A DNA stretch of 34,199 nucleotides from Halococcus hamelinensis 100A6. Lineage in GTDB: Archaea > Halobacteriota > Halobacteria > Halobacteriales > Halococcaceae. The notes under the pieces are model-generated. The model was not told the origin of the DNA. It saw only the letters and a list, made by a program, of their open reading frames with translations, and did no database searches. The position numbers and the translations under genes are program-made. The DNA is taken from contig NZ_AOMB01000043.1 of NCBI RefSeq assembly GCF_000336675.1, positions 1 through 34,199 on the forward strand. The letters are read 5' to 3'. Shown piece after piece: positions 1 through 34,199 of the stretch (the stretch's first letter is position 1; each line of letters opens with the position of its first letter).

Positions 1-1
1 A

Positions 2-388
2 CCGACGACGAGGCTCCCGTCGACGACACGAACCCCGTCGCGGCCCCCGACGGCGACCGCAGCGGGGAACGGGTCAGGATCGAGGGCGCTCGCGCTCGCG
101 TCGGTCGATGCCGCGAACGAGACCGTCCTGCTTCGCAACGCGGGCCAGCGGCGGGTGAACCTCGATGGCTACGCGGTGGACTTCGACGACGGCCAGCGCT
201 ACGCCCTGCCGCCCTACTCCCTCGGAGCGGGAGCGAACGTCACGGTTCACACCGGCCGGGGCGACGACACCCGCGGCGACCTCTACGCCGGCTTCCTCTA
301 TCCGGTGATCAACGACGGCGGCGACACGGTGCTGGTCGAGGCTCCGAACGGGCGGATCGTCGCCGCCGAACGGGTGGGCGGGAACTGA
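2..388 (+). CDS. Lamin-tail-domain protein, 3' end (partial)
   Basis: The reading frame is open from the left edge to the TGA at 386-388; the true start lies outside the window. About 35 residues of a Pro/Thr/Ser/Ala-rich linker are followed by roughly 90 residues that look like a lamin-tail domain (LTD): a beta-rich fold with the pattern LLRNAGQRRVNLDGYAV, then a segment about the listed item (YALPPYSLGAGANVTVHTG) and a terminal segment (NDGGDTVLVEAPNGRIV). In haloarchaea such domains commonly sit at the C-terminus of secreted nucleases or metallo-beta-lactamase/ComEC-like proteins, probably for surface or nucleic-acid binding. The catalytic part is not visible, so the overall function is unknown. 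The gene converges on the PhoU-like gene. Confidence 0.7.
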   Translation, partial: PTTRLPSTTRTPSRPPTATAAGNGSGSRALALASVDAANETVLLRNAGQRRVNLDGYAVDFDDGQRYALPPYSLGAGANVTVHTGRGDDTRGDLYAGFLYPVINDGGDTVLVEAPNGRIVAAERVGGN

Positions 389-430
389 CGAAGATCGAGG
401 GTCGGCGGGCTTCGAGCGCCGTCCGGACGG

Positions 431-1465
431 TTACGTGATCGTCGTGTGGACCGACTCCTCGTTGAGCGCGAGGTTCGTCGCGATCTCGGCGTTGCGGACG
501 GCGTACTGCGCGGTTTGGGCGAGGCTGACGAGCACGTCGCGCACCCGCAACAGCGCCTCGTTGTTCATCTCGGGGAGGTCCGCGAGGATCTCGCCCTCGA
601 CGTCGTTGATCTCGGCGAAGCGTTCGCGGACCGTGAGCGTGAGCTCGAAGTCCCGTTCGACCGCCGCCCGGACGGCGAGTTCGGAGATCTCGTCGACCTG
701 GTCGGTGAACTCCCGGATCCGTCGCATCGTCGGGTCGTCGATCTCGAGGGTGTGGTCGGGGGCTTCGAGCGCGATCTCGGCGATGTCCTCGGCGTTGTCG
801 GCGGTGAGTTCGAGGTTCTTCGCGATCGAGCGGTAGCCGATGAGCGGGAAGCCGTCGTCGAGACCGACCGAGCGGGCGAGGTTGGGGTTCTGGTAGGCGG
901 TGAAGATCAGCCGCAGGAGGAGGACGAATATCTTGTTGGCCTGGCGCTCGCGGTTGAGCGCGCGCTCGGCGAAGTCGGGGTTGCCGAGCGCCAGCGCCTG
1001 GATCGCCTCGTCGCGCATCGTCGCGCCCGTGGATTCGAGCCGTTCGAGGAGGTTGTCGAGCGTGAAGTCCTCGGCGTCGACCGAACACCGGATCGCGATC
1101 CGTTCGGGGGTCTCCTCGATCACGCCGAGGCCCATGAGCTGGGTTTCGGCGTTGTAGACCGCGTTGATGTGCTCGGAGTCGAGGGTCCCCTCGGCGACCT
1201 CGACGTGGATCACCCGCCGGCCGAGGACGTACTGGGCGACGATCGCGCGCTCGACCGCGGTCGCGTCCATGTTCTCGGCGTGGATCGTCGCCTGGGACTC
1301 CTCGGCCTCGGCCGACTCGGGGAGCACCGTCAGGGTGCCCTTTCCCCCGGTGCGGAGCGATACCTCGTCGCCCTTCTCGACGCTGTGGGCGCGGGCCCAC
1401 TCCGCCGGGAGGGTCATCGCCAACGTCGACGGCCCCAACCGCTGAACCTTTCGGGTTTCCACCAT
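431..1465 (-). CDS. AbrB/SpoVT-PhoU domain regulator (phosphate-signalling type)
   Basis: 344 residues from the ATG at 1465; an in-frame ATG at 1501 would add 12 residues, but the TATA-like box at 1490-1497 lies downstream of that codon and favours 1465. The N-terminus (METRKVQRLGPSTLAMTLP, then KGDEV) is an AbrB/SpoVT-like swapped-hairpin DNA-binding domain. The rest is two helical PhoU-type repeats, roughly residues 90-190 and 215-335, rich in Glu/Asp as expected for metal-bound PhoU bundles. Family knowledge: haloarchaeal PhoU/AbrB fusions are thought to regulate phosphate transport or metabolism. No pst genes are adjacent here, so the target is unknown. Confidence 0.88.
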   Translation of the reverse strand: MVETRKVQRLGPSTLAMTLPAEWARAHSVEKGDEVSLRTGGKGTLTVLPESAEAEESQATIHAENMDATAVERAIVAQYVLGRRVIHVEVAEGTLDSEHINAVYNAETQLMGLGVIEETPERIAIRCSVDAEDFTLDNLLERLESTGATMRDEAIQALALGNPDFAERALNRERQANKIFVLLLRLIFTAYQNPNLARSVGLDDGFPLIGYRSIAKNLELTADNAEDIAEIALEAPDHTLEIDDPTMRRIREFTDQVDEISELAVRAAVERDFELTLTVRERFAEINDVEGEILADLPEMNNEALLRVRDVLVSLAQTAQYAVRNAEIATNLALNEESVHTTIT

Positions 1466-1489
1466 GCCTCCCCTACCGTTCCCATACAC

Positions 1490-1497
1490 CTTAATCC
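1490..1497 (-). promoter_or_regulatory. TATA-like box for the PhoU-family gene
   Basis: On the minus strand the sequence GATTAAGG is centred about 28 bases upstream of the ATG at 1465. This spacing predicts a leaderless or nearly leaderless transcript, common in haloarchaea. A purine-rich GGGGAGG also lies directly before the start codon, too close for ordinary Shine-Dalgarno use. Confidence 0.5.
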
Positions 1498-1629
1498 TCA
1501 CTGTACTTCTTTAGAGATCGCCGAGTTCGTACTAGCGATACCGACGGAGCTTCGGCGGGCCCGACCGGTTCGGTTCCCGACGGACCAGCGGCTCGGGGTC
1601 GAAGGAGACGAGGCGATCCCTCCCCTGGG

Positions 1630-2052
1630 TCAGCCGACGATCGTCACGGGGAGCGAGGTGTTTCGAGCGATCGCCTCGGCGACGCTGCCGAGCAGGAGGC
1701 GTGTCGCGCCCGAGCGGCCGTGGCTGCCGACCACGATGTGGTCGATGTCGTGTTCGTCCGCGTACTCGACGACGGTCTCGCTCGGGACGCCGTCCTCGAC
1801 GACGGTGGTGATGTCGACCCCCCGTTCGTCGGCCATCTCGGTCGCCGCCCCCTCGACCGCCTCGCTCTTCTCGATCGCCTCGTCGTGCCAGCGCTTCCCG
1901 AGGCCGCCCTCGGCCGAGTCGTAGCCCCACTCGGCGGGGTCGAGAACGTGGATCGCGGTGATCTCGTCGTCCGGATACTCGGCGAGCGCGTGGTCGAGCG
2001 CGCTGCGTGCCTGCCTCGAATCGTCGAACGGCACGAGAACACGTTTCGTCAC
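1630..2052 (-). CDS. Universal stress protein UspA family
   Basis: 140 residues from a GTG at 2052, chosen because the family fold starts with a beta strand of the type KRVLVPFDDS immediately after it; upstream in-frame codons encode non-family sequence. The C-terminus carries the nucleotide-binding signature G-2x-G-9x-G-S/T (VGSHGRSGATRLLLGSVAE), so ATP binding is expected. It is a cytoplasmic single-domain Usp, probably dimeric. A weak TATA-like GGTTCTTCC lies 27 bases upstream (2075-2083). It follows the MaoC gene by 50 bases on the same strand, but co-transcription is uncertain. The physiological role is not predictable. Confidence 0.9.
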   Translation of the reverse strand: MTKRVLVPFDDSRQARSALDHALAEYPDDEITAIHVLDPAEWGYDSAEGGLGKRWHDEAIEKSEAVEGAATEMADERGVDITTVVEDGVPSETVVEYADEHDIDHIVVGSHGRSGATRLLLGSVAEAIARNTSLPVTIVG

Positions 2053-2102
2053 GTGTGGGTGTTTCACAGCCGCATGGAAGAACCTGCCGCCCGAGTGGCG
2101 AT

Positions 2103-2543
2103 CTACCGAACCAGCGAGAGGAGTTCGCACGCGAGCACGGTCTCGCCCTCGGCCGTCTCGACCGTCACACCGTAGCGGATCGTCCCGCTCGCACGCGGGT
2201 GCTCGCGCTCGGTCTTCTCGAGCACCTCGACCGCGACGTGGATCGTATCGCCGATGGAGGTCGGAGCGGTGAACCGCAACGAGTCCACCCCGTAGAAGGC
2301 GATGACGTCGTCGCGTTCGGCCGGGCTCCGGGACTGCCAGAGCAGCCCCGTCATCGCCGAGAAGACGAACGCGCCGTGGACGATCCGCTCGCCGTACTCG
2401 GTCCCCGCCATCCGCTCGGCGTCGGTGTGGTGGTGGTTGAAGTCGCCGCTCACGCCCGCGAAGTTCGTCACATCGGCTTCCGTGACCGTCCGCCGCGCCG
2501 TCTCGTAGGTGTCGCCGACCGAGAGCGACTCGAAGGTCGTCAC
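2103..2543 (-). CDS. MaoC-family (R)-enoyl-CoA hydratase
   Basis: 146 residues with a GTG start at 2543. The start codon shares four bases (GTGA) with the stop of the upstream thioesterase gene, which implies translational coupling. Single hot-dog fold with the hydratase pattern D-x4-H at residues 34-39 (GDFNHHHTD), followed by IVHGAFVFSAM, which forms the central hot-dog helix. Family role: reversible hydration of trans-2-enoyl-CoA to a 3-hydroxyacyl-CoA. As third gene of a 3-hydroxyacyl-CoA dehydrogenase, thioesterase, hydratase cluster, a place in acyl-CoA beta-oxidation or polyhydroxyalkanoate monomer supply is likely. Substrate chain length cannot be read from sequence. Confidence 0.88.
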   Translation of the reverse strand: MTTFESLSVGDTYETARRTVTEADVTNFAGVSGDFNHHHTDAERMAGTEYGERIVHGAFVFSAMTGLLWQSRSPAERDDVIAFYGVDSLRFTAPTSIGDTIHVAVEVLEKTEREHPRASGTIRYGVTVETAEGETVLACELLSLVR

Positions 2544-2992
2544 CCGGACCCCCGGAACAGCCGGTAGCTCGTCCGGCCGACCGCGACGTCCTTTCGCTCG
2601 CCGTTCGGCGCGGTGCTGGAGACCGTCGCGTCGGTGACGCCCATCGACCCGCCGGCCCGGAGCACCTCGGCCTCGACCGTGAGGTCGTCGGTCGCCGGAC
2701 GGAGATACGAGACGTCGAGGTCGGTGGTGGTGAGCCGCGCCGCCGCGGGGTCCTCGAAGGTCGAACGGAGCGCGAAGCCGCTCGCGGTGTCGACGAGGGT
2801 GGCGGTGACGCCGCCGTGGACGTTGCCCTCGCCGCCGGCCACGAGGTTCGCGAACTTCTCGTCGTAGGGCACCCGGAGCACCACGCGGCCGTCCTCGACG
2901 GCTTCGAGTTCGATCCCGAGCCACGAGAAGAGGCCGTGCTCGTCGACGACCGACTCGAACCCCGCCCGCTGGTCGGCCGAGAGGCCGGTCAT
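2540..2992 (-). CDS. PaaI-family acyl-CoA thioesterase
   Basis: 150 residues from the ATG at 2992, overlapping the stop of the dehydrogenase gene by four bases (ATGA). Hot-dog fold of the PaaI/COG2050 class: the segment GNVHGGVTATLVDTASGF (residues 56-73) holds the NxHGG catalytic loop (N57, H59, G60, G61) and the Asp68 helix typical of phenylacetyl-CoA type thioesterases. It probably hydrolyses acyl- or aryl-CoA esters in the cytoplasm and relieves CoA sequestration during the catabolism run by its neighbours. Both ends overlap neighbouring genes by four bases, so this is the middle cistron of one translationally coupled operon. Confidence 0.88.
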   Translation of the reverse strand: MTGLSADQRAGFESVVDEHGLFSWLGIELEAVEDGRVVLRVPYDEKFANLVAGGEGNVHGGVTATLVDTASGFALRSTFEDPAAARLTTTDLDVSYLRPATDDLTVEAEVLRAGGSMGVTDATVSSTAPNGERKDVAVGRTSYRLFRGSG

Positions 2993-4188
2993 CGTCCCTC
3001 GACCGGTTCGCCGTGCTCGTCGTACTCGTAGAAGCCCGCGCCCGCCTCGACGCCGGTGTGACCGTCCTCGACGAGTGCTCGGAGGTAGTCGGCGGGTTGG
3101 AAGCGCTCCTCGCCGGTTTCCTCGTGGAGGGTTTCGAGTTTGTCGAGCATCGAATCGAGCCCCTCGCGGTCGGCCCGGCGGCACGGGCCCTCCGAGAAGC
3201 CCGCGCCGAGGCGCATCCCGGTGTCGACCGCGTCGGGCGTCGCTACCTCCCCTCCGATGAGTTTCGCGGCCTCGTTCACCATCCGGGCCTCCACCCGGAG
3301 GGTATCGAACCCCTCACCGTCGCCCTCCGCGTAGTCCGGGCCGTCGCCCTCTTCGTAGTCGTAGTAGCCCTTCCCGGTCTTCCGACCGAGGTCGCCGGCC
3401 TCGACCTTCGCCTCGATGAACGGCGGGTTGGTGATGCCCGCCTCCTCGCGGACCGAGTAGCCGATGTCGATCCCCGTCAGGTCGGCGAGCTCGAACGGCC
3501 CCATCGGATAGCCACGCTGGTGGACCATCGCGGCGTCGGCTTCTTTCACTGTGGCCTCGTCGTTCGAGACCATCCACGCGGGTTCGGTCATGAACGGGCC
3601 GAGCACCGAGTTGACCACGAAGCCCTGGACGTCCTTGCGAACGTAGATCGGCGTCTTGCCGAGCGACTCCGCGAACCCGTAGGCGACCTCGGCGGTCTCG
3701 TCCGCGGTGTGCTCGCCGTAGATGACTTCGACCAGCCCCATCTTCACGGGGGGGTTGAAGAAGTGAGTGCCGACGACCTGGTCCTCCCGGTCGGTCGCGC
3801 TCGCGATCTCGGTGATCGAGAGCGAGGAGGTGTTGGAAGCGAGGATCGCGTACTCGGGCGCGAGCTCGTCGAGTTCTGTATAGATCTCCTTTTTGAGCGC
3901 CATCCGTTCGGGCGCGACCTCGATCACGACGTCCGCGTCGTCGACCGCGGTTTCGAGGTCGGTGGTGGTCTCGATCCGGTCGAGCACCGCGTCGGGGTCG
4001 TCGATCTTTCCCCCGTCGGCGAGCTTTCCGAGGCTCCACTCGATGTTCTCGTAGCCCGAGTCGACGAACTCGTCCTCGATGTCGCGCATCACCACGTCGT
4101 AACCCGCCATCGCGACCACCTCGGTGATGCCGTGGCCCATGTTGCCCGCGCCGAGCACCGCCACCTGGCTGATGTCGTCGGTTTCCAT
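2989..4188 (-). CDS. 3-hydroxyacyl-CoA dehydrogenase (NAD), two C-terminal domains
   Basis: 399 residues. The N-terminal Rossmann domain has the dinucleotide loop GAGNMG (residues 13-18). The active site is recognisable: Ser118 in SNTSSLSI, catalytic His142 in THFFNPP, partner Glu154 and Asn193. After the first 3HCDH C-terminal domain (about 190-295, ending KTGKGYYDYE) there is a second copy (about 300-390, ending GAGFYEYDE), so the protein is longer than the usual 280-300 residues but lacks the enoyl-CoA hydratase half of larger haloarchaeal fusions. It oxidises (S)-3-hydroxyacyl-CoA to 3-ketoacyl-CoA. Its own TATA-like box lies in the 64-base gap behind the phosphotransferase gene. Confidence 0.95.
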   Translation of the reverse strand: METDDISQVAVLGAGNMGHGITEVVAMAGYDVVMRDIEDEFVDSGYENIEWSLGKLADGGKIDDPDAVLDRIETTTDLETAVDDADVVIEVAPERMALKKEIYTELDELAPEYAILASNTSSLSITEIASATDREDQVVGTHFFNPPVKMGLVEVIYGEHTADETAEVAYGFAESLGKTPIYVRKDVQGFVVNSVLGPFMTEPAWMVSNDEATVKEADAAMVHQRGYPMGPFELADLTGIDIGYSVREEAGITNPPFIEAKVEAGDLGRKTGKGYYDYEEGDGPDYAEGDGEGFDTLRVEARMVNEAAKLIGGEVATPDAVDTGMRLGAGFSEGPCRRADREGLDSMLDKLETLHEETGEERFQPADYLRALVEDGHTGVEAGAGFYEYDEHGEPVEGR

Positions 4189-4210
4189 ACGTAACCGTTT
4201 CGCCCGATGT

Positions 4211-4218
4211 AGTTAACG
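4211..4218 (-). promoter_or_regulatory. TATA-like box for the 3-hydroxyacyl-CoA dehydrogenase operon
   Basis: The minus strand reads CGTTAACTAC here, centred 26-27 bases upstream of the ATG at 4188. This spacing fits a leaderless transcript for the dehydrogenase, thioesterase and hydratase genes, separate from or in addition to readthrough from the phosphotransferase gene. Confidence 0.45.
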
Positions 4219-4252
4219 ACGGTGGTCGTTCGCCCGAACGACGGGGACGGAA

Positions 4253-5320
4253 CTACAGCGGTTCGTCGCCCTCGATGATCCGGACCGCGCGTTCGGCGAG
4301 CTCCGGGACCCCGGCCTCCATCTCGGGGTAGAGCGGGTCGTCGGCGTTGCCCTCCAGGTAGCGCCGGAAGAACATCTCGCCGAGTCCCGCGAGCTTGTAG
4401 ACCGCGAGCGCACGGTAGAAGCGGTCGTTCTCGTACTCGATCCCGGTCTTCGCCTCGTAGCGTTCGACGAGTTCCTGCCGGGTGGGGTAGCCCTCGCGGG
4501 TCATGAACGTCGCGTTGAGCGAGTCGGTCGCGTCGGGTGGTGCAGGGTCCTTCCCGTCCCACCAGTACGACAGCATCCATCCCAGATCCACGAGCGGGTT
4601 GCCGAGGGTGCTCAGCTCCCAGTCGAACACCGCGACGACCTCCGGGGGCGTGTCCGGCCCGAACATCACGTTGTCGAGCTTGTAGTCACCCTGCACGAGG
4701 GTGTGTTCGGGGGCCTTCGGGGTGTTCTCCGTGAGCCACTCCATCACGTCGTAGAGTTCGGGCACCTCGCGCTCCGCGCTCGTGACGTCGAACGCCCACG
4801 TCAACTGCTCGGACCACCGCTTCACCTGGCGCTCGGTGAACCCGCCGGGATAGCCGAACTCGCCGAGTCCCACTGCCTCGTAGTCGACGGCGTGGATCTC
4901 GGCGAGCCCGTCGACGAGCTCCTCGCCCACTCGCTTTCGATGGTCGGGCGCGGCGAAGCGTTCGGGTTCGTCGTCCCGGAGCACGTCGCCCGCGACGCGC
5001 TCCATCACGTAGAAGTCACACCCCAGGATCGAGTGGTCCTCGCTGGCGAGCACCGTCGGCGGGACTCGAACCTGGGAGTCCTGGAGCGCGTCCATCACGT
5101 GATACTCCCGGAGGACGTCGTGAGCGGTGTCGGCGACCTCGCCCGGCGGCGGGCGGCGGACCACGAGGTCGCGGTCGCCCCACTCCACGAACAGGGTCTC
5201 GTTCGAGTGCCCCTCCTGGTGGTGGCTGATGTCGTACGCCTCGACCGGTCCCAGTTCCGATTCGAAGTAGCCCGCGAGGGATTCCTCGTCGACGATCCGC
5301 GAGAAGTACTCGTCACTCAT
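4253..5320 (-). CDS. APH-family phosphotransferase, ACAD10/11-type kinase
   Basis: 355 residues with the choline/aminoglycoside kinase fold. The N-lobe has a glycine-poor nucleotide loop (HHQEGHSNETLFV) and a basic strand DLVVRRPPPG. The catalytic loop is VQGDYKLDNVMF (Asp212, Asn217) with Gln where most members have His, and the metal-binding Asp233 is in VFDWELSTLGNPLVDLGW. This arrangement is the stand-alone version of the N-terminal kinase domain of eukaryotic ACAD10/ACAD11. The gene diverges from an acyl-CoA dehydrogenase whose active-site segment also matches ACAD10/11, and it is followed by 3-hydroxyacyl-CoA dehydrogenase. A hydroxyacyl-CoA is a plausible phosphate acceptor; antibiotic resistance is unlikely in this context. 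Confidence 0.85.
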   Translation of the reverse strand: MSDEYFSRIVDEESLAGYFESELGPVEAYDISHHQEGHSNETLFVEWGDRDLVVRRPPPGEVADTAHDVLREYHVMDALQDSQVRVPPTVLASEDHSILGCDFYVMERVAGDVLRDDEPERFAAPDHRKRVGEELVDGLAEIHAVDYEAVGLGEFGYPGGFTERQVKRWSEQLTWAFDVTSAEREVPELYDVMEWLTENTPKAPEHTLVQGDYKLDNVMFGPDTPPEVVAVFDWELSTLGNPLVDLGWMLSYWWDGKDPAPPDATDSLNATFMTREGYPTRQELVERYEAKTGIEYENDRFYRALAVYKLAGLGEMFFRRYLEGNADDPLYPEMEAGVPELAERAVRIIEGDEPL

Positions 5321-5433
5321 GGTCGGTTCGAGAGGGGTAAGTCGGCGATTTCGTTACCATTGGTAGGGAGGTTGTGGTCCGGGGTACGAATAACTGCGGG
5401 TCACGCCGCCACTGGTCGACACTCCGGGCCTAT

Positions 5434-5441
5434 CGTTTTAC
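5434..5441 (+). promoter_or_regulatory. TATA-like box for the divergent acyl-CoA dehydrogenase
   Basis: The sequence CGTTTTACAA is centred about 27 bases before the ATG at 5466, which fits leaderless transcription. The 145-base divergent region (5321-5465) must also hold the phosphotransferase promoter, for which no clear TATA box is visible. Confidence 0.45.
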
Positions 5442-5465
5442 AATGGTGTGCGGGCAAGGGTGGCT

Positions 5466-6707
5466 ATGGAGTACAACGATTCCGCGACGGCGGCCGACCT
5501 CAGGCAGCGCGCCCACGACTTCATGGAGGAGGTCGTCCTGCCCGCCGAACGCGCCCACGACGGGGGCGAGGTCGTGCCGCACGAGACCATCGCCGACCTC
5601 CGGGAGTCCGCCCGGGAGTACGACGTCTACGCGCCCCAGATCCCGGAGGAGTACGGAGGAATGGGACTCGGGCTCCGGGACGTGCTGCCGCTCTTCGAGG
5701 AGGCGGGGAGAAGCCTGCTCGGCGCGCCCGCGATGCGGGTCGACGCGCCCGACGAGGGCAACATGCACACCCTCGAACTCGTCGGGACGGAGGCCCAGAA
5801 GGACGAGTGGCTCCGACCGCTGGTCGCGGGCGAGGTCAACTCCGCGTTCGGGATGACCGAGCCAGCCCCCGGCGGCGGGTCGGACCCGAAGATGCTCCGA
5901 ACGACGGCCGAACGTGCCAGCGGGCGCGCAGGCGACGAGTGGGTCATCGACGGTCACAAGTGGTGGACCACGCAGGGGAGCGCCGCCGACGTCATCCTCC
6001 TGATGGCGCGGACGGACGAGGAGGCCCACCCCTACGCGGGCTGTTCGATCATCCTCGTGCCCACCGACACCGAGGGCGTCGAGATCGTCCGCGACATCCC
6101 CCACCTCGGCCCGGCGAGCTCCTCGGAGGGCCACGCCGAGGTCCGGTTCGACGACGTTCGCGTGCCCGCGGAGAACCTGCTCGGCGAGGAGAACGAGGGG
6201 TTCACGATCGCCCAGCAGCGCCTCGGGCCCGCACGACTGACCCACTGTATGCGATTCTCGGGGATGGCGGACCGGGCGCTCACGGTGGCGAAGACCTACA
6301 TGAGCGACCGCGAGGCGTTCGGGTCGTCGGTCGCGGACAAGCAGGCCCAGCGCTTCGCCGTCGCGGAGGCCGAAACCCAGCTCCACGCCGCCCGGACGAT
6401 GGTCCGGGACGCCGCCGAGAAGATCGCGCGGGGTGAGGAGGCCCGCGTCGAGGTCTCGATGAGCAAGGTCTTCGCCGCGCGCGTCGCCCAGGAGACCATC
6501 GATCTGGCAGTGCAGTGTTGTGGCGGAGCCGGGATCAGTCGGGACCTGCCGCTCGCCGACTTCTACGAAGCGGTGCGTGCCTTCCGGATCATCGACGGCA
6601 CGGACGAGGTCCACAAGCGCACCATCGCGCGCGACGCGTTCGACGAGGACGCCGTTCGTCCCGAGGAACTCGAATCGTTGCCGCGGTTCGGGGAGTCCGC
6701 CGACTGA
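5466..6707 (+). CDS. Acyl-CoA dehydrogenase, ACAD10/11-like
   Basis: 413 residues from the ATG at 5466 (a GTG at 5448 is less likely because of the TATA spacing). The three ACAD parts are present: N-terminal helices, a beta-domain with the FAD-contact loop FGMTEPAPGGGSDP (128-141), and a C-terminal helical domain with QCCGGAGISRDLPLADFY. The segment that carries the catalytic acid in medium-chain enzymes reads IIDGTDEVH (375-383), with Asp377 in place of the usual Glu, as in ACAD10/11-type enzymes. It is probably an FAD-dependent dehydrogenase, or the elimination half of a kinase/ACAD pair with the divergent phosphotransferase. Electron-transfer flavoprotein would be the acceptor; no etf genes are in the window. 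Confidence 0.92.
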   Translation: MEYNDSATAADLRQRAHDFMEEVVLPAERAHDGGEVVPHETIADLRESAREYDVYAPQIPEEYGGMGLGLRDVLPLFEEAGRSLLGAPAMRVDAPDEGNMHTLELVGTEAQKDEWLRPLVAGEVNSAFGMTEPAPGGGSDPKMLRTTAERASGRAGDEWVIDGHKWWTTQGSAADVILLMARTDEEAHPYAGCSIILVPTDTEGVEIVRDIPHLGPASSSEGHAEVRFDDVRVPAENLLGEENEGFTIAQQRLGPARLTHCMRFSGMADRALTVAKTYMSDREAFGSSVADKQAQRFAVAEAETQLHAARTMVRDAAEKIARGEEARVEVSMSKVFAARVAQETIDLAVQCCGGAGISRDLPLADFYEAVRAFRIIDGTDEVHKRTIARDAFDEDAVRPEELESLPRFGESAD

Positions 6708-6858
6708 TTCGGATCGTATCCCACTGCTGATCCCGTATCGGAGGCCACGGGAACGACCGTCATCGGGTGAACCGTCCCTCTGATCGTTCTCGCTATCAGC
6801 GCGAATTCAGATAACTCGTTTCGGTCGTTCCGCGTGCAAAACGAGGTCGGTAGTGGAT

Positions 6859-7581
6859 TCAGACCACGGCTAATCCGAACCCGATCGTGTTGTAGAGCGC
6901 ATGAGCGAGCACCGCAGGAGCGATGTTCTTCGTTCGAGCGTAGACCGAACCGTACACGAGACCTCCAACGAGGTTGCTTGCAAACGGACTGGCCATCAGT
7001 ATCGGATTCGAACTGTAGTACGTTGGTACGTGTGAGAGCGCGAACAACGTAGCCGCGAGAACGACGGCTACTGAACTCGGAAAGCCTTCTTCGAGCCGTT
7101 TTTGGATGATATTCCGGTAGAACAACTCCTCAGCGGGCACGGCGAAGAAGACGATCAGTAGAAATCCCGCTGCGATGGTTGCGGTGCCTCCGGACAGAAT
7201 CAGGGCGACACTGTCGCTCCCTGAGGTTGTGAGACCGAACAGGGAATTGGCGATCTCAATGCCGACCTCCGCAACGAGACGTATCAGAACACCCGCTACG
7301 GCGTAACCAACACCTCGTCTCGTCAGTGGTCTCACGTCGAAATAGGCGACTCCTCTGCCGGAGAGATACAGAAGCAGAATCCCCACAACGAGCGCTAGTC
7401 CGTAGTTGTACAGGAAGTTCACTACAAGCGAGACGGGAGACAGGCTAGACTCGGTGATCAGTGGACCAACCACGGAGCGAAGGACCACCGGTTGAGTAGC
7501 ACTGATAAGACTCGAAATTGCGGCAAGAACTACGGCAATGGAGACGGCACGGAGACGCGAGTTAGAGAGACTATCCATCAT
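6859..7581 (-). CDS. CPBP-family intramembrane metalloprotease (CAAX/Abi)
   Basis: 240 residues with about seven hydrophobic segments. The three CPBP motifs are intact: EE151-152 with Arg156 (PAEELFYRNIIQKRLEE), His184 in FALSHVPTYY, and His227/Asn231 in LAHALYNTIGF. Two adjacent ATG codons (7581, 7578) could start it; the TATA-like box at 7603-7610 suits the first. Base composition is visibly lower in G+C than in the neighbours, with A/T-ending codons common, which suggests recent acquisition. Known relatives process prenylated or secreted peptides, or protect against bacteriocins and halocins. No peptide precursor is seen nearby, so the substrate is unknown. Confidence 0.92.
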   Translation of the reverse strand: MMDSLSNSRLRAVSIAVVLAAISSLISATQPVVLRSVVGPLITESSLSPVSLVVNFLYNYGLALVVGILLLYLSGRGVAYFDVRPLTRRGVGYAVAGVLIRLVAEVGIEIANSLFGLTTSGSDSVALILSGGTATIAAGFLLIVFFAVPAEELFYRNIIQKRLEEGFPSSVAVVLAATLFALSHVPTYYSSNPILMASPFASNLVGGLVYGSVYARTKNIAPAVLAHALYNTIGFGLAVV

Positions 7582-7602
7582 ATTGCTGTTATTAATTCGA
7601 CG

Positions 7603-7610
7603 TATTAAAA
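7603..7610 (-). promoter_or_regulatory. TATA-like box for the CPBP protease
   Basis: The minus strand reads TTTTAATA, about 25-28 bases upstream of the tandem ATG codons at 7581 and 7578, so a leaderless mRNA is expected. Confidence 0.55.
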
Positions 7611-7684
7611 CCCCGGATACCTACCTGATCGAGTATTTGATGAGTGTGCCATGGACTTTTCTTCGTTCGACGCCACCCATCCAC

Positions 7685-8467
7685 ATGGACGACGACCTCC
7701 GATTCGCCGCACAGGCCATCCGCGAGGCCGAGTGCGCGGTCGCGATGACCGGGGCGGGGGTGAGCACCGGTTCGGGGATCCCGGATTTTCGGGGCGAGAA
7801 CGGGCTCTGGAAGACCCACGACCCCGCCGACTTCCACCGCTCGCGGTTCGAGGCGAATCCAGGGGACTTCTGGCGCGACCGGCTCGAAATCGATGCCGCC
7901 CGCCACGGCGAGCACGTCGCACCGAACCCCGCTCACGAGGCGCTCGCCGACCTCGAAACCCGAGGGACGCTCGATGCGCTGATCACCCAGAACATCGACG
8001 GTCTCCACACGAAGGCGGGCTCCGAGCACGTCATCGAACTCCACGGCTCGAGCGAACGCGTCGTCTGTGACGACTGCGGGCGGCGGCTCGCGGCGGCCCC
8101 GGTTCGCGAGCGGGTCCGCGGTGGGGAAACGCCGCCCCGCTGTGCGGAGTGTGGCGGGGTGCTCAAACCCGACGTGGTGCTGTTCGGCGAGCAGCTCCCC
8201 CAGGCGGCGTTGTTCGAATCCCACGCGCTCGCCGAGAGTGCCGACGTCTTTCTCGTCGTGGGGTCGTCGCTCTCGGTCGAGCCCGCGGCGTCGCTGCCCG
8301 GAACGGCCGCCGACCAGGGCGCGACGATGGTGGTCGTGAACCTCGACCGGACCCGGCTCTCCGGTCGCGCCGAGTACGACTTCCGGGCCGACGCCGCCGA
8401 CCTCCTCCCGCGACTGGCGGCGGCGGTCAACGGCGGGGCGACAGCGCGGGATCCCGCCCGGTCGTAG
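7685..8467 (+). CDS. Sir2-family NAD-dependent protein deacylase
   Basis: 260 residues from the ATG at 7685, chosen because the upstream in-frame codons encode sequence outside the fold. Motifs: NAD loop TGAGVSTGSGIPDFRG (22-37), TQNIDGLH (101-108), catalytic His120 in ELHGS, a zinc ribbon with Cys128/131 and Cys153/156, and VVGSSLSVEPA (191-201). All catalytic residues are present. Archaeal Sir2 proteins remove acetyl or longer acyl groups from lysine, for example on chromatin proteins such as Alba. ACTTTTC at 7655-7661 may be its TATA box. It diverges from the CPBP protease, with no functional link apparent. Confidence 0.95.
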   Translation: MDDDLRFAAQAIREAECAVAMTGAGVSTGSGIPDFRGENGLWKTHDPADFHRSRFEANPGDFWRDRLEIDAARHGEHVAPNPAHEALADLETRGTLDALITQNIDGLHTKAGSEHVIELHGSSERVVCDDCGRRLAAAPVRERVRGGETPPRCAECGGVLKPDVVLFGEQLPQAALFESHALAESADVFLVVGSSLSVEPAASLPGTAADQGATMVVVNLDRTRLSGRAEYDFRADAADLLPRLAAAVNGGATARDPARS

Positions 8468-8486
8468 CGCTTCTCGTATCCTCGCC

Positions 8487-8969
8487 TTACTTCGAGACGA
8501 ACTCCGCGCCCGGCGCGTTCCGCATCACGCTCCGTGCGCCCTTCAGTGCGTTCGCTTTCGTCGTGTAGCCCTCGCCGCTGGTGGCGATGATGTTGCCGTT
8601 GCGATGGACCAGCCGCCAGCGGTGCTCGTCGGCCCGGTCGCGGAAGACCTCGAACCGCGCGAGGCTTTCCGGGGGGCGTGGCGCGACGTCGACGGCTTCT
8701 TCGGCGTCCGCTTCGGGCCGGGTTTCGTCGCCCGTCTCCCCCCACTCGATCTCGAACTCGATGCTGGTCTCGGTGGCGTCGTCCTCGACCTCGCGTTCGA
8801 CCTCGACCTCGAAGGTCGGGCGCTCCGGCGGCTGGACGGTGACGGACTGGCCGTCGGACTCCAGCGTCACCGGGCCGTCGCCGGCGAGTTCAGCCGCCGC
8901 CGCACCGAGGACGCGGGCGATCTCGGCGCGGCTTCGGGGCTCCTCGATCTCGAAAAGGGTTTCCTCCAT
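8487..8969 (-). CDS. Amphi-Trp domain plus DUF1508 (HVO_2922-type) protein
   Basis: 160 residues in two parts. Residues 1-60 look like the Amphi-Trp domain, a small alpha/beta unit (LFEIEEPRSRAEIARVL, later VTVQPP). After an acidic linker (about 60-103), residues 105-160 match the YegP/DUF1508 (HVO_2922) fold, with RFEVFRDRADEHRWRLVHR and GNIIATSGEGYTTKANALKG, ending in the NAPGAEF strand. Neither domain has a firmly known function; DUF1508 proteins are small basic-faced dimers often linked to stress. The start is supported by a TATA-like box 27 bases upstream. Confidence 0.82.
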   Translation of the reverse strand: MEETLFEIEEPRSRAEIARVLGAAAAELAGDGPVTLESDGQSVTVQPPERPTFEVEVEREVEDDATETSIEFEIEWGETGDETRPEADAEEAVDVAPRPPESLARFEVFRDRADEHRWRLVHRNGNIIATSGEGYTTKANALKGARSVMRNAPGAEFVSK

Positions 8970-8991
8970 AGGGAAGCTACGCTCGCCCGGA

Positions 8992-8999
8992 GCATAAAC
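8992..8999 (-). promoter_or_regulatory. TATA-like box for the Amphi-Trp/DUF1508 gene
   Basis: The minus strand reads GTTTATGC, centred 27 bases upstream of the ATG at 8969, typical of a leaderless haloarchaeal promoter. Confidence 0.55.
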
Positions 9000-9026
9000 C
9001 GAGTGGCGACGCCGGTTCGAGTCGCC

Positions 9027-9272
9027 TCAGGCCGCGGCGTAGGAGGTGTCGAGGTACTCGACGATGCGGTCGGACTCGCCCATCGTGATGCCGCGCTCGT
9101 CGTCGACCAGTACCGGGACGTCGCGCTGGCCCGAGACGCGCTTGACCTCGTCGCGCTTCGAGTGGAGCGCCTCGACCCACTCGCTCTCGAACTCGATCTC
9201 CAGCTCGTCGAGTCGGTCGACGACCTGTTCGCAGTGCGGGCAGCCTTCGAGGCGGTAGAGCGTGACCGTCAT
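9027..9272 (-). CDS. Glutaredoxin-like / GST N-terminal domain protein
   Basis: 81 residues from the ATG at 9272; nine further in-frame codons upstream do not fit the fold. Single thioredoxin-fold domain with the redox motif CPHC at residues 11-14 (LYRLEGCPHCEQV), cis-proline loop DVPVLVDD and ending GESDRIVEYLD, the glutathione-S-transferase N-terminal or glutaredoxin pattern. Haloarchaea use gamma-glutamylcysteine rather than glutathione, so that thiol is the likely partner for disulfide exchange. Small single-cistron gene, divergent from the CoA-transferase family gene, with GCTTTTGC at 9295-9302 as its likely TATA box. Confidence 0.9.
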   Translation of the reverse strand: MTVTLYRLEGCPHCEQVVDRLDELEIEFESEWVEALHSKRDEVKRVSGQRDVPVLVDDERGITMGESDRIVEYLDTSYAAA

Positions 9273-9348
9273 ACCCGGGATCTGGAGACCCAGCGGCAAA
9301 AGCGTCCCGCCGACGAAGGGTTATGCGGACGGCGCTGGAGGGAGCGAT

Positions 9349-10518
9349 ATGCGACTCGACGGCGTTCGCGTTCTCGACCTCACGCGCTACCTCCCCGGTC
9401 CCTACGCGACCCAGCTCCTCGCCGACGCCGGGGCCGACGTCATCAAGATCGAAGACCCCACGGGCGACCCGGCCCGCCACCTCGGCTTCGAACCCGACTC
9501 GGCCGACGGAACGCTGTTCGACGCGGTCAACCGGGGCAAGCGAAGCGTCGCGCTCGACCTGAAGAGCGAGGCCGGGACGGTGGCGTTCCTCGACCTCGCA
9601 CGCGATGCCGACGTGGTCATCGAGGGCTTTCGACCGGGCGTCGCCGACCGTCTGGGGGTCGGCTACGAGGCAGTCAGCGAAGAAGTACCGGATGTCGTCT
9701 ACTGCTCGCTGTCGGGCTACGGCGCGACCGGGCCCTACGAGACCCGTGCTGGCCACGACCTCAACTACGTCGCGTTCGCGGGGTTGCTCGATACGAACCG
9801 CGCGAGCGAGTCCGAAGCCCCGCGGATCCCCGGCCTCCAGGTCGGCGATATGACCGGTGGGCTGTTCGCCGCCTTCTCGATCACCGGCGCGCTCTGTTCG
9901 CGCGCGCTCGGCAACACCGGCGGCGAGCACCTCGATGTCGCCATCACCGACGTACTGCTCTCGGTCTCGCAGTCGCTCGCGCCGGCCGCCTTCGGGGACG
10001 AACCCCCGCGACCGGGCGAGACCGCGCTCGCGGGCGCACTCCCGTGGTACGGGGTGTACGAGACCGCCGACGGGGAGTACCTCAGTCTCGCGGCGCTCGA
10101 ACCCGTCTTCTGGGAGCGATTCTGCGAGACCGTCGACCGACCCGACCTCGCGGAGTGTCATGGAACCGACGACGAGCCCACGCGGGCGGCGCTCCGCGAG
10201 GAACTCGACGCTCTGTTCGCCGACCGAACCCGCGAGGAGTGGGAGGGGCTGTTCGCGGAGACGGACGCCACCGTCGAACCCGTTCGAACCCTCGGCGAGG
10301 CGCTCTCCCACCCCCAGACCGCCTCACGCGGGCTCGTCGAACGGGGTTCGGGACCGGCACGGATCGGGTTTCCGGCGCGGTCGTCCGCCCCCGCCGAACC
10401 CGGAGCGGGCGTTCCGGGCCACGGCGAGCACACGGCGTCGGTGCTCCGCGAGGCCGGCTACGGGGACGGCGATCTCGACCGACTTCGGGAGGCGGATGCG
10501 GCAGTGTTCGGCGACTGA
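9349..10518 (+). CDS. CaiB/BaiF family CoA enzyme, alpha-methylacyl-CoA racemase-like
   Basis: 389 residues from the ATG at 9349, preceded by GGAGGGA at 9337-9343 and a TATA-like GGTTATGC 27 bases upstream. N-terminus VRVLDLTRYLPGPYATQLLA is the class III CoA-transferase signature. The sequence GHDLNY (His136-Asp137) and Asp167 in QVGDMTGG match the His/Asp acid-base pair of alpha-methylacyl-CoA racemases better than a formyl-CoA transferase. Expected activity is racemisation of 2-methylacyl-CoA, needed before oxidation of branched chains, or CoA transfer between carboxylic acids. Context with several acyl-CoA enzymes nearby fits either role. Confidence 0.88.
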   Translation: MRLDGVRVLDLTRYLPGPYATQLLADAGADVIKIEDPTGDPARHLGFEPDSADGTLFDAVNRGKRSVALDLKSEAGTVAFLDLARDADVVIEGFRPGVADRLGVGYEAVSEEVPDVVYCSLSGYGATGPYETRAGHDLNYVAFAGLLDTNRASESEAPRIPGLQVGDMTGGLFAAFSITGALCSRALGNTGGEHLDVAITDVLLSVSQSLAPAAFGDEPPRPGETALAGALPWYGVYETADGEYLSLAALEPVFWERFCETVDRPDLAECHGTDDEPTRAALREELDALFADRTREEWEGLFAETDATVEPVRTLGEALSHPQTASRGLVERGSGPARIGFPARSSAPAEPGAGVPGHGEHTASVLREAGYGDGDLDRLREADAAVFGD

Positions 10519-10527
10519 CCGGCCCGT

Positions 10528-11718
10528 TCAATCGCCTCCGTTCGGACGGCGGTCGGCGAGCACGGACCGATCGAGGTCGTCGAAGCTCGTGTGGCCCGCG
10601 AGCGCGAGGGTCAGGTCGAGGTCGGCACGGAGGTTCTCGACCACGTTCTCGACCCCTGCCTCGCCGTCGAGCGCCAGCCCGTAGGCGTAGGGTCGGCCGA
10701 GAAGGGTGCAGTCGGCCCCGAGCGCGAGCGCCGTGACGACGTCCGCGCCCCCACGTATTCCGCTGTCGAACAGCGTGGGTACGTCGACCGCGTCGACGAT
10801 CCCGGGCAGCGCCGCGAGCGCGCCGACCGCGCCGTCGACCTGGCGGCCGCCGTGGTTCGAGACGATCACCCCGTCCGCGCCGCACTCGACCGCCCGTTTC
10901 GCGTCGTCGGGATGGAGGACGCCCTTGACGACCAGCGGGAGGTCCGTCTCCTCCCGGAGATCGGCCAGATCGTCCCACGTCAGCGACGGGTCGCCGAAGA
11001 CGTCGACGAACTCCATCACGGCCGCGGCCTCGTTCTCCTCCGGTGGTTGGTCGAGCCGGTCGCGGAACGCGGGGTCCGAGAAGTAGTTCGCCACGCCCTC
11101 GCCGTCGAGGAAGGGGAGGTAGCCCTGCTCGATGTCGCGCTCGCGCCAGCCCAGGAGGGGCGTGTCGAGCGTGACCACGATGCCGTCGTAGCCCGCGTTC
11201 TCGGCGCGTTCGACGAAGCTCGACGCGATGGCGGGGTCGGCCGACCAGTAGAGCTGGAACCACTTTGGAACCTCACCGAGTTCGTCGGCAACGGCTTCGA
11301 GGGTGTACGAGGACGCCGAACTCAGACACATGGGAACGTCGAGGTCGGCGGCGGCACGCGCCACCGCGAGTTCGCCCTCGTCGTGGACGATCGAGAGCAC
11401 GCCGAGCGTGGCCAACATGACGGGGACGTCGAACTCGCGGTCGAAGGGGCTCACGCGGAGGTCGCGTTCGGAGACGTCCCGGAGCATCCGGGGGACGATC
11501 CGCCAGTCGGCGAACGCACGACGGTTCTCGGCGACGGTGTCCTCGGTGCCGGCCCCGCCCGCGACGTAGGCCGCCGCCTCGTCGCTCATCGTCTCCAAGG
11601 CTCGCCGTTCGAGGTCCGAATACCGCACCGGCCCGTCCGGGGGCTGGTCGGCGAGCATCCCCGACGCGTAGACGTTCTGCTGGCGATGTTCGCCGTAGGG
11701 CTCCGAGGGGTCGTCCAT
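10528..11718 (-). CDS. FMN-dependent alpha-hydroxy-acid oxidase / lactate 2-monooxygenase-like
   Basis: 396 residues forming one TIM barrel of the glycolate oxidase family. Seen: YVAGGAG (51-57), substrate/FMN residues in KWFQLYWSAD (152-161), VTLDTPLLGWRERD (182-195), Lys265 in VVKGV, catalytic His289 and Arg292 in SNHGGRQVDG, and the FMN phosphate site FDSGIRGGADV (317-327). The length and the GWRERD segment resemble lactate 2-monooxygenase and related oxidases. It would oxidise an L-2-hydroxy acid to the keto acid, with oxygen or another acceptor. Ten bases separate its stop from the convergent CoA-enzyme gene. A TATA-like CTATTTCC lies 28 bases upstream (11742-11749). Confidence 0.92.
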   Translation of the reverse strand: MDDPSEPYGEHRQQNVYASGMLADQPPDGPVRYSDLERRALETMSDEAAAYVAGGAGTEDTVAENRRAFADWRIVPRMLRDVSERDLRVSPFDREFDVPVMLATLGVLSIVHDEGELAVARAAADLDVPMCLSSASSYTLEAVADELGEVPKWFQLYWSADPAIASSFVERAENAGYDGIVVTLDTPLLGWRERDIEQGYLPFLDGEGVANYFSDPAFRDRLDQPPEENEAAAVMEFVDVFGDPSLTWDDLADLREETDLPLVVKGVLHPDDAKRAVECGADGVIVSNHGGRQVDGAVGALAALPGIVDAVDVPTLFDSGIRGGADVVTALALGADCTLLGRPYAYGLALDGEAGVENVVENLRADLDLTLALAGHTSFDDLDRSVLADRRPNGGD

Positions 11719-11758
11719 GACCGTCCTTCAACGGTGGACCGGAAATAGGTTGAGCCGG

Positions 11759-12457
11759 TTATTCGCGTTCGACACCGACGATATCGAGGAGTTCGAGCGG
11801 GTTCTCGATCCGGTAGTCGACGACGGGGTCGTCGGGGGTGGCGTCCGCCGCGCTCCCGCCGAACGCCACGGTGTGGAGCCCGACGCCCGACGCGCCCTCC
11901 ATGTCGTTTCGGTAGCGGTCGCCGACCATCACCGCCCGTTCAGGTTCAACGTCGGCCTTTTCGAGCGCCGTCTCGAACATCGCGGGGTCGGGTTTGGTCC
12001 GGCCGACTTCCTCGGAGGTCGTCATCGCGTCGAGGTGGGGCGCGACCCCGAACTGGTCGAGGAGGCGTTCGGCCTCCCAAGTGTCGATGTCGCTGACGAC
12101 ACCCTGGTGGAGCCGACCGTCGAGCCGGCGGATGGTCTCGACGGTCTCCGGGATCGGTTCGAGCACCTCGGCGGTCGCGCGCTCGAACGCCGGGAGCCAC
12201 TCGTCCGCCGAAACCTCGCGGCCGACCATCGCCGCGACCGCTCGCGCGTAGCCCTCGCGGGCGCTCGCGAACTCCGCGCCGTCGCGGTCGCGGAAGTGCG
12301 CCCCGAGCTCCTCGCGCCAGGTTTCGAGCGCGTCGTCGCCGAGGTCGAACCGCTCGCCGAGGGTCTCGACGAACGCGCGGTGCCCCCGCCGGACGGAGTC
12401 GAGGTCGAGGACGACCCCGCCGATGTCCCAGAAGACGGCGTCGTATCGGGTGGCCAT
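11759..12457 (-). CDS. HAD-superfamily hydrolase
   Basis: 232 residues with a C1-type cap between motif I and II. Motif I is FWDIGGVVLD (nucleophile Asp11); the residue at +2 is Gly instead of the acid Asp, a variant also known from YihX-type phosphatases. Motif II is VVSDID, motif III is Lys in GRTKPDP, and motif IV is VGDRYRNDM. It is likely a cytoplasmic phosphatase or dehalogenase on a small metabolite that cannot be predicted. It diverges from the DUF5804 gene and lies 40 bases from the hydroxyacid oxidase gene on the same strand. Confidence 0.9.
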   Translation of the reverse strand: MATRYDAVFWDIGGVVLDLDSVRRGHRAFVETLGERFDLGDDALETWREELGAHFRDRDGAEFASAREGYARAVAAMVGREVSADEWLPAFERATAEVLEPIPETVETIRRLDGRLHQGVVSDIDTWEAERLLDQFGVAPHLDAMTTSEEVGRTKPDPAMFETALEKADVEPERAVMVGDRYRNDMEGASGVGLHTVAFGGSAADATPDDPVVDYRIENPLELLDIVGVERE

Positions 12458-12504
12458 GTGACCGTCGATGGTTCATCGAGCCAAGAAGCTTCCCTGTCGA
12501 AACG

Positions 12505-12512
12505 ACTTTAGC
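12505..12512 (+). promoter_or_regulatory. TATA-like box for the DUF5804 gene
   Basis: ACTTTAGC, centred about 26 bases before the GTG at 12535. It supports that GTG as the start and a leaderless transcript. Confidence 0.5.
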
Positions 12513-12534
12513 CGGGTGGACTGTTCGGTTTCGC

Positions 12535-12987
12535 GTGACGGAGGTCTGCATCGTCGGCGCGCCGGAAGTCGAACTCCGCTACGAACTCCTCTCGCGCGAG
12601 ACCGCCCGCGACGCGCTCGCGACCTACGACCTCACCGCGCCCTACGAGAACACCCTCGCGCTCCGCACCGTGAGCCTCGGGGCGGCGGTGGCGTTGCTCA
12701 ACGACCTCAACTGGTATCTCGTCCGGTTCGCCTCGGCGGCGTTCGTTCGCGAACCCGCGATCGACCCCGACGAGTGGTTCTCGCGCGACCTCGCGACCGC
12801 GGTGCGCGACGAGCGTGTCGACCCCGACGAGACGGGCCGCCACCTCGCGCTCTACGGTGTGGTTGACGGCGAACTCACCGAGCCGGAACACGTCGTCCGA
12901 ACGCACGAGACCCCAAGCCGCGACGACCGGGACGAACTCGACAGGACGATGGTCGTCAGAGTGACCGAAGCCGAGTTCGAGGCGTAG
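12535..12987 (+). CDS. DUF5804 family protein
   Basis: 150 residues with a GTG start placed by the upstream TATA-like box. The sequence VCIVGAPEVELRYELLSRE, ATYDLTAPYENTLALRTVSL and LLNDLNWYLVRF matches what I recall of a conserved haloarchaeal family (DUF5804). It is a soluble alpha/beta protein with no signal peptide, membrane segment or catalytic motif that I can recognise. Function unknown; near-universal presence in the group suggests a housekeeping role. It converges on the SDR gene with only five bases between the stops. Confidence 0.78.
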   Translation: MTEVCIVGAPEVELRYELLSRETARDALATYDLTAPYENTLALRTVSLGAAVALLNDLNWYLVRFASAAFVREPAIDPDEWFSRDLATAVRDERVDPDETGRHLALYGVVDGELTEPEHVVRTHETPSRDDRDELDRTMVVRVTEAEFEA

Positions 12988-12992
12988 CCGCG

Positions 12993-13625
12993 TTACGACT
13001 CGTCGGTCGGGTTCGCGAGCGCGTCCTCGATCGACTCCTCGCCTTCGAGGAGTTCGAAGGTCGTTCCGTGGGTCGATTCGGTGTCGAGCGCGGCCACAAG
13101 CACGTGGGCGACGTCGGCCCGGGTGATCTCGCCGCGGTCGAGCTTTCGGGCGGTTTTCACTCGGCCGGTCGCGGGGTCGTCGGTGAGCGCCCCCGGGCGG
13201 ACGATGGTGTACGTGAGGTCGCTGGATTGGAGATATTCGTCGGCGGCTTGTTTCGCGACGAGGTAGTCGTAGAGCCCGTCGGGACTGTTCTCGGGTTCGT
13301 CGGCGTTCATCGCGCTCAACATTACGAATCGGTCGACGCCCTCCGCTTCGGCGGCGTCGACGAGTTTGTTCGCCCCGTCGCGGTCGACGCCTTCGACGTC
13401 CGCGCCGCTCGACCCCGCCGCGAAGACGATCGCGTCGTGGCCCGGCACCGCGTGGCTCACGTCCTCGGTGAGGTCCGCGACGGCCGTCTCGACACCGAAG
13501 TCGGCCATCTCGTCGACCTGTGATTCCGTGCGGACCATCGCCGTCGCGTCGTGGTCGCTCTCGGCGAGGATCTCGGTGATGTGCTGGCCGACGCCGCCGT
13601 GTGCGCCCGCGATGAGTACGTTCAT
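12993..13625 (-). CDS. NAD(P)-binding SDR-like protein (YwnB/atypical SDR)
   Basis: 210 residues, one Rossmann fold of the atypical SDR5-like class. The dinucleotide loop is GAHGGVG (7-13). MVRTESQV follows the second strand, IVFAAGSS the fourth, VMLSAMNAD carries the position of the catalytic Ser, and YDYLVAKQAADEYL has the Tyr-x3-Lys pair (YLVAK). TIVRPGALTDDP completes the family pattern. It probably reduces or senses an NAD(P)H-linked substrate; family members include flavin reductases and redox sensors. Repeat element A begins upstream of its start. GTTTAGAA at 13652-13659 is a possible TATA box. Confidence 0.9.
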   Translation of the reverse strand: MNVLIAGAHGGVGQHITEILAESDHDATAMVRTESQVDEMADFGVETAVADLTEDVSHAVPGHDAIVFAAGSSGADVEGVDRDGANKLVDAAEAEGVDRFVMLSAMNADEPENSPDGLYDYLVAKQAADEYLQSSDLTYTIVRPGALTDDPATGRVKTARKLDRGEITRADVAHVLVAALDTESTHGTTFELLEGEESIEDALANPTDES

Positions 13626-13679
13626 GCCGGGGAGAAGTAGGGGTCGGAGACTTCTAAACCATCTGCTCGATAGACGGTG

Positions 13680-14046
13680 CGGCGGTCGCGGTGCGGGTGC
13701 GACCGTGGCGGTCGCGGTTTGGGGTGTGGTTTGCGGTTCCTGGTGTCTCGGCGAACGAATGTGAGCCGAGGCTCAGGAGCGCTGTGCTCTCCTGGTGGAT
13801 GAAGGGCGAGGCGCGCGAACGAGCGCCGAAGGCGCGAGTGAGTAGCGACTGAAAGGAGCGCGCGGCGAGGGCTTCGGCGGTACGGTGCAGTGCCGTGCGG
13901 TTGCGGAGGTGTCAGTGATTGTACCGCGAACGAACGAAGTGAGTGAGCGGGCGCAAGCGCGACCAACGGGAGCGCGCAGCGCTTTTGATCCACATTTTGC
14001 CAGGGAGTGAGGCGCGACGCGCCGAACGACCGCAGCAAAAGGTGGG
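13680..14046 (-). repeat. Intergenic repeat element A (read on the minus strand)
   Basis: This fills the 424-base gap 13626-14049 and contains no convincing gene. Read on the minus strand it starts one box after the HAH_0734 stop codon with CCCACCTTTTGCTG (14033-14046). It then has a GGCGC-GAC-GCGCC hairpin (14011-14023), a 24-base box identical to element B (13981-14004), the box at 13914-13933 shared with element D, and a 25-base box identical to element B (13784-13808) that enters a hairpin. It ends with an 18-base box (13733-13750) nearly identical to one in B. No transposase or target duplication was found. Confidence 0.75.
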
Positions 14047-14049
14047 GGT

Positions 14050-14316
14050 CTATGTCGTGAGCTCGCCCTTCCGTTCGAGGACGGTGACGGCCTCGGCGTC
14101 GACCGACTCGACGTCGAGATGCATCGGGATGTACTCGCGGCGCTCGAAGGTCTCGATCTCGTCGCGCTCGCCGACCGTACACCAGAGCTGCGGGCGGTCG
14201 GGACCGTGCCACTCGCCGAACTTGCTGATGCCGAAACAGACCACTTCGTCGCCGTCGTACTCGATCCGGCCGCCCTTGCGAACCCCCGGATCGCCGTGGA
14301 TGATGAGCCGCTTCAT
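14050..14316 (-). CDS. HAH_0734 family protein
   Basis: 88 residues: MKRLIIHGDPGVRKGGRIEY at the start, then EWHGPDRPQLWCTVG and IPMHLDVESVDAEAVTVL. This matches the conserved haloarchaeal HAH_0734 family as I recall it. Small soluble acidic beta-rich protein with no signal or membrane segment. Function unknown. The minus strand has CTTAGG at 14340-14347, about 27 bases upstream of the ATG, as TATA-like box. Repeat element A starts directly after its stop codon. Confidence 0.82.
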   Translation of the reverse strand: MKRLIIHGDPGVRKGGRIEYDGDEVVCFGISKFGEWHGPDRPQLWCTVGERDEIETFERREYIPMHLDVESVDAEAVTVLERKGELTT

Positions 14317-14383
14317 GCTGGAGGGTCGACCGACGCGGACCTAAGCGCTTCGGACCTCGTGTCGGTTCGTCGAGAACTCGTGG

Positions 14384-14491
14384 TCAGGCCATCCCCTGTT
14401 CGGGATGCTCTTCCTCCATGTGGTCGTTGAGCGATTCCTCGGTGCCGAAGGACTTGTTGCAGATACGGCATTCGAAGTCGGGTGCGCTCAT
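14384..14491 (-). CDS. 35-residue C2H2 zinc-finger microprotein
   Basis: A very short frame from the ATG at 14491 to TGA at 14384-14386. The product is one classical finger with spacing C-x2-C-x12-H-x4-[21 protein letters not shown], then EEEH. The Phe and Leu of the finger core are in place, and eight residues precede and six follow it. A TATA-like GTTTAGTC (14517-14524) is centred 29 bases upstream, so it is probably transcribed leaderlessly. Small zinc fingers are common in haloarchaea, and some affect stress or biofilm traits. Whether this one binds DNA, RNA or protein is unknown. Confidence 0.82.
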
Positions 14492-14516
14492 TGGCGGCGG
14501 AGGTCGGGGACGAACC

Positions 14517-14524
14517 GACTAAAC
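14517..14524 (-). promoter_or_regulatory. TATA-like box for the C2H2 microprotein
   Basis: The minus strand reads GTTTAGTC, about 29 bases upstream of the ATG at 14491. It supports this very short frame as an expressed gene. Confidence 0.45.
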
Positions 14525-14530
14525 GGTTTC

Positions 14531-14550
14531 ACCGGCAAACGAAAGCCGGT
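14531..14550. repeat. Inverted repeat between the two divergent promoters
   Basis: ACCGGC (14531-14536) and GCCGGT (14545-14550) with an eight-base A-rich spacer (AAACGAAA), lying between the promoters of the zinc-finger gene and rpl44e. It could be an operator or a small hairpin; only six base pairs, so chance is possible. Confidence 0.3.
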
Positions 14551-14619
14551 CAGTGGTCGGTGGTCGTGGTCCCGAACGTCGCGCCGTGAGGAGAGGGCTC
14601 GTCACGGCAGACCAAACGG

Positions 14620-14627
14620 GTTTTACC
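14620..14627 (+). promoter_or_regulatory. TATA-like box of the translation-factor operon
   Basis: GTTTTACC within GGGTTTTACCCG, 30-37 bases before the ATG of rpl44e at 14657. This predicts a leader of at most about ten bases. It is the only clear promoter before the five co-directional genes up to 16886. Confidence 0.55.
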
Positions 14628-14656
14628 CGCGCGTCCGTTATCGGGCCTCAGCAACC

Positions 14657-14938
14657 ATGGAGATGCCTCGTCGGTTCAACACGTACTGCCCTCACTGCAA
14701 CGAACACCACCAACACGAGATCGAGAAGGTCCGCCACGGTCGCGAGACCGGCATGAAGTGGATCGACCGACAGACCGAACGCGGGACGTCGGTCATCGGC
14801 AACGCCGGCAAGTTCTCGAAGGTGCCGGGTGGCGACAAGCCGACCAAGAAGACCAACCTCAAGTACCGGTGTGGCGACTGCGGCAAGGCCCACCTCCGTC
14901 CCGGATGGCGCGCCGGCCGACTCACCCTTCAGGAGTAA
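14657..14938 (+). CDS. rpl44e: 50S ribosomal protein L44e
   Basis: 93 residues, start at the ATG before [19 protein letters not shown]. The zinc site uses Cys11/Cys14 (CPHC) and Cys72/Cys75 (RCGDCGK). The basic central segment [20 protein letters not shown] contacts rRNA; L44e lies near the E site of the archaeal and eukaryotic large subunit. It is more basic than the neighbours, as expected for a ribosomal protein. Two bases separate its stop from rps27e, so it leads a translation operon. Confidence 0.97.
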
Positions 14939-14940
14939 GC

Positions 14941-15144
14941 ATGGCAGGCAACTTCTACACCGTGGAATGTCCGGACTGTGAGAACGAGCAGGTCGTCTTC
15001 GGGAAGGCCGCGACGCAGGTCGCGTGTGCGGTCTGTGGTTCGACGCTCGCGCACGCGACCGGTGGCAAAGCGGTCTTCGAGGGCGAGGTGCTCGACACCG
15101 TCGAGCGCCGTGAGGCACCCGACGATCTCACGGGATCGAGCTGA
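14941..15144 (+). CDS. rps27e: 30S ribosomal protein S27e
   Basis: 67 residues. Zinc ribbon with Cys10/Cys13 ([10 protein letters not shown]) and Cys29/Cys32 (ACAVCGS), and the family strand [17 protein letters not shown]. It binds the 16S rRNA in the small subunit. The stop shares one base with the start of the aIF2-alpha gene (TGATG), which implies coupled translation. Confidence 0.97.
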
Positions 15145-15944
15145 TGAACTACAGTGGCTGGCCGGACCCGAGCGAACTCGTGATCGGGAAGGTCGACGAG
15201 ATCGCCGACTTCGGCGTCTTCGTCGACCTCTCGGAGTACGAGGACAAACGGGGCCTCGTCCACATCTCCGAGGTCGCCTCGGGCTGGATCAAGAACGTCC
15301 GCGACCACGTCGGCGTCGGCCAGACGGTGGTGGCCAAAGTCCTCTCGGTCGACGAGGGCTCCCAGCAGATCGACCTCTCGCTCAAGGACGTCAACGACCA
15401 CCAGCGCTCCGAGAAGGTCCAGGAGTGGAAGGCCGCCAAGCGCGCCGACAACTGGATGACGATCGCCTTCGGTGAGGACATCGACGACGCACAGTACACC
15501 GCAGTCGCGAACGAGTTCCTCACCGAGTTCGGCACGCTCTATGCGGGCTTCGAGGAGGCCGCCATCCGCGGCGCGGACGCGCTCAACGGGACCGACCTCT
15601 CGGCGGAGGAGATCGACGCCATCGTCGAGACCGCCCGCGAGAACGTCTCGGTACCCTACGTCGCGGTCTCGGGCTACGTCGACCTCCGGAGCCCCGAGGC
15701 CGCCGGCGTCGACGCCATCCGCGAGGCGCTCCACGCCGCGGAGGGCAACGGCGACCTCCCCGACGGGGTCGACCTCGACGTGACCTACGTCGGCTCGCCG
15801 GAGTACCGCATCCGCGTCGAGGCACCCGACTACAAGACCGCCGAGGCCGAACTCGAAGCCAGCGCCGACCGCGCGGCCGCCGCCGTCGGCGAACACGGCG
15901 GGAGCGCGGAGTTCCACCGCGAGCGCCGAAGCGACGACGAGTAA
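15144..15944 (+). CDS. eif2a: Translation initiation factor aIF2 subunit alpha
   Basis: 266 residues, start overlapping the rps27e stop. Residues 6-85 form the S1 OB-fold ([20 protein letters not shown], then GLVHISEV and HDHVGVGQ-like [26 protein letters not shown]). A helical middle domain (90-175) and a C-terminal alpha/beta domain that binds the gamma subunit (about 180-266) follow. The heterotrimer brings initiator Met-tRNA to the small subunit. Order L44e, S27e, aIF2-alpha, Nop10 is a conserved archaeal arrangement. Confidence 0.97.
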
Positions 15945-15950
15945 TTCTCG

Positions 15951-16133
15951 ATGAAATCCGCGATTCGCGTCTGTGCCGACTGGGAATCCACGCACGACAC
16001 CCCCGTGTATACCCTCACCGAGACGTGTCCCGAGTGTGGTGGATCGGCCGTCAACAGCGCGCCCGCGCCGTACAACCCCGAGGACCCGCATGGGGAGTAC
16101 CGACGCGCTCTTAAGCGCCGCGAGTCCGGGTAG
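15951..16133 (+). CDS. nop10: Nop10, H/ACA RNA-protein complex subunit
   Basis: 60 residues, six bases after the aIF2-alpha stop. Zinc-ribbon part with Cys8 and CPECGG (Cys26, Cys29), followed by the family tail NSAPAPYNPEDPHGEYRRAL, which packs on the pseudouridine synthase Cbf5. It is a subunit of the H/ACA guide-RNA machine for rRNA pseudouridylation. Length and position are usual for archaea. Confidence 0.95.
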   Translation: MKSAIRVCADWESTHDTPVYTLTETCPECGGSAVNSAPAPYNPEDPHGEYRRALKRRESG

Positions 16134-16136
16134 GGC

Positions 16137-16886
16137 ATGGACGAATTCGATATCGAGACGCTCGCGGAGCCGGAGCTGTCCGACCCCGTGCTCGTCGAGG
16201 GGCTCCCCGGCGTGGGCCACGTCGGCAAGCTCGTCGCCGAGCACCTCCTCGAAGAGCTCGACGGCGAACCGGTTCGTCGCGTCTACTCCGAGCACTTCCC
16301 GCCGCAGGTCGACATCGACGAGGGCCGCGCGAAGCTCGCCTCGGCCGAACTCCACGCCGTCGAGGCCGACGGCCGGGACCTGCTGGTGCTCACCGGCGAC
16401 CACCAGGCCCAGGACGCGGCCGGTCACTACCGACTCACCGACCGATTCCTCGACATCGCCGCGGAGTTCGACGTCGAGCGGGTGTTCGCGCTCGGCGGCG
16501 TCCCGACCGGCGAACTCATCGACGAGTACGACGTCATCGGCGCGGCGACGGGCGACGAGTCCATCGAGGAGCTCGAAGCCGCGGGCGTCGAGTTCCGCGA
16601 GGGCGAACCCGCCGGCGGCATCGTCGGCGTCAGTGGCCTGCTCCTCGGCCTCGCCGAACGCCGCGACCTCCCCGCGGCCTGCCTGATGGGCGAAACCAGC
16701 GGCTACCTCGTCGACCCCAAGAGCGCCCGCGCGGTGCTCGAGATCCTCGAGGACATCGTCGGCTTCGAGGTCGACTTCGACTCCCTCGAAGAGCGCGCCG
16801 ACGAGATGGAGGAAGTGGTGCAGAAGATCCAGCAGATGGAGGGCGGCCAGGCCGCCACCGACGACGACCTCCGGTATATCGGGTAG
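16137..16886 (+). CDS. PAC2-family protein (proteasome assembly chaperone-like)
   Basis: 249 residues, starting three bases after nop10. The PAC2 fold is shown by DPVLVEGLPGVGHVGKLVAE (17-36), the core strand DLLVLTGDHQAQD, VFALGGVPTG, and the glycine motif GGIVGVSGLLLGLAE. A C-terminal coiled segment (about 215-245: DSLEERADEMEEVVQKIQQM) is typical of the archaeal members. Relatives include eukaryotic PAC2 chaperones of the 20S proteasome; the archaeal role is less certain. Repeat element B starts immediately after the stop codon. Confidence 0.9.
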   Translation: MDEFDIETLAEPELSDPVLVEGLPGVGHVGKLVAEHLLEELDGEPVRRVYSEHFPPQVDIDEGRAKLASAELHAVEADGRDLLVLTGDHQAQDAAGHYRLTDRFLDIAAEFDVERVFALGGVPTGELIDEYDVIGAATGDESIEELEAAGVEFREGEPAGGIVGVSGLLLGLAERRDLPAACLMGETSGYLVDPKSARAVLEILEDIVGFEVDFDSLEERADEMEEVVQKIQQMEGGQAATDDDLRYIG

Positions 16887-16907
16887 ATCCCACCTTTTGC
16901 TGTCGTT

Positions 16908-17014
16908 CGGAAGGCGCAGAGCGCCTTCCGTGAGCATGGCAAGACCGGAGGTCTTGCTGCAACCGGAAACGGCGAAGCCGTTTCCGAGGATGACGAGACG
17001 GCTTCGCCGTCTCG
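16908..17014. repeat. Array of four perfect triloop hairpins in element B
   Basis: Stem CGGAAGGCGC with loop AGA (16908-16930, 10 pairs); GCAAGACC with loop GGA (16939-16957, 8 pairs); CGGAAACGGC with loop GAA (16964-16986, 10 pairs); CGAGACGGC with loop TTC (16994-17014, 9 pairs). All are perfect and separated by 6-8 bases. The stems differ in sequence, so these are not copies of one unit, yet the geometry is constant. Confidence 0.85.
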
Positions 17015-17025
17015 AACCACGGTCG

Positions 17026-17290
17026 CTCGCTTCGCTCACGGGTCACTCCGTTCGCCGTTCGCATCCGAGGTTCTCCCTTCGGTCGAACCTCGCGCCGCTC
17101 GCCCCTGGCAAAATGTGGATCAAAAGCCTGCGTCACCTCCTTCGGAGGTTCCTTGGCCCGCTCGCTCCTTTCAGTCGCTCGCGGTAGGGTCACTAGCCCC
17201 TACCGAGCCACTACCGCACCCGCACAGCACCGCCACCGCCGAAGCCCTCGCTTCGCTCACGGCTCACTCCGTTCGCCGTTCGTATCGAGG
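17026..17290 (+). repeat. Internal direct repeat of element B (two copies, about 45 bases)
   Basis: Copy 1 is 17026-17070, copy 2 is 17247-17290. Both begin CTCGCTTCGCTCACGG and end in ATC(C)GAGG; they differ at two positions and one single-base gap. The spacing start to start is 221 bases. Confidence 0.8.
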
Positions 17291-17334
17291 CGCTCGCGTT
17301 GCTCGCGCCTCGCTTCGCTCGCCCTTCATCCACC

Positions 17335-17353
17335 AGGAGAGCACGGCTCTCCT
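17335..17353. repeat. Box-4 hairpin of element B
   Basis: AGGAGAGC, loop ACG, GCTCTCCT: eight perfect pairs, preceded by TCATCCACC and followed by GAGCCT. Element C has a different stem at the equivalent place, with the same flanks. Confidence 0.8.
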
Positions 17354-17482
17354 GAGCCTCGACTCGCGTTCACTCGTCGAGACATCAGGTACCGCTGCCG
17401 TCATCGCACCGCAACCGCACGGCGGCCGCACCGCAGCCGCCGCGACACAATCCTGAATACGACGGGTGGGATCGGTCGTGTC

Positions 17483-18013
17483 ATGCCCGGTCCGGTCTTC
17501 CTCGACGGCGAGCCGGTCAGGCTCAGAACCATCGAAGAGGAGGACATCGAGTTCCTCCAGCGCCACATCAACGACCCCGCAGTCCGAACACCTATTGGCT
17601 CGTCCGCTCCGGTGAACGAAGCCGAGGAACGCGACTGGTTCGAATCGCTGAACGAGGGCGACGACGTCTCGCTCCTGATCTGTGTCGATGACGAGGCCGT
17701 GGGAACCATCAGCCTCATGCGGATCGACGAAGGCTGGGGTCGTGGCACCCTCGGCTACTGGATAGCCCCCGACGAGTGGGGCGAGGGCTACGCGACGGCC
17801 GCCACACGACTCCTCGTGGGCCACGCGTTCGACCAACTCCGGCTTCACAAGGTCCGTGCCGAGGCGTTCGACTACAACGCTGGCTCCCGGCGGGTGCTCG
17901 AAAAGGTCGGGTTCACCGAGGAAGGCGTCGGTCGCGAGGAGTGCTTCGTCGACGGCGAGTACGTCGATGTCCACCGCTACGGCCTGCTCGAAGACGAGTG
18001 GCGCGACTTATAA
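17483..18013 (+). CDS. GNAT N-acetyltransferase (RimJ/RimL type)
   Basis: 176 residues from the ATG at 17483; the longer upstream frame runs through repeat element B and is not coding. GNAT core: strand VRLRTIEEEDIEFLQRHIND, central strand GTISLMRIDEGWGRGTLGYW, acetyl-CoA pyrophosphate loop WGEGYATAATRLLV, then HKVRAEAFDYNAGSRRVLEK and VGFTEEGVGREECFVDG. This is the pattern of RimL/RimJ-like enzymes that acetylate an amino group of a ribosomal protein, peptide or small molecule. The target cannot be named. Its last six bases overlap the convergent acyl-CoA dehydrogenase stop. Confidence 0.92.
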   Translation: MPGPVFLDGEPVRLRTIEEEDIEFLQRHINDPAVRTPIGSSAPVNEAEERDWFESLNEGDDVSLLICVDDEAVGTISLMRIDEGWGRGTLGYWIAPDEWGEGYATAATRLLVGHAFDQLRLHKVRAEAFDYNAGSRRVLEKVGFTEEGVGREECFVDGEYVDVHRYGLLEDEWRDL

Positions 18014-19147
18014 CCCGATCTCGCGTCCGATCACGAGGTGCTGGATCTCGCTGGTCCCCTCACCGATCTCCATGAGTTTTGCGTCGCGGTAGAAGCGCTG
18101 GGGCGCGAAGTCGGTGGTGTAGCCGTAGCCGCCCAACACCTGGACGGCGTCCTCGGCGATCTCGCGGCTGGCCTCGCTGGCGTCGAGCTTCGCGAGCGCG
18201 CTCAGTCGGGTGACGTCCTCGCCCGCGTCGTAGGTCGTCGCGGCCTTGTGGGTCAGGAGTCGCGCGCGCTCCAGTTTCCGGTCCATGTCGACGATCTTGT
18301 TCCGCACCGCGTCGAACTCCGAGATGGGCTGGCCGAACTGCTCGCGCTCGGTCGCGTAGGACTTCGCGGCCTCGTAGGCTCCCTGACCGAGTCCGACCGA
18401 GAGCGCCGCGATCGAGATCCGCCCGCCGTCGAGCGTTTTCTTCGTCTGTTCCCAGCCTTCGCCCTCCTCCCCGAGCAGTCGGTCCTCGGGGAGTCGAACG
18501 TCGTCGAGCTGGATCTCACACGTCGGCGAGGCGTTGAGCCCCATCTTCTCCCAGATCGTCGAAACCTCGAAGCCGTCGTCCGCGGGGTCGACGATGAAGG
18601 TCGAGACCCCACCGTAGCCCGCGCCGGGGTCCGTGACGGCCTTCACGAGCACCGAGCCCGCCTCGCTGGCGTTGGTGATGAACTGCTTCGTCCCGTCGAG
18701 CACCCACTCGTCGCCGTCCTTCTCGGCCGTCGTGTCCATGTTCGAGGCGTCCGAGCCGCTGCCGGGTTCCGTGAGCGCCCACGCCCCGATGTGCTCGCCC
18801 TCGGCGAGCGGTCGGAGCCACTCCTCTTTCTGCTCGTGGGTCCCGAAGTTCTCGATGGGCTTCGAGGCGAGGCTGATGTGGGCGGCGTACGAGAGCCCGA
18901 TCGAGCCGGACACTCGGCCGAGCTCCTCGGTGACGAGCGCGTAGAGCAGCTGGTCGCCACCCAGTCCTCCATACTCCTCCGTCACCGGCACGCCCATCAC
19001 GTCGAGGTCGGCGAGCTGGTCGAAGACCTCGGCGGGATAGCGGTGCTCGTCCTCGATCTCCTGGGCGAGCGGCGCGATCTCCGCCTCACAGAACTCCCGC
19101 ACCGTCTCGCGCATCATCCGATGTTCGCCCGGCAGGTCGAAATCCAT
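18008..19147 (-). CDS. Acyl-CoA dehydrogenase (short/branched-chain type)
   Basis: 379 residues; the ATG at 19147 is chosen over an upstream in-frame ATG because MDFDLPGEHRMMRETVREF is the family N-terminus and a TATA-like box sits 26 bases before it. FAD/substrate loops: ALTEPGSGSDASN and the KQFITNASEAG strand. C-terminal domain with VQVLGGYGYTTDFAPQRFYR and the GEGTSEIQ segment, whose Glu363 is at the medium-chain enzyme's catalytic position. It introduces the 2,3 double bond in an acyl-CoA and passes electrons to ETF. It belongs to the canonical subfamily, unlike the IDGTDEVH enzyme at 5466-6707. Confidence 0.95.
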   Translation of the reverse strand: MDFDLPGEHRMMRETVREFCEAEIAPLAQEIEDEHRYPAEVFDQLADLDVMGVPVTEEYGGLGGDQLLYALVTEELGRVSGSIGLSYAAHISLASKPIENFGTHEQKEEWLRPLAEGEHIGAWALTEPGSGSDASNMDTTAEKDGDEWVLDGTKQFITNASEAGSVLVKAVTDPGAGYGGVSTFIVDPADDGFEVSTIWEKMGLNASPTCEIQLDDVRLPEDRLLGEEGEGWEQTKKTLDGGRISIAALSVGLGQGAYEAAKSYATEREQFGQPISEFDAVRNKIVDMDRKLERARLLTHKAATTYDAGEDVTRLSALAKLDASEASREIAEDAVQVLGGYGYTTDFAPQRFYRDAKLMEIGEGTSEIQHLVIGREIGL

Positions 19148-19169
19148 ACACCTGATACGTGACCAAGGG

Positions 19170-19177
19170 CATAAAAC
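19170..19177 (-). promoter_or_regulatory. TATA-like box for the second acyl-CoA dehydrogenase
   Basis: The minus strand reads GGTTTTATGC here with a purine-rich BRE-like GTGGGTGG just upstream. The centre is 26 bases from the ATG at 19147, so the transcript is probably leaderless. Confidence 0.6.
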
Positions 19178-19228
19178 CACCCACATACGGGGGGATATCG
19201 TCCGAACCGGATGGCCGAACCCGACCGC

Positions 19229-20137
19229 TCAGAGGTAGCGTTCGACCAGACGGGACAGCCGGCCGAAGAGCCGAGAGAGCCAGTCGAACAGACGCGAGAG
19301 GCCGTCGAGGAACCGCTGGAGTTCGTCTCCGTTCCCCGAACTTTCGCTCCCCGTCGTCTCCGTCCCTGCAGCGGTCGTCGACTCCCCCGACGTCGAGCCC
19401 GCCGTCGTGGTCTCGCCGGTGGTCCGGGTCGCGGCAGTGGCCGCGGTCGGACACGACCCGGACTCGATCCGAACCGGGGTAGAACGGTCGAGCGAGGTCC
19501 GCGTCGGGTCGTCGAGGTCGCCCGAGAGCGCCTGCCAGTTCGAAACTTTGCCCTCGTAGTGGTCGCCGTAGAGCGCGGCCCGTTCGTTGAACGCCGGATC
19601 GATCCCGATCGAGACGTCGTCGCCGAGCGGGCCGTAGACCGCGCCGTCGGCCCGCCGGCCGTCCCAGGTCCAGTCCACGGTGGCCGAGGACCCATCGATA
19701 TCCCACCGGTCGTAGCGGTTCGGGCCGTCGTAGCTGTCGTCCCGGACGACCCAGTCGCCCGAGGACGGGAGTCCGGATAGCTCGAAGGTGATCGAGCCGC
19801 CGTCGCCGTTGCCGCCGAGCGCACCGTGGACGACCACGAGGCTCACGCCGTCCGAGCCCTCGTAGAGGAACAGCACGCTTGTGTTCGGCTGCTGGAGCGA
19901 GCGGGTCCCGTAGGAGCTGTCACGGTCCCGCCGGTAGTCGTAGAACGCCTCTACCGGGTCGTCGCCCCGAAGGGGCTGGAGCGGCACGCACTGGTCGCCC
20001 TGAGAGAGGTGGTACGGAGCCGATTCGACCGCGCTCGCCGTGCCGGTCGCGAGCACGCCGCCGGCGAGGGTCGCGCCGGTAGCTGCCAGAAACGACCGCC
20101 TGTCGGTGCTCGGTCGGCTGCCGGGACGCGAAGCCAT
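19229..20137 (-). CDS. Tat-exported protein with C-terminal amphipathic heptads, unknown function
   Basis: 302 residues. The N-terminus has a twin-arginine signal (DRRSFLAATGATLAGGVLAT) with probable cleavage near ASAVES, and no lipobox cysteine. The mature domain (about 40-225) is beta-rich, with FELSGLPSSGDWVVRDDS and DWTWDGRRADGAVYGPLGDD; I do not recognise the family. A Thr/Ser/Gly linker (about 230-270) leads to a striking tail with three Leu-rich heptads, LSRLFDW, LSRLFGR, LSRLVER. The tail could be a peripheral membrane anchor or a coiled-coil oligomeriser. A GAGGAG Shine-Dalgarno-like sequence precedes the start inside an inverted repeat. Confidence 0.85.
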   Translation of the reverse strand: MASRPGSRPSTDRRSFLAATGATLAGGVLATGTASAVESAPYHLSQGDQCVPLQPLRGDDPVEAFYDYRRDRDSSYGTRSLQQPNTSVLFLYEGSDGVSLVVVHGALGGNGDGGSITFELSGLPSSGDWVVRDDSYDGPNRYDRWDIDGSSATVDWTWDGRRADGAVYGPLGDDVSIGIDPAFNERAALYGDHYEGKVSNWQALSGDLDDPTRTSLDRSTPVRIESGSCPTAATAATRTTGETTTAGSTSGESTTAAGTETTGSESSGNGDELQRFLDGLSRLFDWLSRLFGRLSRLVERYL

Positions 20138-20144
20138 CGGTGAT

Positions 20145-20166
20145 CTCCTCGGGCTTCTCCGAGGAG
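20145..20166 (-). promoter_or_regulatory. Inverted repeat covering the putative ribosome-binding site
   Basis: In the gene sense, CTCCTCGG, six-base loop, CCGAGGAG, then seven bases and the ATG at 20137. The downstream arm contains GAGGAG, a good Shine-Dalgarno match, so in RNA it could be hidden by pairing. A TATA-like CAAAAGAC at 20174-20182 would start transcription near 20153, inside the repeat, in which case it would instead act as a DNA operator. Confidence 0.4.
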
Positions 20167-20199
20167 TCGCATGGGTCTTTTGACTGGCCGCTGAGTTCG

Positions 20200-21258
20200 T
20201 CAGCCGTCGATGTCCGTCCGGAGGACCCCGTCGAAGTCGAGCACGAAATCCGCTCCGAAGGCCGATGCCGGCGTCTGGAATCCGGACTCGACCTCGCCGT
20301 CGAGCACCTGCCGGACGACCTCGCAGGCCGTACGCGCGGTGAAGTCGTAGGTGTCGGGGAGTTCGAGCCGTGCGGCAACCCGCTCACCGTCGTCGTTCTC
20401 CACCTCTCCCCAGACACGGGTGGTGCTCAGGGCGCGCTGGGCGGCGGTCGGCCCGGTGACGGTCGCGTCCACGAGTTCCTTCAGAGCGGTCTGAACCGGT
20501 GGCGTTCCGAGCAGCGGTGCGAGACGGTCGGTTCGACGCATCACCCGTGCCGCGAACCCCGGCACGGCGGCGTAGGTCTCGATGTTCCCGATCCCCGTCG
20601 AGTAGTAGGCGGTCGAGACGTCACCCCACGGGATCGTCACCGCGGGCTTCGGGCCCGCCCCGAGGTCGATCCGCCGGGTCTTCCACGCCGGCGGTACGGT
20701 CTCGATCTGGCCATCGATCCGGGCCGCCCCGCCCTGCGAGAGCCCCTCGACCACCGATTTCAGCGTACCGGGCGAGAACGTGCTGAGCCCGTCGATCGCG
20801 AGCCGAAGGTGGGTCGCGTCGTGGAGTTTCCCCGCGAGGTACGCCGCGAGGCAGTCGGTGGGAACTACGTCGAAGCCAACCCCCGGCAGGAGGGTCACGT
20901 CGGCCTTCTCGGCGTCGCGGTCGCGCTCGGCGGTCGCCTCGAAGGCGTCGATCTCGCCGGTGATGTCGAGGTAGTCAGTACCCGTTTCGAGACACGCCGC
21001 CACCAGCGCGTCGGCGGTCGCGGAGAACGGCCCCGCACAGTTCAACACGGCGTCGAACTCCTCGATCCGGTTCGCGACGACCGAGGGACGATCGAGGGTG
21101 AACACCCGATAGTCGAGGTCGTGGTCGGTGGCCTGGCGTTCGAGCGGTTCGGCACGTCGACCCGCGAGCGTCGGCGACAGTCCCGCCTCGGCGGCGCGCT
21201 CGACGACCAGCGCACCGGTGTAGCCGTACGACCCGTAGATGAGTACGTCGTCTGCCAT
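20200..21258 (-). CDS. Saccharopine dehydrogenase-like / trans-acting enoyl reductase family
   Basis: 352 residues. N-terminal Rossmann fold with GSYGYTGALV (residues 9-18) for NAD(P)H binding, LAGRRAEPLE after the second strand, and DAVLNCAGPFSATADALVAA with the family NCAGPF motif. The segment TLLPGVGFDVVPTDCLAAYL (about 127-146) is diagnostic. Family members reduce double bonds in lipids (trans-acting enoyl reductases of mycobacteria) or act on unknown substrates; lysine metabolism is unlikely. A membrane-lipid or isoprenoid substrate is possible but unproven. TATA-like GCTTTTTC at 21280-21287. Confidence 0.88.
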   Translation of the reverse strand: MADDVLIYGSYGYTGALVVERAAEAGLSPTLAGRRAEPLERQATDHDLDYRVFTLDRPSVVANRIEEFDAVLNCAGPFSATADALVAACLETGTDYLDITGEIDAFEATAERDRDAEKADVTLLPGVGFDVVPTDCLAAYLAGKLHDATHLRLAIDGLSTFSPGTLKSVVEGLSQGGAARIDGQIETVPPAWKTRRIDLGAGPKPAVTIPWGDVSTAYYSTGIGNIETYAAVPGFAARVMRRTDRLAPLLGTPPVQTALKELVDATVTGPTAAQRALSTTRVWGEVENDDGERVAARLELPDTYDFTARTACEVVRQVLDGEVESGFQTPASAFGADFVLDFDGVLRTDIDG

Positions 21259-21315
21259 GTCCCTTCATCGGGCGGTGAGCGGAAAAAGCCACCCCCGCGG
21301 CGACCTTGCCGTAAG

Positions 21316-21323
21316 AGATATAC
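21316..21323 (+). promoter_or_regulatory. TATA-like box for sepF
   Basis: AGATATAC, centred about 26 bases before the ATG at 21346. It indicates a leaderless sepF transcript and supports the chosen start. Confidence 0.6.
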
Positions 21324-21345
21324 CGGGTCCGACCGGCGTGGCCGC

Positions 21346-21717
21346 ATGGGATTGATGGACGACATCCTCGGCGGTGGCGGGTCACGCAGCCGCCGACCGG
21401 GGCCCGGCGGCGACTACGTCGAACTCGGCCCCGACGACATCGAGGCCTCGGCGGACGAGCCGGCGACGAAGGTGCATATCGCCCAGATAGAGGGCCAGCG
21501 CGACGTGATAGATATCAAGAACGCGATCTACGACGGCGACATCGTGGTCGCCGATATCACCCGCCACTCGACCACCGACCGCACGATGGAGCGGATCACC
21601 CAGGACCTCCAGGGGATCGTCCGCGAGGTCGGCGGGGACATCGTCCAGAAGGCCGACGACCAGCTCATCATCACCCCCGGCTCGGTCGGCATCAGCCGCA
21701 CCAAGCTCGGGCGGTAG
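21346..21717 (+). CDS. sepF: Cell division protein SepF (archaeal)
   Basis: 123 residues. The N-terminal amphipathic helix MGLMDDILGG would anchor it to the membrane; a Gly/Arg/Pro linker (10-25) follows. The SepF core runs from about 40 to 118: VHIAQIEGQRDVIDIKNAIY, GDIVVADITRHS, ERITQDLQGIVREVGGDIVQ, and QLIITPGSVGIS. In haloarchaea SepF links FtsZ to the membrane and is essential for division. The long frame upstream in phase is antisense to the neighbouring reductase gene and is not coding. No other division gene is nearby. Confidence 0.95.
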   Translation: MGLMDDILGGGGSRSRRPGPGGDYVELGPDDIEASADEPATKVHIAQIEGQRDVIDIKNAIYDGDIVVADITRHSTTDRTMERITQDLQGIVREVGGDIVQKADDQLIITPGSVGISRTKLGR

Positions 21718-21720
21718 TTC

Positions 21721-22113
21721 TCAGACGCCGTCGGGCGTTTCGGCGTCGTCTTCCACGGTGCGTTTCATGGATTCACGACGGCTTTTGGCGTCGCGGCCGG
21801 TGGCTTCGAGCAGGAACTCGTTCTTCGCGTCGACCGCGTCGGCGGCGGCGTCGGCGTTACCCTCGGCGATGACCTCCTCGGCGGGGCGCTCGGCGAAGTC
21901 CACAGCCAACGTATCCTTCTTCGAACCGTAGTCGACCGCGCCGGCGACTACGCGCTCGAAGACCGGGTTCTCGGGCTCCTCGACGACGTAGAGGTCGCTC
22001 CCGTTGTAGCTCTCGGTCGCGGTCGGCGGCCCGAAGTAGGACTCGATCGTACCCTCCATGTCGGGGATCCGCTCTTCCAAGTGCTCTCCGCGGCGCATCT
22101 TGTATTCGCGCAT
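21721..22113 (-). CDS. DUF5611 family protein
   Basis: 130 residues from the ATG at 22113. The pattern REYKMRRGEHLEERIPDME, then FGPPTATESYNGSDLYVVEE and PVFERVVAGAVDYGSKKDTL, matches the conserved haloarchaeal DUF5611 family as I recall it; the N-terminal half looks like a small nucleic-acid- or ligand-binding alpha/beta domain. The C-terminal 40 residues are helical and charged. Function unknown. It starts 26 bases after the zinc-ribbon gene (same strand), so both may share a transcript, and its stop is three bases from the convergent sepF stop. Confidence 0.8.
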   Translation of the reverse strand: MREYKMRRGEHLEERIPDMEGTIESYFGPPTATESYNGSDLYVVEEPENPVFERVVAGAVDYGSKKDTLAVDFAERPAEEVIAEGNADAAADAVDAKNEFLLEATGRDAKSRRESMKRTVEDDAETPDGV

Positions 22114-22139
22114 GGAGCGCTCGTTTGCGAGCCGGAGGG

Positions 22140-23060
22140 TTAGCCCTTTCGCGTTTCCCACGCCAGATAGCCGCGGTGGCAGTTGGGACAGATGTCGCCC
22201 GCCCGGTGGGGCGAGTCGATGACCGCGGCGTCGAACCCGCACGACGTGCAGCCGAACGAGCCACCGGTGAGCCGTTCTGGCTCCTCGTCCGGCTCGTCGG
22301 TCGCCGACCCGTCGTCGCGACCGGTATCGTCGGGCCACTGGGCCGTCGATGCGGTGCTCCCGTCCGACCGTCCTGCCCCGGTCGTCACCGGTCCGGGACC
22401 CTCCGGCTCGGACGGCCACTCCCCGGGTGCGCGCTCCGAGGGGTCGCGGCGCGTCGGCTCGTCGCCGATGCGGTCGATCGACCCGGCGTCGTCGGCTGAG
22501 TCGTCCGCCGGTTCGCCCCCGTTCGTCGACCGGTCGAGCGCGCTCGTGGCCGTCACCGACTCCGCGATCTCGATGCCCCCCGACCCGGACGAGTCGGTCG
22601 CGGGGTCGACGGGGGCGGCCCCGTCGTCACGGACCCCTCGATCGGTCTCGTCCGTCGGCTCCGTGGCGTCGGCTGGCTCCGTCCCGTCGCGCTCGGCCTC
22701 GGCGACCTCCCGCGACCCGCCGTTTCGGACGGCCGGTTCGGGCTCCGCTTCGGCGGGGTCGTCCCCCATGGTCTCGACGGCCGTCACCGTCCGGTCCGGA
22801 GTGTCGGACGCGTCACCGGTCCCCTCGTCCGAGCCGTCCGGCGCGATGACGACGGTGCCGTCGGGTTCGCGAACCACGCCGGCGGCGGCCGAGAGCGCCG
22901 TGACCTCGGTGTTCTCGGAGATGACCCGTTCGTGCCCGCAGCTCCGGCACCGTTCGACACGTTTCGCGGTCAGAACCACCTCGTCGCCGTTCTCGACGCG
23001 CTCGCGCTCGACCTCGGGGTCGCCGTAATCGTGCCCGAGCAACGAACACATGACTCCCAT
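22140..23060 (-). CDS. Two-zinc-site protein with long acidic disordered middle (DUF7093-like)
   Basis: 306 residues from the ATG at 23060, preferred over 23051 because of the TATA-like spacing. The N-terminal 70 residues (HDYGDPEVERERVENGDEVV, then CRSCGHERVISENTEV) could hold a zinc site from Cys5, His10, Cys38 and Cys41. About 190 residues rich in Asp, Glu, Thr, Ser, Pro and Gly follow, surely disordered. The C-terminus is a zinc ribbon with CTSCGF and ICPNCHRGYL. This matches a haloarchaeal family I remember as DUF7093. The layout suggests a flexible tether between two binding modules; function unknown. Confidence 0.78.
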   Translation of the reverse strand: MGVMCSLLGHDYGDPEVERERVENGDEVVLTAKRVERCRSCGHERVISENTEVTALSAAAGVVREPDGTVVIAPDGSDEGTGDASDTPDRTVTAVETMGDDPAEAEPEPAVRNGGSREVAEAERDGTEPADATEPTDETDRGVRDDGAAPVDPATDSSGSGGIEIAESVTATSALDRSTNGGEPADDSADDAGSIDRIGDEPTRRDPSERAPGEWPSEPEGPGPVTTGAGRSDGSTASTAQWPDDTGRDDGSATDEPDEEPERLTGGSFGCTSCGFDAAVIDSPHRAGDICPNCHRGYLAWETRKG

Positions 23061-23083
23061 CGATACGTGTTTCTATAGCGGTC

Positions 23084-23091
23084 GATATAAA
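23084..23091 (-). promoter_or_regulatory. TATA-like box for the two-zinc-site protein
   Basis: The minus strand reads GTTTATATC, centred about 28 bases upstream of the ATG at 23060. It decides for that ATG over the one at 23051. Confidence 0.6.
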
Positions 23092-23156
23092 CGTCCGTGT
23101 TCGAGCGGCGATATGTTGACCGAACGGTCGAGCGAGGCGGAACCGGCCCGACCGAC

Positions 23157-23164
23157 AGTATAAG
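23157..23164 (+). promoter_or_regulatory. TATA-like box for the winged-helix protein
   Basis: AGTATAAG, centred about 28 bases before the ATG at 23189, a strong match to archaeal TATA boxes and to leaderless spacing. Confidence 0.65.
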
Positions 23165-23188
23165 AGCGATCCAAGCGAACGGGCAAAC

Positions 23189-23482
23189 ATGAAAGCGAAG
23201 CGGGCGTTCCGGGACCGCAACCCCACGGAGGTGGCGGTCCTCGACGCGCTGGTGGAGCATCCCGACGGGATGACGGTGTTCGAACTCCGGACCCACGCCG
23301 ACATCGGCATCGACGCCCTCGAGGACGCCCTCGCGGCGCTCAAGGAGGACGACCTCATCGAGACCGAAACCGAGAGCGGGCGATTGCATATCATGCCCGA
23401 CGACCGCGTCGTGCCCGACGAGCCCGAGGACGAAACCGACGAATCGTTCTTCGAGCGGCTCCGCGACCGGTTCGGGCGGTAG
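23189..23482 (+). CDS. Small winged-helix protein (DUF6432-like)
   Basis: 97 residues. Residues 1-75 have winged-helix character: NPTEVAVLDALVEHPDGMTV for helix 1 and turn, FELRTHADIGIDALEDALAA for the recognition helix region, then LKEDDLIETETESGRLHI for the wing. The tail is acidic, ending in an Arg/Phe-rich helix (ESFFERLRDRFGR). I recall it as the haloarchaeal family DUF6432. It may be a small DNA-binding regulator, but the acidic tail and the absence of a basic surface make this uncertain. It stands alone between divergent and co-directional genes. Confidence 0.78.
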   Translation: MKAKRAFRDRNPTEVAVLDALVEHPDGMTVFELRTHADIGIDALEDALAALKEDDLIETETESGRLHIMPDDRVVPDEPEDETDESFFERLRDRFGR

Positions 23483-23489
23483 ACACACG

Positions 23490-23497
23490 CTTTATCC
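23490..23497 (+). promoter_or_regulatory. TATA-like box for the YgfZ-like gene
   Basis: CTTTATCC, centred about 27 bases before the ATG at 23521; leaderless transcription is expected. Confidence 0.6.
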
Positions 23498-23520
23498 GCC
23501 ACCGCACCCGAAATTCCACA

Positions 23521-24606
23521 ATGACGTTGGTCGAAGCCGTTCACGAGACCCACGGCGCGACGTTCGTAGAGCGCGGCGGCACGCGCGTCGCCGACCACTA
23601 CGGCCGCCCCGAGACCGCCCACCGCGCGGTCAGAAACGTCGCCGGCGTCACCGAGATGGCCTACGGCGTGCTCACGATCACCGGCGAGGACAGGATCGAG
23701 TTCGTCGACAACGCCGTCACCAACCGCGTGCCCGCCGAGGACGGCCGGGGTTGCTACGCGCTCCTCCTCGACCCACAGGGTCGGATCGAGACCGACCTCT
23801 ACATCTACACCACCACCGACCGCCTGCTGGTGTTCACCCCGCCGGACCGCGCCGAGGCGGTCGCGAGCGAGTGGTCGGAGAAGACGTTCATCCAGGACGT
23901 CGATATCGAGAACGCCACCGAGTCGTTCGGCGTCTTCGGCGTCCACGGTGCGCAGGCGACCGAGAAGGTCGCGAGCGTGCTCACGAACGCGACGCCCTCC
24001 GAGAGCCACCTCTCGTTCGTCCGGGGCTCGATCGACGAGGCCGGCGTCACCGTGATCCGGGGCGACGGGCTCGCCGGCGAGGAGGGGTACGAGGTGGTCT
24101 GTGCAGCGGACGTGGCCGAGTCGGTGTTCGACGCTTTGATCAACAACGGCCTCAACGCCGCCCCCTTCGGCGTGCGAACCTGGGAGAGCCTCACCCTGGA
24201 GGCGGGCACGCCGCTGTTCGATACCGAACTCCGTGGCGAGATCCCGAACGTCCTCGGACTGCGGAACGCCCTCGACTTCGAGAAGGGCTGTTACGTCGGC
24301 CAGGAGGTCGTCTCGCGCGTCGAGAACCGGGGGCAACCGAGTCGTCGGCTGGTGGGGCTCGCCTGTGAGGCGCTCCCCGACCCCGGCGCGGCGGTCTTCG
24401 CCGGCGATTCGACGGTGGGCGAGGTCACCCGCGCGGTCGAGAGCCCGACCCGCGACGAACCGCTCGCGCTCGCGCTGGTCGAGTTCGACCTCGATACCGA
24501 CGGCCTGACGGTCAGGATCGACGGCGAGGAACGAACGGCACGCGTCGAACCCCTCCCGTTCGTCGAGGGTAGCGACCGGTCGGCCCGACTGCCGACCTAC
24601 GAGTAG
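23521..24606 (+). CDS. Folate-binding YgfZ/GcvT-like protein
   Basis: 361 residues of the GcvT fold. The YgfZ signature KGCYVGQEVVSRVENRG (about 257-273) is intact, and the N-terminal part has the GVLTITGEDRIEFVDNAVTN barrel entry typical of tetrahydrofolate-binding members. YgfZ/IBA57 proteins help assemble or repair Fe-S clusters; other relatives are aminomethyl- or demethyltransferases. No gcvH or gcvP is adjacent, so a stand-alone YgfZ-type role is preferred. The gene has its own promoter and ends four bases from the convergent reductase stop. Confidence 0.9.
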   Translation: MTLVEAVHETHGATFVERGGTRVADHYGRPETAHRAVRNVAGVTEMAYGVLTITGEDRIEFVDNAVTNRVPAEDGRGCYALLLDPQGRIETDLYIYTTTDRLLVFTPPDRAEAVASEWSEKTFIQDVDIENATESFGVFGVHGAQATEKVASVLTNATPSESHLSFVRGSIDEAGVTVIRGDGLAGEEGYEVVCAADVAESVFDALINNGLNAAPFGVRTWESLTLEAGTPLFDTELRGEIPNVLGLRNALDFEKGCYVGQEVVSRVENRGQPSRRLVGLACEALPDPGAAVFAGDSTVGEVTRAVESPTRDEPLALALVEFDLDTDGLTVRIDGEERTARVEPLPFVEGSDRSARLPTYE

Positions 24607-24610
24607 GGGT

Positions 24611-25696
24611 TCAAGAGCGCGAGAGGAGCGTCTTCAGGCTCTCCGGCGAGAACAGCGTGGTGGGTTTGTCCATGTGAACCCCGATCTCGCCCGAGAGCGT
24701 CGCGAGGCCCGCTCGTTTGACGGGTTCGGGCAGCGAGTACGCCCGCCGGACCCAGTGACCCAGCCGGATGTCGTGCGCGAGGTCCGCCCGCCACGCGTCC
24801 TCGTAGTTCTTCAGCGTCCCCGGGTCGTGCGGGTCGACCTCGCGGGCGGCGTGGTCGGCAGCGGTCATCCCGTAGACGAGGCCGCCGCCGGTGAACGGCT
24901 TGGTCTGGGCGGCGGCGTCTCCCACGAGGAAGCCGCGGTAGCTCGTGACGCGGTCGGCCGGGCCGATCGGGATCATCCCGGCGTGGGTCTCGCCGGTCTC
25001 GACCCCGTAGTCGCCGACGAACTCGTCGAACAGCTGGGTCGCGTTCTCGCCCGGTGCGGCCGCGAGGCCGTACTCAACGCCCGCCGAGCCGCGAGGGATA
25101 CGCCACGCGAAGAACTCCGGGACCGTGAGGTGGACGTCGACGTGGTCGCCGGGGTCGTCCTCGGTGGAGAACCCGAGCACGCCCTGGAGTTTCTCGCCGG
25201 GTTCGGGCATCCCGAGTTCGCGCCGGACGCGCGAGACGGGCCCGTCACAGCCCGCCACCAGCCGGGTCTCGAACTCCTCGGTTCCATCGGGCGTTCGGGC
25301 GGTCACCGTCGCCGAGCGCGCGCCCTCCTCGACGCCGATCACGCTGTGCTGTTCTCGGAGGTCGGCCCCGGCCTCGCGTGCGGCGCGGGCGAGCGTCCGG
25401 TCGAGCTCGACCCGATTGATGACGTTCGAGATGGTCTCGTCCTTGTAGAACAGGTGGCCGTCGCCGCCCGGCCCGCCGACGTGAAATCGTGCGCCCGAGA
25501 TCTCGTTCTCCAACAGCTCCTCGCGCGCGCCCTCGGGCGTGAACTGCCAGATGTCCGTACTGACGTGGCCCGAACACGCGAGCGGCGTGCCGACCTCGCC
25601 ACGTTCGAGCACCAGCACGTCGTGACCCGCCTCCGCGGCGCGCCGGGAGAACCGACAGCCCGCGGGGCCCGCCCCGGCGACGACGAAATCGTACAT
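24611..25696 (-). CDS. Geranylgeranyl reductase family FAD protein
   Basis: 361 residues. FAD-binding GAGPAGCRFSRRAAEAG (8-24) with the second strand VLVLERG, family motif PLACSGHVS (38-46), CDGPVSRVRRELG (the GD-like motif of flavin hydroxylases), and GDAAAQTKPFTGGGLVYGM near residue 275. In archaea these enzymes saturate the geranylgeranyl chains of membrane ether lipids; other paralogues reduce isoprenoid side chains of quinones or act elsewhere. Haloarchaea have several copies, so this one may not be the main lipid reductase. Repeat element C begins about 40 bases upstream of its start, and no clear TATA box is visible. Confidence 0.92.
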   Translation of the reverse strand: MYDFVVAGAGPAGCRFSRRAAEAGHDVLVLERGEVGTPLACSGHVSTDIWQFTPEGAREELLENEISGARFHVGGPGGDGHLFYKDETISNVINRVELDRTLARAAREAGADLREQHSVIGVEEGARSATVTARTPDGTEEFETRLVAGCDGPVSRVRRELGMPEPGEKLQGVLGFSTEDDPGDHVDVHLTVPEFFAWRIPRGSAGVEYGLAAAPGENATQLFDEFVGDYGVETGETHAGMIPIGPADRVTSYRGFLVGDAAAQTKPFTGGGLVYGMTAADHAAREVDPHDPGTLKNYEDAWRADLAHDIRLGHWVRRAYSLPEPVKRAGLATLSGEIGVHMDKPTTLFSPESLKTLLSRS

Positions 25697-25735
25697 TGGA
25701 GAGTCCTGTCGGTGGGCGTCAAAGAATCTTGCTAA

Positions 25736-26065
25736 CCCACTTTTTTCGACGGGGGAATCGCGCTCGCTTCGCTCGCGCTCAACCCCCGCCCAAAAACCTG
25801 GACTGAAAAGGGCTGCTCGCTCCCTCCGGTCGCTCGCAGTACAATCGCTAACCAGCTACCGCCTCCACCCCCAACCACTCCGCAGCCGCCACACGCCTCC
25901 CCAGCCGATTCGCTCCGTTCGTTCCACTCACTCCGCTCATCCACCGGCAGAGCTTCGCTCTGCCGAGCCTGCACTCGCTACGCTCGCGCAGACCTCGCAC
26001 AGTGTCCGCGGTCGGTGTTCGTGTTCACTCACACACGACCGCGAGCGCGCGCCACAGCATCCGCC
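25736..26065 (+). repeat. Intergenic repeat element C
   Basis: This fills most of the gap 25697-26092 with no credible gene. Boxes in order: CCACTTTTTTC (25737-25747, identical to D), CAAAAACCTGGACT (25791-25804, identical to D and analogous to the 24-base A/B box), GTACAATCGCT (25839-25849), a 21-base box (25888-25908, identical to D), TCATCCAC (25937-25944) with a nine-pair hairpin (25945-25965), then 22- and 21-base boxes at 25993-26014 and 26034-26054, both identical to D. It is inverted relative to element D. No transposase or flanking duplication seen. Confidence 0.75.
25945..25965. repeat. Box-4 hairpin of element C
   Basis: CGGCAGAGC, loop TTC, GCTCTGCCG: nine perfect pairs between TCATCCAC and GAGCCT. 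It replaces the AGGAGAGC-ACG-GCTCTCCT stem of element B at the same position. Confidence 0.85.
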
Positions 26066-26092
26066 ATCTACTACACCACCCCTGTTCCGTCG

Positions 26093-26680
26093 TCAGCGAT
26101 GGCCGTCGAGCAGTCGTTCGACGTACTTCGCGATCACGTCGACCTCGACGTTCACCCCATCTCCGGGTTCGAGGTCGTGCATCGTCGTCAACTCGTAGGT
26201 CGTCGGGATCACCGCCACAGTGATCGTTCCCTCGCGGCGTTCGGCCACGGTGAGGCTCACCCCGTCGAGCGCTATCGACCCCTTCTCGACCACGTACCGT
26301 GCGATGCTCTCGGGCACCGAAAATTCGAACGCCCAGTCGTCACCGACCTGCTCGACTCCAACGACTTCGGCTGTGGCGTCGACGTGGCCCTGCACGAAGT
26401 GGCCGTCGAGCCGACCGTCGGCGGGCAGCGCCCGTTCGAGGTTCACTGTGGTGCCCGCTTCGATCTCCGACAACGTCGTCCGGTCGAGGGTCTCGGTCGA
26501 GCAGAACAGCTCGAAGCCCGTTTCCCGAACGGCCTCGACGGTGAGACACGCGCCGTCGACCGCGATGCTCGCGCCGCGGGTCAGTCCCTCCAGATCGCAC
26601 TCGACGACGATCCGCCGCCCGCCCTCCTCGTCGCGGACGTCGGTGACGTCCCCCGTGGTCTCGACGATGCCGGTGAACAT
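26093..26680 (-). CDS. ribE: Riboflavin synthase, alpha subunit type
   Basis: 195 residues, close to the usual bacterial length. The N-terminus MFTGIVETTGDV is diagnostic. Two lumazine-binding barrels are present: residues 1-90 (with VDGACLTV) and 91-190 (with GHFVQGHVDATAEV and LDGVSLTVAER). It dismutates two 6,7-dimethyl-8-ribityllumazine molecules to riboflavin. This is the trimeric bacterial-type enzyme, not the pentameric archaeal RibC type found in methanogens; haloarchaea are known to use it. It diverges from the helicase gene; no other rib gene is in the window. Confidence 0.96.
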   Translation of the reverse strand: MFTGIVETTGDVTDVRDEEGGRRIVVECDLEGLTRGASIAVDGACLTVEAVRETGFELFCSTETLDRTTLSEIEAGTTVNLERALPADGRLDGHFVQGHVDATAEVVGVEQVGDDWAFEFSVPESIARYVVEKGSIALDGVSLTVAERREGTITVAVIPTTYELTTMHDLEPGDGVNVEVDVIAKYVERLLDGHR

Positions 26681-26742
26681 GGTCGCGGTACGGTTGCCGG
26701 GCGAATGAGGCTGGCGTTCGCCGCCGGCCGGGAGCCACGTCG

Positions 26743-26750
26743 CTTATAGT
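26743..26750 (+). promoter_or_regulatory. TATA-like box for the UvrD-type helicase
   Basis: CTTATAGT, centred 26-27 bases before the ATG at 26773. It supports that start over a GTG at 26749, which would lie inside the box. Confidence 0.6.
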
Positions 26751-26772
26751 GGACCGGTCCCTGCTGTGGGCA

Positions 26773-28596
26773 ATGTCCACGGATTCGCACGTGACGCGGC
26801 TGTTCGGCGGCCCGGGAAGCGGGAAGACGACGGCGCTGCTCGACCGGGTGGAGGAGATCCTCGACCAGCCGGGCGTCGACGTCGACGACGTCCTCGTCGT
26901 CTCGTACACCCGGGCGGCGGCCACCGAGATCCGCGAGCGCCTCGCCGAGCGCCTCGACGTCAGCCCGCGCTCGCTCCGGGGCAACGTCGCCACGATGCAC
27001 GCGAAGGCCTACGAACTCCTCGACCTCTCGCGCGGCGACGTCGTGGGCGAACGCGACAAGGAGGGGTTCTGTGAGGACTTCGGGCTCGAGTTCGAGGACG
27101 AGTACGAAGGGTCGCGCCGTCGGAGCGCGCGCTCGACCACCATCGGCAACAAGGTCATCGCGACGAGCCAGTGGCTCCAGCGCACGACCAGGGACGTGGC
27201 CGACTGGTACGACGTCCCCTTCCAGTGGAACGACGAGGAGGTCCGGCTGCCGCCCGAGATCGACGACAACGCCCAGCAGGGCAACAAGTACACCCCGACG
27301 TGGCCGAGCGACGACGACCGCCTCGACATCCCCGAGGCGATCCGGGCCTGGCGCGCCTACAAGGGCGAGGAGGGGCTCGTGGGCTTCGCGGATATGCTCG
27401 AACGCGTCGAGCAGCGCTCGCTCATCCCGAACGTCGACTACCTCGTGATCGACGAGTTCCAGGACATCACGACCCTCCAGTACCGCGTCTACGAGGAGTG
27501 GAAACCCCACGTCGAGCGCGTCCTGATCGCGGGCGACGACGACCAGGTGGTCTACGCCTGGCAGGGTGCGGACCCACAGCTCCTCCTCGACGAGGGCGGC
27601 GAGGACGTGATCCTCGATACGTCCTACCGGCTGCCATCGCGGGTGCTCTCGGTCGTCAACCGCGAGGTTCGCCACATCGAGAAACGCCAGGAGAAGAACC
27701 TCCGGCCCCGGACCGAGGGCGGGAGCGTCGAGGCCGTCGAGAGCCCCACGATGCTCGACCTCGTGCGCAACGTCCGGGCCACGGTCGAGAACACCGACGA
27801 GACCGTGATGGTGCTCTTCCGGGCGCGCTACCAGCTCTTCCAGTTCATGGACGAGTTCATCGGCGAGGGGATCCCGTTCCAGGCGCTCACCGACCAGCGG
27901 ATGTGGACCGACCGGCTCAACGACTACGTCAACGCCGTCGAGAAGGTCGCCGCCGGCGAGGCCATCACCGGGCTCGAAGCCCGCCGGCTCGCGGACATGC
28001 TGATGAACACCGCCTTCGGCACCAACAGCCGCGACGCGCTCTACGAGACGCTCGACGACCTGAAGGAGGAGGCCGGGGTCGAGGAGTTCGTCGACCTCAC
28101 GATCGAGCCCGACCTCGTCAAGGAGCACGCGCCGTTCATGCCCGGCCCCGCCTCCGCCGAGGACATGCTCAGAAAGACCTCGCAGTTCCAGAAGAAGTCG
28201 GTGAAGGCCTACTTCGGGGGCGACTACCAGGACGTCGACCGTGACCGGGTTCGAGTGGGGACGATCCACTCCGCGAAGGGTCGCGAGGCCGACCACGTCT
28301 TCGTGGCGACCGACCTCACCGAGAAGGTGGTCGAACAGATGGCCGCCTCCGTCGAGGAGGGATCCGCCGACGCTGCAGCGTTCGCTGAGAGCACCGACCC
28401 GGTCCCCCTGCTGACGGACAACGAGCGCCGGGTGTTCTACGTCGGGATGAGCCGGGCGCGTGAACGCCTCGTGATACTCGAAAACCTCGTGAGCGGCGCG
28501 CCGACGCTCCCGGTCGACGTCCTCCTCGACAACGAACCGTCGGGGATCACCGTCGAGGACGTCCTCGCCGAGGCCGAAGTCCCCGCCGCCGACTGA
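26773..28596 (+). CDS. UvrD/Rep-family superfamily 1A DNA helicase
   Basis: 607 residues. Motif I GGPGSGKTT (12-20), Ia VVSYTRAAATEI, motif II VIDEFQD (225-231), motif III GDDDQVVYAWQGA (254-266), motif IV SYRLPSRVL, motif V VGTIHSAKGREADHVFV, motif VI FYVGMSRARERLVI. All helicase motifs are intact, so it should be an ATP-driven 3'-5' DNA translocase. The 2B region is shorter than in bacterial UvrD (about 720 residues). It is probably used in DNA repair or replication restart; no nuclease domain is fused. It converges on the small membrane protein gene. Confidence 0.95.
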   Translation: MSTDSHVTRLFGGPGSGKTTALLDRVEEILDQPGVDVDDVLVVSYTRAAATEIRERLAERLDVSPRSLRGNVATMHAKAYELLDLSRGDVVGERDKEGFCEDFGLEFEDEYEGSRRRSARSTTIGNKVIATSQWLQRTTRDVADWYDVPFQWNDEEVRLPPEIDDNAQQGNKYTPTWPSDDDRLDIPEAIRAWRAYKGEEGLVGFADMLERVEQRSLIPNVDYLVIDEFQDITTLQYRVYEEWKPHVERVLIAGDDDQVVYAWQGADPQLLLDEGGEDVILDTSYRLPSRVLSVVNREVRHIEKRQEKNLRPRTEGGSVEAVESPTMLDLVRNVRATVENTDETVMVLFRARYQLFQFMDEFIGEGIPFQALTDQRMWTDRLNDYVNAVEKVAAGEAITGLEARRLADMLMNTAFGTNSRDALYETLDDLKEEAGVEEFVDLTIEPDLVKEHAPFMPGPASAEDMLRKTSQFQKKSVKAYFGGDYQDVDRDRVRVGTIHSAKGREADHVFVATDLTEKVVEQMAASVEEGSADAAAFAESTDPVPLLTDNERRVFYVGMSRARERLVILENLVSGAPTLPVDVLLDNEPSGITVEDVLAEAEVPAAD

Positions 28597-28603
28597 GCGC
28601 CGA

Positions 28604-28861
28604 TTACTCGTTCTCCTCGTCCTTCGCCACCGCCCCGACCGCCTTCTCGGCCGCCGCCGTCGGCACGTCGTCGGGGGTCGTGACGTACTGCTTGAGCAGG
28701 ATCATCAGCCCGGCGACGATACAGAGCGCCGCACCCATCGTGGTGCGCCCCGTGACGAGGAGGTTGACCCCGAGCAGCGCCACCGGGAGCGCGAGCGCCA
28801 GCGTCGCCACGAGCCCGAGCGTGTTGAGGATGCCCACGGGCTGACTGGAACGCGCGCTCAC
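28604..28861 (-). CDS. Small two-helix membrane protein (DUF7533-like)
   Basis: 85 residues with two hydrophobic segments, about 14-36 (GLVATLALALPVALLGVNLL) and 41-57 (MGAALCIVAGLMILLKQY), then an acidic cytoplasmic tail that begins VTTPDDVPTAAAEK and ends KDEENE. It matches a haloarchaeal membrane family I recall as DUF7533. No catalytic residues; function unknown. It lies 18 bases after the HVO_0416-family gene on the same strand, so the two are probably co-transcribed. Confidence 0.75.
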   Translation of the reverse strand: MSARSSQPVGILNTLGLVATLALALPVALLGVNLLVTGRTTMGAALCIVAGLMILLKQYVTTPDDVPTAAAEKAVGAVAKDEENE

Positions 28862-28879
28862 TTACTCGCTTCGCTCGCC

Positions 28880-29056
28880 CTACGGTCGCGGCGACCAGCC
28901 ACACACCGAACAGACGGTTGCGTCGGCGGCGTGGAGCCCGCCGCAGTCGGGACACTGCTTCTTGTTGTAACTCTCCTCCCACCCCGGCGACTCCGTCTCG
29001 TGACCGCGTCCGGCGAGGAACTCGTCGATGTCGGGTTCGTTCGGTGTGGTTGCCAT
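28880..29056 (-). CDS. HVO_0416-family zinc-ribbon protein
   Basis: 58 residues from the ATG at 29056; an upstream in-frame ATG at 29080 is less likely, since family members start ATTPNEPDIDEFLAGRG. The conserved segment WEESYNKKQCPDCGGLH is followed by CSVCGWSPR, giving a four-cysteine zinc ribbon. Small acidic cytoplasmic protein, conserved in haloarchaea and of unknown function. A perfect seven-base inverted repeat sits two bases upstream of the start. Confidence 0.85.
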   Translation of the reverse strand: MATTPNEPDIDEFLAGRGHETESPGWEESYNKKQCPDCGGLHAADATVCSVCGWSPRP

Positions 29057-29057
29057 A

Positions 29058-29076
29058 CGTGCCACGGTATGGCACG
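29058..29076 (-). promoter_or_regulatory. Perfect palindrome at the HVO_0416-family start
   Basis: CGTGCCA (29058-29064), five-base spacer, TGGCACG (29070-29076), ending one base before the ATG. A possible TATA-like CTATG box near 29083-29090 puts it over the transcription start, a good operator position. If transcribed it could also form a hairpin at the 5' end. Confidence 0.5.
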
Positions 29077-29158
29077 CCACGACATAGGTCTATTGGTGGT
29101 CACAGGAACCGCCGATCAGTGCAGTATACAACACCTGAACGGAAGTCGTTCGGCCCGT

Positions 29159-30661
29159 TCAGAGGTCGTAGAGCGCGCCGTACTTCGCGGTGACGTAGTC
29201 GAGGAAGTCGTCGGCGGCGAACGGTTCCCCGGTGGCCTCCTCGATCAGGTCGGGGGTGGTGTAGCGCTTGCCGTGACGGTGGACGTTCTCGGTGAGCCAG
29301 TCGTGGAGCGGGTCGAAGTTCCCGGACCCGATCTCGCCCTCGAGGCCGTCGATCTCGTCGTCGGCGCTGGCGTAGAGCTGGGCGGCGAGCACGCTTCCCA
29401 GGGAGTAGGTCGGGAAGTAGCCGAACGTGCCGTGCGACCAGTGGATGTCCTGCAGACAGCCCTCGGCGTCCGTTTCGGGTCGCACGCCGAGGTACTCCTC
29501 CATCTTGTCGTTCCAGACCTGCGGTACTTCCGCGACGTCGAGGTCGCCCTCGATGAGTTCGCGCTCGATCTCGAAGCGGAGCACGATGTGCATGTGGTAG
29601 GTGAGCTCGTCCGCCTCGACGCGAATGAGATTGTCCTCGTGGACGGTGTTCGCGGCCTCGTAGGCGTCCCGCGGGGTCGCGTCGTCGAGGCCCGAAAAGC
29701 GCTCTTTGACCTGGGGCAGGAAGAGCTCCCAGAACGGCTGCGAGCGAGCGACGTGGTTCTCCCAGAGTCTCGACTGGGATTCGTGGACCGAGAGGTTTCG
29801 ATTCTCGCCGAGCGGCGTGCCGTACTCCTCGTCCGGGAGGCCGAGGGTGTAGGTCGCGTGGCCGAACTCGTGGACGGTGCTGGTGAGCGCGCCGAGCATG
29901 TCCGCCTCGTCGTAGCGCGTCATGACCCGCGCGTCGAAGGTGGTCCCCATCGAGAAGGGGTGTGGCGCGACGTCGAGCCGGCCGCGATCCCAGTCGTAGC
30001 CGAGAGTGTCGAGCGCGTCGCGCGAGAGCGCTTCCTGGGTGTCGGTGTCGAAGGTGCCGGAGAAGGGCGTGGCGAGGTCGACGTCGCTCTCACGCACCTC
30101 GTCGATGAGCGGGACGAGCTCCTCGCGGAGGCGTTCGAGAATTCGCTCGGTGGTGTCGAGCCCGAGGTAGGGTTCGTAATCCTCGAAGAGCACCTCGTAG
30201 GCAGGTCTATCCGGGTCGATGTGTTCGGCGTACTCGCGCTTGAGGTCGACGAGGTCCTCGACGACGGGCGCGAACTTCGAGAAGTCGTCTTCCGCCCTCG
30301 CTTCCTTCCAGACCGGGAGCGCCTCGCTGGTCGTTCGCGAGATCTCCTCGACGAGGTCGGTGGGGACGCGCGTCGAGCGCTCGTACTGTCGGCGGACCTC
30401 GCGGACGACCGCCGCCTCGCGGTCGTCGAGGTCACTGCTTTCGAGCGCGTCGAGCGCCTCGCCCATCCCCTCGTCGGTGAGGAGGTCGTGGCTCACGGCA
30501 GAGAGCGCCGAGAGCTGGCCGGAGCGGGCCGGCGTGCCGCCCTCCGGCATCATCACCTCCTGGTCCCAGCTCAGGATGCCCGCCGCGCCCTCGATGTTCG
30601 AGATGCGTTCGTAGCGTCGTGTGAGGTCGTCGTAGGCGTCGTCCGTGGGGTCGGCTGCCAT
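29159..30661 (-). CDS. M32 family metallocarboxypeptidase
   Basis: 500 residues, the usual length. The zinc motif HEFGH lies at about 263-267 (STVHEFGHATYTLGLP), the third ligand Glu and the conserved HES motif in NLSVHESQSRLWENHV, plus the family segment DIHWSHGTFGYFPTYSLG and DEDVRV-like substrate region HDRV replaced here by VEADELTYHMHI. M32 enzymes (Thermus carboxypeptidase Taq) remove C-terminal residues from peptides in the cytoplasm. It follows the M20 peptidase gene by 25 bases, so the two probably form a peptide-degradation operon. A weak TATA-like box near 30686-30693 may give it extra expression. Confidence 0.95.
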   Translation of the reverse strand: MAADPTDDAYDDLTRRYERISNIEGAAGILSWDQEVMMPEGGTPARSGQLSALSAVSHDLLTDEGMGEALDALESSDLDDREAAVVREVRRQYERSTRVPTDLVEEISRTTSEALPVWKEARAEDDFSKFAPVVEDLVDLKREYAEHIDPDRPAYEVLFEDYEPYLGLDTTERILERLREELVPLIDEVRESDVDLATPFSGTFDTDTQEALSRDALDTLGYDWDRGRLDVAPHPFSMGTTFDARVMTRYDEADMLGALTSTVHEFGHATYTLGLPDEEYGTPLGENRNLSVHESQSRLWENHVARSQPFWELFLPQVKERFSGLDDATPRDAYEAANTVHEDNLIRVEADELTYHMHIVLRFEIERELIEGDLDVAEVPQVWNDKMEEYLGVRPETDAEGCLQDIHWSHGTFGYFPTYSLGSVLAAQLYASADDEIDGLEGEIGSGNFDPLHDWLTENVHRHGKRYTTPDLIEEATGEPFAADDFLDYVTAKYGALYDL

Positions 30662-30686
30662 ACGGGAAGCCCGGGTCGCCGGCCTA

Positions 30687-31757
30687 TCAATTCTCCCCTA
30701 CGGCGTCGACTATCTCGGCGTAGATCCGATAGCAGCGGTCGAGGGCGGCGAGCGAGACGCTCTCGTCCTTGGTGTGGGCTTCCCCGAGTTCGGAGGGCCC
30801 ACAGACCACACAGGTCACGTCCGCCGCCGCGAGCCAGCCGCCGTCGGTCGCGGCGGGCTTCGTGACGAGCTCCGGATCTCCGTCCTGACACTCGTCGGCC
30901 ACCGTTCGAACGGTTTCGGCGAACGCCTCGTCGTCGCAGGCCATCGGCGGGAGGTCCTGATCGATCTCCCACTCGACCCCCTCGATATCCTCGACGGTTC
31001 CGAGGGGTGCGCGCTCGCCGGGGACCGTGCGCTCGTCGACGGTGATGGCGCACGATTCGGGAACGACGTTCCAGGCCGAGCCGCCCTCGATCCCGGTGAC
31101 GGCGAGGCTCCCGGAGACGCGCTCGTCGAGCACCGTCGCGCTCGGCGGGTCGATATCTCTGATGAGGTCGACGGCGTCGCAGGCCCGGTAGACCGCGTTC
31201 TCACCCGATTCGGGTTCGCTGGCGTGGACGGCGGTGCCGTGGGCGGTGACGGTGCTCGCGCGCCGGCCCTTGTGGGCGACCACGACGTCCGTCACGCCCG
31301 CCGTCGCGTAGCCCGTCGAGCCCTCGCCGACCACCGCGAAGTCGGGCGCGAAGCCCTCGTCGATGGCGTGGCGCGCGCCGATGCCGCCGAGTTCCTCGCC
31401 GACGAAGCTCGCGAAGACGAGTCCGTCCTCCGGGGTATCGCGGAAGGCCAGCATCGCCGCGGCGACCGCGCCCTTCATGTCCGCCGCGCCACGGCCGTAG
31501 AGTCGGTTTTCGGTGGTTTCGATGACGTACTCGTCGCCGTCGGTCTGGGATTCGTCCGGCGGGACCACGTCGTGGTGGCCGACGAGCGCGAGGGTGTCTG
31601 CCTCGCCGTAGCGGGCGATAACGTTCCCGACCGTATCTCGCGTGACGTCGGCATCGGTTTCCGCACGGAGCCAGTCCTCGATGAAATCACCGGCGGCGGT
31701 CTCGTCGTCGTGGCTCGGGATCGAGACCAGGTCGCGGGTGAGGGCGGCGACGTCCAT
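30687..31757 (-). CDS. M20 family peptidase / deacylase (ArgE/DapE class)
   Basis: 356 residues. Di-zinc site residues are visible: GHHDVVPP (His and Asp), GRGAADMKGA with the bridging Asp, catalytic GEELGG with Glu-Glu, GEGS as third-ligand region, and the terminal His in GEAHTKDE. The dimerisation domain with AHGTAVHAS is inserted in the middle. Likely hydrolysis of an N-acyl amino acid or peptide; acetylornithine, succinyl-diaminopimelate or lysine-biosynthesis intermediates are all possible. It precedes M32 carboxypeptidase in the same operon, which favours peptide or amino-acid salvage. Repeat element D lies upstream. Confidence 0.92.
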   Translation of the reverse strand: MDVAALTRDLVSIPSHDDETAAGDFIEDWLRAETDADVTRDTVGNVIARYGEADTLALVGHHDVVPPDESQTDGDEYVIETTENRLYGRGAADMKGAVAAAMLAFRDTPEDGLVFASFVGEELGGIGARHAIDEGFAPDFAVVGEGSTGYATAGVTDVVVAHKGRRASTVTAHGTAVHASEPESGENAVYRACDAVDLIRDIDPPSATVLDERVSGSLAVTGIEGGSAWNVVPESCAITVDERTVPGERAPLGTVEDIEGVEWEIDQDLPPMACDDEAFAETVRTVADECQDGDPELVTKPAATDGGWLAAADVTCVVCGPSELGEAHTKDESVSLAALDRCYRIYAEIVDAVGEN

Positions 31758-31781
31758 CCCGTCGAGGGTCGGCGAGCGGCG

Positions 31782-31789
31782 TGATAAGG
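31782..31789 (-). promoter_or_regulatory. TATA-like box for the M20-M32 peptidase operon
   Basis: The minus strand reads CCTTATCA, about 28 bases upstream of the ATG at 31757, giving a leaderless transcript. It lies just outside repeat element D. Confidence 0.55.
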
Positions 31790-31799
31790 ATGGTGTCGG

Positions 31800-32143
31800 A
31801 CGAGACGAACCTGTTCATCCGCCGCGGCGGGAGCGGTCGGAGGTGGTGCGGTCGCGGTTGCGGTCGGAGCGGTTGGCGCGCGCTCGCGGTCGTGCGCGAA
31901 CGGACGTGAGCGCGCGACCGCGGACACTGTGCGAGGGATGAGCACCGCAGGGAGTGAGCAAAGCGAACGACCGAGGAGCGCAGTCGGCTGGGGAGGCGTG
32001 TGGCCGTTGCGGGACGGTGGCGGGGCGGAAGGGTGAGTGATTGTACCGCGAACGAGCGCGAAGCGCGAGTGAGCGGGAGTTTTTAGTCCAGGTTTTTGCG
32101 AGGAGTGGTTCGCCGAAGGCGAACCCGACGAGGAAAAAAGTGG
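31800..32143 (-). repeat. Intergenic repeat element D (read on the minus strand)
   Basis: This fills the gap 31758-32182 between two divergent promoters and has no credible gene. On the minus strand: CCACTTTTTTC (32133-32143), an eight-pair hairpin (32107-32125), the CAAAAACCTGGACT box (complement of 32085-32098), a 20-base box at 32036-32055 identical to element A, then 21-, 22- and 21-base boxes identical to element C (31984-32004, 31915-31936, 31874-31894). The box-4 hairpin of A, B and C is missing: CTCATCC joins directly to CTCGCAC. Confidence 0.75.
32107..32125. repeat. Triloop hairpin in element D
   Basis: GGTTCGCC, loop GAA, GGCGAACC: eight perfect pairs between the first and second conserved boxes, the same interval that holds the hairpins of elements A and B. 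Confidence 0.85.
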
Positions 32144-32150
32144 TTGAACA

Positions 32151-32158
32151 TCCTTATC
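32151..32158 (+). promoter_or_regulatory. TATA-like box for the PIN-ATPase gene
   Basis: TCCTTATC, centred about 28 bases before the ATG at 32183; it fixes the start and implies a leaderless mRNA. The same CCTTATC core is used by the divergent peptidase operon across element D. Confidence 0.55.
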
Positions 32159-32182
32159 CGTTCTGCGGGCCGATGTGCGGGC

Positions 32183-34057
32183 ATGACTATCGTCCCGGAC
32201 ACGAGCGCGGTCATCGACGGCCGCGTGTCCGACCGCGTCGAGAGCGGGGCGGCCGACGGCGCGACGGTGCTGGTCCCCGAGGCGGTCGTGGCCGAGCTCG
32301 AATCCCAGGCGAACGACGGGATCGAAACGGGCTGGAACGGCCTCGCCGAACTCGAAGCCCTCGTCGAGCTCGCGGCCGACGACCGGATCGAGCTCGAATA
32401 CGTCGGTCGGCGGCCCGCCGAGGCCGAGCGCACGAGCGCCGGCGAGGGGGCCGTCGACGCGTTGATCCGCGACCTCGCCGCCGAGCACGACGCCACGCTG
32501 CTCACGAGCGACCGCGTCCAGAGCGAGGTCGCGCGGGCGAAGGGGCTGACCGTCGAGTACCTCGAACCCGAGGTCAGGGTGGTCGAGGGCCTCGACATCG
32601 AGCGCTTCTTCGACGACGAGACGATGAGCGTCCACCTCAAGACGGGCGTGGTGCCGATGGCGAAGCGGGGGTCGATCGGCGGGATGCGCTTCGAGGCCGT
32701 GGGTGAGGAGCCGCTCTCCGAAGACCAACTCACCGAGTGGGTCGAGGAGATAGAGCTGGCGGCGCGAACGTCGAGCGAGGGGTTCACGGAGCTCGACAGG
32801 CACGGAATGACGATCGTCCAGTACCGCGACTACCGGATCGCGGTGGCACGACCGCCGTTCGCCGACGGGATCGAGATCACCGCCGTCCGGCCGATCGCGG
32901 CGACCGAGCTCGACGACTACCAGTACGCCGACGACCTCCGCGAGCGCCTGCTCGACCACCAGCGCGGGGTGCTCGTCGCGGGTGCGCCGGGCGCGGGGAA
33001 GTCCACGCTCGCCGGGGCCGTCGCGGGCTTCCTCGCCGACTCGGACTTCTCGGTGAAGACGATGGAGAAACCCAGAGACCTGCAGGTGGGTCCCGACGTG
33101 ACGCAGTACACCGCGCTCGACGGTCGGATGGAGAACACCGCCGACGCGCTCCTGATGGTCCGGCCCGACTACACCATCTACGACGAGGTCAGGAAGACCG
33201 AGGACTTCTCGGTCTTCGCGGACATGCGGCTCGCGGGCGTCGGGATGGTCGGGGTGGTCCACGCCACGCGTGCGATCGATGCGGTGGGGCGACTCGTGGG
33301 GCGGGTCGAGCTGGGGATGATCCCACAGGTCGTCGACACCGTGGTCTACGTCGAGGCCGGCGAGATCGCGACGATCTACGACATCAAGACCGAGGTCAAA
33401 GTTCCCGAGGGCCTGGTCGAAGAGGACCTCGCGCGGCCCGTCATTCGGGTGATGGACGCCGAGACGAACGAACCGGCCTACGAGATCTACAGCTTCAACC
33501 GGCAGGTCGTCACGGTGCCGGTGGGCGAGGAGTCGGACGACTCCGGGGTGGATCGGATCGCGAAACAGGAGATCGAGCGGGAGATCCGGTCGGCCGCGCG
33601 CGGCAACTGCGAGGTCGAACTCCGCGGGTCGAACACCGCCGTGGTCTACGTCGAGGAGTCGGACATCGCGACCGTGATCGGCAAGGGCGGCGGTCGGATC
33701 ACCGACATCGAGAATCGGCTGGGGATCGACATCGACGTTCGGACCTTCGACGAGCGTCCGGGTGGACGATCGGGAGGATCGAGCGGCTCCGGCGGTGGCG
33801 ACAGCAGTAGCGGTGGCAACACCAACGGCAGCACGTCGGGCGAGATCGTCACCCCCGAGATCACCGCACGTCACGTCGTCATCCCGATGGAGGGCCACGC
33901 GGGCAACACGGTCGAAGTCCAAGCCGACGGCGAGTATCTCTTCACCGCGACCGTCTCGCGCGGCGGCGAGGTGCAGGTCTCGCGTGGGAGCGCCATCGCA
34001 GAGGAGCTCGAAGCCGCCATCGACCGAAATCGTCAGGTCACGGTCGCACCGTCGTAG
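32183..34057 (+). CDS. PINc domain - PilT-like ATPase - KH protein
   Basis: 624 residues. Residues 1-125 are a PIN domain: acidic residues Asp6 (PDTSAVIDG), Glu38 (VVAELE), Asp92 and Asp110 (LLTSDRV) match a metal-dependent ribonuclease site. Residues 140-480 form a VirB11/PilT-class ATPase with Walker A GAPGAGKST (267-275) and the HAT-box GVVHATRAIDA. A KH module near 520-560 has VIGKGGGRI. A Gly/Ser/Asn linker leads to a C-terminal beta-rich domain of about 70 residues. The family is archaeal and presumed to process RNA or remodel ribonucleoprotein, but the substrate is unknown. It is not a VapBC toxin: no antitoxin gene is present. Confidence 0.93.
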   Translation: MTIVPDTSAVIDGRVSDRVESGAADGATVLVPEAVVAELESQANDGIETGWNGLAELEALVELAADDRIELEYVGRRPAEAERTSAGEGAVDALIRDLAAEHDATLLTSDRVQSEVARAKGLTVEYLEPEVRVVEGLDIERFFDDETMSVHLKTGVVPMAKRGSIGGMRFEAVGEEPLSEDQLTEWVEEIELAARTSSEGFTELDRHGMTIVQYRDYRIAVARPPFADGIEITAVRPIAATELDDYQYADDLRERLLDHQRGVLVAGAPGAGKSTLAGAVAGFLADSDFSVKTMEKPRDLQVGPDVTQYTALDGRMENTADALLMVRPDYTIYDEVRKTEDFSVFADMRLAGVGMVGVVHATRAIDAVGRLVGRVELGMIPQVVDTVVYVEAGEIATIYDIKTEVKVPEGLVEEDLARPVIRVMDAETNEPAYEIYSFNRQVVTVPVGEESDDSGVDRIAKQEIEREIRSAARGNCEVELRGSNTAVVYVEESDIATVIGKGGGRITDIENRLGIDIDVRTFDERPGGRSGGSSGSGGGDSSSGGNTNGSTSGEIVTPEITARHVVIPMEGHAGNTVEVQADGEYLFTATVSRGGEVQVSRGSAIAEELEAAIDRNRQVTVAPS

Positions 34058-34131
34058 TTCGACGCGAACGGTGAACGGGGAGTGGCCGACCATCGGGAGG
34101 TGGTTCGAAAATCTCCGACTTTCGTCACTGA

Positions 34132-34177
34132 GCGGAGCGAAGCTCCGCGAGGTCCAAAAGAGTCGGAGACTCTTTTG
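34132..34177. repeat. Two triloop hairpins at the right edge
   Basis: GCGGAGC-GAA-GCTCCGC (34132-34148, seven pairs) and CAAAAGAGTC-GGA-GACTCTTTTG (34155-34177, ten pairs). A further GAGAGC-TTT-GCT is cut by the window end. Geometry matches the hairpins of elements A-D, so a fifth element probably starts here, after the gene stop at 34057. The T-run of the second stem could also act as a terminator. Confidence 0.6.
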
Positions 34178-34199
34178 ACGATCACGAGAGAGCTTTGCT

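Follow-up and report, generated by a model that had tools for sequence, protein, structure and literature searches.

A hairpin array of Halococcus hamelinensis as a probable non-autonomous mobile element with a second element in its linker

The four successive hairpins found in the intergenic region separating a PAC2-family gene from a GNAT acetyltransferase gene of Halococcus hamelinensis 100A6 most probably represent a small non-coding, non-autonomous mobile element, here called DHE-1, into the linker of which a second element, DHE-2, has been inserted. The window, i.e. the whole stretch of DNA analysed, comprises positions 1 to 34,199 of contig NZ_AOMB01000043.1. A sequence-only reading of it had described four perfect hairpins with three-base loops that did not arise by tandem duplication. 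All four stems proved exact, and the array resolves into two discrete inserted units. The conserved parts, however, had been overlooked, which are the flanks and linkers rather than the stems. The features of the region are as follows, in window coordinates.

16137-16886, plus strand: PAC2-family gene (proteasome-assembly-chaperone-like), directly upstream of the array (Pfam PF09754, E 4.5e-60)
16889-16902, plus strand: host block A, CCCACCTTTTGCTG, directly left of the insertion; many copies recur right after gene ends
16903-17019, plus strand: whole inserted unit of 117 bp, DHE-1 with nested DHE-2; paralogous empty sites CTTTTGCTG^CGGTCGCTCGC in the same genome
16908-16930, plus strand: DHE-1 hairpin 1, 10-bp stem CGGAAGGCGC, loop AGA; stem also in loci L235 and L242
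16934-16990, plus strand: DHE-2, inner unit of 57 bp, inserted in the DHE-1 linker at TGA^TGA; copies in other genera
16939-16957, plus strand: DHE-2 hairpin 1, 8-bp stem GCAAGACC, loop GGA
16964-16986, plus strand: DHE-2 hairpin 2, 10-bp stem CGGAAACGGC, loop GAA
16994-17014, plus strand: DHE-1 hairpin 2, 9-bp stem CGAGACGGC, loop TTC; stem also in L235 and L242
17105-17126, plus strand: host block B, CTGGCAAAATGTGGATCAAAAG, with a core occurring 51 times in the genome
17320-17338, plus strand: host block D, CGCCCTTCATCCACCAGGA, forming the right part of the intergenic repeat around the array
34132-34199, minus strand: second nested DHE-1, with an inner unit other than DHE-2; incomplete at the window end, continuing in contig C43

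The four hairpins are separated by spacers of 8, 6 and 7 bases. In the local stretch of 144 bases four triloop stems of at least 8 bp were observed, where 0.005 were expected from 3000 dinucleotide shuffles (maximum 1). Folded as single-stranded DNA, the 117-bp unit reaches −46.5 kcal/mol compared with −21.9 ± 3.1 in shuffles (z −8), and the predicted fold of positions 16903-17019 consists of the four hairpins plus three extra pairs. RNA folding is likewise strong. The sequence-only reading had staked its view on triloop inverted repeats being more frequent between genes than in composition-matched random sequence, and this was borne out. In 65 kb of intergenic DNA within 429 kb sampled from this genome, with genes called by a purpose-made simple codon-usage script and borders therefore approximate, we counted 21 triloop stems of at least 8 bp with 1.5 expected (maximum 4 across 60 shuffles) and 15 of at least 9 bp with 0.45 expected. 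Stems with loops of 4-8 bases were in no clear excess over shuffles in this 65 kb, and the enrichment of triloops was lower inside genes than between them. Further triloop hairpins stand elsewhere in the window, as had been noted before: at 17334-17354, 25945-25965 and 34132-34177.

DHE-1 has the layout TCGTT-hairpin-TGATGA-hairpin-AACCA and alone measures about 60 bp, and DHE-2 of the window reads GCATG-hairpin-TGCAAC-hairpin-AGGA. Excising positions 16934-16990 restores a normal DHE-1, TCGTT-CGGAAGGCGC hairpin-TGATGA-CGAGACGGC hairpin-AACCA, both stems of which are identical to those of L235 and L242 in the closest relative. In other DHE-1 copies, including the one at the right edge of the window, an inner unit differing from DHE-2 is nested at the same linker. 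The right-edge copy (34132-34199) runs on into locus L201. Its inner two-hairpin unit has the stems CAAAAGAGTC and GCGGAGC and repeats elsewhere in the same genome.

At other loci, pairs of triloop hairpins have the linkers in common and differ in their stems. A covariance model (R1) for DHE-1, built from three such loci, gave matches in 10 of 10 Halococcus genomes and in 126 of the 146 genomes of the order Halobacteriales; its match counts include both strands of one place, so that copy numbers are overstated. This genome contains the exact DHE-1 skeleton 13 times. Of 392 genomes sampled from the phylum, 45 matched a pattern of fixed flanks, linker and outermost stem bases; every one of them belongs to the order, and the reversed control gave 0 matches. 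DHE-1 is also present on plasmids of many haloarchaeal genera, while phage records contained no match and viral contigs no exact match to the pattern.

In the parsed copies TCGTT, TGATGA and AACCA are constant and both stems are variable, and the complementarity of the ends TCGTTCG and CGAACCA is near-complete but limited to 7 bases. Among 54 distinct copies of equal length, a set with a selection bias because it was picked by a model built on similar copies, 13 of the 19 stem pairs are variable, with changes that almost always affect both partners, and the 1026 pair cells include 3 G-T and 3 mismatched pairs. The pattern used on the 392 genomes served as a less biased test, since it leaves free the loops and the stems except for their outermost bases; it yielded 115 distinct matches with 230 hairpins. 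Perfect pairing down to a short loop was found in 195 of these, compared with a mean of 69 (maximum 80) when the 3′ arms were re-dealt. Three-base loops close 164 of the 230 hairpins (58 GNA, 73 TNC). The stability of DNA hairpins with GNA triloops is well established. The emphasis that had been placed on such loops is borne out by the family, as 131 of the 164 triloops read as GNA from one of the two strands, which is consistent with a DNA-hairpin role.

A matching empty counterpart was found for 22 of 81 DHE-1 sites, always with the ends TCGTT...AACCA and with no target duplication, and shifting these ends by one or two bases left 0 empty-site matches. In both families the unit is precisely what distinguishes a filled site from an empty one. 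The preferred insertion site of DHE-1 is CGNNG^CG. Most of the empty sites are paralogous and situated in other repeats; for some of them recombination between repeats, rather than transposition, could be the cause. No recent movement was observed. The DHE units are probably non-autonomous mobile DNA hairpins. Insertion into hairpins was considered as a general rule for DHE-1 and found to be weak, with 9 of 79 sites lying in a palindrome of at least 7 bp compared with a mean of 4.3 (maximum 9) for shuffled partners. One DHE-1 on a Salinirubellus plasmid (L330, positions 580-680) lies in a palindrome at the 3′ end of an annotated transposase gene, the final codons and stop codon of which belong to the element.

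The DHE-2 consensus is GCATG-hairpin-TGCAnC-hairpin-AGGA. Eight other sampled genera contain additional copies; one match, in genome G136, forms no hairpins and is probably due to chance. In three genomes (G080, G105 and G124) DHE-2 is inserted at CAGGG^CGGG, about 123-125 bases upstream of a Y1 transposase gene, and its ends there are the same as at TGA^TGA in the window. Locus L326 is an exact empty site matching the flanks of other DHE-2 copies. At L333, L339, L340, L341 and L342, DHE-2 is located near haloarchaeal IS200/IS605-type transposase genes, seemingly in their palindromic ends, and L333 has further variable double-hairpin arrays close by.

The array sits in a larger intergenic repeat that is dispersed, combines constant blocks with variable palindromes and often follows directly on gene or tRNA ends. 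This composite repeat, with blocks A, B, C and D and variable palindromes between them, spans window positions 16889-17470 and 13700-14040. The block-B core, with 51 copies here, has 49 in the closest relative (G006), is rare in other Halococcus genomes and does not occur in any other genus sampled from the family Halococcaceae. Directly at block D, at 17334-17354, stands the triloop hairpin CAGGAGAGC-ACG-GCTCTCCTG, and other copies have similar hairpins with different loops at the same place. Short tandem duplications of block B split by a single N (L138, L152 and L161) are probably joins of the draft assembly. The PAC2 protein is 86-87% identical to those of H. thailandensis and H. morrhuae, and when contig C43 was compared collinearly with G006, clear synteny extended over only about 16 kb.

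The units could alternatively have spread by exchange of cassettes, through recombination between repeated intergenic blocks and with no transposase involved. Several DHE-1 copies do lie in the same repeated blocks and in P-type palindromes, and stems recur in both hairpin positions. We nevertheless consider this explanation unlikely, given DHE-1 at unrelated sites such as the transposase gene 3′ end, DHE-2 in the DHE-1 linker and near transposase genes, and unit ends that are exact to the base. The hairpins might also be structured RNA, that is 3′-UTR or terminator hairpins held by selection at gene ends. This would agree with the beginning of the array 16 bases past the PAC2 stop codon, with the strong RNA folding and with the distribution of DHE-1 between genes, where 3 divergent regions (under-representation) compare with 16 convergent ones (over-representation), although the divergent deficit is equally expected if selection purges insertions from promoters. 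The orientation to genes is even (in tandem gene pairs 7 copies run in the same and 8 in the opposite direction), the window contains 0 Rfam matches, and in the closest relative the orthologous PAC2 gene end is without these hairpins (the local palindrome is different there as well); all three points argue against an RNA role, which we judge to be very unlikely.

The loops bear on this question too. One and the same stem is found with both loops of a reverse-complement pair (GAA/TTC, GGA/TCC, AAA/TTT and AGA/TCT), which is unexpected for a strand-specific RNA loop. Loops in both orientations are better explained by a strand-blind process at the DNA level than by a strand-specific RNA function. 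At the orthologous loci L187 and L196, the flanks of which are 95% and 88% identical, the element differs only in its loop (GGA vs TCT), a change that requires three substitutions, or a single one if the loop was also reversed. Inversion of loops between inverted repeats is also known in chloroplast DNA. Template switching during replication, which the sequence-only reading had thought a plausible origin, would have produced each hairpin separately and in place at quasi-palindromes. The perfect arms, the coupled changes in them, the very few G-T intermediates and the reversed loops do fit copying from arm to arm. As an origin, however, it is largely refuted and highly improbable, because flanks and linkers fixed across the order, fixed unit ends and the exact empty sites of both families point to a common inherited unit. 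Template switching may serve to maintain the arms after insertion.

If the units are mobile elements, as we prefer, they would appear to move via single-stranded hairpin DNA with the help of a trans-acting transposase. This enzyme would recognize the two-hairpin shape together with the constant flanks in single-stranded DNA, and the unit would be pasted into exposed DNA, e.g. other palindromes. After insertion, copying of one arm from the other would keep the arms identical and turn the loops. Extended to the whole order, such a scheme describes a mobile family whose identity lies in the constant linkers and the shape of two hairpins with GNA loops, its stems being exchanged and its loops inverted through movement and repair as folded single-stranded DNA; we regard this wider reading as possible rather than likely. 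Y1 enzymes of the IS200/IS605 type use hairpins and make no target duplication, and for this reason they are the natural suspects as mobilizers. A Y1 transposase was undetected in three Halococcus genomes and four neighbours (G001, G004, G008 and G010-G013), in which DHE-1 copies are many. We sought a tie between DHE-1 and the Y1 transposases of its host genomes but found none, several genomes in which no Y1 was detected being rich in copies. The sole Y1 gene of this genome adjoins a TnpB-like gene, the arrangement of an ordinary IS605 element.

Among open-licence papers we found no description of the DHE family in haloarchaea. The SMR-A elements of Haloquadratum walsbyi (HqIRS42, HqIRS43 and HqIRS55) are tiny, transposase-free and dispersed, with prominent terminal inverted repeats and no target duplication; they are about 110 bp long, commonly with >95% identity within a type, strongly prefer the near-terminal palindromes of IS605-type elements and PATEs, and have an unknown mobilizer (PMC3119063). 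The DHE units probably work like SMR-A and are perhaps related to them, a likeness drawn from the published description. The DHE array is too short for a transposase gene (117 bp), and the 22 empty sites of DHE-1 are without duplication. Several DHE-2 copies lie just upstream of Y1 transposase genes and one DHE-1 in a transposase-end palindrome, but only 9 of 79 DHE-1 sites are in a palindrome of at least 7 bp. A single DHE, in contrast to SMR-A, has about 55-60 bp (a nested pair about 107-117 bp) and interchangeable stems, and DHE-1 is order-wide. PATEs, which include terminal-only IS605 remnants, have near-terminal palindromes and no target duplication and can be as short as 52 bp (PMC3119063). 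DHE-1 shares the palindromes near both ends and the missing duplication, but PATEs are without inverted ends and related to IS605 termini, whereas DHE-1 has the near-inverted ends TCGTTCG/CGAACCA. MITEs have ends related to a resident transposon. They often, though not always, cause target-site duplication (PMC3119063), and none was seen at the 22 DHE-1 empty sites.

REPINs are non-autonomous doublets of hairpin-forming units between genes, with RAYT transposases and a proposed single-stranded intermediate (PMC3116915). A DHE is likewise a doublet of hairpins between genes. The REP sequence is conserved within each class and a RAYT gene is present, whereas DHE stems vary and the linkers are conserved. 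RAYT was not found: this genome has no Y1 gene other than the one beside the TnpB-like gene, and none was detected in G001, G004 and G008. The double-hairpin elements of Allomyces, which reportedly have variable stems, are mitochondrial, unlike DHE, and are likened here by description only. In these elements two hairpins form one putatively mobile intergenic unit (Paquin et al. 2000, via PMC7218506).

The analysis turns an intergenic curiosity into a family with defined ends that is traceable across haloarchaea and that accounts for part of the palindrome-rich intergenic DNA in these genomes. It bears on what mobilizes the small mobile repeats of Haloquadratum, and it offers a natural system for the movement of hairpin DNA and for the upkeep of perfect palindromes during sequence drift.

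Follow-up and report, generated by a model that had tools for sequence, protein, structure and literature searches.

Two kinds of bacterial repeat appear to come closest to the element described here, namely BIME/REP mosaics, in which complementary changes keep the REPs paired (PMC2817692), and the BOX repeat of pneumococcus, a composite repeat whose hairpin modules can be present or absent without disturbing the rest (PMC3049150). In the haloarchaea, T-stretch terminators have been established in Haloferax (PMC7237163). Template switching has been reported to produce several compensatory changes, the creation of a stem or the inversion of a loop in one step, and loop inversion is considered its mark (PMC8794818). 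As paired changes arise in a single step by this route, no selection for structure is needed to obtain them (PMC8794818).

In the window, the whole 34,199-nucleotide stretch that was analysed (positions 1-34199 of contig C43 in genome G000), the initial annotation had singled out a hairpin, here called hairpin IV, for matching changes on its two arms among four elements, A to D. Our analysis showed that this hairpin is half of an optional cassette of about 51 bp, carried by a Halococcus-wide family of mosaic, palindromic, intergenic repeats. The features of the window are as follows:

16890..17445, + strand: element B (type 1), beginning just past the PAC2 stop codon and ending ahead of the GNAT gene, placed by module matches, gene calls and Pfam; end approximate
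16890..16902, + strand: element B, 5' module CCACCTTTTGCTG, a T-tract and left arm of the terminal stem, 3 nt past the stop codon
17106..17127, + strand: element B, module TGGCAAAATGTGGATCAAAAGC, right arm of the terminal stem, with T-tracts on the other strand; 51 copies in its own genome
17238..17249, + strand: element B, linker GCCGAAGCCCTC, preceding the hairpin III slot; in 128 of 135 copies
17250..17319, + strand: element B, hairpin III slot, long and multi-hairpin here
17320..17337, + strand: element B, type-1 core CGCCCTTCATCCRCCAGG, rare outside the genus
17332..17383, + strand: element B, optional cassette ACC-hairpin IV-GAGCCT-hairpin V-GAC, present or absent among orthologous loci
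17335..17353, + strand: element B, hairpin IV, AGGAGAGC ACG GCTCTCCT, the hairpin first annotated
17358..17381, + strand: element B, hairpin V, CTCGAC..GTCGAG
13690..14045, - strand: element A (type 1, cassette present), past the stop codon of the gene at 14050-14316; end approximate
13775..13793, - strand: element A, hairpin IV, with one A-G mismatch
25737..26040, + strand: element C (type 2, cassette present); end approximate
25943..25993, + strand: element C, cassette, with hairpin IV at 25945-25965
31850..32143, - strand: element D (type 2, cassette absent), junction near 31931-31940; end approximate

We believe, with a probability of roughly 60%, that a mosaic element of this kind would maintain its hairpins at the DNA level, use its 5' stem as a terminator and recombine with its other copies, a joint reading drawn from sequence comparison. 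A further-reaching version, which we put forward only tentatively, is that processes acting on DNA keep rewriting, flipping and exchanging the hairpins, giving RNA-like covariation without selection on RNA, and that the elements are preferred sites at which the chromosome is cut and re-joined, possibly through extruded hairpins.

The repeat was found in all ten Halococcus genomes, with 34-71 type-1 copies (reversed-pattern control, 0) and 8-45 type-2 copies in each. The type-1 core is CGCCCTTCATCCRCCAGG, and type 2 reads CCACACGCCTCCCCAGCCG...CTCATCC...TCGCACAGTGTCCGCGG, while the 5' modules are common to both. Read from the stop codon, the element opens with CCACCTTTTGCTG or CCACTTTTTT and a first hairpin, followed in turn by GGCAAAATGTGGATCAAAAGC or CAAAAACCTGGACTAAAAA, a CCGC..GCGG hairpin, GTACAACNRCTAAC, GCCGAAGCCCTC, hairpin III, the core, the optional cassette and a tail rich in CCGCACCGC. 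These modules keep a fixed order and orientation, with conserved linkers separating hairpins of free sequence whose stems also vary in length. The cassette (ACC-hairpin-GAGCCT-hairpin-GAC) is placed exactly after CATCC in both subfamilies. Among 135 copies in G000 and G001, gene calling placed only 1 inside a gene. The type-1 core has 0-8 copies in each of 233 other genomes from the same order, and among named genomes 11 of the 13 matches to the core-plus-cassette pattern lie in H. thailandensis or H. morrhuae. We found no description of this family in the open-licence literature searched, and no Rfam family reached its gathering score over positions 13600-17600 (elements A and B). The best Rfam match there was SECIS_3, below threshold at 17400-17486 on the minus strand (23.3 bits against a cutoff of 63, E 0.067), most likely by chance in GC-rich sequence.

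Some scattered occurrences were also seen. A few core copies lie in other families (G175, with 8 copies, G048, G170, G100 and G064, which is Halorussus litoreus; loci L193-L202), possibly through transfer, or through a mixed assembly in the incomplete G175. The stem-I arm CAAAAAYCTGGACYAAAAA turns up in other families of haloarchaea too, a few times in each genome (G048, G025, G012, G020, G035 and G046; L211-L218) and may be an older terminator-like unit. At L095 the stem-I arm TGGCAAAATGTGGATCAAAAGC is found twice, 68 bases apart with N between (G000:C14:105195 and 105263), perhaps a tandem duplication or an assembly scar. A small gene cluster with two elements facing each other around it is kept in three species (L123, L184 and L221).

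The position of the elements is tied to the gene upstream. This gene is co-oriented with the element in 105 of 132 copies (p about 5e-12), while the downstream gene shows no bias (27 + and 31 - in G000; 36 + and 37 - in G001). The element opens with the T-tract stem, about 10 nt or less from the stop codon at the end of its co-oriented gene, and a run of at least four T within 20 nt of the stop codon is present at 105 of 121 co-oriented elements compared with 11 of 193 other gene ends. The 5' stem would thus be a candidate transcription terminator on both strands. Given such a T-run so near the stop codon, hairpin IV, which lies roughly 130-450 nt beyond it, may rarely be transcribed from the upstream gene. 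A hint from part of the G003 copies that element orientation follows the replichore was dropped, as the full set is mixed (33 forward, 19 reverse).

The hairpin of element B (AGGAGAGC-ACG-GCTCTCCT, 17335-17353, flanked by CATCCACC and GAGCCT) lies within 17320-17361, where the initial annotation had placed it, and that of element C (CGGCAGAGC-TTC-GCTCTGCCG, 25945-25965; chance expectation 0) is likewise present. The two had been described as differing at several positions on both arms with all pairs kept; the pairing is indeed kept, but exactly two pairs differ between the 21-mers CAGGAGAGC/GCTCTCCTG (B) and CGGCAGAGC/GCTCTGCCG (C), A-T to G-C and G-C to C-G, both compensated, and because A and B are type 1 while C and D are type 2, this comparison is one between subfamilies. 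Element A does hold a third variant with one A-G mismatch, although on the minus strand at 13775-13793, 3 nt from the position first given, and element D does lack the segment, reading CTCATCC-C-TCGCACAG (minus strand, about 31850-32143).

A larger alignment had been proposed as the check on these changes, and it revealed covariation above shuffles. Among 34 distinct hairpin IV 21-mers with 3-nt loops, 97.1% of pairs are standard compared with 89.6% in shuffles, and changes on both sides occur at 7 of 9 pairs compared with 1.7. There are 17 double-change cells compared with 1.9, although these are not independent events, as related copies share changes, and most arise from four type-2 versus 30 type-1 hairpins. 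None of 500 shuffles was as high, and all slid versions were also lower. Type 1 alone gave a smaller signal, with 7 double cells among 48 distinct hairpins, which nevertheless exceeds the 1.1 of shuffles. The matching changes on the two arms of hairpin IV are therefore real. The earlier view that structure rather than sequence has been kept needs qualifying: pairing survives base changes, but most stem columns are more than 80% identical and four are invariant.

Hairpin V covaries more strongly (21 compared with 6-7 in shuffles) and can also take on an entirely different sequence (CTCGGC..GCCGAG or CTGCGGTCGC..GCGACCGCAG), and the terminal stem shows the paired variants CCA/TGG, CGA/TCG and GAAC/GTTC. 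Both the sequence and the length of hairpin III vary freely, and 61 of 77 short hairpins contain a TC/TC internal loop motif. Irrespective of stem sequence, hairpins in different slots (e.g., hairpin III of L086, L118 and L103) have this symmetric loop around an inner stem of 2 bp.

A conserved RNA structure is usually proved by covariation, and on the transcribed strand an RNA stem is expected to accept G.U more readily than A.C. The counts of G.T and A.C were 8 and 12 in stem IV, 7 and 8 in stem V (main form), and 0 and 3 in stem III (with 362 Watson-Crick pairs), although these G.T counts are small and GC-rich stems give few chances for G.T. Among the loops, 10 of the 17 kinds of 3-nt loop in stem IV have their reverse complement among the others compared with 3.25 expected (as high in 8 of 3000, taking loop kinds as independent draws), while reversed and complemented forms number 0, and in one form of hairpin V all six loop kinds recur as reverse complements. 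At the orthologous loci L088 and L248 the loop has flipped in place, from GGCGC-GAA-GCGCC to GGCGC-TTC-GCGCC (control 0), the only such flip seen. The lack of a wobble excess, the reverse-complement loops and flip, and the T-run ahead of the hairpins together favor hairpins that are made and kept at the DNA level rather than as RNA, with a role for the structure still possible. Hairpin-templated replication or repair (template switching) might copy one arm onto the other and sometimes invert the whole hairpin, and exchange between copies could also help to keep hairpins perfectly paired. Hypermutable hairpins alone would not explain the kept linkers, for which some constraint is needed, and their conservation suggests a bound protein or another constraint.

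The alternative that fares best is a structured 3'-UTR RNA, in which the hairpins are selected as RNA, for stability of the mRNA 3' end or for protein binding, and have evolved by classical compensation. The strict orientation relative to the upstream gene, the significant covariation, the paired variants of the terminal stem, and the combination of conserved linkers with covarying stems, which is typical of such RNAs, would all fit. Yet G.U is not in excess and is absent from stem III, loops are inverted, the T-tract precedes the hairpins, no Rfam match rises above threshold, and the cassette is freely lost at orthologous loci, so we regard this explanation as unlikely. Of the two forms in which the initial annotation thought the structure might be kept, RNA is thus weakened by the wobble, loop and T-tract results, while a DNA cruciform stays compatible with them.

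Turnover of the hairpins can be followed between G000 and G006, whose orthologous loci (94% protein identity) keep the linkers and often have different hairpins. The elements of different species are set apart by the exchange of whole hairpins, and the cassette has been cleanly gained or lost. For example, element A has the cassette, while the orthologous G006 locus (L238-6214) has CATCCACCAGGAACC there and no cassette; conversely, the type-2 element L244 of G006 has the cassette and its G000 counterpart L082 (minus strand) does not. In type 1 the cassette lies between CRCCAGG repeats, which type 2 lacks; the ends of the whole elements are placed approximately.

Clean presence and absence at orthologous loci, an exact point after CATCC in both subfamilies, two hairpins as in REPIN doublets and a family spread over dozens of sites are what one would expect if the cassette or the whole repeat were a hairpin MITE, moved by a Y1 transposase of the IS200/IS605 type that inserts precisely after CATCC without target duplication. 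We nevertheless consider such non-autonomous mobility improbable. No Y1_Tnp (PF01797) match was found in G001 and G004, despite their 71 and 52 core copies, or in G008, which is only 72% complete, and no element modules lie near the Y1 genes checked. Positions are also mostly conserved between species, and clean loss in type 1 could occur by ordinary slippage between the CRCCAGG direct repeats, although type 2 has no such repeat. A link to RAYT/REPIN systems was rejected because neither G001 nor G004 has Y1 genes.

Copies of the element sit at chromosome rearrangement junctions between species. Between G000 and G001 (75 copies), the immediate neighbor of a G000 element was orthologous to the same-side neighbor of a G001 element, in the same strand sense, in 28 cases upstream and 25 downstream, but both partners are retained at only 6 elements, while 8 elements have their two partners at different elements. 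Between G000 and G006, for which 40 core copies of G006 were covered, 25 elements keep both partners and 6 are swapped; these swaps include L107/L131, exactly reciprocal to L233/L232, and one 3-cycle. Element B is among them, as its PAC2 side corresponds to L238+6189 of G006 and its GNAT side to L222. Gene adjacency, scored on the genome stretches covered, was kept and lost 53 and 14 times across elements compared with 53 and 1 at other gene boundaries between G000 and G006 (p = 0.0015), and 12 and 38 compared with 29 and 10 between G000 and G001 (p = 4e-6); for G006 and G001 the rates are closer (8 and 25 compared with 16 and 18). The higher loss across elements is only suggestive, because the control boundaries include within-operon gene pairs, which are better kept for other reasons, so that the cause of the difference cannot be assigned cleanly. 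The partner swaps, in which every new junction holds an element, are firmer evidence. Homologous recombination between copies may well rearrange the chromosome in this way, although crossover points inside the elements at swapped junctions could not be mapped because hairpin turnover is too rapid. An attC- or dif-like site for site-specific recombination, with a recombinase acting on the folded hairpins, would suit folded, oriented, post-stop sites with a fixed core and reciprocal, orientation-preserving partner exchange, but we think it highly improbable, as ordinary homologous recombination between repeats predicts the same pattern, crossovers were not mapped to the core, no recombinase is linked and no integron core boxes were apparent by eye.

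The family offers hundreds of natural hairpins in which to ask whether template switching of DNA alone yields covariation, with loop flips as the marker. The elements are also a testable candidate cause of gene-order change in an archaeal genus, and ready markers of past recombination.

Overall, the Halococcus element appears closest in the way it works to the BIME/REP mosaics of bacteria and the modular BOX repeat of pneumococcus, as a variant of that general kind and a member of neither family; we do not file it in either because two high-copy genomes are without the Y1 transposase expected of REPINs and there is no single conserved palindrome. As in BIMEs, many copies of a palindrome are dispersed between genes, palindromic units and linkers form a mosaic, complementary changes preserve pairing as noted for REPs (PMC2817692), and a link to transcription termination seems probable. 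In contrast to BIMEs, the element is archaeal, some high-copy genomes are without a REP-associated Y1 transposase, the modules follow a fixed order from the stop codon with a T-tract stem, and what the hairpins have in common is a conserved TC/TC internal loop rather than a single palindrome; the palindromic unit of one family in alternating orientation by which REPs are recognized was not found in it. With BOX it shares optional hairpin modules in a composite repeat, but here the optional module is a two-hairpin cassette, the stem sequences vary freely, and no defined ends resembling boxA or boxC and no terminal inverted repeats were found. The T-run shortly past the stop codon recalls the T-stretch terminators of Haloferax volcanii (PMC7237163), except that in Halococcus it is the arm of a covarying stem heading a repeat of 200-500 nt. 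Finally, the multiple compensatory changes in one step, stem creation and loop inversion of template-switch hairpins (PMC8794818) have their likeness here, but those were described for rRNA and microRNA genes, whereas in Halococcus they would affect a dispersed intergenic DNA repeat, in which loop inversions are apparently common rather than rare.
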